From the NCBI GenBank assembly GCA_037893245.1, contig JBAIAA010000441.1, positions 2,046,001-2,110,000 of the forward strand: a stretch of DNA of 64,000 bases, given 5' to 3'. The notes under the pieces were generated by a model. The model did not search any database. It worked only from the letters and a program-made list of their open reading frames with translations, and had not been told where the DNA came from. This DNA comes from Crossaster papposus. Its lineage: Eukaryota; Echinodermata; Asteroidea; Velatida; Solasteridae. The position numbers and the translations under genes were made by a program. How positions within the stretch are numbered: the first letter of the stretch is position 1; each line of letters begins with the position of its first letter. Positions 1 through 64,000 of the stretch are shown piece after piece.

Positions 1-159
1 AGTGGCAGAAAGCGGATGGTTTAACAATAACATCGGCAGGCGGACCACCAAACAATGCTGGATATCGTCTATCTTGCTACGCTTGGTTCAGGGATATGAA
101 TAAGATCGAGAAAGTCACAGCTGTCCAAGAGAAACGACAAAGGGAAATCTCCGAAACCG
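1..159 (+). CDS. Internal exon of an unrecognised plus-strand gene
   Basis: The frame that starts with TGG at base 3 is open across the exon and reads WQKADGLTITSAGG and onward, ending in the basic, charged run AVQEKRQREISET. It stops at a clear donor (ACC G, then gtaaatg) in phase 1. The next exon at base 900 starts in matching phase, so the two join as D-ANQETSSDDD. The 5' part of the gene lies left of the window. I do not recognise the family; a mix of W, Y and C residues followed by a charged helix and an acidic, lysine-containing tail would suit a nuclear protein, but that is a guess. Confidence 0.55.
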
Positions 160-899
160 GTAAATGTCGCATGTTTACAATTACATTACATATGATAAAC
201 GTTTAGGGCCTAGACCCTCTCTATGATTTTATTTTCTTCCTTTAAGAATTCATGATCCTGCCGCTACTTGAGACTTTTGACTTTGTCGGGGCGATTATGA
301 AGTTCAAAACACCTCGTTTCTTTTGTGTGGCTCCTAAAAAGATTTTGACACTCTAATAAGTAATATGATAAGACCACAGTCCTTATTCTCCTAACAATTG
401 ACCTTCTCCTCAATAGTGTGCCCTGGTAAGCCGTGCTTTTACGGGGCCACACATTTGGACACACTTTGGTTAATAGTTACATGTAAACTGCTTGCTTTGC
501 CGTGCGTAATTTGTCCGAGGAACTGTGGAGTTGTAATTATAATGGATGTGTTCTGTAGTAAAATCGCTCAGCTTTTTTACTATTTGCATTTATGCTTAAA
601 TCTCGCCTCCAAAATTTTGAGAAATGTTGGCATCTGTTCTTACTTGGACGAAATGCACCGTGCAGTGGGCAATGGTAACTGTCATTTTGTAACCCAAAAG
701 CCTTTTTGTAAACCCCGGCTTCTATGTTTCGGTCCGGCTACATCACCATTGCCAAACTGCATGAATGAAGCGCAAAGTGGGGTTATATTGACCTTGTTTT
801 TATTTTGTATTTGTTTTTTTGTATCGAGTCATTTCGCTAAAATCCCTCATTGATTTTTTTTTCCCTTCTTGTTTCTCTCCATATTCAACCTATATGCAG
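160..899 (+). other. Intron of the unrecognised gene
   Basis: This stretch starts with gtaaatg and ends with a pyrimidine-rich tract and tatatgcag. It contains an accidental open frame of about 150 codons rich in C, F and L that has no family features. I see no other feature in it. Confidence 0.5.
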
Positions 900-1665
900 A
901 TGCTAATCAGGAGACGAGCAGTGATGATGACAGACCTACAAAAAAGACTTGTGTTCACACAGATCCAGTGCCAGCCTACCATCTAAGCCCCAACGTTAAG
1001 CCCCAGTCCCACCGAAAGCCGGATACGCTACGGCCTACGGATCACCCCGGATGCACTACGGTTCATATCCGGGGTTATCCGGGAGTGGAACCGTAGTCAA
1101 ACCGTGATAAACCGTAGCCAATCCTGGACCATCCGGGACCATCCGGGGACATCCGTAGTACGTCCGGGAAGTCGAGCGTCACCCCGGATCAACATCTAGC
1201 ATCCGGTGTGATCCGGGGCCATCCGGGAAGGGAGAGGTGGCGGCGGAGAACCGTAGTGAAACCGTAGTGAAACCGTAGTGATGACCACGGATGACCACGG
1301 AAACACTATGGATCACCACAGATTCACTACGGTTTCACCACGGATGTGCCACGGTTCACCGGGGTGAACCGTGGCACATCCGGGATGAACCGTGGCAGAA
1401 CCGTAGTGAATCCGGAATGATCCGGGCCCATCTGTGGCGAAACCGTAGTAGAACCGTAGTAGAACCGTAGTAGGACCGTAGTAGGACCGGGGAACATGCC
1501 ACTTTTTTTTCGATTGCCTTTCCGGACCACCCCGGATCAAACGTCTGTTTCATCCGGGGCGAACCGGGGCGAACCGTAGCATATCCGGCTTTAGTGGGAC
1601 TGGGGCTTCAGAAGCATGTCCTACCGGCCATGTGCAGTATCTGCAAAAAATTGCATGGGTTGTGA
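900..1665 (+). CDS. Last exon of the unrecognised gene, split by a MITE
   Basis: After the acceptor tatatgcag the frame reads D-ANQETSSDDDRPTKKTC and continues to base 997, where an inverted-repeat element begins. Read through the element, the protein ends inside it at 1094-1096. Directly after the element, at 1609, the same frame continues as QKHVLPAMCSICKKLHGL and stops at 1663-1665. The pre-insertion exon was therefore very likely 98 plus 57 bases long and ended with a CxxC motif and a basic patch. The acidic DDD next to PTKK resembles a nuclear localisation or CK2-type linker. Family not recognised. Whether the gene still works depends on whether the replaced C-terminus matters. Confidence 0.5.
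998..1608. mobile_element. Inverted-repeat element with internal ccgtagt repeats
   Basis: The two ends are inverted copies of about 35 bases: AAGCCCCAGTCCCAC, then AAAGCCGGATA and GCTACGG. The inside is unusually GC-rich and built from short repeats in both orientations: ccgtagtgaa or ccgtagtaga, and variants of atccgggg. There is no transposase, and the small open frames inside just read the repeats. No target-site duplication is obvious, so the superfamily is unknown. It interrupts a host coding exon. Confidence 0.75.
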
Positions 1666-2549
1666 AAATTGTAACATTAATGTGCTCACTTCAGTGATTT
1701 TGAGAATGATATACATGTAATTCCTAATTTTAATGGAAAAGTTGAGAGAATTATTCTCGAACTGGTTTTTGTGTACTAACTGACAATATTTAGGACAAGT
1801 CGGGAATCATTTTTTAGACACTTTTCATTCTTTTCATTCTTTTCATTCAGTTAACTTGCATTTTTCCTGTTCCACATGGCAACTATTTTCAAGGCTCTTT
1901 CTACATGTAATTGAAAAGTGTAACCTAGTTGAAACTTAATGGAACTACATACTGAAACATCCATTATGGAGTAAGAATATCCCTCTTTTTAAGAAAATAT
2001 TGTACTAAAAATAGGCATTTACACAAATTTAAATGTAATTATCATTTGCAAATTGTGCATACAATTCACCATTTCTGTCATTTCAAATGTTATTGCAACA
2101 TTGACTTTAATCACAAACAATTTAGTATTCCCAGTAAGGTTACAGATCCAGTGTCAAATAAAACTGTAGGGTGGGGCACAACAACCAAAAAGTCGGTACA
2201 GGGCCACAAATTGTGAAAATGTATTTGTTAATTCTTAATTGATTCTATTTATTTTAATGTCACTTTGCAATGTTATGTCCCATATCGAAAAAATAAGTGT
2301 GTACAGAAGAATGTGTAGTGCCGACAAGAATAAAATGACAAACAATAATTTTGTGTGGGTCTTTTTCACCCTTGCCACCAGGGCGGGACGAATTTTCTCC
2401 TTGCCAGTGCTAAGCCGTTTCAGCGCGGCCCAAGGGCGGCCGAGCATCACTACATGTATGTACATGTACATGTATAGCAAAGGCGTTTATTTTGTCTGAA
2501 ATTCACTCGCGCGCTGTATGAAGTTTAATAGTTTATTAGCATGAACAAG
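1666..2549. other. No gene seen
   Basis: AT-rich sequence with no convincing coding frame. It holds a short TACATG-type microsatellite at about 2450-2476. Confidence 0.5.
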
Positions 2550-2662
2550 GCAAAAATAAATCGCGAACAGCGAACTCACGCGGCCACAATACAAATCAAC
2601 TGGGGCCATCAGATGATGTCCATAGTGGCCGCGTGAGGTCGCTGTTCGCGATTTATTTTTGC
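2550..2662. repeat. Perfect-arm hairpin, about 37-bp arms
   Basis: The left arm 2550-2586 (starting GCAAAAATAAATCGCGAACA) pairs with 2625-2662. The loop is about 38 bases. The arms carry CG-rich steps (tcgcga, cgcggcc). It lies immediately left of the poly-G-ended element. Confidence 0.8.
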
Positions 2663-2667
2663 ACTGT

Positions 2668-3425
2668 GCATGCCAGGGGGGGGCGGAGGGGGGGCCCAAC
2701 AAAGTGCGCCACCAACGTTGAAATGTATCTCATTCGTTCTTCCACGCTCATGAGCCACACATCTCACACAGTAAACACGTATAGATCGCCCTCTCGAAGC
2801 GCGCCATTGAAACACGTACAAATATTCTCCGCGCTCGCTCCCCGATTTCAGTGATTCATGCAACGTCCGCAAAGCCAGGTACACAGGCACGATCTACACG
2901 AATTTTTGTTGGGGCGATGTCATTTTCTGCCATTTTCGTTCGAAAACAACACGATAAAACGCAAGGGGTTCACAGGCAGATTTTTTAAAAAATTCAGTAT
3001 ATCACTGCTACATCCTTTTTTAACGTATCAATGGAAAAAAGTGAGTGGGTTCGAAGCACGATTTTTCACAATTTATCGATTATTATTGCCCTTTTTAGGG
3101 GAGGTATTTGTCAACGTCGTTTGAGTATTTGTGCACAATCTCTACGTGCATCAACGGTACGTCAACGTAAAAAAATTTCGACTGCTTTTTTTCATTTTCA
3201 ATACAAATGTTGTCATTGGATGATAAAAATTAAGGTAAATAACAACGTTGTACAACTACAAAAGACAAGATGTTAAGATTGGATGCCAAAAACTCTTAAT
3301 TTTTCGCGTGAGAAAATTGTTCCCCCTATTTTGAGAATGGACGGTACCCCAGCGTTTCGCAATCACAGCCTCGAAGGGCCCCCCCCCCCCCCCCCCCCCC
3401 CCCTCCGCCCCCCCCTGGTGCATGC
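2668..3425. mobile_element. Poly-G-ended MITE, copy 1
   Basis: The ends are inverted: gcatgccaggggggggcgga on the left and a long C tract followed by tggtgcatgc on the right. The inside has no transposase. A related copy lies in opposite orientation at about 51.60-52.38 kb; shared internal blocks include the stretch around gacggtaccccagcg and the part near aacatcttgtc. The long C run at 3379-3403 is the element's terminus. Confidence 0.7.
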
Positions 3426-4355
3426 TAAACTATTTAGTCCAGGGGCCCAACCTAGCCAGGTTTAATCATCATTTCAAATGCAAAAGTTTTGAGGCGTGGA
3501 ATATGTTTTTTCTTAAGTTAATAGGCGAGTGGTGCGTTGGGAGGGGGGGAGCCCCCGACAGACCCCCAACATTCGATTTAATGATAAACTTGAGTGCAAA
3601 CCTAATTTCTTCATGGAGAGAAAGTTTATCGTGTACTGAATATGATTGGTGCTAAGTCAATTTAAGAATGTCTTCGTTTAGTGCTCATTACACGTTTATT
3701 CATAAATACGAATGCAAGGGTAAAACAAGTGTCAATGTGTAGCTGACACCTTGCTGGAGCAAAATCGGCCACTTAGGAAAGTTTCAAGTGGTGCCATCCC
3801 TAATTAGGAAAGGGTCAAAGGACATTATAAATAAATAAACACCATTAACCATAACGTTGAGTGCAACTTGCATTTATGTGTTTATCAACAGTTTATAACC
3901 GGTTTATAAACCAGTCACTGATCACAAGCTTAAGAACATGATAGTTAGTGCAAAGTCTGACTGGGAAGATCTTTAAGTAGTGTTAATTACACGTTTAATC
4001 ATAATTACCAGTGCAAGGATAAAACATGTGTCTACATGTACTTAACACTGTGATAGAGCAAAATGTGTCAATTAAGAAAATTCCAAATGGTGCCGTTCCT
4101 AAAGGCTTTTTCTTTACAACCACTGACCACTGTGTATTGCAAATCGAAAAAGAGAAGTGAACGCGGTACCACTTGAACCGTATAGGAAAGTTCCCAAAAT
4201 GTCGGTATTCACAAGACTTAGTGTAGATATCTGGAATCTGCCAGAAGTTGACAAGTACGGGCATAAGTTGGACCTCATGATTTATGGATGATGCAGCATG
4301 TACTAACGGGCCGAAAATATTCCGATGTGGGCTGGGTTCAACCTCCCAAAGCAGA
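3426..4355. repeat. Local direct duplication in a gene-free stretch
   Basis: Segments 3676-3820 and 3975-4110 are diverged direct copies. Both carry acacgttta, a block around aaaac and gtgtc, gagcaaaat and tggtgcc. No gene is seen in the stretch. Confidence 0.55.
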
Positions 4356-4827
4356 TTTATTCATATATTTATTTATTACATTTCTTTACCCAGGGTGTGC
4401 CCAAACAGTTTAAAAACTGGTTTTCATTGGGGCTCTGCATACATCATTAAATAAAATAACAGTACATGTACATATAAATACAGCAACATTTACACACAAA
4501 TACAAACATAAAATTCACAGACGTACAAGGATATTTACAGGAATACAAAACATTGATACATGTCTGTACATTAACATTAACAAAAAAGTTAAAAGTCCTG
4601 TTTAAGGCCAATTCTGATTTACGGAATGGCGAAAACCCGAAAAAAATACATTTCGGGGAGAAAAAGAGAAGGGGAAATGCCCATCCGGCTCCACATTATA
4701 GTGGCAACCAAGTTATAACTCCGTAGATCAGCGCAATTGGCATGCATAATATCAGCTCCGATTTAATTAATGGGCTTAAGGAGTCCAATGTTCGCAATTG
4801 TTCGGGCAGATTATTCCAAATATTAAA
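4356..4827 (-). mobile_element. 5'-truncated LINE tail, same family as 62 kb
   Basis: Reading on the minus strand, this is the 3' end of the LINE found whole-length at 61.86-63.83 kb. Shared blocks include cccagggtgtgcccaaacag, catccggctccacattat and tccaatgttcgcaattgttc. The left end is an AT-rich tail (tttatttatta on plus). Only the last few codons and the 3' untranslated part remain. Confidence 0.8.
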
Positions 4828-4933
4828 TTAAGATAAGTAAATGTGCTCTTGTGCTTATTATATTTGACAAAATAACCATCAAATTTAACAAGTTCAACAA
4901 TACAGCATTCAAATGACCTTTTTCAAGGCGCGT

Positions 4934-5330
4934 GTTACACCATTTGCAGATATCGAAAATATTTACTAGCGAATTATTAAGAAATATCTTACTTATTTAA
5001 AAGTAAATAATGATTCTAGGCATCCAGCAAAATGATTGCGCTATAGTTATCCTGTAATTATTCCGAAAAATGAAATTGTATAAACAAAAATTCGCGATCG
5101 CAGTACGGCGATCGCGAAAAAACAAAAATAACTGCCGGGAATAATAAGAATAACTACCGGACGCCGGTTGAAAACAAACGTTATTTTCCGTGCTTTTCTC
5201 GGCACCCATGATTGTAAAACTTCAGACAGGTAAGTTAAACGATAGTTACTATAAAATACGCCCCCCCCCCAAAAAAAAGGATCCACCCATTCATGATAAT
5301 TCAACAATATACCAATGGTGTATCCCACAT
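4934..5330. mobile_element. TTAA-type MITE, copy 1 (diverged)
   Basis: This matches the clean copy at 55.73-56.10 kb along its length, including ttacaccatttgcagatatc, the tcgcgatcgc hairpin around 5095-5118 and caatggtgtatccc near the right end. It has an A-run and C-run expansion near 5260. Confidence 0.7.
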
Positions 5331-6440
5331 TTAAAATGGATGCGGTTACTATCAAATTATAGGTTTTCTCGACCAATTTTAACAAGAATGAATTCAATTT
5401 AATACCCGGTTCATTCAATTTTGTTTAAAATGAATTCTCCGTTGCATCAGCATTCAACAGTCAAAAGGAATAATTCAATTTCAGCAGTTAGGGTAGTCCC
5501 TGGCCAAATAAGATCATTTAAATTCATGAGGTCGCAAAGATCATTCACTTTCGTAAAAGCCAACAGCAAGAGGCAGGTCAACCAATCAATTTCATCAATT
5601 TAATTGGCCAACATTTTGTATATGTTTACATTCCTAATCGTTTCTCTAGTATGTGCTTTCTGTGAATATATTATGTAAAGGTATTCTGATGAGAATTCAT
5701 TTTCACACTAATTCTGCGTTATACACCCCTATAGAGCGATTTGGAATGAAAAACAAATTAAACGAATAGAAGAAGATATGTTAAAAAATCTACATAAGAA
5801 ACATACATTTTGTTTGGGTTATTTTGTGTACGACCCCCTGATAATTTTAACCTTTTGTTTATGACATATATACATTTCGTCACCTTTTTTACAAAGAGCT
5901 AGACGCACAGTGAATTTTGAAGCACAGTCCAATACTGGTGACACTTTTTTTCTATGATCGGGTCTGAGCAAACCGTAGGCCTATACTCACACAAAGCAAA
6001 TTGTGTTCGTCCACAAATCCATTTCTAGTTGACAATGTTTCTGACCATGATGATATCATCACTCACTTTGGACAGAACTAGAAACGCCTTTTGTGTTTGG
6101 AAATGAATAGAATTAGTACGTACCGAGTCTTTTCAAGCTTACTCAGAATAATGCCTTGTAATTCCTGAACGAGGAGAAGAATCTTAAATTGGCCTTTTTA
6201 ACTTGTCTTTTTTTTCCCCCCGTTTTGGGTGGTTTTTACACGTTAAGTAATTACTTGGGTGAAATCTTTTTGGGGTTTTCATTTTGCCCTCCCCCTCCTC
6301 CTCCCCCATTGATTTTTTTTGTAAACATGTTGTTGCTGCAAGTCCTGTCCGCATTTTGTGGGGAAAAATGTGTATTTTGGGTATAATCTGTACATTGTAC
6401 GTTTTTCCTTTTGATGTTTATTTTCTTTGATTTTCTTTGA
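5331..6440. other. No gene seen
   Basis: AT-rich DNA. Small open frames here have no family features. A ctcctcctcccc tract lies near 6290. Confidence 0.4.
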
Positions 6441-7606
6441 TTCATAAAAGCCTGCTAACTTAGCAACCAACTAGGCCCCAGCCTGTAAATCCGTACTCTT
6501 TTATTTCCAAAGAGTGAACATTCACTCCATTCGAGTGAAAATTCACTCCCACAGTCTGGAACTAGAGACCAGACGTTTTAGAGGGAAATTAATTCACTCG
6601 AAAAATATTGAAATCTAATCAAATTCCACTGAAATCTAATCAAATTCCACTGAAATGGTACAATTTGTAAGTGTGTTTCAATCTAAATTTAGAGTGAGAT
6701 CCTCTCTAAAACGTCTAGTCCCTATAGTTTCACTCTTTGGAATTTAGAGAGTTAATTGTCTACTCCGTGGCTACCAACAAATTTTGTATGCGTAAAACCT
6801 TGTTAAGAATGTATTTGCCAGCGACATGTAGTTGGCAAGGCCGATATTCACAAAAGCCTGCTAACTTAGCAGCCAACTAGGCCTTAGCAGCTTGCTAAAT
6901 CCGTTATTTGCTGCTCCGTGGTTACCAACAATTTTTGTATTCATAAAACCTTGCTGAATGTTGCCCGCTATAGTTGGCAGCTAGATATTTTAAGCACGCA
7001 GTTAGCTGAGACATTTGGCAGTTCGTCAAACCCCAAAACCGGAAAATGTGAATTTGCATGACTGTCAATAGGATGGTGTTGTTTTGGATGGGTAAAATGA
7101 CTTTTAGGAACAACAGTAAATCTGATACATGAGGCATCAGTAAGGGCCCATGGCAAAGGAAAGAAACGTAAAGCCAATTATATATAGTGATGAAAAACAA
7201 CTTCTTTATAGCGGAAAAGTTTGATAAATTGAAAGACGTTCTTGGGAGTATAAGCACAAAGATGTCAACACCAATCGCAAGAAGAAAGATGCTAGGGGAG
7301 TTATCTTCACCCGGCATAGGGCTAGATTCAATAGAGCATTGGGAGACCTAAAAAAATAGGCTCTCAATACACAAATCCGAATCCCAGAACCATGTTATTC
7401 AATGTGAAATACCCCGTAACAAATTATTTAGTTGCCAACTAGTGACTTGGAGACACCCCAGATCAACCCTATAACGTTAGCAGCCTACTTCAACCAGCTA
7501 GCTTAGCAAAGTTTTATGGATATCATTTGATTTAGCTTCCGAATTGGCTTAGCTGTCAACTAGAGGCCATTTTAGCAGCCAACTAGGCTTAGCAGGCTTT
7601 CATGAA
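6441..7606. mobile_element. Inverted-repeat element with a second element inside
   Basis: The left end ttcataaaagcctgctaac and the right end gcaggctttcatgaa are inverted. The left motif recurs at about 6847 (ttcacaaaagcctgctaac), so the left side is duplicated. The repeat of ctccgtggctaccaac near 6760 and ctccgtggttaccaac near 6914 shows the same. No transposase is seen; a 131-codon minus frame inside (6922-7317) has no recognisable domain. Confidence 0.6.
6505..6742. mobile_element. Small MITE nested in the previous element
   Basis: Ends are perfect inverted copies of TTCCAAAGAGTGAA (6505-6518 and 6729-6742). The interior repeats gagtgaa-type motifs and catctaatcaaattccac-like direct repeats near 6612-6650. 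Confidence 0.65.
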
Positions 7607-8405
7607 CTTGAAAGAAATAAAGAAAAGTAAATAAATAAACAAATATTTATTTAATATATATAATAGGCAGAATAAAAAGATACAAGGAAAGAGGGCAAGA
7701 TGTTCTGGTTTAAAACACGGCTAAGTTTATTTTTAAAACATTAACTTTTCGACCATTCGGCCTTTATCAGGTTACAAATCGAGAAAAACATCAAAAAGTT
7801 AACGTAGCACCGCTAAACGTAGAAATGACAAATGGTAAGAGGTAGAGAGCCTCGCAATTACTTTTTTTAACTTCATATAGGCCTAGATCACGGCATAGAA
7901 AACTGGACTAAAAGCAATACTAAGTAAGAAATACTGAGGGTATTTAAAAGGACCATTTAGAGTCAACAAATAAAACTGGGTTAAGTATCAACTATAAATC
8001 ATAAAGGACACAGTCACTAAGTTACACCGTCGGTAAAACTCCTAAGAATTTGTAAAACGCAAATCCTCCCTCCACCAAACGAAGACACCGTATCGTACTT
8101 GCTATTCCAATAATTCATTTCTCTTGTTCAAACCATGCGCCATCCAATAAGCCTCTCCGGGTAAGAAGTATACCCGATCAAGGTGAGGGCTTGTGGTGGC
8201 ATTAAATTGTAATCTGTTGATGACAATTTAACGGAATGAAATTTCTCTCCGTTGTTAACCATTGAAGAATTATGGTCAGGAAATCTAATCTTCAACTGTC
8301 ATGATCGTGACGGGTGAAAAAGAAGTGTGGTAAATAATGGAAGGAAATTATAAATGATGTTTATATTTATTATTCGTCACAGGTGTAAACACAAATTTTA
8401 TGAAA
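7607..8405. other. No gene seen
   Basis: AT-rich DNA. A phrase around 7748-7765 (gaccattcggcctttatcagg) resembles 3' regions of retroelements, but nothing codes here. Confidence 0.35.
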
Positions 8406-8783
8406 CTGTATAGAGTGGGGCAGCATGGCCAACCTATTGTGCATTTTGTGATAAAAGCACCAAAATTGGCACAGGTGTAGATGGATAGATAGTAAGCAGA
8501 TATAGATATTGAGCCATCCCAAATTTGGTCTTGGACGGCCATTTTCCAAGATGGCCGCCAATCGCGTTATGTGAAATTGATTTGAGCATAGAATTACACA
8601 CAGATGATCAATATTGATGTTCTTGGTGTCTATTTATATAGATTTGGAGGTGCCAAAGCCAATTGTTATGGTTACAATATCCTCCGAGGTCACGATTTTG
8701 AATTGCTTCAAGGTTGCGCTCAAAATCCGCCTAAAATTGTGGTTTTGGGAAACTGCTCACAGTTCTCTCCTGTGGTCAGAAAG

Positions 8784-9149
8784 TCATTTCTGTGAGCAGT
8801 CGCCTTCACACACACACAGAGCTGTGCATTCCAGTCCAGCCTTTTTGCATTTGCAACGCCCCACACAAGCCTTTTTGCACTTGCATGACACTAGTTCATA
8901 GCAGGTGTTGGCTGCTTTGGGTAGAGTTGTCCAGTGTGGTTCATACAACCCATCATCATTCTTTGCCCATCCCCAGCTGGTGGGTGAAGGCAGTTCTGGT
9001 GCTGGAAGCAGTACTTGGCCCCACACATGGCCTCCCTGGTAGGCTGCCCTCTTGATGTGTTGCTCCAGTGCTGCCTTGGTTGGCGGGATCAGCTGCACAT
9101 TGTGCTTCTTTGCAAATAGTTTTTTCTCGCCTTGTTGATGTCCTTGCAC
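8784..9149 (-). CDS. C-terminal part with TSO1-like CXC cysteine cluster
   Basis: The frame includes KRAAYQGGHVWGQ, then PELPSPTSWGWAKNDDG and ends with a cysteine run CKCKKACVGRCKCKKAGLEC followed by CVCEGDC. The spacing resembles the CXC (tesmin/TSO1) DNA-binding cysteine motif, which binds zinc and DNA in that family. It overlaps the end of the 784-codon frame in another phase. The main frame reads KARKNYLQ at the point where this frame reads EKKLFAKKHNVQ, within a six-A run near 9122. One base lost from that run explains the shift, so the two frames were one protein. Confidence 0.75.
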   Translation of the reverse strand: MQGHQQGEKKLFAKKHNVQLIPPTKAALEQHIKRAAYQGGHVWGQVLLPAPELPSPTSWGWAKNDDGLYEPHWTTLPKAANTCYELVSCKCKKACVGRCKCKKAGLECTALCVCEGDCSQK

Positions 9150-11443
9150 TTGCTTGTTCTGTCATACAGTAGGATGACAAACCGCTCAATGGTTTGCATT
9201 ACTTCTGTTGGTATGTCATTTGGTGCAGAGGACAGTTTCAGCAGAGCTTCTGTTAGTTCTGGCATCACAGTCCAGATTGCCCATGCAGTCTTCTTACCAT
9301 GCCCTGCAAAACTGGACACAGTGTCACACCCGGTCAGAGCATGGAACATTGGCAGTGCTCGTGCCTTCTCCGGTCTCAGGCCAGCTGCTAACTCATGGGC
9401 TGCCAGGTAACGGAAACCCTTGGCAGTTCCGAATGCTAGCCACAGTTCATCTTCTGGTTGCAGCCGCTGCGCTACTGATACAGCCAATACCACAACATCA
9501 GTGTCAACAGTTCGGATCATGATCGTGTGGTGGCCACGCTGGGCTGCATGGTATGCATGCAGCAACATGCGACTGCCTGCCTCTTCATGGCTGCATGGGG
9601 TGAGGGATGTAGTATCCTGCAGTGGTGGCTTGCTTTGGACTGCCTCTCCATCAGTGATCACAAGCTGTTTGTCTTTCTGTTCAAACCACTGGAGAAGAGC
9701 TTCAGATAGAAATGTGAACAGCTGTGTCTTGTTGCTGTCCACTCTGAGGAAGTTCTGCCAGTTTCCTGGTATTGCTATCCCAGCCATCACACGCCTGCGC
9801 ACTCCCTGTCCACGCTTTGCTCTTGCAGTGCCTTTCAGTGAATCAGCAAAATAGCTGTCCCACACAAGATCCAGTCGTTTTGCAGTTTGAAGCTTTGTGG
9901 AAATGTATGGGATGAATATATCTTCAGCATACTTGCCAAAGTTCTTTGCTGTAGCTGGCTTCAGCATCTGTACGATGACTGCTCCATCAAGAACTACACT
10001 GGTAGTGGTTGGAGCCTTTAACTTGGCATCGGACAGGTCTTCCAAGCATGTGAGGAGGTCGCTTTTTGTACCTAAGCGGAGGCTTCCTCCATCAGAGAGT
10101 GCTGGAGGGCATGCCTGATTCTCATGACGAAAGAACTCCTCAAGGTTTCCTTCCCTCGTCTGGCAACCAATGTAAAGCCTTGAAAAAAGCTCCACGTTAT
10201 TCTTGAGAGAGGACAGCTGCTGCTTTCCTTTACTCACACTTCTAGTGGTGGAAGTACTGAACACCTTCAGTTTGTTTCGATGAATAGCATCATCAATGGG
10301 CTTCGTTCTTTCCAGCAGGCATTCTTTGGTGAAAGCCCGAAACTGCTCTTGGCCGATCCTCTTGACATTCCGGACAGTCTCAACTGCGGCAGGGCCCGCA
10401 ATTTCCTTTGTGTCAAGGACAACCAGATCCACGCTCTCTTCTTCAAATGGGTTGCCAAGGTCTTCTATCACACTGACAAGGGAGCGAACATCTTTAGCAA
10501 ATGAGATTTGCACGCTTGGTGTCTGGTCATGATGACGTGTGTCTGTTTGCCTGCCACAATGCTGGTGGCATTCTTGGAACTCTTCTATGGCCCTGGCAAC
10601 TTCTGGTCCAGCAACCATCCAACACCACAGAGCATTGGGGTTGTCAGTGAGGCCAACTGCTCCGCCGTCTCCTTTGATGCAGGCATTATTCTGTTCATGG
10701 GCCTGGTTAATCGGGATTGAAGAGAACACCTTCTTTGTCTTCTGTACAGTGGAACTGCCAGCCCTGAATTCCCGGGCTACGTCTGGATGCTTTGTTGGGA
10801 GTTTAGCCATGTCTTTCAGATGGACAGTGATCCACCTGGCATAGTTAGTGTGGTCTAGGGCATGGAACCAAGATGCCAGTTCTGTCAGGGCATCAATGTA
10901 CATTGTCAGTGATGCCTGCCGCAGAGAACGCACATACACCAGTACCAACATCTCAAGTTCTAGCACTGTTGCCCAGTATTGAAACTGTGGGATGTCTTCT
11001 TTCTGGTGGCACCAGTCATCAAACTCGGGGAGATCTTCTGCATGCTTGGCTTTGCTCAGACAGTTGCGGTCATAGGCACGGTGTTGCAGGATATACAGTG
11101 CTGCTGCGGTGATTTTGTGAGCTCTCCTTGTGCGGGCAACATGAGCTGCTCGTAGGAAGGAGTCAGCCGTCCCTGACGTCGCTATCTCAGCTTGCACCAA
11201 GGCTTGCACCCAGCCGCTCCCTTGCAGCCAGTCCCCCAGAGTCTTCAGTGCTGCCATCTCAATGTGTAGCCCACCAAACATCACCACCATCTTGTCTTCA
11301 CCATAGCTCTCCGGCCACTTCCACTGAATTTGCTTGGCCAAGGCAAACAGTGGTTGATCACAGGTAATCACTGGTGTCTGCCCTGGATTCAGGTGCTGGA
11401 CAGCATTCTTTATGACATCCATTGAGTGTCGGATCATAGCCAC
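9089..11443 (-). CDS. Main nuclease-like protein of the 8.4-12.6 kb element
   Basis: An open frame of 784 codons. Residues 1-80 hold VITCDQPLFALAKQIQWKWP and MVVMFGGLHIEMAALKTLG. Residues 480-710 show a pattern typical of FEN1/XPG and PIN-fold nucleases: VVLDG (D486), WDS (D529) followed by the basic run KGTARAKRGQGVRRR, HEEAGSR (E620, E621), VDTDVVVL (D647, D649) and LTGCDTVSSF (D707). In that fold such acids bind metal ions for 5'-flap or structure-specific cleavage. The middle (100-470) is mostly helical in look and unassigned. The frame's first methionine may not be the real start, because a related N-terminal part lies just upstream in another frame. The enzyme assignment is inference from motif order. 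Confidence 0.7.
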   Translation of the reverse strand: MAMIRHSMDVIKNAVQHLNPGQTPVITCDQPLFALAKQIQWKWPESYGEDKMVVMFGGLHIEMAALKTLGDWLQGSGWVQALVQAEIATSGTADSFLRAAHVARTRRAHKITAAALYILQHRAYDRNCLSKAKHAEDLPEFDDWCHQKEDIPQFQYWATVLELEMLVLVYVRSLRQASLTMYIDALTELASWFHALDHTNYARWITVHLKDMAKLPTKHPDVAREFRAGSSTVQKTKKVFSSIPINQAHEQNNACIKGDGGAVGLTDNPNALWCWMVAGPEVARAIEEFQECHQHCGRQTDTRHHDQTPSVQISFAKDVRSLVSVIEDLGNPFEEESVDLVVLDTKEIAGPAAVETVRNVKRIGQEQFRAFTKECLLERTKPIDDAIHRNKLKVFSTSTTRSVSKGKQQLSSLKNNVELFSRLYIGCQTREGNLEEFFRHENQACPPALSDGGSLRLGTKSDLLTCLEDLSDAKLKAPTTTSVVLDGAVIVQMLKPATAKNFGKYAEDIFIPYISTKLQTAKRLDLVWDSYFADSLKGTARAKRGQGVRRRVMAGIAIPGNWQNFLRVDSNKTQLFTFLSEALLQWFEQKDKQLVITDGEAVQSKPPLQDTTSLTPCSHEEAGSRMLLHAYHAAQRGHHTIMIRTVDTDVVVLAVSVAQRLQPEDELWLAFGTAKGFRYLAAHELAAGLRPEKARALPMFHALTGCDTVSSFAGHGKKTAWAIWTVMPELTEALLKLSSAPNDIPTEVMQTIERFVILLYDRTSKCKDINKARKNYLQRSTMCS

Positions 11444-11457
11444 CGTATGGGCACTGT

Positions 11458-12016
11458 CTAGGAAAAGTGGAAGCAGAGCAGTGGGGCAGATGACTCGAGT
11501 TGGTGGATGCTGCCGGTTGGCATGAAATGCTGCCCAAGAAGTGTTATCTTCTGTCTCAGTCTTGTCCTCCAGGGCCCACTTTGTGTGATGTAGATTTTCC
11601 AGAGCTGAAGAACGCGGTCATAGGAGATACTCATGCCCAGGTGCGACAACCTTTCTACCAATTCTCTATTGCGCGTGTGAGCATGAAGCATCATCCCCAC
11701 ATACATGGGAACTGGTGTCTCCTGTGCAGTGCTGTGCCTGACAGTTTTGTGTGGTGTAGTACCATGAGACCTCTTGTGTTTGATGCTGTTGAACTTGGGC
11801 AATGGCAAGTGCTGCAGGGGATGTGTCTGCTATCTGGTCCTTGATGCTGGGACCCTCTAGGACCATCCTCACCAAAACAAGCAACAGTGATTGCATAGAT
11901 TCCTCTTGGCATCCTTCGGGGAATCCATTGAAGGGCTTGGCCAAAAATTGGCGACACAAAATTAGTCTGACCACACACAAAGACAAAGGAACCAAGACAG
12001 GACCAAGACTCTGCAC
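11458..12016 (-). pseudogene. N-terminal part of the nuclease element protein, frame-broken
   Basis: Two overlapping minus frames carry one conserved region. The first (11666-12016) has FNGFPEGCQEESMQSLLLVL and ALAIAQVQQ. The second (11458-11808) continues as FNSIKHKRSHGT, ETPVPMYVGMMLHAHTRNRE and LVERLSHLGMSISYDRVLQ. The switch from one frame to the other lies near 11780-11800, and the second frame is again out of phase with the main 784-codon frame near 11450-11600. So this copy has at least two frame breaks or unseen introns in its N-terminal third. The block with HTRNRELVERL and SYDRVL is typical of the uncharacterised family. Confidence 0.6.
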
Positions 12017-12252
12017 AAGGTTGTTGCTAGGTAACCAGTAAGACCAGACTTCCAGACCACTGGATGCTTTATTGTGTACAGGATGGTCGCCAACTAAGGC
12101 TTAAAGGGCAGTAGACTTAAAGGAATGGTATATATGTACACTAACAGTGTCTGGTCACAATAATAAATAAACCGAGAAAAACTAATTGTTGGGGAACTCG
12201 CTTGCAAAACAAATGATTTACCTAGGATCGAGTGAAATTACGGTTCCCAATT

Positions 12253-12295
12253 AGACTAATTATGTTAATTGTTATGTTAATTAGTCTAATTATAG
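12253..12295. repeat. Short palindrome inside the transposon
   Basis: The sequence attagactaattatgttaat and its inverse flank a few bases, giving a stem of about 19 bases just inside the right terminal repeat. Confidence 0.6.
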
Positions 12296-12599
12296 TGCTT
12301 TTTATTGTACAAATTCAACTATTGGTCCTTCCCTGAGCTTTCCTGAACCTTTACAGGTGAAAAAAATCCAAATGCCAAGCTGCAGTACTCTGCAGCTGAG
12401 CAGGAAAGTAAAATACCAGTAACCACAGTCAGCCATTTTGGAAAATGGCCGCCGTGGATGTCAGGGGTCAAATCTGAGATGGCTCAATATCCAAATCTGT
12501 TCAAAATATAAGTGTGTACATGTGTACCAAATGTTATGCTTTTATCATAAAATGCACAATTGTTATGAATATGTTGGTTAAGCTGCCCCACTATCTGTA

Positions 12600-15130
12600 G
12601 TATAATGTGTATAATGGTGTAGGATTGTAGGATCTCCACTCTCCCCAGAAATCAGCTTTCTGGTTTTCTGTACATTTCAATGGCTGTAGGATTTTCTTAC
12701 CCATGTAGAATCTCTGTAGGATTTTTTGTACTGTGTATAATGGCGTAGGATTGTAGGATCTCCACTCTCCTCAGAAATCAACTTTTTGGTTTTCTGTACA
12801 TTTCAATGGTTGTAGGATTTTCTTACCCATGTAGGATTTTTTGTACTGTGTATAATGGTGTAGGATTGTAGGATCTCCACTCTCCTCAGAAATCATCTTT
12901 TTGGTTTTCTGTACATTTCAATGGCTGTAGGATTTTCTTACCCATGTAGGATTTTTTGTACTGTGTATAATGGTGTAGGATTGTAGGATCTCCACTCTCC
13001 TCAGAAATCATCTTTTTGGTTTTCTGTACATTTCCATGGCTGTAGGATTTTCTTACCCATGTAGGATTTTTTGTACTGTGTATAATGGTGTAGGATTGTA
13101 GGATCTCCATTCTCCTCAGAAATCATCTTTTTGGTTTTCTGTACATTTCAATGGCTGTAGGATTTCTTACCCATGTAGAATCTCTGTAGGATTTTTTGTA
13201 CTGTGTATAATGGTGTAGGATTGTAGGATCTCCACTCTCCTCAGAAATCATCTTTTTGGTTTTCTGTACATTTCAATGGCTGTAGGATTTTCTCACCCAC
13301 GAGGATTTTTTGTACTGTGTATAATGGTGTAGGATTGTAGGATCTCCACTCTCCTCAGAAATCATCTTTTTGGTTTTCTGTACATTTCAATGGCTGTAGG
13401 ATTTCTTACCCATGTAGAATCTCTGTAGGATTTTTTGTACTGTGTATAATGGTGTAGGATTGTAGGATCTCCACTCTCCTCAGAAATCATCTTTTTGGTT
13501 TTCTGTACATTTCAATGGCTGTAGGATTTTCTCACCCATGTAGGATTTTTTGTACTGTGTATAATGGTGTAGGATTGTAGGATCTCCATTCTCCTCAGAA
13601 ATCATCTTTTTGGTTTTCTGTACATTTCAATGGCTGTAGGATTTCTTACCCATGTAGAATCTCTGTAGGATTTTTTGTACTGTGTATAATGGTGTAGGAT
13701 TGTAGGATCTCCACTCTCCTCAGAAATCATCTTTTTGGTTTTCTGTACATTTCAATGGCTGTAGGATTTTCTTACCCATGTAGGATTTTTTGTACTGTGT
13801 ATAATGGTGTAGGATTGTAGGATCTCCACTCTCCTCAGAAATCATCTTTTTGGTTTCCTGTACATTTCAATGGCTGTAGGATTTTCTCACCCATGTAGGA
13901 TTTTTTGTACTGTGTATAATGGTGTAGGATTGTAGGATCTCCACTCTCCTCAGAAATCATCTTTTTGGTTTTCTGTACATTTCCATGGCTGTAGGATTTT
14001 CTTACCCATGTAGGATTTTTTGTACTGTGTATAATGGTGTAGGATTGTAGGATCTCCATTCTCCTCAGAAATCATCTTTTTGGTTTTCTGTACATTTCAA
14101 TGGCTGTAGGATTTCTTACCCATGTAGAATCTCTGTAGGATTTTTTGTACTGTGTATAATGGTGTAGGATTGTAGGATCTCCACTCTCCTCAGAAATCAT
14201 CTTTTTGGTTTTCTGTACATTTCAATGGCTGTAGGATTTTCTCACCCACGAGGATTTTTTGTACTGTGTATAATGGTGTAGGATTGTAGGATCTCCACTC
14301 TCCTCAGAAATCATCTTTTTGGTTTTCTGTACATTTCAATGGCTGTAGGATTTCTTACCCATGTAGAATCTCTGTAGGATTTTTTGTACTGTGTATAATG
14401 GTGTAGGATTGTAGGATCTCCACTCTCCTCAGAAATCATCTTTTTGGTTTTCTGTACATTTCAATGGCTGTAGGATTTTCTCACCCATGTAGGATTTTTT
14501 GTACTGTGTATAATGGTGTAGGATTGTAGGATCTCCATTCTCCTCAGAAATCATCTTTTTGGTTTTCTGTACATTTCAATGGCTGTAGGATTTCTTACCC
14601 ATGTAGAATCTCTGTAGGATTTTTTGTACTGTGTATAATGGTGTAGGATTGTAGGATCTCCACTCTCCTCAGAAATCATCTTTTTGGTTTTCTGTACATT
14701 TTAATGGCTGTAGGATTTTCTTACCCATGTAGGATTTTTTGTACTGTGTATAATGGTGTAGGATTGTAGGATCTCCACTCTCCTCAGAAATCATCTTTTT
14801 GGTTTCCTGTACATTTCAATGGCTGTAGGATTTTCTCACCCATGTAGGATTTTTTGTACTGTGTATAATGGTGTAGGATTGTAGGATCTCCACTCTCCTC
14901 AGAAATCATCTTTTTGGTTTTCTGTACATTTCAATGGCTGTAGGATTTTCTTACCCATGTAGGATTTTTTGTACTGTGTATAAATGGTGTAGGATTGTAG
15001 GATCTCCACTCTCCTTAGAAATCAGCCTTTTGGTTTTCTCTTTCTGTACATTTCAATGGCTGTAGGATTTTCGTACCCGGAATCTCTGTATGATTTTTTG
15101 TACTGTTTATAATGGTGTAGGATTGTAGGA
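12600..15130. repeat. 117-bp satellite with 949-bp higher-order repeat
   Basis: About 22 units each start with ggtgtaggattgtaggatct and end with tttttgtactgtgtataat. Unit lengths alternate between about 107-117 and 124-130 bases; the longer ones carry an extra agaatctctgtagga block. The pattern of lengths from 12972 to 13920 recurs from 13921 to 14869, so eight units form a 949-base block that has been duplicated almost unchanged. The array abuts the right end of the nuclease transposon. Open frames of 74 codons in it are by-products. Confidence 0.9.
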
Positions 15131-15167
15131 TGTGTAGAGTCCTACAAATTACAGGTGGTCAAAAGTG

Positions 15168-15192
15168 CTGCCACATATCGTGCTGGGTATAT
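15168..15192. repeat. Solo terminal repeat of the 183-bp MITE
   Basis: The sequence ctgccacatatcgtgctggg is the inverted left end of the MITE at 48458-48640. It sits exactly at the border between the satellite and the gagacta array. Confidence 0.65.
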
Positions 15193-16910
15193 AGACTATA
15201 TACTACATAGAGACTATATAGAGACTAGAGAAGAGACTATATGGACTTAAGAGACTAGAGACTGACTATATGAGACTAGAGACTACATAGAGACTATATA
15301 CTACATAGAGACTATATAGAGACTAAAGACTATTATCACATAATGAATACTAGAGACTATATAGAGACTAGAGACTATAAAGACTATAATATAGAGACTA
15401 GAGACTATTATGGACTATAGAGACTATATAGAGACTAGAGACTATATAGAGACTAGAGACTATAGAGACTATAGAGACTATATAGACTATAATATAGAGA
15501 CTAGAGACTATATAGAGACTACAGAGACTAGTGACTAGTATACAAATATTGACTGCTTTGAGTGGTATAGTAAAACTAGCCTCCCGAGGTGATCCATGGA
15601 GCATTCTATTTTCCTGAGGCGAAGCCGACGGAAAATAGAATGCTCCATGGATCACCGAGGGAGGCTAGTTTTACTATACCGCGAAATAAAGCAGTCAATA
15701 TTTGTTTTATAACACCTCACTCACAGATTCTGCACAATTTAAGCTTCCTGAAGGTATAGTAATGACAAAAAATCTCCGAATTATACGTCTCTCGATCATA
15801 CGTGTACTTTGTTGCCTTGATGAACGGGTGCGAAAGTGATAGAGCAATGTTTACGCAATGCACCGAAACACACGTCTGGGTTTCAGTCACGCTTTTGTTG
15901 CTATGCGCATATTTCGTGTGTTGCTATCCGCATAGTCCTTTTTGCGTGGTATAGTCTTTTTGGATAGCACAAGTAAAAAATAGTAAAAATAGCAAGTGAC
16001 ACGTGCCGCGCTCTCGGCCAATCAAGACACAGAATCTGTGAGTGAGGTGTTATAAAGACTATTATAGAGACTAGATACTATTATAGAGAATAGAGACTAC
16101 AGGCTAGATAAATGTTTGGAGACTACTGTAGGCCTATACTAGCTACTAAATACTAGAGACTATATAATTATAGAGACTATAGAGACTATATAGAGTCTAG
16201 AGTCTAGAGATAGAGACTGGATACTATATAGAGACTAGAGACGAGACTATATACGAGACTATAGAGACTCCACATAGAGACTAGACTATATAGAGACTAG
16301 AGACTATATTACAGACTGGATACTAGAGACTATAGACCAAAGACTATAGAGACTAGACTAGAGATTATATAGAGACTAGAGACTATTATTTATAGAGACT
16401 AGTATTGTGGACTATATAGAGACTATATAGACTAGAAACTATATAGAGACTAGAGACTATATAGAGACTATAAACTATATATAGACTAGAGGCTATTATT
16501 TATATAGACTATTATAGACTATATAGAGACTATAGAGACAATAATAGAGACTATAGAGACTGGCTGAGACTAGAGACTACAGAGACTAGAGACTATATAG
16601 AGACTACAGAGACTAGAGACTATAGACTATTATAGAGACTATAGAGACTATATAGAGGCTAGAGAAATGTACAGAGACTAGAGACTGTAACAATAGAGAC
16701 TATAGAGACGATATAGAGACTAGAGACTATAGAGACTATAGAGACTATAGAGAGACTAGAGACTATAGAGACTATAGACCAGAGATACTAGAGACCAGAG
16801 AGAGACTATAGACTATAGAGACTATAGAGACTAGAGACCAGAGAGACTAGATACCAGAGAGACTAGAGACCAGAGAGAGACTATAGACTATATAGAGACT
16901 ATATATAAAT
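15185..16910. repeat. gagacta simple-sequence array
   Basis: Irregular tandem copies of agagactatatagagactag and shorter forms (gagactata, gagacta) fill this stretch apart from one inserted element. It ends in a TTA run at about 16911-16932. Confidence 0.9.
15543..16055. mobile_element. Composite foldback plus MITE, copy 1
   Basis: Part one, 15543-15705, is a near-perfect hairpin: arms carry caaatattgactgcttt, gtatagtaaaactagcctcc and tccatggagcattctatttt, and the loop is cctgaggcgaagccgacgg. Part two, 15707-16055, has inverted ends TTATAACACCTCACTCACAG. The same pair, in opposite orientation, is at 50596-51083. No coding capacity. Confidence 0.75.
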
Positions 16911-16929
16911 TATTATTATTATTATTATT

Positions 16930-17500
16930 ATTAGAATATTTTTTACCACAGTGCACTTCTATATTAAGGTCCCTAGAATGACATACATGTACTAAAAAAC
17001 TCGAAAAATCCAAGTGGTGGAAATATGACTAATATACATAAATTGTTAATCCCTGCCGCGTAATATATTTATTGCTTTATTTGGGTATATTATTATTATT
17101 TAATTTTTTTGAAAATTTTATTTTGGTGATTTTACTTACATATCCTTACTTCATTAACATTTTCTAAAGCATATACGTCACTGAATAATTATGGGAACAT
17201 AGTAATTATCCAAAATGACAACTTCGTAAACCCATAAATGTGCGCACATTACATTGTCTCCAGATATCATCAAGTAGTCAGTATTGGTGAGCTTCAAATT
17301 CACCAAGTTGCTTACTGGCACAGTTATCATATTAAAACCTAATGGAAAATCTTATGAACAATAATAACATAGTGATATTTAGCCCAGCAAACCAAAACTG
17401 GGGAAAATGGTGTGTCCATAAATTGGGCTAAAAGATAGGGGAAGGGATGCCGAAGGTGAGAGACTTGAACAAGTAACCGCAACAGCTTAAGTTGGAGGAA
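16930..17500. repeat. Single arm of the 48.9-50.2 kb palindrome
   Basis: It matches 48995-49540 closely: ccacagtgcacttctat, ggtccctagaatgacatac, aagttgcttactggcacagt and tgagagacttgaacaagt. Only one arm is present here, starting next to a TTA run. Confidence 0.8.
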
Positions 17501-18249
17501 ACATTATACAATGTGGTGGAACCTAGTTAATGTCCTGTTAAACCTTTAACCTGCCTTCAACGGCTAACGAAACTATACCTGTAGACAAGTTGTATTTTAA
17601 TATCACACCAGTCACAAGTAAATTTGTTGAATGTATTTGGCCTAATACAGATTCATGTGCACGAAGATATACGAGATCCTTAATTGTACATTCATTGTTT
17701 ATTCAATTGAGCGTAATAAAATATGCAGGGTAAAAACCAGTCAATCGTTGTATGTATCGATTCACATCTATTTTTTTCAAATGTTGTGGATTTTGTTTAG
17801 TTTATTTGTGACAAATAACGGTCCGCAATACTGTAGATGTATTTTTTACTCCCCAAAATAACGGACCGTGTTTACTAGTCGTATATTTCAGTCACATGTG
17901 ATCTTTGAAAATGCGTGTGCCTACTACATTGTACCTCGCAGATACCACATACATCTGGGGCCTGTTTTCGCGCGCACAACCAAGAACTGTTTTGGTAGTC
18001 GGCCATTGGCTGAGCATTTTGGCGACATCGGTTGTGGCATGATCACGTGACTGTTGCGACCAAAGTTGAACCGATGGTCGGGGATAATATCGCGCAAGGC
18101 ATGATGAGACAACATGGCGCCTCAAGATCGTAGCCATGACAACGAGGTTTATGCTACAGTGAAATAACACCTCAATTCTAAGTGTGATATCGGTTGTGTA
18201 TTCAATGCACTATTTGCGGCACTATTTGCGGCCCGAGAAGAATACCGCG
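17501..18249. other. No gene seen
   Basis: No coding feature with support. The right part has matched runs such as cactatttgcggcac, repeated once near 18207-18230. Confidence 0.4.
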
Positions 18250-18368
18250 ATGCAAATAGTGTGACTACAGTGTTCCCCACAGCGTTGTCATAGTGTTTTC
18301 ATAGCGTGAACATACTTGATTCCACAGTATGAACACAGTGTTTTCAAAGTGTTTTCATAGCGTGAACA
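18250..18368. repeat. Left piece of the 11-bp satellite
   Basis: Contains tagcgtgaacatacttgatt and catagtgttttcatagcgtg, identical in type to the array at 26755. It ends where the LINE tail begins. Confidence 0.8.
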
Positions 18369-19118
18369 TCATTTTTTTTACAGAACATTAAAGTAGTAGT
18401 ACATTTATTTCAACGCTGTCCTTGGTCAAGGAAATACACAATGTGTTTACAATAAGTTGAATTACAGTATTACAGGTTAAATAGTATTATTACATTATAA
18501 TAAATACTTATTAGATAACTTAAGGACAACATTTAGGTTTGGGTGAAGCAATAATGCTTTTGTGCCCTAACCTAGGGACAGACAAAGGGATAGACAGGAC
18601 AAAGGACTTATAACAGAAAGAGTGTGCGTGCAGGTACTAAGCCATAACAATACAAAGTATATTACAGATTTTAAATAGTATGAATGTATGCATCAAGAAG
18701 TATTTTTTTTTTTTTTTGGACAAATATATCTTGTGATGGTGACTTTTTTATATTTTCACTAAGACTATTCCAGTAATTTGCACCACGTTGAATAAGACTG
18801 TTTTTAAACAATGATGTTCGACTGTAACAGACGTAGATATTTTTTCTAGAAACACTTAGAGTATTATATGAATGTATATCGGATGACAACGTAAACAACG
18901 AGCTGAAACAACCAGGTAATGCATTTGTCATGTACATACATAAATTTACCTAAATTTAAGTAATACAGGTCTTTAAATCGTAATAGTTTTAGATTTGCAA
19001 ACAAAATGGCAGTATGATCACGGTAACCAACATTATAAATTATGCGAACAGCTCGCTTTTGTGACAACAACAGTTTATCAACATTTACCGAGGAACTACC
19101 CCAGTTAAGAACTGAATA
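18369..19118 (-). mobile_element. 3' part of a LINE split by the Ngaro element
   Basis: On the minus strand the frame reads NYSVLNWGSSSVNVDKLLLS, then QKRAVRIIYNVGYRDH, and in a second frame ALPGCFSSLFTLSSDIHSYN and GANYWNSLSENIKKS. This is the usual C-terminal region of Jockey/CR1-type ORF2 proteins. It follows directly, in sense, from the RT part that ends at 25447 (LVILYNSLVLP). The 3' end at 18369 is a short A run inside the 11-bp satellite. One frameshift near 18900 and a T-run expansion near 18703 show it is dead. Confidence 0.8.
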
Positions 19119-19758
19119 GTTTAATTAATTGTATCCATAAAAGATAAAATACGTTATACTTGGGGCACATAAAGCCTAAACTCTTTTTGGCGTCGTAGGC
19201 AAAAACGTTTCTAAGGTCGTTCTGAAAAATTGCACAACTAGCAATAATACCCCCCCCCCCCCCCCCCCCCCTTCGGACGGGTATATTTTAACTTTTAAGA
19301 AACGTGGCTTGGTCGTTTAGAAAGTTGCGCAAGAAGAAGGGGGAAAATAAATTCCTTACCATATAAGGATATATCTGGTAGATATGCAAATTAATAGGTA
19401 AGATTGACCAATGGGGAACTTAAGATATCCTACCTTGACCAATGAGAAGAAAAGACAGTCCGAAGAGTTTGGGTATTTAACCCAGAACACGAGGCATTCG
19501 GGCCGCCAATTTGGTTGCAGCTATCAGCAACTCAGAAAAAATTGTTGACCAAAACTTCTTAAACTTTTTGTTATTCTGAAACTTTTTAAACTTTTTGTTA
19601 TTATCTTCACTTCCAACTCCTCCGACGCTTCGAGGCCCTGTAAACCGGACAACTCTCCGTTCGTCCAACCGGACGAAACCACCTGTGGACGAAACACTTG
19701 TCGATAATCCGACAACTCCTGGTACACGTCTAACCCGACAGCTTCCGTTTAGCAAGGA

Positions 19759-21318
19759 GTGGAAGATTTGCTGGCCACCTCTTCGGACATGCCGTACCGA
19801 AAGAACGCCGTAGCTAGCCGCCGACCCGGTCGCACAGCTCTGCCACATACAGTTGAAGACGGCGTGCCCCCGCCAAAGAAGTATCGGAAGCGCCAACCGT
19901 CTGTGAGGGGCAGAGGGCGGGGGGGGGGGGCTGCTGTCCCTCCCCCACACCAGGAGCCGCCTGCGAGAGGAAGAGGACGCGGGGCAGGGCCTGCCCTGCA
20001 CCAGGAGCCGTCTGCGAGAGGCAGCGGACGCGGGGCAGCTGTGCCTGCCCTACACCAAGAACCTGTGCCGCCTGCGAGAGGAAGAGGACGCGGGGCAGGG
20101 CCTGCCCTGCACCAGGAGCCGTCTACGAGAGGCAGCGGACGCGGGGCAGCTGTGCCTGCCCTACACCAGGAACCTGTGCCGCCAATCCGTCGTGGCCGCG
20201 GTCGACCCCGAAGAAACCCAAGCTCGGTCTCAGATCCGGATTTTCTGCACCCAGAGACCCAGCCGTCAACCTCCGTCGTGGAGGTGCATCCTCCTCGCAG
20301 CCATCATGATGAAAATGAACTGCTACACCATGACAACAACATGAACAATAACACTGATCCGTTCTCGGGTCCTAGTACTAGCACTAGCGGAGTAAGGGGT
20401 GGGGGTGAGTACAATGTTCATGATTCTCATACTGCCATTCCAATCAGTGCAATTCAGCTAGAGGCGGATGTCCGCCCAGTGCCATTATTTCAAATAGGAA
20501 AGTCGTGTGCAGCGTTAGGGTTTCATGTCTCGCAATCCACGAAAGACAAAATTCGGGCAGGGGAGTACATAGATCTGGCACCACTTTATAACGACACGGT
20601 GCATGCCGTACTTTCGCGGACAGATCAGTCAAATTTAACCTTCGGGATGGAAGGGGGCAACCTGGTCCTCAGGAAACCCGGCCCATCGCGTAGGCGCATC
20701 GAATTTTTCTCTATATGGCAATCGGCCTTTCACACATTTATGTCCATTTATCTGGACCAACACACCCAGAGCTATGCACAGCCATTAAAATACTGTGAAA
20801 TTATTCGTATGGCGTCAGCACAGTTTCCCGGTTACGGGTGGCGAACATATGACGAGCAGTTTCGGTTAAAGATGGAGATTGACCCCTCCCGTTCATGGGG
20901 GGAAATTGACATGGAACTCTGGGTGACGGTTGCTGCGGTCCCGGTAACCACTAACCAATCGGGCAATCGGTTAGGTAACACACAAGGGTGGGCCCCGGCG
21001 TCCAAAACCGGCCGCGGGACCGGCCATTGCTTTAATTTTAACAATAACCAGGGTTGTACATTTCCTCGATGTAGATACGCGCATACATGTAGTAGATGTA
21101 TGCGCTCGGGCCACGGAGCAGCTCAATGCTCGTCAGTGGGTTCAATTTCCACTGCACCGCGTAACGCATTTACGTATCATGCGCAGACACAATCCAGGAC
21201 CCGTCAACCCAGAGTTCCAATGACCAATGCAGTAAAAGGGGGGAATTTTAGTTCACCGGATACCAATTCTGCGGGTTCTCACGCTGCCCATACTGCACCA
21301 GTCAACCCTCGTCCATGA
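19759..21318 (+). CDS. Gag-like protein of the Ngaro fossil
   Basis: A 519-codon frame. The first 150 residues are rich in R, G, P and A, with tandem blocks of about 22 residues built on ARGRGRGAGPALHQEP. A central region of about 200 residues is the probable structural part. A CCCH-like zinc finger lies near the end (CFNFNNNQGCTFPRCRYAH, then CSRCMRSGHGAAQC). Such proteins coat the element's RNA in YR retrotransposons. Confidence 0.75.
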   Translation: MEDLLATSSDMPYRKNAVASRRPGRTALPHTVEDGVPPPKKYRKRQPSVRGRGRGGGAAVPPPHQEPPARGRGRGAGPALHQEPSARGSGRGAAVPALHQEPVPPARGRGRGAGPALHQEPSTRGSGRGAAVPALHQEPVPPIRRGRGRPRRNPSSVSDPDFLHPETQPSTSVVEVHPPRSHHDENELLHHDNNMNNNTDPFSGPSTSTSGVRGGGEYNVHDSHTAIPISAIQLEADVRPVPLFQIGKSCAALGFHVSQSTKDKIRAGEYIDLAPLYNDTVHAVLSRTDQSNLTFGMEGGNLVLRKPGPSRRRIEFFSIWQSAFHTFMSIYLDQHTQSYAQPLKYCEIIRMASAQFPGYGWRTYDEQFRLKMEIDPSRSWGEIDMELWVTVAAVPVTTNQSGNRLGNTQGWAPASKTGRGTGHCFNFNNNQGCTFPRCRYAHTCSRCMRSGHGAAQCSSVGSISTAPRNAFTYHAQTQSRTRQPRVPMTNAVKGGNFSSPDTNSAGSHAAHTAPVNPRP

Positions 21319-21324
21319 CTCGAT

Positions 21325-22480
21325 TTGAGCAAACCCAAAACCCCGTTTGTTACCCCCACGCCCATTAACCAAACAGTGTTAGATAACTGGCTGACAAAAT
21401 ACCCAATTGCAGATGATTGTCGCATACTAAGTAATGGATTTAAATATGGTTTTTCGTTGGGTTATGAGGGTCCCCGTATGCCCCGTGATTCAAATTGTTT
21501 AGCTACGGCGTCAGAACGCCCAATGGTGGTCAAAGCAAAACTTGCCAAGGAGATCAGTTTAGGCAGGATTGCAGGCCCCTATCAAAACCGCCCCTTTTCT
21601 AATCTACAATGTTCCCCCATAGGTTTAGTCCCCAAGAGTATGCCTAATACCTTTCGACTCATTCATCACCTGTCTTACCCTGCCGGTAATTCGATCAATG
21701 AATTTATTGACAGGGAACATTGTATAGTTCACTATGCCTCGTTTGACGAGGCTGTGGATTTGGTTATGACCGTAGGGGAATCGGCTTGGTTAGCGAAAGC
21801 CGACATTTCTGCATTTCGTTTGTTGCCAGTTTCACCTGCTGATTATGAATTGCTGGGGTTTTTCTTTGACAACCATTTTTACTTTGACAAATGTATGCCA
21901 ATGGGCTGTGCCATTTCTTGTTCGCTTTTTGAGAAGTTTAGTTCATTTTTGGAATTTCAAGTTAAGCATATGGCTGATGTATCTTTAGTCACTCACTATC
22001 TAGATGATTTTGTGTTTGTGGGCAACACGTCCTCCTCGTGTGCAGAGTTATTAGATGTTTTCCGCACTATGTGTACCAAGCTAAACGTCCCCTTAGCGCA
22101 CGAAAAAACTGAAGGGCCAGTGCAAACGATTAAATATCTAGGTTTGGAAATCGATACTGTTCGCGCCCAAGTTAAAGTCCCACAGGAGAAAGTTACCAAA
22201 ACATGTGGTCAAATTCATGCTTTCTTGAGTAAGACAAAGGCCACGCTGGTGTCAATGCAGTCGTTATTGGGTTCCCTCAATTTGTTGTGCAGGGCTATCG
22301 CCCCGGGTCGTGCCTTTTTGCGGCGTTTCACCAACCTCACCAAAGGCTTGAAACGGCCACATCACAAAGTTCGTATCTCCCAAGGGGCGCGTCTGGATTT
22401 ACTCATGTGGTTAGAATTTCTTGTGCATTTTAATGGCGTATCGGCATTTTCAAGTAGGCACTGGGTAGATAATGAAACAC
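21325..22480 (+). CDS. Reverse transcriptase part of the Ngaro fossil
   Basis: RT motifs appear in order: GLVPKSMPNTFRLIHHLSYP, AKADISAFRLLPV, MPMGCAISCSLFEKFSSFLE and YLDDFVFVG (the YxDD box), followed by the thumb-like region with KYLGLEID. This arrangement is typical of DIRS and Ngaro elements, whose RT resembles that of LTR retrotransposons. Confidence 0.85.
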
Positions 22481-22785
22481 TTCAGTTTCAGTTTCAGTTT
22501 CAGTTCCAGTTTATTTTCCACAGTACCAATAACATAGAAAAACATTTAGATTAAAGGTATAGATAAGGCAAAACATAAGTACATTGTTAAAAAGATGGAT
22601 GATACTGCGGAGGAGCCCATAAAGAAGCAAAACTTGTAAGGAATGGGCTCCTGAAAGCATGCATGTACATTGAGCCGAGTAGATGTGGATTTGTTGACTA
22701 GGAAACAAGTGTACTCGTAATTGATCCCAAGAATATGGGCTCAATGTACATGCTGCTAACAATGGACATATTAACACAAAAAGTG
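22481..22785 (-). mobile_element. Short retroposon inserted in the Ngaro fossil
   Basis: About 300 bases unlike the surroundings. On the plus strand it starts with four copies of cagttt-type repeats, which read on minus as an (AAACTG) tail. It also contains an inverted pair around ggagcccat and atgggctcc, and another around gagcc...tgtacat. It has no coding frame and is probably a SINE or LINE tail. Confidence 0.6.
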
Positions 22786-23271
22786 ACAAATAACAACGGA
22801 CATAAACAGTATACTACGATTGAAACACTTGCTTTGTACACAGACGCGTCCGGTAGCATAGGTTTTGGGGTGTATTTTGACGGTCAATGGATGCAAGGTC
22901 GATGGTCGGACGATTTATTAACGAACCCGCCATCCATTGCATTCCTCGAACTGTTTCCCATAGTTGTTGCTATCCTTGGCTGGGCGTCGCGTTTCCAAAA
23001 CCAAAAACTGCGGTTTAACACTGACAACATGGCTGTTGTCCATATTATAAACAAGCAAACGTCTCACTGCCCAAGAATAATGCATCTGGTGCGCCTACTT
23101 GTACTTGAATTTCTTAGGTGTAATATTGTGTTTAAAGCCGTGCATGTGCCGGGGGTACACAATGAAATTGCCGACTCTCTATCCCGTTTCCAGATGTCCC
23201 GTTTCCGCGAGCTGGCCCCACGAGCAAGTCCACTCCCAACCCCCTTACCTCACCTTCCAGCGATCTGGTAG
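22786..23271 (+). CDS. RNase H part of the Ngaro fossil
   Basis: It carries ALYTDASGSIGFGVYFDGQW, then FLELFPIVVAILGW, NTDNMAVVHIINKQTS and VPGVHNEIADSLSR: the D, E, D and D pattern of RNase H, which removes the RNA strand during copying. Confidence 0.85.
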   Translation, partial: TNNNGHKQYTTIETLALYTDASGSIGFGVYFDGQWMQGRWSDDLLTNPPSIAFLELFPIVVAILGWASRFQNQKLRFNTDNMAVVHIINKQTSHCPRIMHLVRLLVLEFLRCNIVFKAVHVPGVHNEIADSLSRFQMSRFRELAPRASPLPTPLPHLPAIW

Positions 23272-23279
23272 AGAATGAA

Positions 23280-24185
23280 ATGCGCCGGCTGTTAGACGCT
23301 TCAATAGCACCAGGTACGCATAAAACATACGCAACAGGTTGGGCATCATTTTGTCGGTTTCGCCAACAACGCATATCAGAGGGGCGCGCCGCGAAGACAT
23401 ATGAGATCCGACAGTTGATAGCTTGGCTGTCATTACAATCAATTTCCCCATCTACAATTGCGACTTACGTGTCAGCAGTTGGATATAAACACAGGTTACA
23501 AGGCTGGCCTGACCCAACTAAGGATTTTCTAGTTTCCAAATTACTCGAGGGGTGCCGTCGCACACGCCCCTCGCGCGATTCTCGCCAACCCGTTTCTTTG
23601 CCTATGCTAAATCAAATCGTGCAGTCTCTTCCCCATGTGTGTTCATCTCTCTACGAGGCAAAGATGTTTTCCGCCGCGTTTCTAAGTGCATTTTTTTTCG
23701 GGGAGTTCACGGCAAATTCTCGGTTTCACACTCAACCTTCAGTGATTACCGATTCGGATGTAGAATTTTCTTACCGCGATACCCAATGTCATGTTACCAT
23801 TTCATTCAAGCAGAGTAAAAATAATCAACATGGTGATCCGCAAATCGTATGTCTAAAGCCGTCCGATAATGTTTTCCTCTGTCCCGTGTCAGCACTGCTC
23901 ACATATGCTCGGGTACGCCCCAATCATGCAGGTTCATTTTTTTGTCATTTTAACTGTACCCCCCTTACTCGCTATCAGTTTAACGGGGTATTGAAGAAAG
24001 CACTGGCATTTAATAACATACCGGCTGACCACATTAAAGGTCATTCTTTGCGCATAGGGGCGGCCTCGGCGGCATATCAAATGGGGGTCCCTCAAACAAA
24101 CATTCGTGCTATGGGTCGCTGGCGCTCGGACGCGGTCAATACATATATCCGTCCTCTGCCCATTTCTCCCTGGCCAGGCGTCTAG
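23280..24185 (+). CDS. Tyrosine recombinase of the Ngaro fossil
   Basis: A 301-codon frame. The N-terminal half has the core-binding type helices (TYATGWASFCRFRQQRI, STIATYVSAVGYKHRL). The C-terminal half has KGHSLRIGAASAAYQMG, GRWRSDAVNTYIR: the H-x-x-R and the final tyrosine of the recombinase family. It would join circular or linear DNA copies into the genome. Confidence 0.85.
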   Translation: MRRLLDASIAPGTHKTYATGWASFCRFRQQRISEGRAAKTYEIRQLIAWLSLQSISPSTIATYVSAVGYKHRLQGWPDPTKDFLVSKLLEGCRRTRPSRDSRQPVSLPMLNQIVQSLPHVCSSLYEAKMFSAAFLSAFFFGEFTANSRFHTQPSVITDSDVEFSYRDTQCHVTISFKQSKNNQHGDPQIVCLKPSDNVFLCPVSALLTYARVRPNHAGSFFCHFNCTPLTRYQFNGVLKKALAFNNIPADHIKGHSLRIGAASAAYQMGVPQTNIRAMGRWRSDAVNTYIRPLPISPWPGV

Positions 24186-24267
24186 AACACTTGATTAATC
24201 ACAGTTAAACGTTTATCTTAAGTCCCAGTTATTTGCTGTCATTTACCTAATAGGTCCAGTATGGATA

Positions 24268-24771
24268 GTGGGAGATTCCATTGTGCATGGGGCCGAAGGT
24301 CCTTTAAATCTTCCAATGAAAGTGATGTGGCGTGGTCTAAGCGGCGCCCACCTAGGTGATTTACCACAGCTGTTGACAAGTATACCTGAATCTCCCCCGT
24401 CAATCCTGATTATTCATCTGGGAACGAATGACCTGGTGGAGGTCGACGAATTTTCTTTCAGACAACGCCTAGTCCTATCCATGCGCACATGTGCCGAGCA
24501 ATTCCCGCATACCACATTGATATGGTCAGATTTATTACCACGTCTGTACTATTTTGGGGCTCGGTCGCAAAGCGGGATGGAAAAGAAGCGGCGCACGCTC
24601 AATCGATGGGCGCGGTCGCAAGGGAGTTGGCTGGGAGTTAGTAATTTACACCATCCACAGTTTAAGTGGACTGAGGCCGCGTTGTATAGGTTTGATGCTA
24701 GGCATTTGTCACCGGTGGGCAATCGCATATTCCGTGATAACCTGTGCCAAGCCATTTCGGCCTTTGTATAA
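24268..24771 (+). CDS. SGNH/GDSL hydrolase-like gene of the Ngaro fossil
   Basis: The frame begins MGDSIVHGAEG (block I serine), has a G in RGLSGAHLGD, then HLGTNDLVEVD (block III asparagine) and DARHLSPVGN (block V aspartate and histidine). That is the full set for the SGNH hydrolase fold of esterases and lipases. A hydrolase of this type is, from memory, a known companion of Ngaro elements; its role there is unclear. Confidence 0.8.
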   Translation: MGDSIVHGAEGPLNLPMKVMWRGLSGAHLGDLPQLLTSIPESPPSILIIHLGTNDLVEVDEFSFRQRLVLSMRTCAEQFPHTTLIWSDLLPRLYYFGARSQSGMEKKRRTLNRWARSQGSWLGVSNLHHPQFKWTEAALYRFDARHLSPVGNRIFRDNLCQAISAFV

Positions 24772-25098
24772 TGTACATATGTTTCGGACTTAATTAGTTA
24801 CAATGGCGCCTAGTGTAATCGCACAACTACTAAATATATAGGGTTGTGTGATGTTTTGGGGGCTGTCTTTCCCTTGGGACGCTATGCGTTTGGCATAAAT
24901 TGCGGGATTCAGACAGCCAGTAGTTTGTTTTTTGTAAAACTTTTGTAGTCAAAGGTAGTATGTATATTATTACACAGACTTGCAATCTCTCTTGCTGTTC
25001 CCCGAGAGATTATATTGTTCGATCCAGCCGTACCACGATTGAACAGCACATCTGTGTTAACTTCACATTGAAGTTAAATCATAACAGTTTAATTTAAA

Positions 25099-25255
25099 AA
25101 GAGACCCTGTCGGTCCAAGTGGGGTCACTGAGATGGACCCAAAAAAGAGACCCTGTCGGTCCAAGTGGGGTCACTGAGATGAACCCAAAAAAGAGACCTT
25201 GTCGGTCCAAGTGGGGTCACGGAGATGAACCCAAAAAAGAGACCCTGTCGGTCCA
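25099..25255. repeat. 45-bp tandem repeat in the Ngaro 3' region
   Basis: Four copies of a unit that contains gagaccctgtcggtccaagt and ggggtcactgagatg. A partial fifth (ggggtcactgagatgaacc) follows at about 25305. Confidence 0.85.
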
Positions 25256-25445
25256 AGTAAAAGTCGGGCATCACGCTGGTGAGCCGCCCGCAGCTATACC
25301 ATGGTGGGGTCACTGAGATGAACCTTCATCATATATATATGTTTGAATTTGTTTGAGGAAGTTTTTGGTCAAATAAAGAGCTGCTTTTGGCTGCAGCAAA
25401 GAACCAAGATATGTTTGTTCTACATTTTAATTGCTTCCAAGTATA

Positions 25446-26750
25446 ACTATGGGAGAACTAAAGAATTATAAAGAATTACTAAAATGTTGCTTGGAATGAA
25501 AATTTTTAAGCGGTTCATTATACCAGTAGTTTTTGAAATCTTGCTAGAGATATCACAAATGTGTTTCTTCCACGTAAGATTTTCATCAATTGTCACTCCT
25601 AGAAATTTAGTATTCGTGACACGGTTTAAATTTACATCATTTAAAACTAGTGGGACGGATTGGGTATATTTCTGTTGTCTTGAAGAAAATATCATATAGT
25701 TAGATTTCAGCAGATTAATACACAATTTGTTTGCTAAAAGCCAATTAGTTAGTTGGTTAAGTTCAATATTAAAAACCCGAATAGCTGTATCCACATTGTT
25801 ATGGCTGTACACCAAACTTGTGTCATCGGCAAATAAACAGAATGATATAATGTCAGATGCACAAGGAATATCGTTAATATACAGAATAAATAGAAGAGGG
25901 CCTAGTGTAGAACCCTGGGGAACGCTACAATGGATGGATTGATCATTTGAATTTACAGAATTATATGAAACAAATTGTTTTCGATTAGATAAGTAACTTT
26001 TAAACCAATTAAGGGCTACACCACGAATACCATAATTTTCAAGTTTACAAATTAAAATGTCATGGTTAACTGTGTCAAAAGCCTTAGAGAGATCAAGAAA
26101 AATACCAATAGAAATGTTACCACCATCTATGGCTTTGAGTAATTTATGAATAACATACGACGTTGCTAGTTCAGTTGAACGCTTTTTTCTGAAGCCGAAT
26201 TGCGATTCGGACAAAATATTATGTTTATTAATAAAAGTTATGAGACGGTTGTATATTATTTTTTCAAAAACCTTTGAGAATGTAGATAAAACTGCAATAG
26301 GTCTATAATTACCAATATTATGTTTGTCACCATTCTTATATATTGGTACAACTTTACCTATCTTTAAACCATTGGGGAAAACACCTGTAACTAGAGATTC
26401 ATTAAAGATATAAGCAAGTGGCTTTGCTAACAGTACTTAGCCTGTTTGATAACAAAAGCACTTAGACCATCAAAGTCAGGGGCCTTTCCATTAGGAATTG
26501 TGTTAAGAATGTCTACAATTTCTTCTGACGTAATAGGATTTTAAAAAAGGGAACTCGCCTCCCGATCACGAAGAAAGGATTCAAATGTGGTGTTACATAA
26601 TGGTAGATTACTTGCAAGTCTACAGCCCACATTTACAAAATACTCATTAAATGCATCAGCAATGTCTTTGTTACTGTCAATCGTTACACCATCTTGAACA
26701 AAGTGCGAGGGGTATACGTTTTTGCTTACCCTTGTTTAATACAGAATTTA
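25446..26750 (-). mobile_element. RT part of the split LINE
   Basis: The minus strand reads an ORF2 reverse transcriptase: IGNYRPIAVLSTFSKVFEKI, FGFRKKRSTELATSYVIHK, IFLDLSKAFDTVNHDIL, SVPQGSTLGPLLFILYINDI and LFADDTSLVYSHN (FADD catalytic box), ending LVILYNSLVLP at 25447. The frame is open from 26214 downwards; further up it is broken near 26440 and 26540. The 5' end of the element is truncated at about 26750 inside the 11-bp satellite. The family is Jockey/CR1-like. Confidence 0.85.
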
Positions 26751-26754
26751 ATAC

Positions 26755-28111
26755 ATAATGTGACCACAGTGTTCCCACAGTATGAACAACGTGTTGTCAC
26801 AGTGTTTTCATAGCGTGAACATACTTGATTCCACAGTATGAACACAGTGTTTTCATAGTGTTTGCATAGTGTTTTCATATTGTTTTGTTTTCATAGTATG
26901 ACCACAGTGTTTCCACAGTGTTTCCACAGTACGAACACAATGTTGTCATAGTGTTTTCATAGCGTGAACATACTGATTTCACAGTGTCCCCAATAGTGTG
27001 ATCACAGTGTTCCCACAGCGTTGTCATAGTGTTGTCATAGTGTTTTCATAGCGTGAACATACTTGATTCCACAGTATGAACACAGTATGAACACAGTATG
27101 AACACAGTATGAACACAGTGTTTTCATAGTGTTTTCATAGTGTTTTCATAGCGTGAACATACTTGATTCCACAGTATGAACATAGTGTTTTCATAGTGTT
27201 TTCATAGTGTTTTCATAGTGTTTTCATAGTGTTTTCATAGTGTTTTCATAGTGTTTTCATAGTGTTTTCATAGTGTTTTCATAGTGTTTTCATAGTGTTT
27301 TCATAGTGTTTTCATAGTGTTTTCATAGTGTTTTCATAGTGTTTTCATAGTGTTTTCATAGTGTTTTCATAGTGTTTTCATAGTGTTTTCATAGTGTTTT
27401 CATAGTGTTTTCATAGTGTTTTCATAGTGTTTTCATAGCGTGAACATACTTGATTCCACAGTATGAACACAGTGTTTTCATAGTGTTTGCATAGTGTTTG
27501 CATAGTGTTTTCATATTGTTTTGTTTTCATAGTATGACCACAGTGTTTCCACAGTGTTTCCACAGTACGAACACAATGTTGTCATAGTGTTTTCATAGCG
27601 TGAACATACTGATTTCACAGTGTCCCCAATAGTGTGATCACAGTGTTCCCACAGCGTTGTCATAGTGTTGTCATAGTGTTTTCATAGCGTGAACATACTT
27701 GATTCCACAGTATGAACATAGTGTTTTCATAGTGTTTTCATAGTGTTTTCATAGTGTTTTCATAGTGTTTTCATAGTGTTTTCATAGTGTTTTCATAGTG
27801 TTTTCTTAGTGTTTTCATAGTGTTTTCATAGTGTTTTCATAGTGTTTTCATAGTGTTTTCATAGTGTTTTCATAGTGTTTTCATAGTGTTTTCATAGTGT
27901 TTTCATAGTGTTTTCATAGTGTTTTCATAGTGTTTTCATAGTGTTTTCATAGTTTTTTCATAGTTTTTTCATAGTGTTTTCATAGTGTTTTCATAGTGTT
28001 TTCATAGTGTTTTCATAGTGTTTTCATAGTGTTTTCATAGTGTTTTCATAGTGTTTTCATAGTGTTTTCATAGTGTTTTCATAGTGTTTTCATAGTGTTT
28101 TCATAGTGTTT
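26755..28111. repeat. 11-bp satellite array
   Basis: Long runs of the 11-base unit tagtgttttca, mixed with a longer block tagcgtgaacatacttgatt then ccacagtatgaacacag. The purest runs are at 27180-27440 and 27720-28100. A second, shorter piece lies at about 28240-28505. The array is the target into which the LINE inserted. Confidence 0.95.
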
Positions 28112-28640
28112 TCACCCTGTATAGACAATAATAAACAGTAAACGAATGACTCAATTAACCGTTCATTTGCACCCAAAACAAATCTAGTATTACTTGTTAA
28201 GTTGTTAGTATTACTTTAGTATTAATTATACACACATCGTAGTGTTTGCATGGTGTTTTCATATTGTTTTGTTTTCATAGTATGACCACAGTGTTTCCAC
28301 AGTGTTTCCACAATACGAACACAATGTTGTCATAGTGTTTTCATAGCGTGAACATACTGATTTCACAGTGTCCCCAATAGTGTGATCACAGTGTTCCCAC
28401 AGCGTTGTCATAGTGTTGTCATAGTGTTTTCATAGCGTGAACATACTTGATTCCACAGTATGAACACAGTGTTTTCATAGTGTTTTCATAGTGTTTTCAT
28501 AGTGTTTTCACCCTGTATAGACAATAATAAACAGTAAACGAATGACTCAATTAACCGTTCATTTGCAACCAAAACAAATCTAGTCTTACTTGTTAAGTTG
28601 TTAGTATTACTTTAGTATTAATTATACACACATCGTAGTA
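28112..28640. repeat. Duplicated array border
   Basis: A 130-base segment starting caccctgtatagacaataat occurs at 28112-28240 and again at 28506-28640, with satellite DNA between. The same segment opens the second duplicon copy at about 54391. Confidence 0.8.
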
Positions 28641-28873
28641 TTACTTTAAAAAAAAATATAGTTAACATATATAACATCCAATAAACATAACATAACATAT
28701 AATAACTGTAGATCGCCAACAAAAGATCGCCAAAATCACATTCAAATGCTCCAAAATTCACATCCTCAGTCAAAATTCATATCCTGGTTCATAGTCGTTA
28801 GAATCCAAATTATGAATTAGTGACCCCCGCTTAAGTTCATCAGGTTTTTTATCCTGGTGCGCTGTGTATTCAT

Positions 28874-29035
28874 GGGAGAGTTGGGCGATTACATTGGATT
28901 TAATGCAAACTCCGTATACGGTCGATTATTGATATGCAGCGCGGGAATTATATTCACAAAAGAGAGTGGACCGTGGACAAATCATGTTCACGTCGCCTTG
29001 AAAGACGCGGCTGTGAATAACAATGTACCCGTATA
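28874..29035 (+). other. Small conserved frame, copy A
   Basis: The frame MGELGDYIGFNANSVYGRLL continues to NNNVPV and stops. The equivalent frame in copy B (54977-55237) is longer. Both keep the frame despite base changes. No family recognised; it could be an exon or a leftover of an older gene. Confidence 0.3.
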
Positions 29036-29694
29036 ACGTACAAGATATGCAGCTCAGTCGGAGCTGAAACAGTTGACGACAGACCGAAAGTTGCTATTTT
29101 CTATATTGTAGGCCTAACGGTTTATTTCTGAAAGCCACGCAAAATAATTGATTAGGGAAGTCCAGCTGTATCGATGCACCAGTATGCTTTGCTTGTAGAA
29201 ACAACTCAAACAGAAATAATGGACGTGTCCTAGTAGTTCGTATTATCTGTAAAAAAAATACAAAAACAAAAACAAATAAATAATGTTGATCAAGTAATTG
29301 CTGTGTATTTTGTAACAATTACATGAACTTATGTTGGAAACTTAAGGATGGAATGTAGTGAACCACAGTTTTACGAGCCTCAGTCGCGATAATATCAGCT
29401 CCAAATAAACCTGATGAAGAAGCCCTCTTCTGGTTTTCTTGGGATAAATGGGATTTTTGTCACATCTTGATGGGAGGGGGGAGGCCGATCCAGGATTAAG
29501 GGCGATTCACAGTACCTACTACACACTGTGGTGCCAAAGACGACAGTAGGCGACGCGATATTTTGTTTTTTCGACGGATACTCTGTGGCAAACTCTTGGT
29601 GGCGCACTGCATTGTACGTTGTTATAAAGACAACATATAGAGATATTGGGATATAGGAGATGCCATGTAGGTTCCAACAGGCTGTTAAAACAAT

Positions 29695-30018
29695 TCATTC
29701 CGCCATCAGAAGCATGGTTAGGGGTGAGGTCGGGGTGAGGTCAGGGGTGAGGTCAGGGGTGATGTCAGGGGTGATGTCGGTGCGGTCCTTGAAGGTGGGG
29801 TCTGCTTGAAGTCTGTCCTTGGCCGATGGTGTTTGCATCGGACCTGGGGACATTGGTAAGGAGGTAGACGACGTCGAAGCTGACCATGGTGTCGTTCGGC
29901 TGAAGAGGGTGATGCTTTGGAGGATGGTGGTAAACTGGTAGAAGTTATTGGTGTGGTGTTCGGTGTTGCCTATACCAGGGGGTGAACAATTGGCGAGATG
30001 GGGTCTTCCTGGAAGCAA
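29695..30018 (-). other. Low-complexity frame, copy A
   Basis: A minus frame with tandem TPDLTPDLTP-like repeats made by the plus-strand repeat ggggtgaggtca. The copy B counterpart (56815-57081) differs in repeat number and frame. Probably not a gene. Confidence 0.25.
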
Positions 30019-30484
30019 GGTTTAAGCCCAACGACAGAACTTTGGTGTCATCCGGGGATAGGGTACGTTGGCTCATTGTATAGGTGATCCCATTACTTGG
30101 TACAGGGGCTGCAGGCGTGGGGGTATAGGTAATACCATTACCTGGGTCTAGCGCTTGGAGATGTTTAGGAATGTCTCGATCTGGTGGCTGCGGGATTCAT
30201 TAAAGGCGTGCATGGCTACTAGAAGATAGGGCGAGTTGCGGAATCGAACGCAGCGCAATACGTGCACAACGCACGGATTTACGACCCAGATTTACGACCC
30301 GAAGCCAATAATATGGACCTTGTCGTCATAATACTTAGAGATTTTCACAAATGACGCAAGGAACACTAGGCGAATGTATCTGTAAAAGCTCATTTTCAAT
30401 AACTTGCCATTTGATATTAGACAGGAGACTTATGGTTTAGCTTGCAAGCGATTTTAACTTACAATAAGCTATTTTGTGTAGGGA

Positions 30485-30760
30485 ATTCGGGCTGGTGTAG
30501 CGGTTTTTCCCGCGCCTTTCACCATTATGACCTGGCTTCGAATCCCGAATCCCGCTTGGGTACATCCGTGGGTTTCTCCCAAAATATTCTTCTTGGGTTT
30601 TTCTCCAAATTCTAAAACAAATTCTTCTACAGTGTGCACAGTAAGTATAGCTCGAAAGCCTGAAGAAACCTTTAGAGTGCGTAGTGGCACTTTTTTAGGG
30701 ATCCTTGTTGGTTTCCTTACCAGAATAAAGGTGATTAAATATATATACAAAAATATGGTA
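30485..30760 (+). mobile_element. tRNA-derived SINE, copy A
   Basis: The head has an A-box-like ggctggtgtagcggttt and a B-box-like ggcttcgaatcccg, the internal promoter of RNA polymerase III. The body has cccaaaatattcttcttggg and the 3' part ends in an AT tail (gattaaatatatatac). The same SINE is at 57545-57790, so it predates the duplication. It lies just 3' of the death-domain exon. Confidence 0.7.
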
Positions 30761-31040
30761 TTCGCCGGATAATAGAAATCTCACCTTCGAACTGCTGTGC
30801 CAAATCAACTCGCCCAACCTTTTTCAAAGCCCTAGCTAAGATGGTTCCATCCAACTTTCCACATCGCTGCCTCCACTGCACAAGCATTTGAAATATCTGT
30901 TCACCGACGTTATGTTGGTTGTTCTGTTGTATCTTGTACAGGTCCGCCGGAGTGAAGCCTAACTCTGTGGCCAGTGGCTCCCACTCCATTCCCAATTTAT
31001 CTTCAAGCAGACGGAAGCATTTTTCGTCAGCAATTCCCGA
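30735..31040 (-). CDS. Exon 15: death domain
   Basis: The acceptor tttcttttcag precedes SGIADEKCFRLLEDKLGMEW. The sequence then has EPLATELGFTPADLYKIQQ, a stretch with QIFQMLVQWRQRCGKLDGT and ARALKKVGRVDLAQQFEGE. This has the spacing and conserved tryptophans of a six-helix death domain of about 85 residues. A donor-like GAAG-gtgag lies at 30785, right after QQFE; without it the frame runs on for some 16 residues to a stop at 30735-30737. In copy B the sequence after that donor is different, so a further 3' exon is possible. Confidence 0.85.
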   Translation of the reverse strand, partial: SGIADEKCFRLLEDKLGMEWEPLATELGFTPADLYKIQQNNQHNVGEQIFQMLVQWRQRCGKLDGTILARALKKVGRVDLAQQFEGEISIIRRIPYFCIYI

Positions 31041-34000
31041 CTGAAAAGAAAACAAATAATAAAGCTAAAGAGACCTGGAAACAAGAAAAGAGAAAGATTA
31101 CATAAAAGAGCGAAAAACAATCATCGCAACTGAAGATTATCCGTCCGTAATGATTGACCAAAATGAAACGTTGTCCATGTACGTTACGTTTTCTGTTTAT
31201 ATCGACCAGTTGAAACTGTCAAGCATAATACTCACGGTTAGCCTATCCGTCGATATGGAACCCTCTTTGGGCAAAGTTTCTAGAGCAAGAGCAAATAAAA
31301 CAATAATTAGTCTTGTATACAACATAATGAAACAATATTGTATGTTGTTATTCCGGTGAACTAATAACTATAGGCTTTTATTTTCCCTGACACTAATTTT
31401 GTCTAGGTCAAAATTTGACGTTTTCCCAGATTTAAAAATAACCCATAAAGTGAGTCGGAGAAATGTCATTTTCACCCGATATTTTTGTCTATATACCTGT
31501 CACTCGAAGTTTCTTCGAAATGGGCTGGGCGATTTCAGGAGACGAATCCAGCAGACGCTTTATGGATGTCCCGTCTTTGAGGCCCTGCGCCCTTTCACGT
31601 GCAAAGAAGATCTTTAAGGAATCCTCCGTTTTTATGGAGTTGTGGCCGACACCTGCTAGCTTCGCCAGCGCTCCGGTCGTGTTTGGTTGTCGACAGAGAG
31701 CGCCCTCCATCTCCCTGACAAACCTCCATAACCACCATCCGAAGACTGTGGATCCTTGCGAACTTGAAAATTCTTTATCTTCTCCTAAAAATATAACCAG
31801 TCAACATACGTTATCAGTAAATATACACTCTAAAAGTGTTTAACTTTTGAGCTCATAAATAAACGCCTTTTGCAACAGTTTATACTTAATTGTCACGCGT
31901 TTTAGGGCTCACGTTCGGTGGGTTTACAGTGTTTTGTTGCTTCTAGGTAGGTCTAAGACTATCAAGAATGTATCAATTTCAGGAAAACAGATTCGATATG
32001 TTATAGAACAATGTAGCAGAGATAATTAGGATAAAACAAAAGATCTTTAGCGAAAGGTGACAAAACCGTCTGAAACAAAATGTCTGACTTAATTCACCTT
32101 ACAGGAAGGGCAGGTTTCGCGTGCTTCATCCTGGAAACAAAACAAAATAAATAACATACTTAGTTCGTCGCGCGTGAGATCAGCCAGTATTCATTATCAC
32201 ATTAAATAATTAATCTAAAAGCAAACTGGACAAGTGGGGATTGTTTTAAAGTGAAGAGAACGTGATAATTGACATCGCATATTCAAATTCGTGTGCGCGC
32301 ATCGTTGGCAAAATATCAACGGCGTGCCGTTGTTGTTTCGAATCAAGATAATGGACAACAGTTTCCAATTACTATTGGAAACAAGGTTGAAAATAATGGG
32401 GACGAGGTTGGGTGCTTCTGCTCATTAAACTTAATATTTACGTTTATCAGACTTCCGAATTCCTTTATGTACTGTAAAGAAAGACGTACTTATCCAACCG
32501 GCTGGTAACCGGCGGGGTAACCGGCGGGGTACCGGCGGGGTACCGGCAGTTGTCCAGTGTCTGAGCATTTTAAAAAGTATGAGCCTACGTCATGAATATT
32601 TGTATGTGCAAGAGGTCATCCAGATTAACTATAGAGAGCCAGCATGGTGTACAATATAGAAACCACAACTTTGATATCAACTTTACCTGAATACATCCAT
32701 TATGTCTACCAGAGAGATAAGCCGTGATTATTGGGAAGCAAAACACATGTATAGTTGTCTCTTTGATTACCCTGCAAAAACCCCTACTGCCAGGCAGAGT
32801 CGTGCATAACCCTCGGCGCCGGGTGGTGAGGGTGGCCCTACGAACATCGTCCAGGCACGGTACGGAGGCCTTGAGGCACCCGGTCGATGTTTTTAGCCCG
32901 GGCGGAGCCCGCCAGGTGAACGAGACGAGGCCGGACGTATCCCGTACGAGGACCCCCGGACACCGTACGGTCCAGGTGGCCCCCGAGCCTTTCCTGATCT
33001 CTTAATTTGGGATGACCGTTAGGCTATTGGACGGCTCCCTTACGGGTCCCGTGCGGTTAATGTGCGATAAGTTGGGTCGAAAAAAAGTCTGTCGGCCATC
33101 GGAAAATTATAACTGTGCGTTAAAAGTTGGCGGCAGCCCGTGCGGCATGTAAGATTTCCCCGATTTCCCGGTGCGATTTTATACAAGAAGCTCGCCGGCG
33201 GGCGCATTTCCTACAATCGGCGTAAATGTGACTAGGACATAACGAGGTCGAAGCCATTTTGCCACAAGTCAATATCTCTCCAATCTGTTAAACTTACCTT
33301 TTGGCAACTGTTGCACAGACGCTGCTTGTTTGACTGTTGTGTCGATCTGTTCTGTTTTGTAAAAAAAAATGATAAAATAATACCCTTTTTTTTCAGCACG
33401 AGGGACATATGTTTTACACTTTCAGACTTAATTGTTCATAAGCCAAATTAGGTGTACACAATCAAGCATTACATTGCAAGTGTCATGTGGACTAAAAGTT
33501 TTGTGGTGGGATCTAAACGCTGAGAAGTTGAATTGCGAAGTAAAGTGCCTAATATAGAAAGAAGTGCATGGAACATAATAGAAGCATTCAAAAAGGGTCC
33601 GCTCGTAAGCCTGACACCTCATAGGTACGAACAAAAGTCACCGCAATTAAATATTAAGGCTTACAGGTCCGACGCCCCAAAGGTCCGACGCCTCATAATT
33701 CCGAGATTATTTTGGACTTATGAGACGTCCGACTTACGATACGGCCCCGTTCAAAAAAAGCTTTAAAAATGCATGAATGCATGTTAACATTATAGTTTTT
33801 ATCTAATTTCTCCCTCAAGTCGTACCTTTGGTGGTATAATGGTAAATCGAAAGCTGTCTCTGCTTGATTTGACTTCAGTTCCGGTGCCACACTGGGATAT
33901 GAAACTCTCACAATAAGGATCCTCGTTCACATTTTGGCGCTCAAGGTTGAAGGTCACCGAGTCCATTGGTAACTCCCAGATTCTTTCGACTGATATTGTC

Positions 34001-37000
34001 TGTTTCTATTTTATAAACAAACAAACATTGTCTTAAAGGGTTCTTCTAAAACAAGAATAATTTGAATCCAATTGCGATACATGGTGTGTAAACGTTGTGA
34101 TCCTTTAACTTTAAGAACTTCAATTGATAAATTATTAACCATACAGTTTTTGTTTCTATTATTTATCCGGAGTTTCGTTAATACAATATGCGTCAAAACA
34201 TTGCATAAGTGCGTCAACACAGTCACAGCGCAGCGTACTCGATAATGACGTACACAGCAAAGTTGTACGGGGAGTTGGCAGTCTCGGGCGTTAGAGAATT
34301 TACGAGATTTTAACGTGAGCTCGGATGTGAACCTCGAAAAATCTCCTCATGCGCATTAACGTTCGTGAAACTTAAAATGTCTACAAATGTACTAATATAT
34401 ACATCAAATTAAAGCCTGTAATAAAACAAAGAAAATAACGAAAACAAAGTAATTAAAAACAAGCTTGTATAAAAAAGTTAAATCACTTAAATTGTTGCAA
34501 TATGTTCATTATAGTCCCGATCGAGTGATATTAGTATGTTCAGCCATCCTGCATTCAATGCACGCTGCCGCATTGTAGTCCCTCGACTTTTTATAATTTC
34601 ACTCGGTGCCATAGGCTATACTTCGGACAAGGGAAAGGGCTCAAACTATAATACTCTGATCTGCGGGTATACTACCTTTTTTCCCAGTTCCCAGTTAGGC
34701 TTGATATTCTCGATTTCAGCTTGTACGTCTCCTGATCTGCCCACTTTTAGATATCGGTAAGCGTCCAACAGCTCGGTGCCCATTTTGTTTTCCATCTCCG
34801 TTACTTTCTGAGCAGCATAAATAAAGCAAATTAAACTTTACAGGCTTATGTTCAGTATTTATTTGCTGCCTACGAATTACTCCATGTTCAAATTTAACTC
34901 GGTTTTAAGTTACAAGTATGGGCCTGGATGTGTTAATGCTCAATCCCATCAGTCGGTTTTATACTGATGGAATTATTTAATACAGGCCAACCACATTTTG
35001 TTCTATTCATACAAAGTCAAAACAACAACAAAGAAGAGTTAAACAAAAAACACCGTCAACCTTAGTACTTTAGTAACTGCGCAATAGTCGTAGCCTTGTT
35101 GCCATTTTGTGATTGAACAATTAACGACGTTCGTTTGCTGGAGATGCGGTGTTTTCATATCTCCAGTGAGCGCGCTAGCTCAGCATGCATACAGCAGGCT
35201 CGCACTGCGCGCTGCATGCTTTCTAATTCCACACATCATATGCGGTATCCAGAGCTGCACCATATAGAAAACTAAACAGACACCCGTACCACGCGTACCA
35301 TACCAGTCTCAAACGTCCGCTTTTCGATATACGGAACGGCACCTCGCAATCACTGTCATTGATTTATTTTTGTCATTTATTAATTTTACAGTTGATGCAT
35401 TAGCCGAACGGCATTATTTGTCCAATCACAAAATGGCAACAAGGCTACGAATATTGCGCAGTCTTTAGTACTCACACGCCATCTTGGTTCAACCAGCTAT
35501 AGGTATGTACCTCGTGTATGTGTCATTGTGACGCGCGCGTTCCACCTAATGATCGATATGAAGTGATGTGTGTTGCAGAGTAATTGAGGACTATTAATAT
35601 ATGGACACACATTGCGCAGGCCGTGTGAAACTTCAACAAATAAAAGGTTCATGGACCAGACTTAATGCGTAAACAACTTTGTGGGCCATGTTTTATCGGT
35701 CGTTTAAACATACCGACGTGTGTCGAGCTCTTGACCAATACGAACGGTTATTGTCTCATGTATTTATGAATGAATAATAATGTCAGTGTGTTTTCCTTTA
35801 CCCAGTCTCTCTGCTTCCTCTCACCTATATACTTTAGCTGTGTAGAGATATAGAACAGAGAGATACTCTAATTGTGTTTTATCACGGTCTGTCTCTCTTT
35901 AGACCAATTTGCCCAGTAGTTATTTTCCCCCTTCTTATGATTTGGCATTTTGGGGGAAGATACACCATTTGCACATATTGAGAAAACCAATTAATACAAA
36001 ATTACTAAGAAATATCGTAGTTATTTGAAAGTAAATAATGATTCCAGGCATCCATCAAAATTATTGCGCTAGATATCCTGTAATTATTTCGAAAAATTGA
36101 ATTTTATTTTAAAAAAATCATGGTTATTTTCTTTTTTCTCGGCATCCAAAATACAACCCCCATAATTCACCCATTCCTGATAGTTGAAGCAATTATCAAT
36201 GGTGTATCCTACCGCTAAGATAAATATCAGTTCCTTTTTTCAGTTTTCGTGATTTCTTTTTCTTTTTTCTGTAGCCCTTTGCCTAGAGTGGCTTTTTAGC
36301 CGTGATTGGGGCGATATTACATTTACAAAAATACCAAAATAGTCCCGACGCTTGCATCGTTCCCCAAAAATTACAGATAAAAAGTGTCAACCCTTAAAAC
36401 AAAGAAACAGGGAGTTTACCTGTTTTACAACTGGTTCATCGTTCCAGATGTGGATCCGGAAGGGATAGTGATTTTCAGACGGATCAAAGGGGCTCCCAAA
36501 CAATCCTGCCATCATTATTTTGGTGCTGGTTTCGGATGGTTCGCCAACTAAAGCTGCCCCTGTGAAATGCTTCATCAGTAGTACGACGGTCTGGTCTTTG
36601 GTAGACACCAGCATGCCGTCGTCGTCTGCATCAAGAGTCTTCCAGGATTTTGGCGAGCCTCCTTCGTCATTGCACAACTGTACGTTCAACTTCCACCCGC
36701 TCCCCTCCTGGGCAAAGTGTGGGTAAGACAGCACCACGCTGTCCAGAAACTTCAGACCTGTTGGGCCGCACTGGATCATCGGCGACAGGACACAGTCCGA
36801 CGGACCGACCCCGTCAACTGTCGGCGCGTTGGGGTTGACGTAGATATACACCTGCTGCAGTCGACCTTTGGGTAGTGCCCGGCGGGGGATGTACAGGTGG
36901 ACTTTGTACTCGAACAAGGACAGGCTCCCACCCTCCTGGTCGAAGTAACCGATTGCAATGTACATCAACTGGAAGGTGTTCTTCCTCAGCGTCTCTTCGC

Positions 37001-40000
37001 TGCATCCTTTGGCAAATTGGTCGTGTTCCTCTAAGATCCTTTTCAGGAGAGTTGGCAGAGCGGACGAACTGTCTGTAATACAAATCATGATGCATGTACG
37101 TTAAGCCCGGTTCATAATCGGCGCAAAAAGCCAGTTGAACACATTTCAGCACCGTCGAAATTCGCAGCGAATGCTTTATTATGACGTCAAATTCGCAACG
37201 CATTTGCATTTGCATAAATGATGAACCACCCTTTAAAAGTGTATTAAACCACTAAGTAAAATCACTCTGTTGGTGATTTAAGTGGCCTTCTGTTCAAAAT
37301 TCGCCAACAAAGTTGACAATTGCCTCAAAAATTTGTGACATTGCATTGTAACGTAATACAGGCTACATACATGGTGTCTCTAAAAAAAGTATACCCATTT
37401 TTTTAATTCATATTCATAAATACCTGGGACTGTTTAGGCATTCCTATTGGTCCAGAGCCCGTCACGTGGCCGGTATTAAACGGACAATAAAGACATGGCT
37501 GGAAGTGTTTAAAACCACCTGGCAACAAAATTCCGTCACCAGGGCTCACTTTATTTCCAACCCTGAACCATACCTCGTCTCCAATAATAAGAGCGGGTAG
37601 TGTTTGGCGCGTACAGCTCGACACCTTGGGAACGAGATTGCCAATGGCAGTAATAGTGTGGTTCATTGTAAATACGCTTTATTGCATGTATTGTGTAGAG
37701 GTCGACAGAGGCGGAAACATGTCATTTGACACAGACAGAATGGCGAAACACCGAAATTTAATTGCGACAATTTTCCGGGATTTTCGGGGGTTTTTTTGGC
37801 TGAATTTCACAAAAAAAGGTATTTATGAATGGGAATAAATGTGAGTTCGGTCGGTATTATTCACTCTGTTTAATACCGCTTGGAGTCTGGGTGCTGATAA
37901 TTACCCTCGCCTTCGGCTCGGGTAATTATCAACACCCAGACTCCAAGCGGTATTAAACAGAGTGATTAAAACCTCTCGAACACACAGTATTCCCTTATTA
38001 TTGCAAAAATACTGAATATTTCAGTGCTGATTTCTGTACATTTCATAAATGTCTTGTTTGTTTAGTCATTCATGGCAATGACACAATTAGCCTTATACCA
38101 TTGGACAGAGAACATTCTACCCTTTTCACAGACATTTGGCTTTTTCTAAAATATTTAGTAGTTTTTCAATAATACAAATTTTAAAATGGGTATACTTTTT
38201 TGTAGAGACACCCTGTAGAACATTCCACCAAAATTCGACGCATACCAATCAGCGTATAGGTAAATATTATCCGTGGATATACGTACCTGGAGATGATTGT
38301 AAATTCACAGATTTCTCCGCTGTTATAGCAAAGCTGGTTTCCTGAAAACAAAAACGAGGAACTGCAAAATGTGGGTTTTTAAAATTCTTAAACGTGTAGC
38401 AAAGAAATTGACTGGAGCGGGGTCTGAACCTGTAACGTCCAGAATAAAGTTACGGTGCTCTACCAACTGAGCTATACTAAGCCCCGTGCAATATATTTGT
38501 GTTTATATGAGAACTTTATGATAAATGAACAATTGATATACGTCAATGCCATACGCCATATATACCTCCTGTTAATACACAGAGGCGGTCCTTTTTGCAA
38601 ATCCGGGGTAGCATGAATTTCAGACTCTATGAAATCCAGACTCATTGGTAGTATTGCGCATGATTAAGGAGAGATAATTAGGAGCGTGATCTGTCACGTG
38701 AGAGGGTTTAACCAATAATAGCAAAAAAAGGTCTGATTTCCATATGACACCAGCCTCTCAAAGAAAACAGTCGTCTTGACAACACGTCTGGTTAGCTGAT
38801 ACTTCTTGTACGTAGCCTATGGTGATACGCAATTGCATATCACTTGATAGTGGACTACCACCACAGTGTTTTAATAACTATTCCAAAAGCCAGTCTTCTA
38901 CAGGCAGTAGGCCTATCTGCCATTCTAAAGGTTATTACTTACCCATAAAACAATTGACCATGTAGGCTAATTTCAAGAGGGAAAATATTCTTTATAGTAA
39001 TTATATAGGGTTCATGAGTGTACTCGACATTTCGGTAAAATTGATTAACACTGTAGTTTAAAATAGAGTGTTGTCTTGCACGACATCAATTAAAAACAAA
39101 TAATGTTGCAGCCCTGCAATAGACTTCAACAATGTAAGAGTTATATGGAACCAAGGATTTTCAGACAGATTTAAACTAACGAAGACAAATCTCATATATA
39201 CACTGATGACAGTATATCGATCAGATATGGCAAAACCGTGAAATATACTTAATTAACTCCGCAGTTAAACAGTAAAGGTAAATCGAATGTACACTTACCG
39301 ATGGCCCCGCGTCTAGTGGGCCCTGTAAAGGAACAAAAGAGATGTTAAACATTCATTGATAAAGTTTAATTGTGTGTTTAAAGGGAATAAAAACCAGGAA
39401 AATGGCACAGGATTCAACACGTTGTCTTCATCTTACGTATATATATTATTACAAAGTGTCAACGTTTTCTTCTGGATATTTTCTTCTTTCCTCTGGATTG
39501 TTAAATTAATATAATTCTAATGACATAATTGTATAAAGAAGTTAAATCTGTGAAATTGCAGTACAAGAAAAACGCAAAACTCCGCCGTGTAATGAAATCA
39601 CGAAAACAGAAAGATTGAGTGAAGCAAGGCTAGGGGAAACAATAATACTCAGAAGTTTTGTTGTTGTTGGAGAAAATTTGACTGGACTTGCTTTTCTTTG
39701 TAAATATCTATTTCTGGCTCGGGAGGTTAACTTCTTTCCTTTATAAAGTTACACTTTCTTCCTTTCGCTTGCAATTGGGTGAGTTATGAGAGAAAGGGCC
39801 AGCCCATTATTATCGTGAGTAAAAGGAACAAAATATCGGGAAAAGTACATTGAGTTCGTTTTCAGCCCATTCAATTTCAATGGAAGGTAATGGAAAGTAA
39901 GTCATACGTAGCTGAACCTCTATGAGTAAAAACAAACTATCAAAGACAGGGAAAGAAACACTAGTTTTTAGTTACAAACAAGGCAGCTAGTCTGGTTTCC

Positions 40001-43000
40001 TGACAAAATAATTGATCGTGTATTGATCATAATAGTATTACATAGTTGGTTCTATATTCAATAATATTTGTATGCAACAAGAACTCAAACATAGCATAAC
40101 ACAAAGTCGTTAAAACAAATTAAAGATCGTTCTGCCACTCTTCAGACTCCTTCCCCGGTAAATATGTTAGGTGAGATCAGTTCAATCAGGTATGAGGGTG
40201 CGCGATGATGGATGGTGTTGAACGTGAGGAGAAGAATCTTGAATTGGATACGTTGGGGAATTTTCTTGGTTTTTATTCCCTTTATGCACACAATTAAACT
40301 TTATCAATGAATGTTTTTCTAACATTTCTGATTTGTTTCTTTACATGGCTCATCATGCAAGTATCATTCGGTAAGTGTAAATTCGATTCGCCTTTACTGT
40401 TTAACTTCGAAGTTCATATAAGTTTATTTAAGGTTTTGCCATATCTGGTCGATATACTGTCATCAGTGTATATGCAATTTTTCTTCGTTAGTTTAAATCT
40501 GCCTGAAAATCATTGGTTCCATATAAACTCTTACATTGTTCAAGTCAATTACAGGGATGCAGTATTATTTCTTTTGACTTAATGTCATGCAAGACCAAAC
40601 TTCAGACTTTAAACTACAGTGTTAATAAATGTTACAGAAGTATCAAGTACACTCATCGATCCTGTCTTGTAAAACGATTATAGAATGCATACAAACGAAT
40701 TGTAATTATTTCACTGTCAACCTGCTTTAAAGTTTCAACCGAAACATGTCCATGCTGCACGAAAACCTAACACATTTACGGGGAAAAGAGTCTGAAGAGT
40801 GGCAGAATGATCTTAATTTTTTTAACGACTTTGTGCCATGCCATGTTTGAGTTCTTGTTGCATACAAATATGAGTGATTATAGAACTAACTGTGTAATAC
40901 TATTATGACCAATACACGATATGAATACGACATTTTTCGTATTATTAGTGGAAAGTTACCTCCCAATTATTTACAAAATCGTTTCGGTCGTCAAATAAAA
41001 ACAATGTATATTTTGGTTTTTTCACACATCTCATTTATTTCCTTGCAGCTGCAATTTGAGCAGTCATCAGTAAGTTTATGCCGTCTTTATTAATGAATGC
41101 TTGTCTAACATTTCTGTTTTGTTTCTTTACATGGCTCATCACGCCAGAATGTAGAGGTAAGTGTAAATTCGATTCGCCTTTACTGTTTAACCTCAGAGTT
41201 CATATAAGTATATTTTACGGTTTTGCCATATCTGGTCGATATACTGTCATCAGTGTGTATGCGATTTTGTATGCAATATTATATCTTTTGACTTAATGTA
41301 AACCTCACTTTAAACTACAGTGTTAATAAATGTTACCGTGTCAAGTACACTCATTGACCTGGTCTTGTAAAACGATTATAGAGTGAATAGAAACGAATGG
41401 TAATTAATTCACTGTCAACCTGCTTTACAGTTGCAACCGAAACTATTCGTTTATATGCATTCTATAATCGTTTCACAAGACAGGATCCATGAGTGTACTT
41501 GATATGTCGGGAACATTTATTAACACTGTAGTTTAAAGTGGGGTTTGGTCTTGCACGACATTAAGTCAAAATAATTAATATTGCAGCCCTGTAAATTGAC
41601 TTCAACAATGTAAGAGTTTTTTATGGAACCAATGATTTTCAGGCAGATTTAAACTAACGAAGAAAAATATCATATACACTGATGACAGTATATCGACCAG
41701 ATATGGCGAAACCGTGAAATATACTTATATGAACTCCGAAGTTAAACAGTGAAGGCGAATCGAATGTACACTTACCACGACCGGCCTGGGTGGAAGCTGT
41801 AAAGAAACAAAAGAGATGTTAGAAAAACATTAATTTATACAGTTTACAAACCAAGAAAATGGCACATGATTCAACACTTTGTCTTCATCTTCGTCTCAAT
41901 AAATATATGCAAAGTTTCAACGTTTTCTTCTGAATATTTCCTCCTTTCCTCTGGAATTTTTTATAATTCCAATGACATAATTGTATAAAGAAGTTGAACC
42001 TGTAAAATCGCCCTCCATGGAAAACGCAAAACTCCGTCGTGTAATGAAATCACGAAAACATAAAGATTGAGTGAAGCAAGGCTTGGGGAAACAGTAATAC
42101 TCAGAAGTTTGACTAGACTTGCTTTTCTTTGTAAAGATATATTTCTGGCTCGGGAGCTAAACTTTTTTCCTTTTTAAAGTTACACTTTCTTCCTTTAGCT
42201 TGCAATGGTGTAATTTATTAATGCTTCGGTGTGATTTGTAAATTACAAAATGTGTCTATTAGCTGGAGGTGAATTGTGACTGTTCTATAGTATTATGGTA
42301 TCTACATGTGTACTTCTTGGTAGGTTAAAACATCAAGTAGTAACTTTTACATGACAAAATGTTGCACCGAAGATAAAACCTTTTGAGAGGGCTAATTGAG
42401 ACCTATATACAGTTGCGTCCTCTAAAAGAAATTACAAAAAGAATGTTGTTTTCAGATGGAAATGACGAGTCCGCTTCTGTGCTATTTTTCGACACAGAAG
42501 ATTTGGGGCCTACGAAAGATTTGGAGCCTACGACAGATTTGGAGGCCTGCAAAATATTGAAAGGCATGTATGGTGGCCCTGGGGGGACAACGCAGATTGT
42601 GAATATTGACGTCAATATTCGCGACAAATTTCACGACTTTTCCCAAAGTGGCGAATTTTGACGTCAATATTCGCGACAAAATTCACGACTTGCCCCCAAA
42701 GTCGCGAAAAATCACGACTTTGTTATCCTTCTTTTGTTTTTCGGAAGACCTCCGTAGGATTTGTACACGATTTGGAATCGTGGACCTTCTGTCAATAATT
42801 TTAATAATTTTAGCGAGATTTCGTATAAATAGTGATAACATTTGTTTGGTTCGGCTTAAGTTTGTTTTTAAAAAAATGAATGGGGGGGGGGGGGGGGGGG
42901 GGGGGGTGAGACACATATGAGACATTCGCTGTATTTTCTATCGAGCGCTTTGAAGATAGAACCGAATGAGGCCGCATCGAGTGGTTTAGTCCTAATGTTA

Positions 43001-46000
43001 TCGAATCCATTCAAAAGACTCAAGACCTCATTAGGGTTGGTCATGATGAATTTATAAAGTTCATCATTTGCTATTCCCGAATTTTTGCCGAGAAGATGAC
43101 CGAAAGAGGAATCAACGAGTCAGATTAGATTCCTGCAACATGGCACACATCTTTAAAAGAAAGACGAGCTTGAATCTGTTCAGGATTTCGCTTACTTCAT
43201 CGGCCCAATCGTATACAATATTGCCAACAATGGTTGACTTACCGACCCCTTCCATACCACAGTAAACGAGGCGTTTGATAAGTTTCCCAGTTCTTGATCT
43301 TAATCTGAATATTTTGTCATACTCGATCTGTTGAGTTTACAGTTTCTCTTTTCTGGTCAGTGACAACTGCTACCCCTTCCCGTGTTTCTAACTGTACTTT
43401 AGTGTATATGCCAGCTATGTGCTTCTGGTCATTATCAACGTCAGGCAACATCTGTACGTAGCTGCCTGTTGTAAACTCTCTTCAAAATATCCCTGGTCTT
43501 GTTACTTACATCTTCATAGCTAGTACTGGGAGCCGCCGACGTTGGTTCTTGGTCTGGTCTCTGTCCAAGCTGAGGTATTGGTGCAGGAATACCTATTAAA
43601 AACCAAAACAAGAAACAAGTTTTGCTTCGATAATACATTGTTTCTGAAATGAATTGTGACTAGTCTAGAAGAAATATGTGTGTTAAAGAAATGACTGTGT
43701 GATCTATGGTGCTACACAAATAAGTTTGGTACATAATATATAAGTGTTTTGGCAACTATAGCGCTGTTAGATGCAAACTTGTGAAGTGTTTTCTTAAGGT
43801 ACATTTCAATTTTTAAAACCATCAAAAAGAAATCCAGACAAAAAGCTGGTAACTGCAGGTGTACAAACAAAATGACTGGACCTCATTCTCCCAAGACTTA
43901 CTGAGAGGATAGAAAATTATCATCTTGTTGTTGTACATCATAAATAAGGCAAATCTGGTTCCTCAAATTTTGATTAAAGATAAGTTGAAGTCCGTCGCAA
44001 TGTACAAACTCACGCACCACCACGCACATTTATCATGATTATTTATTATTTCCCCCACAATAGTACCGTTTATTCATGTAATTCGTGCATGAATCCATTA
44101 ATTAATGTACGTCTTAACCCTTTTTAGAAGTGGTACACATAGAGGGCGCTATTTGGCGTGGGTTCATAAAGGAACAAACTCTAAGACGTCACCGCTATAA
44201 ATACCGCCCTCATATTGTGTCCAGCATATCCAACTGGCTTGTAATATTTGCACCAACGAAAATGAATGACTCTTAATTAGCTTGCAAACTGACAAAAGAT
44301 TTTGTTGTGTTTATGTTTATAAAATACATTTGAATTGATATAAAGTTACTTTCATTTTGACAAACAAGATTATTATCAGGTAGTTGTAATTATAACCAAG
44401 AAAGGTAATGTTGTTGCTACCACTAACTGTGTCAATGTTCTCGATTGTTCCAGTTTGTTGTGTGGAATCTAAAATCAGAAGCTTGAATAAAAATATCCTT
44501 AAATAAAGTAGCTAATCACATCCCCCAAATTTCTATTTTTGTAGAAACAAAGTATATCCTTAGTAGACAAATTAAAAAAACATCAAAGTTCACTTTGTCA
44601 GAAATAGAATAAGTGTACCTTACTGCAACCTTGAATGCTTACACCCGGTCTTATAATACACCAGGGACACCCCCCATTCCATGTACAAGTGCCAAACCTT
44701 TCTCTTTTAAAGGTGAAACGAACTAAAAAAATAAGCTCCCAGACTATTACATTTGATATACAATTTATTTAATGTTATTAACAAACATGATTGTATTTAC
44801 CTGGTCCCTCAATTGGGAAGTGAACTGCACTTGGACCAGCGATGGTTGGGTTCTGGCTACCACTGACTGTATCAATGTCCTCGCTGGTTCCAGTTTGTTG
44901 TGGGGAATCTAAAATCAGAAGCAAGAATTAAAATATCCTTAAATAAAGTAGCTAATAACATCCCCCAAATTTCTATTTTTGTAGAAACAAAGTATAGGAC
45001 GAGTAAAACAAACAAGAATTACATCAAAGTCATTTTTCGCAGAAATTGAATAAGACTTGTGCTCAACATTTCCGGCTATTCTGAATAGATCATTCAAATT
45101 TCATTTTTGTGGAGCTAAACATTGCGATTGTATAAACACCTGTTTATTGTTTCCTTTAATCATTACCGATTGAAATCCTGTTCTGATAGCCGAGAGAAAG
45201 TTAACGTGTGGATTGGTCTAATGAGAAACAACACCATCCTTGGACCATTGTTTTTCAATAGAAACATAAATGGTGTGTACGTTTTTTGTTTTTTACTCGG
45301 CCTACACTCTAAAAACAGATTGGTTAAAAGACCAACCAATCTAATTGGTTGACCCAATATTGGTTGTTTTTAACCAATGTGTTGGTTAAAGCGTAACCAA
45401 TGCGTTGGTTGTCCGTCAACCAGTCATATTGGTTGGAGGTATCAACCAATCAGTTGGTCATTTATAACCAATATATTGGTTGTCCTTCAATCAGTTATAT
45501 TGGTTTAGCTTGTAACCAAGGTATTAACCAATCTATTGCCAATAGATTGGTTTGCCTTCAACCAGTCATATTGGTTGAGCTTGTAGGAAATGTACCTACA
45601 GCAACTGACCAATCAAAAGTGAGGAAATTTGTTTTGACAATAGTTGATGTTAAATTGTAGTATTTAGTCCAAAACGCATTTTGTTGACCATAATATGTAA
45701 TTATTCAAACGATTCCATGATTGAATTTAGATTTTTGTGAAAACATAGTGAACAATTCACATTACATTTCATTCGTATTTCAATTTTGATAAAAACTAGC
45801 TGTGACTTCGTCGTGGACAAAAAAGCGTACTATAAAACTAACAACGGCAATAGCTAAGTTTGTAGTAAGTGCTCAGTAGGTAATATCTAATAGGAATAGG
45901 TTATTATTGTATGTATGCGTAATTGCAATGTGTGATAAGTTAATTCCATTGGTATTATTTCATTACGTAGGAACCAATACATATTGGTTGTACTTGTAGT

Positions 46001-47375
46001 CTAACCATTATAAATTGGCTGAAATAACCAATATTGTATTTTTGCATTTGTTTTAACCAATGCAATTGGTTGCGTGTTAACCAATATGAATTGGTTGCAG
46101 CCCTACCATTATGTATTGGTTAGTGCTATAATCATAATGGATTGGTTATGTAGTAACCAATACAAATTGGTTGGAGCCCTACCATTGTGGATTGGTTAAA
46201 TTAACCAACATTGTATTGGTTGGTGTTATAACCAATATAGATTGGTAAATAGTTAACCAATATCAGATTGGTTATTTTAACCAATATTTTGGTTATCCAC
46301 ATATCTACCAACTGGATTGGTTGAAATCGACCAATATATTGGTTATTTTCAACCAATCTGTTTTTAGATTTGGGGGAGTAGCAAGGCAGGGGTACCTTAA
46401 GAGATTGGCTAATTAAAGTACCTTGCTGCCATCTTGAATGCTTACAACCGGTCTTAAAATACTTCAGGGACACCCCCCCCCCCCCCCCCCCTTCCATGTA
46501 CAAATGCCAAACCTTTCCCAGACTATTACATTTGATATACAATTTCTTTAATGTTAATAACAAACATGAATGTATTTACCTGGCCCCTCCATTGGGAAGT
46601 GAACTGCACTTTGACCAACAATGACAAGGTTCTGGCTACCACTGACTGTATCAATGTTCTCGGTGGTTCCAGTTTGTTGTGGAGAATCTAAAATCAGAAA
46701 CAAGAATTAAAATATACTTAAATAAAATATCTGATCACATCCCCCAAATTTATATTTTGTAGGAGAAAATAAAGTACAGGCTAAGTAAAAAAATAAAAAG
46801 TACATCAAAGTTCATTTTTCTCAGAAATAGAATAAGTGTGCCCCAAATGTTCGGCTATTCCGAATATATAATTTAAATGTCATTGTTGTGGAGCTAAACA
46901 TTGCGATTGTATTTACCTGGCCCCTCTATTGGGAAGTGAACTGTACTTCCCAATCGCGAGTACACAAAAAACACAAATCTACATGAAAAACTAGAATACA
47001 AGTACAAACTAGAAAACAGAAGGATAAAGAACCAGGACAACAACTAGAAATAGCAAATTGAATCTATCAGAGGGCCTTATCGAATGGAAAGAGAATTGCA
47101 CAAGTAAAGGGGGGGGGGGTCTTATGATAAACTGGGATTTCCCTTTTATTCTCCAGTGGTGTAGGTCAGCTGGCAAGTCAGCCCGCGCTGCATGTCGTGG
47201 GTATCTTTTAATTCTATCAAACAAATTAACAACCGAGGTCTCAGTCTGCGGCTGTCAATTGGGGCATGTGACTGTTTTACCTCTGATATAGAATTTGGAC
47301 CAGTTTCTGATTTTACACCACTACTTACTGACCTGTTGCAGCAGAGGGGGTGGGCTGAGCCTCCTGTTCGTCCAT
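30735..47375 (-). CDS. ZU5-UPA-death-domain protein gene (UNC5CL/PIDD-like)
   Basis: Exons read from splice sites, 5' to 3' on the minus strand: 47375-47333, 46687-46580, 44908-44801, 43592-43510, 41796-41776, 39322-39299, 38341-38287, 37072-36420, 34807-34676, 33999-33826, 33351-33298, 32130-32098, 31784-31497, 31279-31236, 31040-30735. All junctions are GT-AG and every phase fits: exons 1-12 sum to 1488 bases, 496 codons. The product has no signal peptide or membrane segment, so it should act in the cytoplasm. ZU5 and UPA form a regulatory module that in UNC5 and PIDD packs against the death domain; the death domain recruits partners in apoptosis or NF-kB-type signalling. Exon 13 carries a frameshift in this copy; leaving out exons 13 and 14 keeps the frame and gives about 597 residues. 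Confidence 0.75.
31236..31279 (-). CDS. Exon 14: 44-base linker exon
   Basis: Between ttgctctag and gtgagt lies a 44-base exon. It takes phase 1 in and gives phase 0 out, which is exactly what is needed to join exon 13 (ending ACA G) to the death-domain exon (starting TCG GGA). It adds E-TLPKEGSISTDRLT. The same exon is missing from copy B. Confidence 0.6.
31497..31784 (-). pseudogene. Exon 13: unknown helical region, frameshifted in copy A
   Basis: Acceptor tttttag, donor ACAG-gtatat. In the useful frame it reads LCRQPNTTGALAKLAGVGHN, SIKTEDSLKIFFARERAQG and SIKRLLDSSPEIAQPISKK. Coming from exon 12 in phase 0, the frame starts EKIKNFQVRKDPQSSDGGYG and then shifts, because GGLSG... has one base less than the copy B counterpart (28 against 29 bases between TTTGTC and the next CGAC). 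The region is about 60 residues, with charged amphipathic helices. I do not recognise a named domain. It could be a remnant of a death-fold or a family-specific linker. Confidence 0.65.
32098..32130 (-). CDS. Exon 12: 33-base exon, second CxxC
   Basis: Bounded by tgtttccag and gtgaat, it encodes DEARETCPSCK in phase 0. With exon 11 (RLCNSCQK) it gives two CxxC pairs 9 residues apart, enough for a small zinc-binding knuckle. Copy B keeps it as DEAREICASCD. Confidence 0.65.
32500..32545. repeat. Short GC-rich tandem repeat
   Basis: Four imperfect copies of accggcggggt(a) follow one another within an intron of copy A. Confidence 0.7.
32815..33235. other. GC-rich insertion found only in copy A
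   Basis: The flanks (tgcataaccctc on the left, aacgaggtcgaagccatt on the right) match copy B at 58899 and 58981, but the 400 bases between are different and far richer in CpG in copy A (cggcgccgggtggtg, cccgggcggagcccg). No inverted ends are seen. It lies in the intron between exons 11 and 12. Confidence 0.55.
33298..33351 (-). CDS. Exon 11: first CxxC
   Basis: A 54-base exon between tacaaaacag and gtaagt, phase 0 to 0, reading NRSTQQSNKQRLCNSCQK. Copy B keeps all 18 codons as SGSTQQSNNQRLCYSCYQ. Confidence 0.65.
33826..33999 (-). CDS. Exon 10: end of the UPA domain
   Basis: A 174-base exon, phase 0 to 0, between gaaacag and gtacga. It reads TISVERIWELPMDSVTFNLE, then QNVNEDPYCESFISQCGTG and RFTIIPPK. 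The I-W-x-P...TF-LE pattern matches the last strands of UPA domains in UNC5, PIDD and ankyrins. Copy B keeps it with four changes. Confidence 0.8.
34676..34807 (-). CDS. Exon 9: middle of the UPA domain
   Basis: A 132-base exon, phase 0 to 0, between gctgctcag and gtagta. It reads KVTEMENKMGTELLDAYRYL, KVGRSGDVQAEIENIKPNW and ELGKK. In the UPA fold this is the region with a helix and the W-x-L strand. Copy B: NVTEMENETGSKRLDVYRYL. Confidence 0.8.
35076..35462. mobile_element. hAT-type MITE, copy A
   Basis: Inverted ends start ACTGCGCAATA and continue gtcgtagccttgttgccatt (about 38 bases). It is flanked by a perfect 8-base duplication CTTTAGTA (35068-35075 and 35463-35470), the size made by hAT transposases. 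No coding capacity. The same site is occupied in copy B. Confidence 0.85.
35951..36213. mobile_element. TTAA-type MITE, copy 2 (diverged, shortened)
   Basis: Contains atacaccatttgcacatatt, gaaagtaaataatgattcca, ttgcgctagatatcctgtaa and caatggtgtatcctacc. It lacks the central tcgcgatcgc hairpin seen in the other copies. Confidence 0.7.
36420..37072 (-). CDS. Exon 8: ZU5 domain and start of UPA
   Basis: A 653-base exon between ttgtattacag and gtaaac. After DSSSALPTLLKRILEEHDQF it reads IAIGYFDQEGGSLSLFEYK, VHLYIPRRALPKGRLQQVY and IYVNPNAPTVDGVGPSDC, the ZU5 signature (GG-x-L, IP-x-x-AL-x-KG). Then LSPMIQCGPTGLKFLDSVVL, SYPHFAQEGSGWKLNVQLC and VLLMKHFTGAALVGEPSE finish ZU5, and FDPSENHYPFRIHIWNDEP opens UPA. 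ZU5 is a beta-sandwich of about 100-140 residues found in ZO-1, UNC5, PIDD and ankyrins. The start at 37072 uses phase 1; a 4-base-later acceptor would keep the downstream frame only with a phase-2 partner. Confidence 0.9.
37370..38215. mobile_element. Mariner-type MITE
   Basis: Inverted ends CA(T/G)GGTGTCTCTA followed by AAAAAAGTATACCCATTTT, flanked by TA on both sides (37368-37369, 38216-38217). Ends of this form and TA target choice are typical of Tc1/mariner elements. A minus frame of 87 codons inside has no transposase motif. It carries a strong hairpin (next entry). Confidence 0.8.
37862..37964. repeat. 45-bp-arm hairpin
   Basis: Arms 37862-37906 and 37920-37964 pair almost perfectly (cactctgtttaataccgctt and on). 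The loop is tcgccttcggctc, itself self-complementary. The loop recalls that of the 15.54 kb hairpin (gaggcgaagccgacg). Confidence 0.85.
38287..38341 (-). CDS. Exon 7: 55-base exon before ZU5
   Basis: Between gttttcag and gtacgt. Phase 0 in, phase 1 out, reading ETSFAITAEKSVNLQSSP and joining to D-SSSALPTLL in exon 8. Serine-rich linker. Confidence 0.6.
38408..38482 (-). tRNA. tRNA-Lys-like pseudogene or SINE head
   Basis: The minus strand has an A box (tagctcagttggtagagca), a possible anticodon arm CCGTA-ACTTTAT-TCTGG with anticodon TTT and one mismatch, and a B box (ggttcagacccc). The D-arm pairs (GCTC with GAGC), but the acceptor stem does not pair and the T-stem has two mismatches. So it is not a working tRNA gene; more likely a pseudogene or the head of a SINE. 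Confidence 0.5.
39299..39322 (-). CDS. Exon 6: 24-base mini-exon
   Basis: Between ctttacag and gtaagt. Eight codons in phase 0: GPLDAGPS. Proline and glycine suggest a flexible linker; being a multiple of three it could be skipped freely. Confidence 0.55.
41776..41796 (-). CDS. Exon 5: 21-base mini-exon
   Basis: Between ctttacag and gtaagt. Seven codons in phase 0: LPPRPVV, a proline-rich SH3-ligand-like string. It sits in the same kind of unit as exon 6. Confidence 0.55.
42201..42906. other. Gene-free stretch with two tandem blocks
   Basis: A 20-base-period block around gatttggggcctacg lies at 42499-42550. A 60-base unit that contains tgacgtcaatattcgcgac is repeated at about 42604-42720, giving two TGACGTCA palindromes. 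A G run lies at 42883-42906. Confidence 0.6.
42907..43509 (-). pseudogene. Decayed NACHT ATPase segment
   Basis: Three minus frames carry one NACHT-like region. First: NKTRDILKRVYNRQLRTDV, directly after exon 4. Then LPDVDNDQKHIAGIYTKVQL and ETREGVAVVTDQKRE. Then IFRLRSRTGKLIKRLVYCG with the Walker A box GMEGVGKSTI, followed by YDWADEVSEILNRFKLVFLL. Last: SSFGHLLGKNSG and NEVLSLLNGFDNI, a weak Walker B in which the usual LLDG reads LLNG. Frame changes lie near 43445, 43330 and 43115. NACHT is the nucleotide-binding module of NLR immune receptors. In this place it can only be a fossil, and its link in frame to exon 4 hints that an ancestor used it. Confidence 0.7.
43510..43592 (-). CDS. Exon 4: proline-rich linker
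   Basis: Between tttttaatag and gtaagt. Phase 1 in (G from exon 3), phase 0 out. Reads G-IPAPIPQLGQRPDQEPTSA and APSTSYED. If the donor is ignored the frame runs on into the NACHT-like segment. Confidence 0.65.
44196..44203 (+). promoter_or_regulatory. TATA-box-like site
   Basis: TATAAATA in a short CpG-containing context (gacgtcaccgc upstream). An ATG follows at about 44262 but opens only four codons (MNDS). Weak evidence for a promoter. Confidence 0.25.
44801..44908 (-). CDS. Exon 3: linker exon, copy 2
   Basis: A 108-base exon, phase 1 to 1, between tgattttag and gtaaatac. It reads D-SPQQTGTSEDIDTVSGSQ, NPTIAGPSAVHFPIEGP. Acidic, S/T/P-rich linker. Confidence 0.65.
45308..46368. mobile_element. 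Foldback element made of ATTGGTT repeats
   Basis: The outer ends are inverted: tctaaaaacagattggtt on the left and aaccaatctgtttttaga on the right. Long inner arms (about 45308-45590 and 45965-46368) consist of dozens of ATTGGTT and AACCAAT motifs spaced by about 10-20 bases, with a plain AT-rich middle. AACCAAT contains the CCAAT box core. No coding capacity. It lies in an intron between exons 3 and 2. Confidence 0.8.
46580..46687 (-). CDS. Exon 2: linker exon, copy 1
   Basis: A 108-base exon, phase 1 to 1. It reads D-SPQQTGTTENIDTVSGSQ, NLVIVGQSAVHFPMEGP, clearly a duplicate of exon 3 (about 75 percent identical codons by eye). Confidence 0.65.
47333..47375 (-). CDS. Exon 1: start of the ZU5-UPA-DD gene
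   Basis: ATG at 47375-47373 follows ggtacc; the exon reads MDEQEAQPTPSAAT and ends in phase 1 at a donor (ACA G, gtcagt), which fits exon 2. No TATA box is seen at a proper distance. A possible acceptor (tttacag) at about 47412 suggests a further, untranslated exon upstream. Confidence 0.6.
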
Positions 47376-47654
47376 GGTACCTTATATCACCCGCCCACAA
47401 ATGCAAGTCCTGTAAACGATGATTGGTAGGTTAACTTCTAGCAGATTTGTTATCACATCTATGACCTCTGACATGACATGACAGAAGGCAAGGCAATGGT
47501 CTAAACAGTTGGGATGTTCAATAAAATATGATTGGCATTGCATCAGGGGTATGGATGACAGACAATCAATGCAGTTTAGGCACAAATCCTATTGAGACAC
47601 TTGTGAACCAGTCATGCATTACATTTTTCCATCATCAATTGAAGCAGAATAGTT

Positions 47655-48065
47655 TTCCCGGCTATTTTAAAACATTTTCCATTTAAATTCACCAACTCTC
47701 ACATTCAATTTCGTCCCCTGAAAATGTATACACGCTTTGACCAAACTATTTTAGTCGTTTACCATTTAATTTCGAATTTTGGTCAAACCAATTAAATATT
47801 TCTGGGTGAACATTCATCATTACAAATTAATTTCGTCTAAGCTGTTGCTGAAAGGCAGCATTTAGCGATCGAATTACTTTTATATCAATCAATTTCAAAC
47901 TTATGTTAAATAAATTAGTCTAAAATGTGTGATCGACTCAAATACACATCAAACTAATTTAATTGGAAATGGAATGGTAAATGACTAAAATTTGTTTGGT
48001 TAAAGCAAAAATAATTGTAAGAATCGGTGCATTTGAATAACAAATGTTCTAAAATAGCCTGGAAA
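47655..48065. mobile_element. MITE with long inverted arms
   Basis: The left side ttcccggctattttaaaaca pairs with the right side ttctaaaatagcctgga. Inner parts (tttagtcgtttaccattt with aaatggtaaatgactaaa) also pair. About 410 bases, no coding. Confidence 0.65.
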
Positions 48066-48119
48066 CATAAATTGTAAGGAGAAACATAAATTATTGTAAA
48101 AATTCCCAAAGTATTACGA

Positions 48120-48790
48120 ATGGTTTTGACAATAAGCCTAATTTGCCTTTATTTTACGTAATACAGTACGCATGCAACAAATAAATGTTCAAACTAAAAA
48201 CAAGAGTGATCAAATCTTAATGTACGATTTAAAGATTATTCAGAAGAAAAAAAGTTTAACTGGTTCACAGCGCACCATAGGTTTGTGCACAAATTGGTTT
48301 CATTGTCATCCACACACAAATCGTGTGTGAGAGTCCAACAACCAGACAGCATCCCCAATACAAAAAAATTGTCGAAAGTTTGTGCTGCTGAAACAAATAA
48401 ACAACGTGTCTTAAATATGTGGACTTTTTAATCCAGTATTACTCACTGCAATTTGTTATACCCAGCACGATATGTGGCAGAGGGGTACCCCCCCTCTTAT
48501 CCCTATACCTTATACACACTCAACACTATTGTAACCTAACCCATCCCCCCTTGAAACCTAAAAAGAATTCCTGAGATTCCGGGAACACAATGGTCAATAC
48601 AAAAGAGGGGGGTTTTCTCTGCCACATATCGTGCTTCATATGCAATTTGTTGAATAATGGCCCTCTAAACTGTCGTCTTGCCGAGCTGTTGTGAGACCTA
48701 GCTACACCTTCGAAATTGTAATTGTTGATCACAAGTTTACTGATGTCTAAATAAATTGAAGTTATTTCCTGGACTGCGTGCTCATATTAT
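48120..48790. repeat. Local duplication, member 1 (partner 51190-51580)
   Basis: Shared blocks include aatttgcctttatt, ataggtttgtgcacaa, ctctaaactgtcgtcttg and aaataaattgaagttatttc. Both lie in direct orientation. Gene content unknown. A 183-base MITE is inserted in this member. Confidence 0.6.
48458..48640. mobile_element. 183-bp MITE with 11-bp target duplication
   Basis: Inverted ends: tatacccagcacgatatgtg with ggcagag, and the reverse on the right (ctctgccacatatcgtgctt). It is flanked by TGCAATTTGTT on both sides (48447-48457, 48641-48651). A target size of 9-11 bases is typical of Mutator-like elements. Confidence 0.75.
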
Positions 48791-48948
48791 ATGTGCATAC
48801 AGAGCAAGTTCGGGTGCTGTTGAACTAATCCCTTTTGTCGATTTCCGATTCAACTTCACGCATGGGTGGTCTGTGTTTTCACTCGAACGCCTCTAGTCTA
48901 TCGATGAAGTCAAATCTAGTTTGTGAGCAGACAACAGACCTTCACGTT

Positions 48949-50200
48949 TAGTCCAGGGAAAATACTTCATTTTGTTTTGTCAACCTCACACAGATTGCAA
49001 TAGAATATTTTTCACCACAGTGCACTTCTATAAGGTCCCTAGAATGACATACTAAAAATCTCAAAAATTCCAAGTGCTGGAAATATGACTAATTTGCATA
49101 AATCGATAATCCCTGCCACGTAATATATTTATTCCTATATTTGGGTATATTATTATTTGTATTATTGTATTATTGTATTTTTGTAAGTTTCGTTTGGTGA
49201 TTCTACTTACATATCCTTACTTCAATAACATTTTCTAAAGCATATAAGTGACTGAATAATTATGTAAACATAGTAATTATTCGAAACGACAACTTTGGGA
49301 GCCCATAAATGTGCGTACATTACACTGTCTGCAGATATCATCAAGTAGTCAGTATTGACGTGCTTTAAATTCACCAAGTTGCTTACTGGCACAGTTATCA
49401 TATTAAAACCTTATGGAAAATCATATGAACAATGATAACATTTTGATATTTAGCCCAGTAAACAAAAACTGGGGGGAAATGGAGTGTCCGTAAATTGGGC
49501 TGAAAAGTAGGTCAATTGTTGCCTAAGGTGAGAGACTTGAACAAGTTCAAGGAAACCCCCCCAAATAAAATTGTTTTGTTGCTTACAATAATTATATCTA
49601 CGTTAAAATGTATTTGGGGGATTTTCTTGAACTTGTTTAAGTCTCCCATGTTAGGCAACCCTTTAACTACTGTTTCGCCTAATTTATGGACACACCATTT
49701 CCCCCAGTTTTTGTTTGCTGGGCTGAATATCAAAATGTTATCATTGTTCATATGATTTTTCATAAGGTTTTAACATGATAACTGTGCCAGTAAGCAACTT
49801 GGTGAATTTAAAGCTCACCAATACTGACTACTTGATGATATCTTGAGACAGTGTAATGTGCGCACATTTATGGGTTTCCAAAGTTGTCGTTTCGAATAAT
49901 TACTATGTTCACATAATTATTCACTTATATGCTTTAGAAAATGTTATTGAAGTAAGAATGTGTAAGTAGATCCACCAAGCAAAACTTTTCAAAAAAAATT
50001 AAAATAATAATATACCCAAATATAGGAATAAATATATTAAGCGGCAGGGATAAACGATTTATGCAAATTAGTCATATTTCCACCACTTGGATTTTTTGAG
50101 ATTTTTAGTATGTCATTCTAGGGACCATAAAGAAGTGCACTGTGGTGAAACATATTCTATTGCAATTTGTGTGAGGTCAAAACTTATTTTCCCTGGACTA
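48949..50200. mobile_element. 1.25-kb palindromic foldback element
   Basis: The left arm, 48949 to about 49560, is the inverse of about 49600-50200. The outer ends are TAGTCCAGGGAAAAT and ATTTTCCCTGGACTA. Taking TA as target duplication gives GTCCAGGG ends of Tc1/mariner type. The centre (49560-49600) is short and AT-rich. Overlapping frames on both strands here are palindrome by-products. A single arm is at 16.93 kb. Confidence 0.85.
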
Positions 50201-50595
50201 GTTGTTATAGAAGCAAAATGTTGGCCCGTAATTTGTATTTGTTAAATGGTTCATTTTCATTAGTTCCTCCACTTAATTTAGTGCAATAAATAATTATTTT
50301 ATTGCAAAGCGCTATCATCATTGGAATAATTTATCGTAACCCTTTGCAAAGCTTGCCCCAGTTTACTTTTCCTCGGTCTTAACACTGTGACGTAACTCGC
50401 GAGTGACTAGATAAACCATGGTCCTTGGCTAGGTTGATCCAGTTGGACTAGCTAGTTAAACCACGCAGTGTTCGAGTGACAACTAGATTGACTAATAAAT
50501 GGTTAAGTCTAGTCGATATAGTCCCCCAACCGAACTTGTTCCTAGATACAAGCCTGTGATACGCAAAAGATTAAGCACACATGAATCAGTAAGTA
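50201..50595. other. No gene seen
   Basis: Contains several ctag-based short motifs (gactagat, gactagctag, aactagattgac) between 50405 and 50515. Confidence 0.35.
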
Positions 50596-51083
50596 TTATA
50601 ACACCTCACCCACAGGTTCTGAGTCTTGATTGGCCAATATCTAGTCACGTGGCATTTTCTATTGTTACTATCTTTCTGAGCACGGCCAATTCCGAAAGTG
50701 TGTACAAATGAATGCTAGTACGCGTGTTGTGCGTTGCGTGTATTGTTCCCAAGAGCCAGCGCTACAGAGCTGGATTCAAACATTTCGTGAAGGGGTGATA
50801 ATAAAAGAGCAAAGACATTTTCACCAATTTTGTATTTAAATCGAAGTTCATTTTAACTGTATTTAGATTTAGATAATTTAAAATTGTTTAAACCAAGCAG
50901 AATCTATGTGTGAGGTGTTATAAAACAAATATTGAATGCTTTATCTCGTTATGTAGTAAAACTAGCATCCCTCGGTGATTCATGAAGCATTCCATTTTTC
51001 CTCAGTTAAGCCTCGAGACAATAGAATGCTCAATGAATCACCTCGGGAGGCCAGTTTTACTACACCGGTGCACTCAAAGTATT
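50596..51083. mobile_element. Composite foldback plus MITE, copy 2
   Basis: The MITE part 50596-50923 has inverted TTATAACACCTCAC ends, and the hairpin part 50925-51083 has the arms agtaaaactagcatccctcg and cgggaggccagttttact. Order and orientation are the mirror of copy 1 at 15543-16055. Confidence 0.7.
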
Positions 51084-51189
51084 ACTAGCGGGATGTTCGC
51101 GCGGCACCCGCTAGCTGAGTGGAGTTGTATAGTTTGGATTGTTGAGTAGCAAGGCCAAGTAAAAAGGAAGTTGACTTTAAAAACAAATA

Positions 51190-51580
51190 CATAATTTGCC
51201 TTTATTACAAGTTACAGTAAGAAAATACACGCACCAATTTGGGAAAAGATTATCGCTCAATTTTGTATGTGCAATAAGGAAGCATTCACAATCACAAAAA
51301 GTCACAATTTTGTTCAATATATAGCCTAGGTTTGTGCACAGAATGCCTCCACACGTAGTCCCAACATGGGCTGCGAAACTATAAAAATTATTATAGGTTA
51401 TGCTTCGTATTACTCACTGCAATTTCCTGAATAGCGGCTCTCTAAACTGTTGTCTTGGCGAGCTGTTGTTGTGAACACTGCACCTTCAAAATTGTAATTT
51501 TATATTCCAATTTTCGAGAGTTAGTTGTTGACGTCCAAATAAATTGAGGTTATTTCCTGGTGTGCGTGCGCATACAACAA
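51190..51580. repeat. Local duplication, member 2
   Basis: Partner of 48120-48790 without the MITE. Confidence 0.55.
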
Positions 51581-51604
51581 GGTGTGTGTTTATGACGGAC
51601 CCTA

Positions 51605-52320
51605 GCCTCAGCAGAGGGGGGAGGGCATAGGGGGGGGGGGGGGAGGGCTTCGAGGCTGCGATTGCGAAACGCTGTGGTACCGTCCATTCTCAAAATAGGA
51701 GGGAACCATTTTCTCACGCAAAAAATAAAGAGTTTTGGGAATCCAATCTTAACATCTTGTCTTTTGTAGTTAAAAAAGGTTGTTATTTACCTTAATTGTT
51801 ATCATCCAATGACAAAAGTTGTATTGAAAATGAAAAAAGCAGTCGCAAAAAAATTAACGTTGACGTACCGTTGCCGCACGTGGAGATTGTGCACAAATAC
51901 CCAAACAAATACCTCCCCTAGAAAGGGCAATAATAATCGATAAATTGTGGACAATTCTGCTTCGAACCCACTCAATTGTTTTCCATGGATACGTTTAAAA
52001 AGGAGTGTAGCAGTGATATACTGGATTTCAAAAAATTGTCTGTGAACCCCATGCGTTTTATCGTCTTATTTTCGAAAGAAAATAGCCGAAATGGCATCTC
52101 CCCCAAAACATTCGTGTAGATCGGGACTGTACCTGGCTTTGCGGACGTGTGAGAAATCACTGAATTCGGGGAGCGATTCACGGAGCTCATCGAGTTATAA
52201 TTTGTACGCGTTTCAATACTGCGCTTCGAGGTAGCGATCTATACGTATTTTGAGATGTGCGGCTCGTGAGCGTGGAAGAATGAATTAGATACATTTCAAC
52301 GTTGGTGTCGCACCTTTTAG

Positions 52321-52364
<44 letters not shown>

Positions 52365-52375
52365 AGCCTCAGTAC
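51605..52375. mobile_element. Poly-G-ended MITE, copy 2
   Basis: Related to 2668-3425 in inverted orientation: tcgaggctgcgattgcgaaa and tgtggtaccgtccattctca match its right part, and caatgacaaaag and gacgtaccgttg match inside. The right end is a run of more than 40 C bases (52321-52364). Confidence 0.7.
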
Positions 52376-52570
52376 CTTTTCATGCTCTGGTTGTGTAGAT
52401 GATAAAAAAACGCCCTATTGTTGTTATAATTGTATATACCCACTTTCAAAATTACGGTGGCCCAAAATTAACATGGCTGCACGGGGAGGAATTATTGTAG
52501 ACACCGTGTATTAACAACGTTGATTACCATTGTTGTGACGTATGTTAAATGTTTCGCTATAACGGGGAAC

Positions 52571-52674
52571 TATAAAAGTCAAGTGGATGGATCTCATTGC
52601 ATTAGCAGACAGGTTTAGTTTGTAATCAAAATGGCGAACAGCGAGGTTCGTGAATTACGTAACAGCGTTAAAAG
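52571..52674 (+). CDS. Possible first exon with TATA promoter
   Basis: A TATA box (ctataaaag) at 52571-52578 lies 53 bases before an ATG in a good context (aaaATGG). The frame MANSEVRELRNSVKR runs to a donor-like site (AAAG-gtaatt) at 52674. No later exon was found that fits in phase. Charged, helix-prone start; family unknown. Confidence 0.35.
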
Positions 52675-54070
52675 GTAATTAAAATATTAAACGAATGAAA
52701 TGAAGTTTAATTATAATTCGACCGATTAAATTACCGACAACGAAGGACTTACATGAAGAGTCGTACAGTATTTAAGATTTCATCTCTCATGCTCCTGTTA
52801 TTTAATTAGAAACAACGTACGTTGCTTTACAACTTATATCAGTGTCAGCCAGTTTCTAATTTTATTGTTGTACTAGTTATATTGTAAAACTTTGACCGAA
52901 AATAAATGTTTCTGTATAACCGTTCAGAAACTGCACAATTGGAAGCCTATTTGAATCCCCAATTTAATACGCCGTCAGCAAACTTCTGACTGATTGGTAC
53001 AATAGTTGTATTATAAAACTTGACACAAGTACTACTACTTGCCCATTGGGCAGTGGTCAGTATGACATCCAAAGGAATTCCTCTCTGGAAAGCTGCACTA
53101 CACGCCGGATCGAGTACCATAATATGCGCCTTAATTTAAACCTACTTATGTCGATACCTGCATATCCGTTCGTAGGCGAAACCTCTCTATTAATAAAGAA
53201 AATCCGGAACTAATCGATGATCGAACAGACTGCGGTGGAATACAAGATTATGCATCGATTATGCAGTGCGTAGCAGCACGGCCGTTGTAGCTCAGCTATA
53301 CTGGCCAGCCAACCAGTTCCCAAACGTACGTCACGATTGTGCCAATTTTCTATGCTAATAATGAAGTACCATTCTAGGGGCGGGGCCATTTCCCCAAAAC
53401 ACTTTATGATTTTGTTTACATATTCATTAATCAAATTAATAATGTTTACATACTGGATTATACGTTATATTTCTTACAAAAATAGTAAGGATCATTGATA
53501 CCCTAGCCTGAAGGCGTTGACTTGCATTGTTCAGGTCTACGTTTCCATTTTAACCAGTTCGCGCTGGAGAACGTATATACCTGCCCAGTTTTCTCCAGAT
53601 TTAAAACGGATGACGCATAAACACGTTACGAGAAAGGCCGGAAATGCATGGGTGTGCTTCCCGGTACCATCTGTTTGAACTCGCCTCGGATCAAGGTTTG
53701 TTAAAAATAATCCCGCGCCTCGGCTCGGTGATGTTAAAATAATCCCGGCACGAAATTAACACAGACTTGTTTTGTGGCAGTCGACACAGCAATAAACTGT
53801 GACATAACGTTTTGTTAATAACGTGGTGTGAAGCGGATATGACCAGTATGTATATGTACATGTAAATGAACCAGTATCTGAATAATATGAGATTATTTAA
53901 TTTGGTATAATGTTTAGTGATCCGTTAAGGTAAATATTTAATAAGCCCTCGCATTTTATGAACGATTTTGTATTCCTTATTTACCCTGGGGAAACCTTTC
54001 AGTGGATCGCTGTTTTTCAAAGATGCCCAGCAGCTACAAACATTTGAAAGTATAACATTACAAATAGGGT
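52675..54070. other. No gene seen
   Basis: AT-rich DNA. A short gcgcctcggctcggtg motif near 53706 recalls the loops of the hairpins at 15.6 and 37.9 kb. Confidence 0.35.
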
Positions 54071-54342
54071 CCTTCCAATAGGGTCGTCCTGTCTAACTCA
54101 CTTAATCGCTTGGAAAGTTCCGAGCAGAATTGTGTCGCCTTTGCTTGCGAGTGTGACGTTTCATGCATAATTACGTGACGACGCGTCGTGGCAGAAAGTT
54201 GGCCAATGAGTCAGCGATTATGCATGTTACCTCACGCGATTATTCACGCAACGTCACAAGCACATGCAAATGCGACACAATCCTGCTCGGAATTTACAGA
54301 GCGAATTAGATGAGTTAGACAAGACGACTTAGTTATTGGAAG
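54071..54342. mobile_element. MITE with long inverted ends
   Basis: ccttccaata at 54071 pairs with tattggaagg at 54342, and the arms continue inwards (tgtctaactca, ttccgagcag, attgtgtcgc). It lies about 50 bases left of the start of duplicon copy B. Confidence 0.75.
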
Positions 54343-54976
54343 GCCTTGGCGTGGTCTACGGCGTACGTTAGAGAATGCCTGCATTATACCACCCTGTATA
54401 GCCAATAATAAACAGTAAACGAATGACTCAATTAACCGTTCATTTGCACCCAAAAAAATCTAGTATTACTTGTTAGTATTACTTGTTAAGTTGTTAGTAA
54501 TTACTTTAGTATTAATTATACGCACAATGTAGTATTACTTTAAAAAAATCCAACATCCAATAACATAACATCAACAAATAATAACTGTATATTTTTGTAT
54601 AAGTGAAATCAACAAAAGATTGCCAAAATCACATTCAAATGCTCCAAAATTCACATCCTCAGTCAAAATTCATAGCCTGGTTTATAGTCGTTAGAATCCA
54701 AATTATGAATTTGTGACCCCCAATTAACCCTTTAAACTCGGGCCTGTTTTCGAAGATTTTGTACGTGTTGCTAGTTTCTATATACAAATATCATTTACAG
54801 TGTACAAATCCCATATAATTATGTATCATTGCAAAGCTTACAAATAGGGCTTTATTTTGGGGGAATATTTGGACCCCAGGAGATTTTAAGGGACTTATAA
54901 GTCAGATGTAGCGCGGGGCTGAGTGCAAAGGGTTAAGTTCATCAGGTTGTGTATTCTAGTGCGCTGTGTATTCATG

Positions 54977-55237
54977 GGAGAGTCGGGCGATTACATTGGA
55001 TTTAATGCAAACTCCGGATACGGTCGATTATTGATATGCAGCGCGGGAATTATATTCACAAAAGAGAGTGGACCGTGGACAGAACATGTTCACGTCGCCT
55101 TGAGGGACGCGGCTGTGAATAACAATGTACACGTACAAGGTATGCAGCTCATCGCAGATGAAACGGTTGGCAATAGATCGAACGTTGCTATTGGTCTCTT
55201 TTTTCATCTCAAAGTACGGCGTGGTTTTTTTTTTTGA
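54977..55237 (+). other. Small conserved frame, copy B
   Basis: The frame MGESGDYIGFNANSGYGRLL continues through AGIIFTKESGPWTEHVHVAL and ADETVGNRSNVAIGLFFHL. A donor-like caag-gtatgc at 55139 and an acceptor-like attctag at 54957 would frame it as an exon. Unrecognised. Confidence 0.3.
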
Positions 55238-55728
55238 CTAATCAACAGGTCTTATATCACATTAGAGTTAAGGATCTCAATTATTCGATTGTTTTTTTCC
55301 GCAAAAACAATCGAATATTCCGTTACTCCAGTGCAAGGATAGGGCGTTCGATTACTCAACCCAGCTTACTCATGCCTCTAAATCGGGGGAACGGTTGTAC
55401 ATGCGCAGTACGCGAGAGTAAACAACGATCTCGGATTGGGTCACTCGCCAATGGCGTTCATACAAACTACGACTGGAAGGGAGAAAAATTGCGCGTTTTC
55501 ACGAAGAAACTAGCGTGGATTCACATTTTCAGAGTAAAAAGTACGACGAAATATTAAATTGCCAAACACAAATAGTTAAAATGAAATGAATTAAACTTGA
55601 TATTACCGTTCGCCCGCGTCAAATCGACTGAACTGTTCTCAAATTATGGACAAGAAAGTGGGAACACGGGCTAATCTCACACCGTTTTTGGTACGTAACT
55701 TAAACAGGACAATGCTTACATTAATTAA

Positions 55729-56096
55729 AGGTAGGATACACCATTTGCAGATATCAAAAGTATTTACTACCGAATTATTAAGAAATATCTTACTCATTTG
55801 AAAGTAAATAATGATTCTAGGCATCCAGCAAAAATGATTGCGCTAGATACCCTGTAATTATTCCGTAAAATAGAATGTTATAAAAAAAAATCGCGATCGC
55901 CAGACGGCGATCGCGATTAATATAAGAATAATGCTTGACGCCTGTTGAAAACAAACGCTGGTTTTCGTGCTTTTCTCTGCATCAATTACTGTAAAACTTT
56001 GGACAGGTCAGTTAAACGGTATTTACTATAAAACACAACCCCAAAAATCTACCCATTCATAATAATTCAAGCAATTACCAATGGTGTATCCTACCT
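55729..56096. mobile_element. TTAA-type MITE, clean copy
   Basis: Inverted ends AGGTAGGATACACCATTTGC and caatggtgtatcctacct, flanked on both sides by TTAA (55725-55728, 56097-56100), the target of piggyBac elements. A central hairpin tcgcgatcgc with its inverse is at about 55892-55918. Confidence 0.8.
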
Positions 56097-56814
56097 TTAA
56101 GCACAAATTCATCTATCATTTTGGATGTGATTTTGGAAATCCTTTGTTGAAATCACATCCTGTCCGCTTTGAATGCAAAATCACATTATGCCATTTCCTA
56201 TAATGTAGGCCTAACGATTTATTTCTGAAATCCACGCAGAATATTTGATTAGGGAAGTCCAGCTGTATCGGTGCATCAGTATGCTTTGCTTGTAGAAACA
56301 ACTCACACAGAAATAATGGACGTGTCCTACTGGTTCGTATTTTCTGTAAAACAAATACACAAAACAAAACAAATAAATAATGTTGATCAAGTAATTGCTG
56401 TGTATTTTGTAACAATTACATGAACTTATGTTGAAAACTTAAGGATGGAATGAAGTGGAACACAGTTTTACGAGCCTCAGTCGCGATAATATCAACTCCA
56501 AATAAACCTGATGAAGAAGCCCTCTTCTGGTTTTCTTGGGATAAATGGGATTTGTATCGCATCTTGTTGGGGGGACCGATCCAGAATTACGGGCGATTCA
56601 CAGTACTTACTACACACTGTGGTGCCAAAGACGACAGTAGGCGACGCGATATGTTGTCTTTATAACAACGTACAATGCAGTGCGCTACCAAGAGTTTGCC
56701 ACAGCGTATCCGTCGACAAAACAAAATATTGGGATGCATGTATACGGATATAGGAGATGTCACGGAGGTTTTAACTGGCTGTTCAAATAATTCATACAGC
56801 CATCAAAAGCATGG

Positions 56815-57081
56815 TCAGGGGTGAGGTAAGGGGTGAGGTCCTTGAGGTCCTTGAGGGTGGGGTTTGCTTGAAGTCTGTCCTTGGCCGATGGTGTTTGCAT
56901 CGGACCTTGTGACATTGGTAAGGAGGTCGACGACGTCGAAGCTGACCATGGTGTCGTTCGGCTGGAGGTGGTGATGCTTTAAGGGAAGGATGGTAAACTG
57001 GTAGAAGTTATTGGTGTGGTGTTCGGTGTTGCCTGTACCAGGCGGTGAACAATTGGCGAGATGGGGTCTTCCTGGAAGCAA
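56815..57081 (-). other. Low-complexity frame, copy B
   Basis: Counterpart of 29695-30018. The first 30 residues (MLPGRPHLANCSPPG) are alike; the tail differs because the repeat number and frame differ. Probably not coding. Confidence 0.25.
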
Positions 57082-57544
57082 GGTTTAAGCCCAACGACAG
57101 CACTTTGGTGTCATCCGGGGATAGGGTACGTTGGCTCATTGTATAGGTGATCCCATTACCTGGGACATGGGCTGCAGGCGTGGGAGTACAGGTAATCCCA
57201 TTACCTTGGTCTAGCGCTTGGAGATGTTCAGGAATGTCTTGATATGGTGGCTGCGGGATTCATTAAAGGCGTGGCTACTAGAAGATAGGGCGAGCTGCCG
57301 AATCGAACGCAGCGCAATACGTGCACAACGCACTGTGTGCATGTGCACCCGGATTTAAGACCCCAAGCCAATAATATGGACCATGTCCTCATAATACTTA
57401 TAGATTTTTACAAGTGACGCAAGGAACACTAGGTGATTGTATTTTGTCAAAGCTTATTTTCAATAACGTGCCTATTGATTTTGGACAGGAGGACTTGTGA
57501 TTTAGCTTGCAAGCGATTTTAACTTACAATAAGCTATTTTGTGT

Positions 57545-57790
57545 AGGGGGTTCGGGCTGGTGTAGCGGTTCTTCCCGCGCCTTTTACCACTATGACCTGG
57601 CTTCGAATCCCGAATCCCGCTTGGGTACATCCGTGGGTTTTTCCCAGAATATTCTTCTTGGGTTTTTCTCCAACCTCTAAAACTGTAACTTATTCTACAG
57701 TGTGCACAGTAAGTATAGCTCGAAAGCCTGAAGAAACCTTTAGTGGCACTTTTGAGGGATCCTTGTTGGTTTCACTACCAGAAAGAGGTA
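57545..57790 (+). mobile_element. tRNA-derived SINE, copy B
   Basis: Same SINE as 30485-30760, at the same place in the duplicon. Confidence 0.7.
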
Positions 57791-57794
57791 ATAT

Positions 57795-58199
57795 GGTAAT
57801 CGCCGGATAATATAAATCTCACCTTCGAACTGCTGTGCCAGATCAAGTCGCCCAACCTTGTTCAATCTCCATCTCCTCGGACTCACCATCCGAAGACTGT
57901 GAATTCTTGGGATCTTGAACACAATTCGTCGACATGGACTGGGCGATTTCAGGAGACGAATTCACCAGAAGCTTAATGGATTTCCCATCTTCGCAGCCAT
58001 GCGCCCTTTGACGTGCAAAGAAGATCTTTAATGAATCCCGTGTTTCCATGGAGCTGTGGTCGACACCTGTTAGCTTCGCCAGCAATCTGGTCATGTTTGG
58101 TTGTCGACAGAGATCGCGTACCTCCTCCTCGGACAAACCTCCATAATCACCACCCGAAGACTGTGAATTCTTGGGATCTTGAACACAATTCATCTTCTC
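57795..58199 (-). pseudogene. Copy B exon 13 fused to a death-domain stump
   Basis: From the acceptor ttgtttag at 58200 the frame is open and reads EKMNCVQDPKNSQSSGGDYG, LSEEEVRDLCRQPNMTRLLA and LKIFFARQRAHGCEDGKSIK. Then NCVQDPKNSQSSDGE appears a second time, and the sequence next to it changes into NKVGRLDLAQQFEG, the very end of the death domain in another frame. The 44-base exon 14 and helices 1-5 of the death domain are absent. So a deletion with a local repeat has removed them in copy B, unless an unseen exon supplies them. Confidence 0.7.
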
Positions 58200-58481
58200 C
58201 TAAACAAATAATCATACAATATCAGTAAATATACACACTCTAAAAGTGATTAACTTTTGAACTCATAAATATACGCCTTTTTGCAACAGTTTAAACATTA
58301 TTGTCACGCGTTTAAGGGCTCACGTTCGGTGGGTTTACATTGTTTTGTTGCTTCTAGATATGTCTGAGACTATCAAGAATGCAACAAATTCATAGACACA
58401 GATTCGATATGTTATAGAATGATATAGCAGAGATTATTAGGAGAAATAGAAAAAGAATAACATATTTTGCGAATAACTCAC

Positions 58482-58514
58482 ATCACAAGAAGCGCAGATT
58501 TCGCGGGCTTCATC
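58482..58514 (-). CDS. Copy B exon 12
   Basis: Between tgtttccag and gtgagt: DEAREICASCD, 33 bases, phase 0. Cysteines conserved. Confidence 0.6.
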
Positions 58515-59007
58515 CTGGAAACAAAACCAAATAACTAAGTTTAGGATCCAAGAAGTCCAGTCCAGTTGTATTAACGTGTTTACTGTTAGTCCAGCGTGTA
58601 GACGTGCATCAATAAACATGAGCGGTAGCTATATGCAAATACAAGTATGCATCGCAGGGGTTTAGCTTTTACCGTAATACAAATACAACTTGTGTAATAG
58701 AAAATTGCTATCGACAACATAGAATTTTGATGTGAATGTATACAAAATAGTCACAAAATAATGATATATAAACCTGGAGACAATTTCATAAAGCTGCTAG
58801 TAAGCACACAAACATTGGATTATTGGGAAGCAAACCACGTGTAATTGTCTCTTTGTTTCCCCATCAAGAACTCCTACTGCCAGGCGTAGTCATGCATAAC
58901 CCTCTGACGTAGGGCTGATTGTCCAGTGACCCGTGAGCTAATTAGCGGGTACCCGCCGGTTGGACATGAACGTGTTTCCTAACGAGGTCGAAGCCATTGC
59001 CACAAGT

Positions 59008-59302
59008 TTTTATTTATTTATTTACTTCTCATATTTATCCAGGGTATAACCTATTCACCATAAGGTGGTCTCCCATGATGCCCTGACTTAAAAACAATAC
59101 AAATTATACAATAACATTATATTTAAACGGTGAAGTAAAAGGTAAAACGTACGAATACCTAAAAACACTAATTCAAAGACAATTTAAAAACGTATAAGTT
59201 AAAAGGTTGAGTAAGAAGTAAAGACGTACAAGAAATTAAAAAAAAAAGATTAAAGAAAAATAACACCACCAACATACGAAGCTCAAAATAATGAATTCCC
59301 TC
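59008..59302 (-). mobile_element. Retroposon tail inserted only in copy B
   Basis: 295 bases flanked by CAAGT (59003-59007, 59303-59307), absent from the matching site in copy A (33253-33280). On minus it ends in an (AAATA)-type tail. It contains ttatccagggtataacctat and cccatgatgccctg. It is a LINE or SINE 3' end of another family than that at 61.86 kb. Confidence 0.75.
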
Positions 59303-59335
59303 CAAGTCAATATTTCTCCAATCTTGTTAACTTAC

Positions 59336-59389
59336 CTGGTAGCAACTGTAGCACAGACGCTGGTTGTTTGACTGTTGCGTCGATCCGCT
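59336..59389 (-). CDS. Copy B exon 11
   Basis: 54 bases, phase 0: SGSTQQSNNQRLCYSCYQ. The first CxxC is kept. Confidence 0.6.
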
Positions 59390-59833
59390 CTGTTTTGTGG
59401 AAAAAAATAAATATGTTTTACACTTTCAGAATTAATTGTTCATAAGCCAAAGTAGGTGTACACAATCAAGCATTATAATGCAAGTGTCATGTGGACTAAA
59501 ACCATATTGTAGTGGGAGCTAAACGCTGAGAAGCTGAATTGCGTAGTAAAGTGCCTAATATAGAAAGAAGTGGGAACATAATGGAAGCATTCAGAAAAAG
59601 GGTCCGCTCGTAAGCCCGACACCTCATAGGTCCGACAAAATTTCACCCCAATTAAATATTAAGGCTTACAGGTCCGACGCCCCACAGGTCCGACGCCTCA
59701 TAATTCCGAAATTATTTTGGACTTATGAGACGTCCGATATACGATACGGCCCCGTTAAAAGAAGCTTTGAAAATGTACACCGAATGCATGTTAACATTAT
59801 AGTTTGTAATCTAATTTCTCCCTCAAGTCGTAC

Positions 59834-60007
59834 CTTTAGTGGTATAATGGTAAATCGACAGCTGTCTCTGCTTGATTTGACTTCAGTTCCGGTGCCACAC
59901 TGGGATATGAAACTCTCACAATAAGGATCCTCGTTCACATTTTGGCGCTCAAGGTTGAAGGTCACCGAGTCCATTGGAAACTCCCAGATTCTTTCGACTG
60001 ATATTGT
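59834..60007 (-). CDS. Copy B exon 10, end of UPA
   Basis: 174 bases, phase 0, open. TISVERIWEFPMDSVTFNLE and ESFISQCGTGTEVKSSRDS, ending RFTIIPLK. Confidence 0.75.
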
Positions 60008-60702
60008 CTGTTTCTATTTTATAAACAAACCAACAAACAAACATTGTTTTAAAGGGTACTTCTAAAAAAGGAATAATTTTAATCCAATTGCGATACATGC
60101 TGTATAAACGTTGTGATCCTTTAACTTTAAGAACTTCAATTGGTACATTATTAACCATACAGTTTTTGTTTCTATTATTTATCCGGAGTTTCGTTAATAC
60201 AATATGCGTCAAAACATAGGATAAGTGCGTCAACACAGTCACAGCGCAGCGTACTCGATAATGACGTACACAGCAACGTTTTACTTGGAGCGAGTTGGCA
60301 GTCTCGGGCGTTAGAGAATTCACGAGATTTTAACGTGAGCTCGGATGTGAACCTCGAAAAACGGACATAAAATCTCTTCATGCGCATTAACGTTCGTGAA
60401 ACTTAAAATGTCTACAAATATACTTATATACATCAAATTAAAGCCTGTGAAAAGACAAAATTAATAACGGGAAAAGCAATTGAAAACAAGCTTGTATTAA
60501 AAAGGTAAATCACTTACAATTTATAAATATTTTAATTAGTCCCGATCGAGTGACATTAGTATGTTCAGCCACCCTGCACTCAATGCACGCTGCCGCATTG
60601 TAGTCCCTCGACTTTTTATAATTTCACTCGGTGCCATAGGCTATACTTCGGACATGAGAAAGTGCCCAAACTATAATACTCTGATCTGCGGGTATATACT
60701 AC

Positions 60703-60834
60703 CTTGTTTTCCAGTTCCCAGCCACGCTTGATTTTCTCGATTTCAGCCTGTACGTCTCCTGATCTGCCCACTTTCAGATATCGGTAAACGTCCAACCGCT
60801 TGGAGCCAGTTTCGTTTTCCATCTCCGTTACATT
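60703..60834 (-). CDS. Copy B exon 9, middle of UPA
   Basis: 132 bases, phase 0, open. NVTEMENETGSKRLDVYRYL, KVGRSGDVQAEIEKIKRGW, ELENK. It differs from copy A at about ten of 44 residues, so the copies are not brand new. Confidence 0.75.
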
Positions 60835-61074
60835 CTGAGCAGCATAAATAAAGCAAATTATAGTTTACAGGCTCATGTTCAGTATTTATTTGCTGCTTAC
60901 GAAATACTCCATGTTCAAATTTAACTCGGTTTTAATGCTCAATCCCATCAGTCGGTTTTATACTGATGGGATTATTTAATACAGGCCAACCACATTTTGT
61001 TCTATTCATACAAAGTCAAAAAAAGAAAAAAAAAGAGTTAAAAAAAAAACACCGTCAACCTTAGTACTTTAGTA

Positions 61075-61536
61075 ACTGCGCAAAACGACCGCAAAACAGT
61101 AAAACATGGCCCACAAAGTTGTTAACGCATTTTCGGTGTTAGATTATATTTACTATTTACTGCGCAATAGTCGTAGCCTTGTTGCCATTTTGTGATTGAA
61201 CAATTAACGACGTTCGTTTGCTGGAGATGCGGTGTTTTCATATCTCCAGTGAGCGCGCTAGCTCAGCATGCATACAGCAGGCTCGCACTGCGCGCTGCAT
61301 GCTTTCTAATTCCACACATCATATGCGGTATCCAGAGCTGCACCTTATAGAAAACTAAAAAGACACGCGTACCGTACCAGTCTCAAACGTCCGCTTTTCG
61401 ATATACGGAACGGCACCTCGCAATCACTGTCATTGATTTATTTTTGTCATTTATTAATTTTACAGTTGATTCATTAGCCGAACGGCGTTATTTGTCCAAT
61501 CACAAAATGGCAACAAGGCTACGACTATTGCGCAGT
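61075..61536. mobile_element. hAT-type MITE, copy B
   Basis: Same element and same 8-base CTTTAGTA flanks (61067-61074, 61537-61544) as copy A. It has about 75 extra bases after its first nine bases, which are the inverse of 61749-61810. Confidence 0.8.
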
Positions 61537-61861
61537 CTTTAGTACTCACACGCCATCTTGGTTCAACCAGCTATAGGTATGTACCTCATGTATGTGTCAT
61601 TGTGATGCGGGCGTTCCACCTAACGCTCGATATGGAGTGATGTGTGTTGCAGAGTAATTGAGGAATATTAATATATGGACACAAATTGCGCATGCCGTGT
61701 GAAACTTCAACAAATAAAAGGTTCATGAACCAGACTTCATAGGACTCCAAATATAATCTAACACCGAAATTGCGTTAACAACTTTATGGGCCATGTTTTA
61801 CCGGTCGTTTAAACATACCGACGTGTCGAGCTCTTGACCAATACAAATGGTTATTGTCTCA

Positions 61862-63834
61862 TTTATTTATTTTTATTTTTATTTATTCCATTTCTTTACC
61901 CAGGGTGTGCCCAAACAGTTTAAAACTGGTTTTCATTGGGGCCCTGCATACATCATCAAATAAAATAACAGTACATATTATAAATACAAGGATATTACAG
62001 GAATTCTAAACATTAATACTAATTCTGATTTACGAGATAGGCGAAAACCCGCCAAATAAAAAACCCTTTTAGGTGAAAAATAAGAAGGGGAAATTCCTAT
62101 CCGGCTCCACATTATGGTGGCAACCAAGTTCTAACTCCGTAGATCAGCGCAATTGGCATAATATCTAACACTCAGATGGCATGTCGGAGCTCTGATTTAA
62201 ATGTGCTTAATGAGTCCAATGTTCGCAATTGTTCGGGCAGATTATTCCAAATATTTGCACCACTCACAGCGAAACTTGTGGCGTAGCATTCTTTTTTGGC
62301 GAAAGGAACTTTCAGTGCCGTGTGGGTTGATTGCCTTGTTTCGCGAATTACTGTAAGTGGTTTGAAAATATTTGTCATGTACAAAGGAGTCATTTTGTTG
62401 ATACTTTTGAAGACAAGAATAGCCTTTTTTGACTTGACTCTTTTTGAAAAAGGGGCCCAATTAAGACGAGCAAACATATCCTCTGAAGGGGTGAGGAAGG
62501 TACATTTAAGGATTATCCGCGCGGCTCTTTTGAGACATTTGTTCAACATATTATCGTGAGATATGTACCTTCCTCCCCACACAGTACAACAATACTCTAA
62601 TGTTGGCATAACTAGACTTACAAATAGTGTGTGCAAGCTGTGCTGAGGAATACAATCACGGATTCTTCTTAGTATACCTAATTTAGACACCACATTTTTT
62701 CTTACGTATTCGACATGTGGGGCCCAACTTAATGCTTCATCAATAATTACACCCAAACATTTATAAGACTTCACATTTTCAATACGACTACCAGCAATGC
62801 ATACATTTAAATTAACATTAGATATTTTCTGCCTAGTACCAATAAGCATGCATTTGGTTTTGGTGGCATTTAAAGCTAGCTTGTTCCTTCCGCACCAGTT
62901 GTGAAAACTAGTAAGAGCTGTATTTAAGCTACTTTCTATTATATTAATGTTGGAGGAGCTACACGTTAATGTGGAGTCATCTCCATATATAAATAAGTTG
63001 CAGTTTGGGGCAATACAAAATGGAAGATCACTAGTATAAACAATGAATAAAAGTGGACCTAGTATCGACCCCTGTGGAACACCAGTGTTTACGGACAGGA
63101 CCTTTGATATGGTGCCGCCAATATTCACAGACTGACTACGTTCACTTAGGTACGACTTAAACCAATTTATTACAGAGGATGACATGTTCATCCTTTCTAG
63201 TTTCTTTAGTAAGATTTCATGATCAACACAATCAAATGCTTTACTAAGGTCTATAAACACACTGCCTGTAACTTGTCCATTCTCCATGGCCGCAAAACAC
63301 TTGTTTGTTAAGTCATGTAGGGTGCTTTCAGTTGAGTGCAGGGGTCTAAATCCCGACTGGCAACTAGGAATCAGATTGTTTTCATCAAGATATCTATATA
63401 CCGATGAGTGCACCCATCTTTCTAAAATCTTAGAGATAATTGGCAGTATAGAAATTGGACGATAGTTACCTGTACTACATTTATCTCCTCCCTTGTGAAT
63501 TGGTGTTACTAAAGCATGTTTCCAATCTTTAGGGTATCGCTCACATCTTATAGACAGGTTACAAATATGAGTTAAAGATTTAATGATATAAGGTGAAGCA
63601 ATTTTAATCATTTTAACACTAATTCCATCCGGACCTGTTGCTTTCCCAACCGACATGGATGATATTTGCTTTCGAACAAACTCTTCTGTAATGTTAGGTA
63701 CTACGCAATCTTCATCAACAGAATCAAATATAGAGGCGTCAGTATTGTCATCTGTTTCAAGTTCACGCAAAGGGTAATTTCCAGCAGTACGCTTGCCGAT
63801 TGTTGAAAAGTGTTCATTTAATGTATCAGCAATG
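61862..63834 (-). mobile_element. LINE (Jockey/CR1-like) inserted in copy B
   Basis: The minus strand encodes the RT and C-terminal part of ORF2. Its 3' end at 61862 has an AT-rich tail; the 5' end is truncated at about 63834, where copy B resumes (atttatgaatgaataataat). Copy A has no LINE at this point (35760), so the insertion is younger than the duplication. Confidence 0.9.
62172..63834 (-). CDS. LINE reverse transcriptase, 5'-truncated
   Basis: Open from the truncation point to the stop at 62172, with a 532-codon stretch from 63770. Motifs in order: VGKATGPDGISVKMIKIASP, HALVTPIHKGGDKCSTGNYR, SGFRPLHSTESTLHDLT, VFIDLSKAFDCVDHEILLKK, TGVPQGSILGPLLFIVYTSD and LFIYGDDSTLTC. The catalytic box is YGDD in place of the more common YADD or FADD. 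The C-terminal region has CLKRAARIILKCTFLTPSED and SGANIWNNLPEQLRTLDSLS. There is no internal stop, so the insertion is fairly recent. The 5' endonuclease part is missing. Confidence 0.9.
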
Positions 63835-64000
63835 TATTTATGAATGAATAATAATGTCAGTGTGTTTTCCTTTACCCAGTCTCTCTGCTTCCTCTTACCT
63901 ATGCATTTTAGCTGTATAGAGATATAGAACAGAGAGATACTCTAATTGTGTTTTTTTTCACGGTCTGTCTCTCTTTGGACCAATTTGCCCAGTAGTTATT

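Follow-up and report, generated by a model that had tools for sequence, protein, structure and literature searches.

The window analysed here, a 64,000-nucleotide stretch of the Crossaster papposus genome, contains a degenerate element copy with internal deletions, one of a large family within that genome (Table 1). Alignment to a 6858-bp relative, L009, runs in three blocks of 97, 92, and 91% identity and identifies two stretches of L009, of 389 and 2350 bp, that are missing from the window copy. The inverted ends, originally predicted to be 170 bases long, are present at approximately the limits given in Table 1 and are imperfect, with complementary arms of 39 nt (74%), 92 nt (76%), and 20 nt (95%); a second comparison gave 71% over 129 columns.

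Table 1. Features of the element copy and its flanks (positions in the window)
Feature	Positions	Strand	Basis or remark
Left CTGTA	8406..8410	+	Already in empty sites, 6/6 fetched
Whole element copy (4181 bp, internally deleted)	8413..12593	- (coding)	Alignment to L009 and end scan
Left inverted end	8413..8555	+	First base G, T in relatives
Frame with C-terminal Cys-rich (CXC-like) tail	8784..9161	-	Out of frame with main frame; L009 residues 1422-1537
Main open frame (842 codons, stop to stop)	9089..11617	-	Matches L009 residues 602-1430
FEN/XPG-like region	9137..10009	-	L009 residues 1130-1420, frame residues 479-769; conserved acids
Codon 623	9575..9577	-	Gly; Asp in 22/23 loci
Codon 246	10706..10708	-	Asn; Asp in 22/23 loci; just ahead of HEQ motif; coordinate computed from residue number
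389-bp deletion junction	11594..11600		Takes out L009 residues 472-601 and with them the DNIDHNP motif
Frameshifted remnant of L009 residues 347-471	11602..11962	-	The 2350-bp deletion comes next, near 11962-11966
Right inverted end	12432..12593	-	Inverted-repeat comparison, L009 alignment, end scan
Right CTGTA	12595..12599	+	Already in empty sites, 6/6 fetched

The 784-codon frame (9089–11443, minus strand) that the original prediction took for the main protein is present, but its GTG start is merely the first start-like codon, and the frame encodes only part of the protein: intact relatives have one open protein of 1537–1546 residues (open frames of both 1537 and 1546 residues are present), which rules out the shorter frame as the whole. 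The residues singled out within it, D486, D529 with K537, R541, and R544 behind it, E620/E621, D647/D649, and D707, are all encoded where they were predicted. The position of codon 623, where the window copy has glycine, is one that we take to be equivalent to Glu160 of FEN. A Pfam scan of the window frames returned no family up to E 1. Since the first D motif is missing from the window copy, and a conserved aspartate has been replaced in each of the other two regions, the copy is, judging by its sequence, almost certainly dead; with the D motif gone, the D-to-N and D-to-G replacements, and the frameshifts, it could be mobile at most via proteins supplied by other copies.

Searching the 1.02-Gb genome with a protein that includes the nuclease-like region gave 65 matches. 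Inverted ends, beginning TAGTG in the family, were found in 19 of the 21 loci tested (they were not found in L012, and L015 consists of two opposed copies). The end scan covered 20 loci, four of which (L010, L016, L023, and L037) were dropped before counting for poor end scores; its consensus was built from the same ends that it scored, and L017 was probably scored at the wrong place. Among the 16 loci with both ends scored, a 3-bp duplication is present at 10, compared with 12 of 240 mismatched pairs, and a 4-bp duplication at one; as L018 and L024 have common flanks, the 3-bp count corresponds to nine of 15 distinct insertions. An exact 3-bp duplication is absent from six of the 16 scored copies, the window copy among them, and a duplication of 9–10 bp was found at none of the 20 loci. 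The empty sites of the L014 and L018 insertions each contain a single copy of the 3 bp.

The 5-base target duplication (CTGTA) originally proposed for the window copy is refuted by its own empty site. The joined flanks gave 595 genome matches, with nine full-length places among the matches listed; all six of the nine that were fetched are element-free and read CTGTA-TA(G or A)AATCT-CTGTA. Because both CTGTA copies are already in the empty site, they are not a target duplication.

Four pairs of copies at different sites are nearly identical (99.97, 99.95, 99.60, and 99.54%), which implies recent movement. The family looks to have been active until recently, given that it has open frames that are intact, ends that are defined, and copies that are almost identical. 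NG86 dN/dS could be computed in 11 of 16 region comparisons of diverged pairs and lies between 0.05 and 0.15 in these, at dS values (1.1–3.6) near saturation. Such low ratios would also fit a host gene or gene family that is not mobile and has inverted ends by chance, a reading that we rejected as barely credible given the inverted ends, the 3-bp duplications, the near-identical copies at unrelated sites, and the clean empty sites that contradict it. The many copies sharing these properties bear out the transposon-like nature first predicted for the locus. Relatives in viral contigs were confirmed in none of 13 pattern matches.

The intact protein of L009 contains, in order, N-terminal Cys pairs, a D/D/E-like set, acids in FEN1/XPG order, and a Cys-rich tail, the Cys residues of which are conserved in the family alignment. 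The D/D/E-like set, which lies N-terminal to the nuclease-like region, comprises the motifs DNIDHNP, DQPL, and HEQNN and, in L009, the residues D505 or D508, D680, and E901; from its sequence it looks like a candidate DDE core. The candidate catalytic residues of both regions are conserved in 21–23 of 23 loci. These loci were gathered by similarity to a protein bearing the nuclease-like region, and as a sample they cannot argue against nuclease-less relatives. Pfam scans of 12 family members returned only DUF6589, below cut-off, in two of the 12; the same scans of family members gave no helicase family.

The predicted FEN/PIN-like nuclease holds at the level of the order and conservation of its acids. 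In L009 these are D1137, D1180, E1272, D1274, D1298, D1300, and D1358, with the consensus residue in 22 or 23 of 23 loci at each of the seven positions, one of which has been lost in the window copy. As in the 5' nucleases FEN1, XPG, EXO1, and GEN1, the acids follow in the same order with roughly the same spacing, basic residues stand after the second Asp, and a family G-K-K-T/S/A sequence after the last Asp resembles the G-x-G-x-K motif. The family differs from these nucleases in having Asp as the second E-x-E acid (22 of 23 loci) and in the fusion of the region to a transposase-like region and a Cys-rich tail.

At the profile level, by contrast, the similarity to FEN1 is not significant. Comparison of the family with archaeal FEN1 by hhalign gave E 0.12; in four settings of 150 trials each, shuffled columns reached the observed score 64, 63, 11, and 42 times, and a reversed-profile control outscored the real comparison in three of the four; L063 and L073, whose translations contain stops, were left out of this alignment, and the ends of several other loci were shortened by 3–6 bases. 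Pfam scans up to E 1 gave no XPG family (PF00867 and the like), and hmmsearch of PDB sequences with the family found no FEN chain up to E 10, while an archaeal FEN1 profile used as a control retrieved 37 distinct FEN-family sequences. The only PDB match (phmmer/hmmsearch, E 0.02–0.034) was to HflX and was taken as chance. A single-sequence AlphaFold model was too poor for use (pLDDT 35.7). The lack of profile-level similarity and of a usable fold would suit a degenerate or unrelated Asp/Glu-rich domain, either another PIN relative, for example of XRN-like or NYN-like fold, or one with no PIN fold, that resembles FEN1 by motif order only. Against this, when the acids and basic residues of FEN1 are written as a spaced pattern, 10 of 14 archaeal FEN1 proteins match it, as do 7 of 13 members of the family. 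No match arose in 20,000 shuffled versions of the L009 protein, in 20,000 of its domain, or in 137 unrelated open frames of at least 200 residues, although these counts are weak evidence because the family was already in view when the pattern was drawn up. We regard the unrelated-domain explanation as improbable.

The nuclease of AcademX elements is of the XPG-like type. The AcademX lineage of the Academ superfamily, reportedly from work by Kojima in 2020, is among the closest known systems, and its elements are described as having 3 or 4 bp duplications and an encoded nuclease (PMC10045372). The C. papposus family agrees with this in its 3-bp (once 4-bp) duplication and in encoding a nuclease-like region together with a transposase-like one, and is set beside AcademX on the basis of such descriptions. 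It is also similar to Academ in length: copies with good ends span 5.6–7.6 kb, and the mean for curated Academ consensi from bivalves is 5565 bp (PMC10294476). AcademH belongs to the same superfamily as AcademX, but is described as encoding a helicase and producing 9–10 bp duplications (PMC10045372), in contrast to the 3-bp duplications and absence of a Pfam helicase in the present family. KolobokD, KolobokE, and KolobokP are comparable DDE elements with an added nuclease, but their nucleases belong to the DEDDh, lambda-exonuclease, and His-Me finger types (PMC9587614).

Conservation of the acids in the FEN/PIN-like region equals or exceeds that of the upstream acids, both regions have comparably low dN/dS where it was computed, and Pfam recognised no DDE family. 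On these grounds the nuclease-like region might itself be the transposase, a structure-specific nuclease excising the element by a non-DDE route while the upstream set is non-catalytic. DDE elements give fixed-length duplications and inverted ends, and the fixed 3-bp duplication and inverted ends of the family are an outcome of that type. The conservation of D508, D680, and E901 in 21, 22, and 23 of 23 loci, and the placement of AcademX in a DDE superfamily in print (PMC10045372, PMC9587614, PMC10294476), also argue against a nuclease acting as transposase, which we consider very unlikely. The non-DDE movement suggested in the original prediction is thus not supported, and its alternative of a captured helper comes nearer.

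Taken together, the features of the protein and of its ends make it likely that the copy in the window is the dead remnant of a DDE transposon of AcademX type to which an XPG-like nuclease is fused; elements of this class are probably known already. The D/D/E part would be a transposase of RNase H fold, cleaving at the TAGTG ends and joining these to a target at positions staggered by 3 bp. The FEN/XPG-like part may act on the ends of the element by cutting or trimming flaps, gaps, or branched intermediates there, either during excision or after strand transfer, and the Cys-rich parts may bind DNA. A nuclease has been suggested to shape duplication length in AcademX compared with AcademH (PMC10045372). 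More tentatively, and with the balance somewhat against it, a DDE transposase and a flap nuclease of FEN/XPG type may be coupled within one polypeptide, with both active sites needed; the nuclease would then process the flaps or branched intermediates that strand cutting leaves behind, and would set the short 3-bp stagger. If so, the element would carry its own repair enzyme and would not rely on that of the host. Taken alone, the window copy is almost certainly an ordinary dead relic; its family makes it practical to study why a flap-type nuclease is carried by a lineage of transposons, and whether duplication length is shaped by that nuclease.

The window copy, whose ends are imperfect inverted repeats, aligns to a 6858-bp family copy (L009) in three blocks (97, 92 and 91% identity), and two stretches of L009, of 389 and 2350 bp, are missing from it. 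The 784-codon frame described in the original prediction is present; measured stop to stop, the main frame has 842 codons and corresponds to residues 602–1430 of the 1537-residue open frame of L009. The protein of the window copy is cut short through decay. Searching the Crossaster papposus assembly (1,023,315,904 bases, 1841 contigs) with the window protein gave at least 65 matches, 47 to 100% identical to the window frame, a lower bound because 57 of 1954 first-look candidates were scored. With a second query the count was 54, and with the nuclease-like region taken from a diverged copy it was 109. The protein is encoded in one uninterrupted frame in L009 and L010 (1537 aa) and in L013 and L014 (1546 aa), and in the subfamily of L020 and its kin the coding frame lies in two parts separated by an apparent GT...AG intron, judged by eye. 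The family has moved recently: L009/L010 (99.97% identity), L013/L014 (99.95%), L020/L022 (99.60%) and L026/L027 (99.54%) have differing flanks within each pair. L018 and L024 (99.89%) have flanks in common and are a single insertion seen twice.

Of 21 loci tested, 19 proved to have inverted ends, and an end scan of 20 loci gave 16 with both ends matching a TAGTG-type consensus at 8 or more of 9 positions. An exact 3-bp duplication flanks 10 of these 16 (9 of 15 distinct insertions, since L018 and L024 have flanks in common) and a 4-bp duplication one (L025), against a 3-bp match in 12 of 240 mismatched pairs; L013 lies within a local repeat, and a match of 6 bp can be seen there as well. When the flanks of L014 were joined with one CAT, nine places matched over all 297 bases, two of them at 100%, and those of L018 joined with one TAC matched seven places over their whole length; the empty sites fetched (one for L014, two for L018) carry a single copy of the 3-bp target. 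For the joined flanks of the window copy, nine end-to-end places were among the matches listed. The six element-free sites fetched all read CTGTA-TA(G/A)AATCT-CTGTA, so the CTGTA previously proposed as a target duplication is none: both copies are already there. The window copy has no duplication, and three target bases are absent at its junction relative to these six sites.

Further features were noted in the window (see table). The tandem-array unit occurs genome-wide (595 matches to the joined flanks of the window copy); the copy lies on the margin of that repeat, at a site that is empty elsewhere. At the L014 flanks (G000 C193, locus 7769–9501), the copy is inserted in repeated sequence of which many empty copies exist, beside long open frames that look retroelement-like by eye.

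Features in the window, with strand and supporting matches
Feature	Position	Strand	Description
Element, window copy	8413-12593	minus (coding strand)	aligns to L009 in three blocks; ends placed by the end scan
Tandem array	12606-15131		units ~115-126 bp, 240-bp higher period; directly adjoins the element
Three consecutive frames	19759-24185	plus	unassigned 519-aa frame; reverse transcriptase (PF00078, E 1.1e-14); tyrosine-recombinase-like (PF00589, E 5.8e-06, just under cut-off); layout suggestive of a DIRS- or Ngaro-like retroelement
Reverse transcriptase frame	25447-26214	minus	PF00078, E 1.4e-27; probably a non-LTR element
ZU5-domain frame	36387-37088	minus	PF00791, E 1.7e-18; possibly a host-gene exon
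Reverse transcriptase frame	62172-63770	minus	PF00078, E 1.7e-35; probably a non-LTR element

L009 residues were mapped onto 23 loci, near-duplicates included, chosen by similarity to a query containing the FEN-like region. Within that region D1137, D1180, K1188, R1192, R1195, D1298, D1300, D1358 and K1368 are kept in 23/23 loci, and E1272 (Asp in L012) and D1274 (Gly in the window copy) in 22/23; the acidic residues had been read correctly in the original prediction. N-terminal to it, D505 and D508 of DNIDHNP are kept in 21/23 loci (the window copy and L017 lack this stretch), D680 of DQPL in 22/23 (missing in L017) and E901 of HEQNN in 23/23. The tail cysteines C1505, C1507, C1515, C1517 and C1528 are kept in 23/23 loci; two further cysteines close to the N-terminus, C43 and C46, are present in all 16 loci covering them. 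Weak, sub-threshold DUF6589 matches to the stretch containing HEQNN were seen in L020:4060-6774 (E 0.00027) and L028:2024-5143 (E 0.0013); the transposase part and DUF6589 may be distantly related. NG86 dN/dS between diverged pairs could be computed for 11 of 16 region comparisons and was 0.054–0.146, values of which only the direction is safe because dS is 1.1–3.6. For L009 and the window copy it was 0.39 and 0.95, with few changes, as expected of a decaying copy.

The acids of the nuclease-like region are ordered and spaced much as in FEN1: D-(43)-D accompanied by basic residues, next E-x-D and D-x-D, and last G-C-D with a G-K-K stretch behind it. A loose spaced pattern, composed after the family had been seen, matched 10 of 14 archaeal FEN1 and 7 of 13 family sequences, none of 20,000 shuffles for each of two sequences and none of 137 unrelated frames. 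Alignment of the family with archaeal FEN1 (hhalign) gave E 0.12; column-shuffled controls reached the profile score in 64, 63, 11 and 42 of 150 trials under four settings, and the reversed profile outscored the real one in three of the four. Searches of PDB sequences returned no FEN chains and Pfam scans no XPG family, and the structure model from the window sequence alone was poor (pLDDT 35.7).

Academ is listed among the superfamilies with a DDD/E transposase in PMC9587614, and PMC10294476 used Academ DDE profiles and describes 100 curated bivalve Academ consensi (mean 5565 bp). According to PMC10045372, AcademX produces duplications of 3 or 4 bp and AcademH of 9 or 10 bp, a difference tied to their encoded nuclease and helicase. 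Set against these published descriptions, the element resembles AcademX: the length of its duplications and its size agree, and a transposase-like part is paired with a nuclease-like one. We regard assignment to the AcademX type as likely; its class is probably already known. Cutting and joining of the element would then be carried out by DDE chemistry, and the nuclease may trim flaps or branches, a role that can be tested with the intact copies in the C. papposus genome.
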